Shown here: piece after piece, positions 1 to 12,442 of the stretch
Layout of the letters: every line of letters begins with the position of its first letter
Numbering within the stretch: the stretch's first letter is position 1
From: a bacterium
GTDB taxonomy: Bacteria > UBA9089 > JASEGY01
Reading direction: 5' to 3'
DNA: 12,442 bases
Assembly (NCBI GenBank): GCA_030019105.1
Contig: JASEGY010000060.1
Span: 1 to 12,442, forward strand
Made by a program: the position numbers and the translations under genes
The notes under the pieces: generated by a model
Seen by the model: the letters and a program-made list of their open reading frames with translations, nothing else
Told to the model about the DNA's origin: nothing
The model's database searches: none

Positions 1-2
1 TT

Positions 3-70
3 ATCTCACGCAAAGCCGCAAAGCCGCTAAGGGCTTCTATTCTTTGCGCCTTTGCGCCTTTGCGAGAGAT
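3..70. repeat. imperfect inverted repeat of GCAAAG-type units
   Basis: The left arm (about 3-31) has repeated GCAAAGCC units. The right arm (about 42-70) has repeated CTTTGCGC units and reads as the imperfect reverse complement of the left arm, with a loop of about 10 nt. Both arms end in ATCTC/GAGAT. Palindromic elements built of CGCAAAGG-like units occur as dispersed intergenic repeats in many bacterial genomes. No poly-T tract follows, so a terminator role is not supported. The element may extend beyond the left edge of the window. Confidence 0.7.
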
Positions 71-111
71 TATTTATTAGTGTTAACTGGTTTTTGAAGG
101 ATGTCCGTCCC

Positions 112-161
112 GAAATTAGAAAGTATGAAGGCCCAATTTCTAATTTCCAATTTCTAATTTC
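112..161. repeat. 14-nt tandem repeat with an upstream inverted copy
   Basis: The unit CCAATTTCTAATTTC occurs at 133-147 and again at 147-161, a period of 14 nt. GAAATTAGAAA at 112-122 is the exact reverse complement of TTTCTAATTTC in both units, so alternative hairpins can form. The tract ends 20 nt before the PBP start codon and lies in the presumed 5' leader. It could affect the transcript, but it looks like another dispersed AT-rich repeat rather than an operator. Confidence 0.65.
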
Positions 162-181
162 AACATTAAAGGGGGAACGAG

Positions 182-2071
182 ATGAATCGCCAGAGACTAC
201 GAAAGCTAATTCTTCTATCTATCCTCTTATTAGCTTCAGCCCGGCTAACTATAGCGGCTGAAGAGGGTGAGCATTCCTTCCTGTGGCTAAAAGATAAACT
301 CGACAAGCTTCCTTTCCAGCATCTTGTTCTGGACCCGGATGCCCGGATTTACACCCTTCCTCTGGGTGATGGCCAGGAGGCCGTCTCTACTATTCAGCCG
401 GACTTACAGAGGATGGCTGAACGCGCCTTAACTCTTTACAATATAAACTATGGCTCGGTAGTTATCCTTAATCCGAAGACTGGCGCTGTCCTGGCTATGG
501 CCGGCTACAAACAAGGAAATTCTTCCTACTCTCTGGATAATGATAGTTGTAATTTAGCCAATAGTTTAGCCTTGAAGGCCCGACATCCTGCCGCCTCAAT
601 TATTAAAGTAATTACAGCCTCGGCCGCCCTGGAGAATAAAGTAGCCAGGCCGGAATCTACCTTTTCCTGCAGTGGAAAATTGATTGACCGGCGCGACGGG
701 TGTTTGCTTAGCGATCCAACACATGTGAGGCACGGTGAAATCGATCTTTCCCTGGCGCTGGCTAAATCATGCAATGTTACCTTTGGTAAAGTAGCGGCCC
801 TTCTGGGACCTGCCAGCCTCAAAGAATACACCCGCCGGTTTGGCTTTGATGAGGCGCTCGATTTTGACCTTTCGGTAGAACCCAGTCGTGCCACTGTTCC
901 CGGCAATATTAAGGGACTGGCCAGGGCAGGCGCCGGCTTTGGTGATGTGATGATGAGTCCCTTGCATGGCGCGCTCCTGGCAGCTACGGTGGCTAATCAT
1001 GGCCGAATGTTCAGGCCTTACCTCTTCGCTGAGGTGAGGGATGAGACCGGAAAGCTGCTTTTCCGGCAGGAACCACAGGTGATGATGAGGCCGGTTGAGG
1101 CTGCTACCGCTTACCAGATCGGACGGATGATGGAGGAAACTATTACGGAAGGAACGGCGCGGCGAAGTTTTTATAAACAGGGCAAACCTATCCTCCCGGT
1201 AGAGATAGCCGGCAAGACAGGAACCCTTACCGGGGGCAATCCCAATGGGGTTTGCACCTGGTTCGTCGGTTTTGCTCCGGCTGATGATCCCCGGATAGCC
1301 ATATCAGTCCTGGTGGTCAACCACTCTCGCAGTGGAACCAAGTCCACCCGAATAGCCAGCCGTGTATTGGCCGCTTATTTTGAAGTAGATCCCATTCCCG
1401 AAAAAAAATATATCGCGACGAACTCCCCCCAAAAATACGAAAAAAGATATGCCGCGACGAACTCCCCCCCCAAATATCATGTGGTTAAAAGAGGTGAAAA
1501 CCTCTGGACGATTGCCGGGAAATACAAGGTATCTCTCAAAGTTCTGAAGCAAGCCAATCGCCTTCACTCGAGTTCTCTGAAGGTTGGCCAAAAGCTGGCT
1601 ATACCTGGAAGAGGGGGGACTTCAATTAGCTCTGATTCTCTTGTTGCCCTCAGGCCTGAAGTCGCCCCTCCCGTGAAGATAGTTGCTTCCGCCTCAGCCG
1701 GGCATTCTATTCCTGCTGCCCGGCCGACTAAACTTCACGTAGTTAAGAAAGGAGATAGCCTCTGGAAGATTGCTGAAAAATATGGGGTTTCCTGGAAAGA
1801 CTTGAAGCGGGTCAATAGCCTTCGGTCCAATCATCTTAAAGTAGGCCAGAAATTAACTGTCCCTGGTTCAAGAGAGAAGCAAGTTACTTCTGCTTCAGAC
1901 GCGCATTTTGCTTCTGCTGACCAGCCGGCTAAACTTCACGTGGTTAAGAAAGGGGAAAGCCTCTGGGAGATTGCTGAAAAATATGGGGTTTCCTGGAAAG
2001 ACCTGAAGCGGGTCAATAGCCTTCGGTCCAATCGCCTTACAGTCGGCCAGGAATTAACTGTCCCGGGTTAA
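182..2071 (+). CDS. exported penicillin-binding transpeptidase with three C-terminal LysM domains
   Basis: The product is a 629-residue D,D-transpeptidase of the penicillin-binding protein family, expected to cross-link peptidoglycan in the periplasm. A basic N-terminus and hydrophobic stretch (residues 1-26) form a signal peptide or anchor. The transpeptidase domain spans about 68-400 and has all three active-site motifs: SIIK (nucleophile S139, K142), SCN (196-198) and KTG (345-347). There is no glycosyltransferase domain and almost no N-terminal dimerisation domain, so it is shorter at the front than PBP2 or FtsI. Three LysM peptidoglycan-binding domains follow at about 432-475, 517-562 and 584-629; the last two differ at 5 of 46 residues. 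The linker at 404-431 carries a 14-residue duplication (YIATNSPQKY / YAATNSPPKY). A GGGGG Shine-Dalgarno at 171-175 supports the ATG at 182. It is probably monocistronic, since the next gene is convergent. The substrate and division or elongation role cannot be told from the sequence. Confidence 0.93.
   Translation: MNRQRLRKLILLSILLLASARLTIAAEEGEHSFLWLKDKLDKLPFQHLVLDPDARIYTLPLGDGQEAVSTIQPDLQRMAERALTLYNINYGSVVILNPKTGAVLAMAGYKQGNSSYSLDNDSCNLANSLALKARHPAASIIKVITASAALENKVARPESTFSCSGKLIDRRDGCLLSDPTHVRHGEIDLSLALAKSCNVTFGKVAALLGPASLKEYTRRFGFDEALDFDLSVEPSRATVPGNIKGLARAGAGFGDVMMSPLHGALLAATVANHGRMFRPYLFAEVRDETGKLLFRQEPQVMMRPVEAATAYQIGRMMEETITEGTARRSFYKQGKPILPVEIAGKTGTLTGGNPNGVCTWFVGFAPADDPRIAISVLVVNHSRSGTKSTRIASRVLAAYFEVDPIPEKKYIATNSPQKYEKRYAATNSPPKYHVVKRGENLWTIAGKYKVSLKVLKQANRLHSSSLKVGQKLAIPGRGGTSISSDSLVALRPEVAPPVKIVASASAGHSIPAARPTKLHVVKKGDSLWKIAEKYGVSWKDLKRVNSLRSNHLKVGQKLTVPGSREKQVTSASDAHFASADQPAKLHVVKKGESLWEIAEKYGVSWKDLKRVNSLRSNRLTVGQELTVPG
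1730..2064 (+). repeat. recent 201-bp duplication of a LysM-coding unit
   Basis: The DNA from 1730 to about 1863 is repeated at 1931 to about 2064, an offset of 201 bp or 67 codons, with long identical runs such as the stretch coding for AEKYGVSWKDLKRVNSLRSN. The first LysM (from about 1475) is clearly more diverged. This shows a recent internal duplication of LysM plus linker inside the PBP gene, which could vary in copy number by recombination. Confidence 0.9.
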
Positions 2072-2104
2072 GATACAGGGCATAATACGATAGATAGGGT
2101 TCTC

Positions 2105-2358
2105 ATAGCGCGGCCTCCTGCCGCAACCAAACCAAGGACACAAAGGACCAAAAGGACCAAAGGCCACCCCAAATTACCGACCTTTATGTTCATAATTCTC
2201 GCGCACAACGCAAATGTTGCGGGGTAATAGTATAGCGCGGCCTCCTGCCGCAACCAAACCAAGGACACAAATGACCAAAAGGACCAAAAGCCACCCCAAA
2301 TTACCGGCCTTTATGTTCATAATTCTCGCGGACAACGTAAATGTTGCGGGGTAATAGT
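2105..2358. repeat. two head-to-tail 127-bp intergenic repeats
   Basis: Copy 1 is 2105-2231 and copy 2 is 2232-2358, directly abutting and differing at five positions by my alignment. Each starts with ATAGCGCGGCC and ends with GGGGTAATAGT. Near the start of each copy GCGGC-CTCCT-GCCGC can form a short hairpin. A further 30-bp match to the beginning of the unit lies at 12394-12423, so the family is dispersed. The unit length is not a multiple of three and the apparent reading frames in it are not credible genes. The repeats fill most of the gap between the convergent PBP and giant protease genes. Confidence 0.9.
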
Positions 2359-2465
2359 ACTCCATTCCATTTGATTTTAGTGGTTTGGATAGAAACCAGG
2401 TTCCTTCAAGAAACCTGGTTTCTGCGGGGCCTACCAACAAATTCAAATGGAAGGGGGTAATAGTA
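2348..2465. mobile_element. MITE-like hairpin element flanked by 12-bp direct repeats
   Basis: GGGGTAATAGTA occurs at 2348-2359 and again at 2454-2465. Between them lies about 94 bp with nested inverted repeats: TTCCATTTGA at 2365-2374 with its complement at 2443-2452, and a perfect 12-bp stem AGAAACCAGGTT (2391-2402) with AACCTGGTTTCT (2412-2423). The layout is that of a small non-autonomous element inserted into the end of the second 127-bp repeat with duplication of its target. GAAACC-type palindromes are common dispersed repeats in bacteria. No transposase is present. The alternative is that the flanking copies are remnants of a longer array of the 127-bp repeat. The hairpin lacks a T tract, so it is not called as a terminator. 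Confidence 0.5.
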
Positions 2466-2475
2466 TAGTCAAGTA

Positions 2476-5400
2476 CTATTTGATAATTACCAGCTTACCG
2501 GCCCGTTTGGTCTTTAAGTCAGATAAGCGGTAGATATAAACTCCACTGGGCAGCCTATCTTGCCTGACCCACCACCGCCATCTACTTTCCGATGGTTTCG
2601 CCGTCTTAATCAACTGTCCGGCCAGATTAAAGATATGGATTTGCACCCCCTCCTTTAGCCCCTCAAAGACAATGGCCTCGGCTTTGGAGGCATCGAACAA
2701 GGTCGGATAAATGACAACCCTGCTTAAATCCTGAGCCGGTAGAGGGACATATTCGGCTATCCTGAAGATGGAGAGATGAGGAACTTCAGCGCTGAGGGTA
2801 TGCTTATTCTTGTCTCTATCTACTATACTGCCAGTCATAATCCACTGCGTTCCGTTAAGACGATAAATCAAAATATCTTGCTCGTTAACCGGCAAATCAG
2901 CCGGATAGGGAATAGTGACCCTGACCGGATGATGAAACCCATCGGGTAAGATCACATCTCCATCCTCGCCTGTCACCCGGTACTCCCGGGTAGTTTCAGG
3001 AACCAGATAACCTAAAGACGGGTCTGCTTCAGCCGCTCTGTCCGCCTCTTCCAACTCGGGCGAAGATGGACTAAGGTCCATAAACAGGGTCACTGGTTCA
3101 TCAAAAGCGCCGGCCGGGATATTTAAACCGGTTCCGTCTGAGCGGGTGATAATGCTTTCTTCAGTGGGGTCGATAAAGATAATATCATTTACAACTATTA
3201 AAGGGGTCTGATTCCCGACCCTGTCCTTGATCCCATCCACCTTCATGGTATACACCGTGGAGGCCCTCATCCCTTCAACTTCAAGCTGAACCAGCCCGGA
3301 ATCATTTTCGTCAAGGTAACTCTTTGTAATGCAAAGAGTAATACTGGAGGTATCCGTTTCCGCTACAGCAAAAAGGGTATCTTCCAGGCTCAGCGGCAGA
3401 CTTTCGTCGGCCAGGTGGAGTAGAAACCCATCCTGGTTGGCCGTGACCCATTCCAGAGCCGGCGGGGTATGATCTATTCGGATGAAGCCGGGAGAAAGGG
3501 AGGTGAAACTGAACCGGCCGTCGGTTATTTCAGATGATACCCGGTACTGACCTTCTGCCACCTGTGAAGTATCCCAGAGGTAACTATCCGCCTCGTCATC
3601 CTCACTCAATCCGGAAACAATTAGAATGCGGAATGCGGATTGCGGATTGCGGATTGCGGACGGCCGACGTTTCCCGATCCACGGTCGGCTTCTATCTGTG
3701 AACTGTGGACTGTGGGCTGTGGACTGAGTGGACTCATAGAAAAGGGAGATAGCGGCATCATCGTCCATGTCCTCATCATTCCAACTAATTTGGTAGTTAT
3801 CCTTGACCGCTACCCCTTCGGCTGGAGGGGTAAGCAGGGTAATAGTTGGGGCATCCTTAATGGGTTCAATCTGCTCGGCGCTGAGCGTGACATTACCGGC
3901 GACATCTTCAACCCTGATCCGATAGGTCAAGGTTTTACCGGCTACGACCTCCCACCCTCCGGCCGGCGACGTAATCTGAAATCCGCAATCCGAAATCGAT
4001 TCAATCTGCAATCCGCAATCGGAACAATCTGCAATCTGCAATCCGCAATCCGCAATTCCGGAGCCGCCCTCATCCGCGGCTGTAACCCTGACGATCAGGT
4101 CTCCCTCAAAATGTTCCGTCAGGTCTGCCGGCTCCTGACTAATGTCGGCGATAGTCGGGGCAGTCCTGTCAAGGCCGATCCCCTCGATTTTCTCAGGGGA
4201 TTCTTTATGCCCAACCTGGTCGATGGCCCAATAGGCCAGGGTATTGTCCGGCCATTCGGTAGTGATGAGGGGTTGCCCGTCCAGGCTCACCCTTTGCTCC
4301 CGGCCGTCATTAATCCGGTAGTAAATATCCTCTACGCCGCTGCCCTGGCCGTCATCGGCCGTCAACTCGATGGTAAAATCCTGTCTTCGCCAGCCAGGCT
4401 CATAGTCAGCCATTGTTACCGGGGCCTGGTTGTCAACCTTGATCGATCTTTCCGCCCAGGCTGAATAGGTCCCTTCATCATCCCTGGCTCTGGCCCTCAA
4501 GATGACATTGGGATTTATACCCCGGGCAGGAAGACTATTCCAGGTCAAGGTGTAGGGAGGCGAAGTAATTGGACTCCCTGAAACATCCGGCCAGCTCTGA
4601 CCATTATCCAGCGAGACCTGGATAAAGACCCGGTCTATCTTCCCATCCTGGTCCTGGCAGTCAAGCTTCAAGCTCAGGTTGTCTTTGTGCCAGATATCAG
4701 CTTCCGGTTGAATCCAACTGCAGGTCGGGGAATCATTTATATCGTCGATCAGCTCTTCTTCAATAGAGCTGAAGACGACATTTCCGGCCTGGTCTGTGGC
4801 CCTGACCTGCCAGGAAACAACCTGGCCCCGAACCCCGTCCCATGGAGATTGCGGATTGCGGATTGCGGATTGCGGATTGATGTCTGTAGACCATATCTCC
4901 TGGAGGATTCTGGTCATGGTTGAAAATTCAGACCAGCCGCTTGCCTCAATCTGATAAGCCAGCTCTACGTGGGCAAGACCACTCCCGCCTTCATCTCTGA
5001 CCTCCACCTCAATCCGGAAAGGTCCTGAGGTGTCCTCAGTCAAATCCAGGGGATCAGTGGAGAAAGCCCCGATATCAGGGGGTGTGGTTTCGTATCTCAA
5101 TTCGACCGAAGCCACCTGAAGGTAATCCTGCTGACCGAGGTTATCTTCTAACCAGAGATAGAGCATCGGCCCGCCAGGCCAGCTCGGCCCGCCAGGCCGG
5201 CTCGGCTCGCCAGGCCGGGTCGCCATAATTTCAAAGGGGTGGAGGGTGGTTGATTCGCCCTCGTCTCCAGTTTCCGGCGGTGAATCGAGCTGGTAATGAG
5301 TATATGCAATCCCGGAGAGATCGGGTGGATCAGTCCAGTCGATGATAAAGTCAGGGGAATTCTTCCAGGGGCTTGGATTTTCATCGTCCGCAGTTAAATC

Positions 5401-8400
5401 AATGGGGGGAGGCGGCGGGCTCTTGTCTAACTTAATACCGGTCAATATCCGGAAAGATTCCTGATTGCCCACTACATCCACACTCCAGTATTCCAGGATA
5501 TTATTATCGCGCTCAGTAGTAATAACCGGCTGTCCGTAGGCTGCAGTATCCTTCTCCTCTCCCTCATTGATCCGGTAATAGGTCCCGGCTGCTCCGCTTC
5601 CCTGTCCATCTTCGGGGATGAGAGTAATAGTGAAATCCTGGGTCTGCCAGTTGCCATCATAATCGTGGGAAGTAACCGGGGCCTCGTTATCTATCCTGAT
5701 CCGGATTTCATCGTACTTAGAATAGCTCCCCTCATTGTCCTGACTTCTGGCCATGATCTTAACCGCCGCGGCTACCCCGGTATCCGGCCGGCTGTCCCAT
5801 TCTAATTGGTAAGGCGGTTCAGTTACAGGGGGCAAATCAAACCATTCCCCGGCAAGGAAATAAGCAAATTCCACCTTGACTATCTTTCCGTCAGAATCAA
5901 TGGCCTCAGCAGAGAGGGTTACATCTCCCCTATACCAATTATCCGCAGCAGGACCGATTAGCCGGCAGAAGGGAGGATCATTGATGGAATCAATAAGCTC
6001 CTCCTGTTCTGAACTCTCGATTATGTTTCCGGCCACATCCGCTGCTTTGACCTTAAAGCTTATTGTCTCACCCCGATAATTATCCCACAACCCCGGTTCA
6101 GGGATGGAGAAGAAATGGCTTTTGCCGCCCTGAGAAGTCATATCTTCATAACCATCGTAGGCCTGGCTGCCCAACCGGTAATCAAATTGGGGAATCCCTG
6201 AAAAGCCGCTCAGGGTATCAGTTACCGAGACATAGACGGTTAAATGACCAACTGAGTCTTCGGTTAAATCAGGGGGATATTTTACCCAGTTGCTGATAAC
6301 CGGTGGGGTCAGGTCTAATTTGATCCCGGTAAGAGATTTTGACGACTCCCGATTTCCTAACTTATCTATGCTCCAGTAAGTAAGCCGGTTATTTGTTCCT
6401 TCCAGATTAATGAGGGGTTGGGTATCGTTTATTTCCGGTCCGCTGTTTATTCGGTAGGTGGTGGTTTCAACACCCCCTCCATTCCCATCTGTGGCCAACA
6501 AAGGAATGTAAAAGGCTTCCGGGTGCCAGATATCCTGGTAGATAGCCGTAGTCACCGGCGGCTGATTGTCCACCCCTATGGAACCGGTATCATACCCTGA
6601 AGCCAGGCCATCTTCATCGGCGGCCATTACCCGAAGTACCACGCCAGTATCTACACTGTTAGCCGGCTGGCTTGACCAGGCCAAAGAATAGATAGCTCCA
6701 GTGCCCGTGCTTACCGGGCTTCCGGCACAATCCTCCCAGCGCCCTTCCCGGTAATATTGAAACTCCACCCGGTTGATGGCATTATCCGGATCATCTACTT
6801 TTGCCTGGATTTCAATTATGCCGGCGTACCAATCAGGTTCGGCCGGGTAAATTAACCGACAGACAGGTGGATCATTGATGGAGTCGATCAATTCGGTAAT
6901 CTCCTCAAAGGCTTCATTCCCAGCCACATCAGTGGCCCTGATCTGCACGTAGATGTTTTTCCCCCGCTCATTATCCCATAATTCCGGTTCAGGGATAGTC
7001 GCTGACCAGGTATCCCCTTCAGCAGTCATTTCCTCGTAACCATCGCAGGCTGCATCACCTATCCGCCAGTTAAATTCAACTCCGGCTGACCCGCTCAGAG
7101 TCTCCTTAATAGTCACGGCCACCTTGAGAGGGCCAATACTGTCTTCGGTCAAATCTTCCGGATCAAGAGACCAGGAGATAATTCCAGGGGGAGTTTTATC
7201 TAACTTCAGGCCGCTCAGGAAGCCGGGCTTCTCCTGGTTGCCCACCTGGTCTATGCTCCAGTAAGTGAGGCTGTTGTCAGTCCCTTCGGTGCTAATAACC
7301 GGCAGCCCGTTGAGACTCAGGCACCTTGTTTCACCCCCGTTAATCTGATAATAGGTGTCAAATATGCCGGACCCTGTACCATCACCGGCCTCCAGGCTGA
7401 TGGTTAGATCAGAGGTATACCAGGAAGAAGTGTCAGTAGAGGCAAAAGTCTGCGGCGGCCGGTTATCTACACTGATCGCTACGGTGTCCCACCCGGAGTC
7501 AAGGCCGGTCAGGTCCCAGGCCCTGGCCCTGAGATAAACCCGGGTATCTACACCGTCAGCCGGAGAACTGTTCCAGGTAAGTTGATATGGAAGAGAGGTA
7601 ACCGGACTTCCTGACACCTCCTGCCAATCCTGGCCATCAAGTGAGAAGACAAATTCAACCGAGTCCATAGCTTCCTCATCAGTTGCCTCAGCCGTAATCA
7701 CTATCCGGCCAGCCTGCCAGGTAAAGGAATCCGGTGAAGTGATCCGGCAGGTAGGGGTATCATTTACGGTCTCAATGAACTCGCTTCCTTCCTCTGCCAC
7801 GGACTCATTGCCGGCCAGGTCATTGCATCTAACCCGCCAATAGATGGCCTCCTCCTGATGGTCGGCCCAGGTACCTGGCGGGAGGATGGAAAATGACCAC
7901 GTATCCCCTTCCCCCTGCGTCATAACTTCATAGCCGTCATAATTAGTTGAGTCAAGCCTATAATTCAGGTAAGGCACAATAATGCCACTCAGGGTGTCAT
8001 TTACGGTCAGGCTGACGGTTAAAGGTCCCGATGTCTTTTCGGTCAGGTAAGGGGGATCAAGGGTATATGGGCCAAAGACCGGTCCGGTCTTATCCAGCTT
8101 GATCCCGGTTAGATTATGGTGTGATTCTTCATTGCCCACCTGGTCAATGCCCCAGTATTCAAGCTGGTTATCCCCCCCTTCCGTAGAGATTACCGGCTGA
8201 CCGTGAGCAGATAGATTCCTTTCAGCCCCACCATTAATCCGGTAGCGGATGTCCGAGTTTTCAAGCCCGCTGCCGTCGCCGTCATTGCCGGTGATGTTGA
8301 TCGTAAAATCCTGCTTGTGCCAGGTGACATCGTAGTCATCTGTAGTCGAGGGGGGCTGATTATCTATCTTGATCGGTTGTTCGTCATATCCGGAATAGTC

Positions 8401-10626
8401 GCCTTCATTATCCTTAGCCCTGGCCCTGATCCAGACCGTAGAATCAGTTCCGTCAGAAGGAAGGCTGGCCCAGTCGATCGAGTAGGGTGAAGTGTAGACA
8501 GGGCTGTTAGAACAGGAAGACCAACTGGAGTGGTCGAGGGAATAATCGAATTCAACCAGGTCAATGGCTCCATCAGGATCCGGATCGCCGGCCGAGGCGG
8601 TCAGGGCAATGGTTCCCCGGTACCAGGCGTTAGCTGAAGGAGAAGTAAGGGTACAGGTAGGTGGATCGTTGATCCGCTCGATAAGCTCATCTTGTTCGGA
8701 GCTTGTGGCCGTATTACCCAGCCCATCGCCGGCCTGAACACGGTAGTAAAGATACTGACCGCCGTAGTCAGCCCAGGTCAGGTTAATACTGAAAGACCAG
8801 GTGGTTCCGCTTACCAGGGTCATATTTTCATAGCCGTTATATGCGGCTGCTCCAAGGCGGTAGTCAAGCTGAGGTATTTGGCCGGAGAGGCCAATACCGC
8901 TGTCGGTTACATCAACCCTGATCTGGAATGAGCCGATATGCTTGTCATTCAAATCAGCCGGATTCTTCAACCAATTGCTAAATCCGGGGGCCTCATTATC
9001 CACCTTGATCTGCTGTTTAGCCCAACTGGAATAAAGACCGGCATTGTCCCTGGCCCTGGCCATGATCCAGACCGTAGAATCAGTTCCGTCGGAAGGAATA
9101 CTGGCCCACCTAATCGAGTATGGTAAACTGGAGTCAGGGCTGCCGGCACAAGGAGACCAAATGGAGTCATCCCAGGAGTATTCAAACTCCACCCAACTCA
9201 CAGTCCCATCCGGATCACTGGCGTCGGCAGATAGGGTAATGGTTCCACTGTACCAGGTGAGGGTAGTTGGTGAAGTGAGGGTGCAGGTGGGGCTATTACC
9301 GGCAATGGTCAGGGTATCAGTCGCCGGCGCGCTGTCTTCACTTCCAAAGTAAGTGACGGCCTTGACTTCAAAGTCGTAGGTTCCGTCCGCCAGGGTGGGG
9401 GTGGTGAAGGAAAAATTCTCGCTTTGTCCATTAAAGGTCCCGTCATTCGCCGTGCTGTTCAGCCAGCCACTCCAGCTTCCGGCCCCCAGCCGGTATCGAT
9501 ATTGCACCCCAGAGATGGTATCGATGTTAATCTCACTTCCTCCTCCTGCCCCGTAGTGACTTTCAGGATTGTTGTTGGGATATGCCTCTACAATTGAGGC
9601 TGAGCCGTTATAGGTTGGGGTATGGTCGGAGGTTGGATCAGGAGAGAAGGCAGTCAGATTGGTTTGGGCCGAAAGGTCAAAGATGTCTAAGACCCCGTCG
9701 GAGTCGCTATCCCGCCAGCCTATTTGTTCCCGGGTATAGGAGCAGACGCTTCCAGAGTTGTAAGCAGAAGTCCCGCCTTTCATAATACAGGCATGCGGCC
9801 CTTCATAATTTCCATTGATTACATTCAGGTATCCGGATCTGGCCGTAGAACTACATCCTTCTCCAGTGCAGCTATATTCGTCTAAGGCATAAAAGATATG
9901 CCCCATCTCGTGGGCACACACAGCCGCCATCTTGCTTATTGTATAGGTGGCATTATCGTAAGTCATAATCATGTAAGGCCCACCGAGCCAGGCCCAGGCA
10001 AAGGTGCCGTCAGTAAATTGACCATCACCATCATTACTGGAATCGACGATGAAGATGGTAAAGGCCCAGTCAGTATTGTAGTTATTTTTGAGCCAGTTGT
10101 CATAGGCAAAGCTCCGATCCAGGTGATCGCCTGAAGAATAGCCCATATTGCCCAGAACGTCAGCCACCCAGGTTTGAGCAAAATTCTGGTCGTGGTTAAT
10201 GGGTTCATATCCGGTGGAAACTACTCTGATTTCGGTTGTTGGATAAGTGGAGAAGCTCAGGTTAGTATTGGCCGGCGACCTGGCTACCCACCAGTTAAAG
10301 GCCTCCTGGATTTCCGAGATAACATTATTCCTTTCAGCCGTGGTCCAGTCTTCAGTTGAGGAGGCACCAGTACTTTCCGGAAAGATGATCCCGACGGCTA
10401 CACTGCCGGCCATATATTCACTGGTTTCCTGAGTTTGGGGTGTCTGAGGAATGGCTTCCTGCAAGATAGGGGCCTGAGAAGGCCCTTTAGAGGGGGGGAC
10501 AATGAGGACATCGTTAGGGATAGGCCCGGGGATACCCGGGGCAGGCTTAGCCAGAGCCTGGACAGGGATGAGGCTTGACCCCAGAAGAAACAATAATATT
10601 AAGCGGAAGGTAATCTTCTTTTCCAT
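2476..10626 (-). CDS. giant secreted metzincin-like metalloprotease with Ig-like supermodules and FlgD/T9SS-like tail
   Basis: The product is about 2716 residues (numbered from the ATG at 10626). It has an N-terminal signal peptide (MEKKITFRLILLFLL, cleavage after ALA near residue 26). The protease domain spans about 70-305 with HEMGHIFYALDEY (H239, E240, H243). Asp249 sits where metzincins place the third zinc ligand, and CIM at 280-282 fits a Met-turn. DSDSDGVLD (306-314) is a calcium-loop motif. After a linker domain come six copies of a three-part Ig-like supermodule (about 443-2255), then a ZU5/Ig-like region, and a last 85 residues resembling a FlgD/T9SS type A sorting tail (GVYIYRLSD). 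The tail suggests secretion or surface display; the target is unknown. The start is uncertain: GAGGGG lies only 2 nt upstream of 10626, while an in-frame ATG at 10686 overlaps the mntA stop as ATGA but gives an unusually long charged n-region. Four heptamer tracts and an 18-bp repeat are embedded in frame. Confidence 0.9.
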   Translation of the reverse strand: MEKKITFRLILLFLLGSSLIPVQALAKPAPGIPGPIPNDVLIVPPSKGPSQAPILQEAIPQTPQTQETSEYMAGSVAVGIIFPESTGASSTEDWTTAERNNVISEIQEAFNWWVARSPANTNLSFSTYPTTEIRVVSTGYEPINHDQNFAQTWVADVLGNMGYSSGDHLDRSFAYDNWLKNNYNTDWAFTIFIVDSSNDGDGQFTDGTFAWAWLGGPYMIMTYDNATYTISKMAAVCAHEMGHIFYALDEYSCTGEGCSSTARSGYLNVINGNYEGPHACIMKGGTSAYNSGSVCSYTREQIGWRDSDSDGVLDIFDLSAQTNLTAFSPDPTSDHTPTYNGSASIVEAYPNNNPESHYGAGGGSEINIDTISGVQYRYRLGAGSWSGWLNSTANDGTFNGQSENFSFTTPTLADGTYDFEVKAVTYFGSEDSAPATDTLTIAGNSPTCTLTSPTTLTWYSGTITLSADASDPDGTVSWVEFEYSWDDSIWSPCAGSPDSSLPYSIRWASIPSDGTDSTVWIMARARDNAGLYSSWAKQQIKVDNEAPGFSNWLKNPADLNDKHIGSFQIRVDVTDSGIGLSGQIPQLDYRLGAAAYNGYENMTLVSGTTWSFSINLTWADYGGQYLYYRVQAGDGLGNTATSSEQDELIERINDPPTCTLTSPSANAWYRGTIALTASAGDPDPDGAIDLVEFDYSLDHSSWSSCSNSPVYTSPYSIDWASLPSDGTDSTVWIRARAKDNEGDYSGYDEQPIKIDNQPPSTTDDYDVTWHKQDFTINITGNDGDGSGLENSDIRYRINGGAERNLSAHGQPVISTEGGDNQLEYWGIDQVGNEESHHNLTGIKLDKTGPVFGPYTLDPPYLTEKTSGPLTVSLTVNDTLSGIIVPYLNYRLDSTNYDGYEVMTQGEGDTWSFSILPPGTWADHQEEAIYWRVRCNDLAGNESVAEEGSEFIETVNDTPTCRITSPDSFTWQAGRIVITAEATDEEAMDSVEFVFSLDGQDWQEVSGSPVTSLPYQLTWNSSPADGVDTRVYLRARAWDLTGLDSGWDTVAISVDNRPPQTFASTDTSSWYTSDLTISLEAGDGTGSGIFDTYYQINGGETRCLSLNGLPVISTEGTDNSLTYWSIDQVGNQEKPGFLSGLKLDKTPPGIISWSLDPEDLTEDSIGPLKVAVTIKETLSGSAGVEFNWRIGDAACDGYEEMTAEGDTWSATIPEPELWDNERGKNIYVQIRATDVAGNEAFEEITELIDSINDPPVCRLIYPAEPDWYAGIIEIQAKVDDPDNAINRVEFQYYREGRWEDCAGSPVSTGTGAIYSLAWSSQPANSVDTGVVLRVMAADEDGLASGYDTGSIGVDNQPPVTTAIYQDIWHPEAFYIPLLATDGNGGGVETTTYRINSGPEINDTQPLINLEGTNNRLTYWSIDKLGNRESSKSLTGIKLDLTPPVISNWVKYPPDLTEDSVGHLTVYVSVTDTLSGFSGIPQFDYRLGSQAYDGYEDMTSQGGKSHFFSIPEPGLWDNYRGETISFKVKAADVAGNIIESSEQEELIDSINDPPFCRLIGPAADNWYRGDVTLSAEAIDSDGKIVKVEFAYFLAGEWFDLPPVTEPPYQLEWDSRPDTGVAAAVKIMARSQDNEGSYSKYDEIRIRIDNEAPVTSHDYDGNWQTQDFTITLIPEDGQGSGAAGTYYRINEGEEKDTAAYGQPVITTERDNNILEYWSVDVVGNQESFRILTGIKLDKSPPPPPIDLTADDENPSPWKNSPDFIIDWTDPPDLSGIAYTHYQLDSPPETGDEGESTTLHPFEIMATRPGEPSRPGGPSWPGGPMLYLWLEDNLGQQDYLQVASVELRYETTPPDIGAFSTDPLDLTEDTSGPFRIEVEVRDEGGSGLAHVELAYQIEASGWSEFSTMTRILQEIWSTDINPQSAIRNPQSPWDGVRGQVVSWQVRATDQAGNVVFSSIEEELIDDINDSPTCSWIQPEADIWHKDNLSLKLDCQDQDGKIDRVFIQVSLDNGQSWPDVSGSPITSPPYTLTWNSLPARGINPNVILRARARDDEGTYSAWAERSIKVDNQAPVTMADYEPGWRRQDFTIELTADDGQGSGVEDIYYRINDGREQRVSLDGQPLITTEWPDNTLAYWAIDQVGHKESPEKIEGIGLDRTAPTIADISQEPADLTEHFEGDLIVRVTAADEGGSGIADCGLQIADCSDCGLQIESISDCGFQITSPAGGWEVVAGKTLTYRIRVEDVAGNVTLSAEQIEPIKDAPTITLLTPPAEGVAVKDNYQISWNDEDMDDDAAISLFYESTQSTAHSPQFTDRSRPWIGKRRPSAIRNPQSAFRILIVSGLSEDDEADSYLWDTSQVAEGQYRVSSEITDGRFSFTSLSPGFIRIDHTPPALEWVTANQDGFLLHLADESLPLSLEDTLFAVAETDTSSITLCITKSYLDENDSGLVQLEVEGMRASTVYTMKVDGIKDRVGNQTPLIVVNDIIFIDPTEESIITRSDGTGLNIPAGAFDEPVTLFMDLSPSSPELEEADRAAEADPSLGYLVPETTREYRVTGEDGDVILPDGFHHPVRVTIPYPADLPVNEQDILIYRLNGTQWIMTGSIVDRDKNKHTLSAEVPHLSIFRIAEYVPLPAQDLSRVVIYPTLFDASKAEAIVFEGLKEGVQIHIFNLAGQLIKTAKPSESRWRWWVRQDRLPSGVYIYRLSDLKTKRAGKLVIIK
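3624..3660. repeat. heptamer tract (ATTGCGG)n inside the giant gene, tract 1
   Basis: About five copies of a 7-nt unit (GGAATGC / GGATTGC) are read through in frame on the minus strand as SAIRNPQSAF. The same heptamer occurs at 3975-4058 and 4847-4880, and in non-coding DNA at 12428-12442. The neighbouring protein repeats do not contain this peptide, so it is an insertion or expansion relative to the ancestral domain. Confidence 0.9.
3697..3734. repeat. second heptamer family (GGACTGT)n inside the giant gene
   Basis: The tract has a 7-nt period based on GGACTGT/GGGCTGT and is read on the minus strand as STQSTAHSPQFT. It lies 36 nt from the ATTGCGG tract at 3624-3660. Between them GCCGAC (3663-3668) and GTCGGC (3684-3689) form a small inverted repeat. 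The two tracts and the hairpin look like one composite insertion of about 110 bp, read in frame. Confidence 0.85.
3975..4058. repeat. heptamer tract inside the giant gene, tract 2, opposite orientation
   Basis: About 84 bp of degenerate ATCCGCA / ATCTGCA units, oriented opposite to the tracts at 3624-3660 and 4847-4880. On the minus strand it is read as ADCGLQIADCSDCGLQI followed by a similar stretch ending ISDCGFQI. It falls within the last type C Ig-like domain, where other copies have the YRLG...YDGYE strands. It adds four cysteines to a secreted protein. Confidence 0.9.
4847..4880. repeat. heptamer tract (GATTGCG)n inside the giant gene, tract 3
   Basis: Nearly five perfect copies of GATTGCG, read on the minus strand as INPQSAIRNPQS. 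It sits in the fifth type C domain immediately before PWDGVRG, at the loop where other copies have PEPGLWDN-RG. The perfection of the copies suggests a young tract able to change in copy number; losing or gaining anything but multiples of three units would shift the frame. Confidence 0.92.
5168..5221 (-). repeat. three 18-bp repeats coding for a collagen-like peptide
   Basis: Units at 5168-5185, 5186-5203 and 5204-5221 (GGCCCGCCAGGCC-GCTC) code on the minus strand for RPGEPS, RPGGPS and WPGGPM, around residue 1820 of the giant protein. They lie in the extra domain between supermodules five and six. The GC-rich repeat contrasts with its surroundings and is unlike the heptamers because its length is a multiple of three. 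Confidence 0.85.
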
Positions 10627-10682
10627 ATCCCCTCGGGACTTCCTTTTTGATACTGCCCCATTGGGAAAGCGTGTCCAGTTGT

Positions 10683-11030
10683 TCATAAAGGAATTGTTCG
10701 AGCATTGGTTGGCGCCTCCTTTTTTTCGTAAAACACCACTCCAACACGCTGAATATGTTCCACTACATCCTGATCGCTGATATGCTTGAAAATGGACAGG
10801 TCGAAGGTATAGGGCAGAAGCAGATCATCAATTTCATCCATGATTTTGTAAAGCGTGTTCATCGTTAAATCATCTCCGCCAAAGAGCGTCAGGTCAATAT
10901 CCGAGCCGTTCTTGTAGTCACCTTTGGCGCGCGAGCCGTACAAGATCGCTTGATCTACTTGAGGATAACGGGCAAGGACACCGCAGATTTTTTGTATGGT
11001 GGCTTCTTTCAAGCCAAACGGGAGCGTCAT
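10683..11030 (-). CDS. mntA: MntA-type minimal nucleotidyltransferase (antitoxin of HepT)
   Basis: The product has 115 residues, the normal size for a minimal nucleotidyltransferase of the HI0073/MntA family. It carries GSRAKGDYKNGSDIDL, an exact GSX10DXD motif (G32, S33, D44, D46), and a third acidic residue in FDLSIF (D77), so the catalytic set is complete. In studied HepT/MntA systems the transferase adds AMP to a tyrosine of the HEPN toxin and blocks its RNase activity; the same role is inferred here. The ATG overlaps the end of hepT by 4 nt (ATGA), and AAGGAG lies about 5 nt upstream, so the two are translationally coupled. The giant protease gene follows either 56 nt downstream or overlapping, depending on its start. 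Confidence 0.92.
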   Translation of the reverse strand: MTLPFGLKEATIQKICGVLARYPQVDQAILYGSRAKGDYKNGSDIDLTLFGGDDLTMNTLYKIMDEIDDLLLPYTFDLSIFKHISDQDVVEHIQRVGVVFYEKKEAPTNARTIPL

Positions 11031-11440
11031 GATGCTCCTTCCGTCAAGGATTCCATTTTGGTCCGTAGCAATTGAAACTCCGGAAAGTACCTATTGAAAA
11101 TTTTATCGGCAATATCTTCGGCGACGTCTTCGTTGTATGTGTGACTGGTCAAGGTTCTGCTTTTGAGCATATCCATCCACGTTTCTCCATCCTCGATCAA
11201 ACCGCGCCTGAATGCGAGGCGAAATGCGTCGCGACTGCCGTGAATAGTGGTCTCTCCCTGCGATTCAAAGTAGTCTTTCAGGGTATTCCAGGCTAACTCG
11301 TATGTGTATTCAAACGATTGAATAAGCCCCTGGAGTTCAAGCTCGTTCAACTCCTCTTTCTCGATGAATTTTGTCAATTGTCCGAGGGCTTTCTTGAAAT
11401 GATTAAATCGTTGTATCCAGCGGATGTCTTGCGTACTCAT
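11027..11440 (-). CDS. hepT: HepT-type HEPN protein, HI0074 family (RNase toxin partner of MntA)
   Basis: The product has 137 residues and matches the all-helical HI0074 / nucleotidyltransferase substrate-binding family: FEYTYELAWNTLKDYF near 44-58 and RTLTSHTYNE at 95-104. The latter is an exact RX4HXY motif (R95, H100, Y102), the active site of HEPN ribonucleases and the site of AMPylation by MntA. The toxin therefore looks catalytically intact. A GGAGA Shine-Dalgarno lies 6 nt before the ATG. The gene precedes mntA with a 4-nt overlap, the usual order of this pair. The reading frame upstream also ends in an ATGA overlap with this start, suggesting that another gene once preceded it. The toxin role is inferred from the family. 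Confidence 0.92.
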   Translation of the reverse strand: MSTQDIRWIQRFNHFKKALGQLTKFIEKEELNELELQGLIQSFEYTYELAWNTLKDYFESQGETTIHGSRDAFRLAFRRGLIEDGETWMDMLKSRTLTSHTYNEDVAEDIADKIFNRYFPEFQLLRTKMESLTEGAS

Positions 11441-11526
11441 AGAGCGTCTCCATAAAATGCCTTGTTCAATGCCTTATCTTCGTCGCTGACCTTGAATTGA
11501 GCATCGTCAATCTCGGAAAGATTCAC
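11437..11526 (-). pseudogene. possible remnant of a gene preceding hepT
   Basis: A frame reads NLSEIDDAQFKVSDEDKALN and then KAFYGDAL, stopping at a TGA that overlaps the hepT ATG by 4 nt. The acidic, ordinary-looking peptide and the ATGA junction are what an upstream operon gene would show. The only start nearby is GTG at 11524-11526, without a Shine-Dalgarno. The frame stays open back to about 11667, inside the ygiT-type gene, with no ATG. I read it as the 3' end of a gene whose front was lost. It could also be a short leader peptide or chance. Confidence 0.3.
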
Positions 11527-11627
11527 ATACAATATGCTGCGATACCATAAGAGGAGAGCGATTGCAAATATTTTGCGAGAAAAACTGGAAGGGAATTTAT
11601 GCGCTTTGTGTTGTCTACCATGCCATA
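11527..11627. other. gap between the YgiT gene and the hepT operon
   Basis: About 100 bp with no credible gene start. On the minus strand it is AT-rich downstream of the YgiT stop and could hold the hepT promoter, but I see no convincing -35/-10 pair and no terminator hairpin. It continues the open frame described for the possible remnant at 11437-11526. Confidence 0.3.
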
Positions 11628-11849
11628 TTATGCTGCTAACTCCATAGTTTGTATAGCTGAAGTCTTTTTATCCATATCTTGGATTAAGTCTTGGATAGCA
11701 TCGACCTCTTCCTCTCCAAAGTATGGTTCACCACACTGCTTACAGACAAATGCCGGCACGTCTTCGATGAATAGATGATAGCTTCTTCGATTTATTGAAT
11801 AAGTAGTTTTACCTTTATCCATTTTCCCTTTACAATATAGGCATTCCAT
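11628..11849 (-). CDS. YgiT-type zinc-finger protein (MqsA N-terminal-like)
   Basis: The product has 73 residues with four cysteines in two CXXC knuckles (C3/C6 and C36/C39, the latter in CKQCGEPYF), the zinc-binding pattern of YgiT/MqsA N-terminal domains. The order CLYCKGKM, the VPAFVC strand and the GEEEVDAI helix fit that family. It lacks the C-terminal helix-turn-helix of full MqsA, as most stand-alone YgiT proteins do, so DNA binding is uncertain. I chose the ATG at 11849 because GAGGTG lies 9 nt upstream and the protein then starts two residues before the first cysteine, as in the family. A longer form could start at ATG 11876 or TTG 11891. It is third in a same-strand set after the DUF4258 and DUF2283 genes and is probably part of that toxin-antitoxin-like unit. 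Confidence 0.85.
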   Translation of the reverse strand: MECLYCKGKMDKGKTTYSINRRSYHLFIEDVPAFVCKQCGEPYFGEEEVDAIQDLIQDMDKKTSAIQTMELAA

Positions 11850-11858
11850 TCGATTAAT

Positions 11859-11864
11859 CACCTC
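11859..11864 (-). promoter_or_regulatory. ribosome binding site fixing the YgiT gene start
   Basis: On the minus strand this reads GAGGTG, 9 nt before the ATG at 11849. It favours that start over the upstream ATG and TTG in the same frame. Confidence 0.55.
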
Positions 11865-11891
11865 AACGATGAACATCGCCCTTTCTGCCAA

Positions 11892-12107
11892 TTAATAATG
11901 CGCTAAAGCAACGTCTTCTAAGACTACTTGCTTAAAGACGTTTTTATCTCCTAACCGTTTAATTGTATCTAATATTTCGATTCCGGCTAAATGTCCATCA
12001 GCATCGTAATCCGCCGCTAACCCCTCTGAAAGATGTTGGGTTGTAACTGTAGTTTCAAGAAAACGGATATAGAGGGCATCTACTTCAGGGTCATAAGTGA
12101 TTCTCAT
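11892..12107 (-). CDS. DUF2283 domain protein, likely antitoxin-type partner of DUF4258
   Basis: The product has 71 residues and shows the DUF2283 pattern: YDPEVDALYIRF at 5-16 and DYDADGHLAGIEILD further on. Proteins of this family are small, of unknown biochemistry, and often encoded next to DUF4258 proteins, where they are regarded as toxin-antitoxin-like partners; the role here is inferred. The ATG at 12107 has a perfect AGGAGG 7 nt upstream. The longer frame from a TTG at 12125 would translate the Shine-Dalgarno itself and is rejected. It starts 14 nt after the DUF4258 stop and ends 42 nt before the YgiT start. Confidence 0.85.
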   Translation of the reverse strand: MRITYDPEVDALYIRFLETTVTTQHLSEGLAADYDADGHLAGIEILDTIKRLGDKNVFKQVVLEDVALAHY

Positions 12108-12114
12108 TCTTCTG

Positions 12115-12120
12115 CCTCCT
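12115..12120 (-). promoter_or_regulatory. consensus ribosome binding site of the DUF2283 gene
   Basis: AGGAGG on the minus strand, 7 nt before the ATG at 12107. It is much stronger than the site of the preceding DUF4258 gene, so the DUF2283 protein may be made in excess, as expected for an antitoxin. Confidence 0.8.
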
Positions 12121-12121
12121 T

Positions 12122-12376
12122 TCAAAAATAGTAGGTATATACTGTAACGACTACAATTTCTACTGCTTCTTCAACAAAAATTGGGCGCACTTGTTTTGTC
12201 GCATATATCTTTCCATTCCACTCCTTGCCATAGCTGAAATTCTTGCAACACTCCAGCCGTCCTGATTCAGCAGGCGCCCACCTTTCAGAGCGAATGGCTG
12301 CCTTAATCTCGTCTTCTGTTGTTCCTCTAAAGGGTAGTTGCGAACGTGCATGTCCAGAAAGACGAATGGGCTTCAT
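12122..12376 (-). CDS. DUF4258 domain protein, putative toxin-type component
   Basis: The product has 84 residues with the DUF4258 features: an N-terminal SGHARSQLPFRGTTEDEI (His-Ala-Arg motif then a helix), a central lysine/tyrosine-rich strand region (YGKEWNGKIYATKQ), and a C-terminal VEIVVVTVYTYYF strand. The family is often found beside DUF2283 or YgiT-type genes and resembles RelE/HigB-like toxins in size and fold type; the activity is not established. I chose ATG 12376. The frame extends to 12418, but that extension is encoded by the dispersed repeat at 12394-12423 and has no ribosome binding site. The Shine-Dalgarno at 12376 is weak (AGTGG). It is the first gene of the trio, and its promoter must lie in or beyond the repeat. 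Confidence 0.82.
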   Translation of the reverse strand: MKPIRLSGHARSQLPFRGTTEDEIKAAIRSERWAPAESGRLECCKNFSYGKEWNGKIYATKQVRPIFVEEAVEIVVVTVYTYYF

Positions 12377-12393
12377 TTTACCACTTTTTATCT

Positions 12394-12423
12394 TAGCGCG
12401 GCCTCTGGCCGCAACCAAACCAA
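12394..12423. repeat. partial copy of the 127-bp dispersed repeat
   Basis: The 30 bp from TAGCGCGGCC to ACCAAACCAA match the beginning of the 127-bp units at 2105 and 2232 with two mismatches by eye. The palindrome is better here (GCGGCC-TCT-GGCCGC) than in those units. It lies just upstream of the DUF4258 gene. Confidence 0.85.
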
Positions 12424-12427
12424 TTTT

Positions 12428-12442
12428 GGATTGCAGATTGCG
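12428..12442. repeat. start of another heptamer tract at the window edge
   Basis: GGATTGCAGATTGCG is two units of the same heptamer that is embedded in the giant protease gene, here in non-coding DNA and cut by the window end. It shows that the heptamer is a dispersed repeat and not a property of the protein. Confidence 0.7.

Follow-up and report, generated by a model that had tools for sequence, protein, structure and literature searches.

The heptanucleotide tracts found in frame inside a giant gene of this contig are probably members of a genome-wide population of short tandem repeats that arise from seeds, grow, contract and switch unit during replication. The window, that is, the whole stretch of 12,442 nucleotides that was analyzed, is contig C620 of genome G000 (4.34 Mb in 1053 contigs). 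We found that this genome contains a large number of arrays built from many units, that the vast majority have period 7, and that their density is higher outside genes. Some of them lie in frame inside open, conserved genes, and orthologous sites differ in copy number and in unit type.

We envisage that seeds arise or land everywhere and that slipped-strand copying would then add or remove 7-bp units, as the differences between species suggest. Within genes, the survivors would be those outcomes without stops and without loss of frame; because survival needs an intact frame, three-unit steps (21 bp, 7 aa) would be favored. Selection at the protein level would keep tracts where additional residues are of little consequence (chain ends, interdomain linkers and beta-hairpin turns), with a preference for the hydrophilic, cysteine-free PQSAIRN reading, and old tracts would diverge by point mutation into ordinary sequence. 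Slippage would cover the growth and turnover of arrays; their arrival at new sites and the recurrence of the same 7-mer in different phyla are outside its reach.

Heptamer tracts in the host gene

The host protein is putatively secreted, judging by the look of its N-terminus, and has an HExxH motif, which we take to mark its N-terminal part as metalloprotease-like. It also contains Ig-like modules, a Big_7 match of 118.7 bits over 4 stretches in a domain-model search, and a C-terminal sorting-like region recognized by eye. Its same-genus orthologue is P0002, on contig C127 of genome G011 (69% identity). Modules m5 and m6 were placed by alignment with five other modules of the gene. The features of the window are as follows.

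133..161, plus strand: AATTTCT/AATTTCC heptamer array, intergenic, upstream of the PBP gene
2105..2359, plus strand: two head-to-tail copies of a two-ended dispersed element with nonamer interior, 127 bp each, 96% alike
2476..10686, minus strand: host gene, a 2736-aa open frame (from the ORF list)
3624..3660, minus strand: site C part 1, heptamer tract of CCGCAAT units, read as SAIRNPQSAFRIL
3696..3734, minus strand: site C part 2, GTCCACA-type units, read as ESTQSTAHSPQFTD, absent from G011
3841..4161, minus strand: Ig-like module m6, which holds site B (module alignment)
3975..4058, minus strand: site B, degenerate series of ATTGCGG, ATTGCAG and ATTTCGG units, translated as GIADCGLQIADCSDCGLQIESISDCGFQI, residues 2210-2238
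4732..5082, minus strand: Ig-like module m5, which holds site A (module alignment)
4847..4880, minus strand: site A, 4-5 AATCCGC units, read as INPQSAIRNPQS, residues 1936-1947, gained in G000 by sequence comparison
5166..5222, minus strand: period-18 tandem repeat of 3.2 copies in the same host gene, not a heptamer, read as RPGEPSRPGGPSWPGGP
12392..12442, plus strand: left end of the same dispersed element, truncated where the contig stops (sequence comparison)

The tracts differ in regularity. Site A has 4.7 copies with 100% matches (4847-4879) and site C part 1 has 4.9 copies with 96% matches (3627-3660). The series at site B (3973-4056) is interrupted, with 77-85% matches depending on the period chosen, and site C part 2 (GGACTGT-type) is degenerate (4.4 copies at 87%) and the weakest of the window tracts. 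The window has four exact period-7 runs of 19 bp or more; 300 first-order Markov simulations of it averaged 0.0. The gene being on the minus strand, plus-strand ATTGCGG is read as PQSAIRN at two host-gene sites; at the third, where the unit has the opposite orientation, the reading is IADCGLR. The sequence-only reading had placed all of these tracts inside the giant gene, read through, and had given their peptides as IADCGLR, PQSAIRN, GLWTVDC and TVHSPQS, free of stops. We confirmed both the positions, which are read through in the 2736-aa minus-strand frame, and the peptides. It had also offered 12428-12442 as an example of ATTGCGG-type repeats in non-coding DNA. The family is indeed dispersed and also intergenic, but that stretch holds only two imperfect units and belongs to the interior of a different, dispersed element that starts at about 12392. 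The AATTTCT/AATTTCC unit class recurs in the interior of this two-ended element. No RNA families were detected in the window at gathering scores.

A genome-wide population of period-7 arrays

Three-copy ATTGCGG gave 168 overlapping exact matches in G000 (75 forward and 93 reverse) on many contigs, and the reversed pattern gave none; the four-copy pattern gave 29 + 36. Three-copy matches were present in 5 of 19 genomes of the phylum, with same-genus G011 next after G000 (28 matches). The GGACTGT unit had been proposed as a second dispersed family. By the exact three-copy test it is not one in G000, with no perfect match in either the forward or the reverse direction. Its reversed "control", TGTCAGG, had 10 + 1 matches; because the genome is rich in heptamers, reversal is no clean control there.

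We analyzed an unselected sample of 60,975 bp, made up of the 8 usable contigs among 20 drawn systematically (12 reading N were left out). At period 7 we found 12 arrays of 24 bp or longer, of seven different units; periods 2-6 and 8-13 had none, so that all 12 arrays at periods 2-13 had period 7. Four further arrays had period 14 (twice 7) and one had period 15. The other G000 contigs were mostly chosen for their ATTGCGG arrays, making this the only unselected sequence, and the G011 stretches were partly selected for arrays.

A comparison of coding with intergenic density, as the earlier reading had proposed, indicated that heptamer arrays are preferentially intergenic in both the G000 sample and G011. 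Only 3 of the 12 sample arrays were in ORFs, at 78% coding bases (P = 1e-4), corresponding to 63 arrays per Mb of coding and 672 per Mb of non-coding DNA. G011 had 89 arrays (35 coding, 46 non-coding and 8 at an edge) at 81% coding bases (P = 3e-18), or 31 per Mb coding vs 205 non-coding. The repertoire of units differed between the two genomes in the sequence examined: AGCATCG was the commonest array in G011 (28/89) but was found in 0/127 arrays of G000, and AACCTAC and AACTTAC accounted for 10 and 7 arrays in G000 and none in G011. A hexamer gene model trained on the G000 contigs was discarded, as its coding fraction of 0.47 was implausible (41 arrays coding, 88 non-coding, 2 edge). The replacement, trained on G011, assigned 58 of the G000 arrays to coding and 66 to non-coding sequence, with 3 at an edge, and the stop-filter and orientation counts for both genomes (see below) rest on it. 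The evidence comes largely from G000 and a single sister genome, of which 45% was compared.

The arrays could in principle be produced by assembly or binning errors in a fragmented metagenome assembly. G000 is in 1053 contigs, at least 30 of 100 listed places of the dispersed element are within 60 bases of a contig start, and period-7 runs are threefold commoner in the outermost 80 contig bases (6/80 vs 40/1600). Arrays also occur mid-contig, however, within open conserved genes; the assemblies of G011 and of P0057, a close relative described below, have related sequence at the same sites; and there is an array in Stagnimonas aquatica THS-13 (L064), whose genome title has no MAG label. We therefore give an artefact very little credence.

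The host-gene sites in a sister species

We compared the host gene with its G011 orthologue. At site A there is a net difference of +27 nt in G000 relative to G011, where DIPEPNSTWDG stands. IPEP..WD is also found in the paralogous modules m3 and m4 of the host gene, and because it is common to G011, m3 and m4, INPQSAIRNPQS is derived in G000. The tract at site A replaces earlier sequence and is not a simple addition. Site B has a diverged repeat-derived peptide at the same place in G011, with a net change of -21 nt in G000. At site C, CCGAAAT units (RNPKSEIRN) stand in G011 at the place of the CCGCAAT units of G000, and the site as a whole differs by a net +21 nt in G000. As judged from these alignments, one of the three sites is a gain in G000, and the other two are repetitive in both species with changed units. 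Since sites B and C are repetitive in both species but with different units, the sites persist while their units turn over. The period-18 repeat of the same gene is longer by 36 nt (two units) in G000 than in G011.

In a structure model, the repeat-coded residues of site B are predicted to be beta-strands of Ig-like module m6, and site B may be an old tract that has become part of this fold. The repeats had been proposed as a source of new linker peptide. They do supply in-frame peptide, but not linker only, given the strands predicted at site B. That the ATTGCGG family is a source of in-frame peptide was borne out by comparison with G011, with the paralogous modules and with 108 homologues of leucyl-tRNA synthetase (LeuRS), and, with one same-genus orthologue compared, we did not find these peptides kept everywhere in non-repetitive codons.

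Tracts in LeuRS and other genes of the genus

The LeuRS gene of G000 (L185, 283-2901, minus strand) scored 1092 bits with the leucine-tRNA ligase model, compared with a cut-off of 548. It is 83% identical to its counterpart in G011, and the in-frame heptamer tracts of the two differ. The span from GVEIYF to PVFTTRPD is 14-16 residues in 102 of 108 homologues (120 were listed and 108 of them aligned), 47 residues in G000 and 28 in G011. It is also 28 residues in P0057, a 94%-identical relative that is separated from G000 by differences of +14, +7 and +12 aa. The +14 aa difference is at the N-terminus and hinges on the start codon, P0058 being annotated from a later start. Fourteen and seven residues correspond to six and three heptamers. 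Three other LeuRS homologues have long loops (21, 26 and 39 residues), and one of them, P0168, has no heptamer peptide.

The repeat-coded stretch of LeuRS falls at three unaligned residues of T. thermophilus 1h3n. The structure model (49 sequences; mean pLDDT 84.9) has pLDDT below 50 at residues 1-26, 266-295, 628-640 and 667-671; two of these four segments hold repeat-coded residues and the other two do not. The inner repeat-coded segment sits between modeled strands 250-260 and 298-303, and the stretch seems to be a disordered loop, as predicted by the model. The aligned sequences show a gain in the G000 lineage both for LeuRS and, by way of the paralogous modules, for site A.

There were 30 G000 genes with coding arrays, of which 18 were matched in the compared 45% of G011 and 8 were likely orthologues (at least 67% identity). 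Differences between G000 and G011 were also found in a DinG/YoaA-like helicase (79% identical), L210 (73%) and an MlaC-like protein (68%). The helicase and the MlaC-like protein score below their family cut-offs, and L210 has no family. One difference in the MlaC-like gene is +21 nt, at a place with three TCCGCAT units in G000; in L210 there is a large new-site difference of +123 nt. In these three cases the difference could equally well reflect a loss in G011 or a gain in G000. Not every coding tract seems innocuous: in L189, which is 70% identical to its G011 match, tracts lie close to where the frame stops early in G000 (2099 vs 2823 aa). In L198 and L202 the tracts are at the very N-terminus and the comparison with G011 is ambiguous.

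Stop codons, orientation and frame

The earlier reading had treated openness of the unit on both strands as a special property. We dropped this idea, as 50.4% of the 16380 primitive heptamers share it. Units open on both strands were nevertheless concentrated in genes, accounting for 53/58 coding vs 34/66 non-coding arrays in G000, 33/35 vs 27/46 in G011, and 86/93 coding vs 61/112 outside when pooled (P = 5e-10; edge arrays excluded). The difference was also found with one array per ORF (G000, P = 0.002; G011, P = 0.03) and, in G000, without the AATCCGC class (14/19 vs 14/46; P = 0.002). Such enrichment of open units is expected from survivorship, yet it shows that the filter acts.

Both orientations had been regarded as permissive. 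They are not equally so: with one array per ORF, the ratio of PQSAIRN to IADCGLR readings was 19:8 (P = 0.05), 7:2 (P = 0.18) and 28:9 (P = 0.003) in three samples, or 54:19 pooled (P = 5e-5). Taken singly, the bias is borderline in G000 and not significant in G011. We read this bias, which goes beyond stops, as selection for a hydrophilic, cysteine-free peptide. The same preference, together with the similar peptides shared by the unrelated proteins P0054-P0056, could be taken to mean that an NPQSAIRN-like peptide is itself favored and that the DNA repeat is a by-product. We regard such convergence as highly improbable: non-coding DNA holds the arrays at higher density, either reading can be found, and the letters of the DNA unit recur exactly.

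Seven of 15 indels at heptamer sites were multiples of 21 nt, compared with 1 in 7 expected (P = 0.003); the remaining 8 were not. This count is post hoc and the indels, from 5 genes, are not independent. Fourteen of the values give P = 0.0016, and adding LeuRS vs G011 (+57) gives 7/15 and P = 0.0027. Changes outside heptamers (+36 at the 18-bp repeat, -66 and -9) are not part of the table. All 15 indels are multiples of 3 because only open genes were compared.

Gain or loss of one unit would shift the frame and could turn a gene off or on. Heptanucleotide tracts are reported to be linked with the phase variation of HMW1A in Haemophilus influenzae (PMC8262952), and the giant gene resembles a surface protein. 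A contingency switch of this kind is very unlikely here. LeuRS, UvrA and CoaBC also carry arrays, and for them an off-state should be lethal or very costly; the differences between orthologues preserve the frame, although only open genes were compared; and the ATTGCGG unit has no stop in any frame.

ATTGCGG arrays in other phyla and in viruses

A scan for four exact copies of ATTGCGG across phyla gave at least 118 stretches, with 80 loci among the matches listed, several of them from the same genome. These 80 loci presumably represent 14 phylum-level groups, as read from their titles: Acidobacteria, Verrucomicrobia, Chloroflexi, Planctomycetes, Proteobacteria, Latescibacteria, Nitrospirae, Hydrogenedentes, Bacteroidetes, Nitrospinae, Desulfobacterota, Omnitrophota, Schekmanbacteria and Bipolaricaulota. 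Nearly all of the genomes are metagenome-assembled. Among 386 sampled genomes, 14 had a match (9 of the 367 outside the phylum of the window) and the reversed control had none. There were 15 stretches with a match in viral contigs, again with none for the reversed control.

Forty of the 88 arrays in the 80 listed loci had at least 60 open codons on both sides, compared with 63% of random positions, which indicates that genes are avoided in other phyla too. The rule used (ORF of at least 150 aa, 60 codons on each side, longest frame) can pick false frames. From the 40 ORFs we hand-picked 10 for their conserved look, and 6 of these, from four phyla, scored above curated cut-offs: UvrA, CoaBC, PyrC (dihydroorotase), PseG, NadB (L-aspartate oxidase) and CobQ (cobyric acid synthase). 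The other four were below the cut-offs. By these scores and that of LeuRS, the carrier genes look functional. The array stretch adds 12 residues to UvrA relative to 9gxk and about 5 residues to CoaBC relative to 6tgv, between its two halves; in dihydroorotase a loop is exchanged for it, with hardly any net difference in length. Across G000 and these phyla, in-frame tracts thus occur in unrelated genes and are absent from relatives.

Relation to known heptanucleotide repeats

Both heptanucleotide repeats and selfish DNA within coding genes of bacteria have precedents; the new part is the in-frame coding use of heptamers together with sister-species comparisons. Such repeats are described in Calothrix (as cited there), as GGGAATC in Xanthomonas and as GGGGA(C/T)T in Nostoc, where they are mainly intergenic (68%) and some are intragenic (PMC4692102). 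GGGACCG is described at 49 intergenic and intragenic sites in Geobacter metallireducens (PMC2700814). As far as these accounts go, the arrays described here share with them the period of 7, the few copies per array, the occurrence on both strands and the mainly intergenic location. They differ in their unit, ATTGCGG, which is not of the G-quadruplex type, and go further in their in-frame coding use, in entering essential enzymes, in the sister-species comparison and in the replacement of units in place.

A third report calls heptamers the most abundant class in most genomes and describes TAACTGA direct repeats in marine Beggiatoaceae, some Cyanobacteria and Bacteroidetes; its author also weighed translation of the repeats and horizontal transfer (PMC4679880). 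As with ATTGCGG, one heptamer is common to distant lineages. One orientation of TAACTGA contains a stop, and the repeat is described there as intergenic, upstream of start codons (PMC4679880), whereas ATTGCGG is open both ways and occurs inside ORFs, of which family models confirmed six, in four phyla. Literature searches for IADCGLR, NPQSAIRN and two longer or shifted peptides returned no papers, in a coverage that mostly leaves out subscription journals, and we noticed no paper on ATTGCGG arrays in searches on related terms, which did not include the unit itself.

In the papers considered here, bacterial microsatellites are treated chiefly as devices for regulation or phase variation, with heptamers mainly intergenic. 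Here, heptamer repeats supply in-frame protein sequence in essential genes, with states before and after visible in sister species. Together with the stop-codon and orientation filters, these sister states make the origin of new bacterial protein segments directly testable. More tentatively, ATTGCGG might be a recurrent raw material for new protein that arises or spreads in many phyla, enters essential enzymes in frame, often in 21-bp steps, is filtered for its hydrophilic reading, and can become a structural part of a fold. Microsatellite expansion would then be a general route to new bacterial protein segments, a generalization that we consider possible but doubtful.

Dispersed element, hairpin and transposase

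Arrays, or arrays together with a small hairpin, could alternatively move as units in the manner of Rickettsia palindromic elements or REP, driven perhaps by a single Y1/RAYT-like transposase. Several observations fit such dispersal. Heptamer-like units lie to either side of the hairpin core CCCACTTCGTGGG in 28 of 31 copies, coding sites included, and the left and right units of a copy match each other better than those of different copies do (5.7 vs 5.05 of 7 positions; permutation P = 5e-5). The hairpin 22-mer has 19 exact copies in G000 and 26 in G011, and 0 in 59 other genomes. G000 has one Y1/RAYT-like transposase with an open frame, and L210 has its +123 nt difference at a new site.

Other observations do not fit. 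Hairpins were within 20 bp of a period-7 run of at least 19 bp in only 1 of 5 cases in G000 and 5 of 27 in G011 (6/32 in all), which means that most arrays lack a hairpin and most hairpin copies lie beside a unit or two. None of the 80 listed loci with arrays in other phyla had the hairpin core, and no element ends, hairpin core or arrays were found in the 2142 bp surrounding the transposase. The two-ended dispersed element, whose 16-base core has 121 exact copies in G000 and whose ends are near CTTAGCGCGGCC (left) and GCGGGGTAATAGTATA (right), carries short heptamer or nonamer stretches, and we considered it as a vehicle for arrays. It was rejected, being within 250 bp of only 1/66 non-coding arrays in G000 and 2/46 in G011. 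We therefore think it unlikely that mobility is the main explanation and prefer replication-borne seeding, growth and shrinkage of repeats, in which the hairpin and the lone transposase leave room for a mobile component. Slippage driven by structure was also rejected: single-strand folding of the tracts was no better than that of shuffles (z from -0.1 to +1.3).

Rickettsia palindromic elements are about 100-150 bp long and palindromic, with a conserved peptide. The heptamer tracts resemble them as repetitive DNA tolerated in frame in unrelated metabolic genes. They differ in being head-to-tail 7-bp arrays with no palindrome (folding z near 0) and with variable copy number and peptide length. 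The hairpin present at some sites in G000 and G011 is the nearer parallel.

Dispersed element with two conserved ends

Window 2105-2359 and 12392-12442: dispersed element, also found in the retrieved stretches L042, L184, L207 and others

Both ends of this element are conserved and each carries a hairpin, while the interior is variable and made of short tandem repeats. In the seven pairs measured, the left end was followed by the right end over 107-225 bp. The 16-base core of the left end had 121 exact copies in the genome holding the window (control, 0), and for at least 30 of 100 listed places of this core the contig starts no more than 60 bases away.

Hairpin of the window's genus

L191, L195, L203, L214, L218 (window's genome); L227, L241, L259, L265 and others (same-genus relative, G011): hairpin with the 22-nt pattern CACCCACTTCGTGGGTACCCGG

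Among 61 genomes, this pattern was present in the window's genus only. Heptamer-like units bordered 28 of its 31 copies, and the units on the two sides resemble one another across the hairpin.

Genes with several heptamer tracts

L203 996-5390 (+): acyl-CoA dehydratase activase-like protein
L218 835-2850 (-): gene with multiple tracts
L199 3-3221 (-): gene with multiple tracts

Each of these genes has three to six separate heptamer tracts, with differing units. A 2099-aa frame at L189 2-6301 (+), 70% identical to a 2823-aa gene of G011, stops shortly past two heptamer tracts; this may be a truncation linked with the repeats.

Neighbouring genes and other short repeats

Window 182-2071 (+): penicillin-binding transpeptidase
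Window 10683-11440 (-): adjacent genes for a minimal nucleotidyltransferase (PF18765) and an NTase substrate-binding protein (PF08780)
Window 11628-12418 (-): MqsA-like antitoxin and adjoining small ORF
Window 5166-5222 (-): 18-bp coding tandem repeat, read as RPGGPS/W
Window 9-64: a facing pair of octamer arrays, CGCAAAGC and CTTTGCGC

We take the PF18765 and PF08780 genes to be an MNT/HEPN-like pair. The MqsA-like match scores under the Pfam cut-off, and the small ORF, which had no match in the domain search of the window, presumably resembles a DUF4258-type partner; the two may form a toxin-antitoxin pair.

The transpeptidase has three LysM stretches in its C-terminal part, and its gene contains a 39-bp coding tandem repeat (1399-1476). 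The 18-bp repeat is expanded, with two units more than in G011 (+36 nt). The octamer arrays represent a further short-repeat type.
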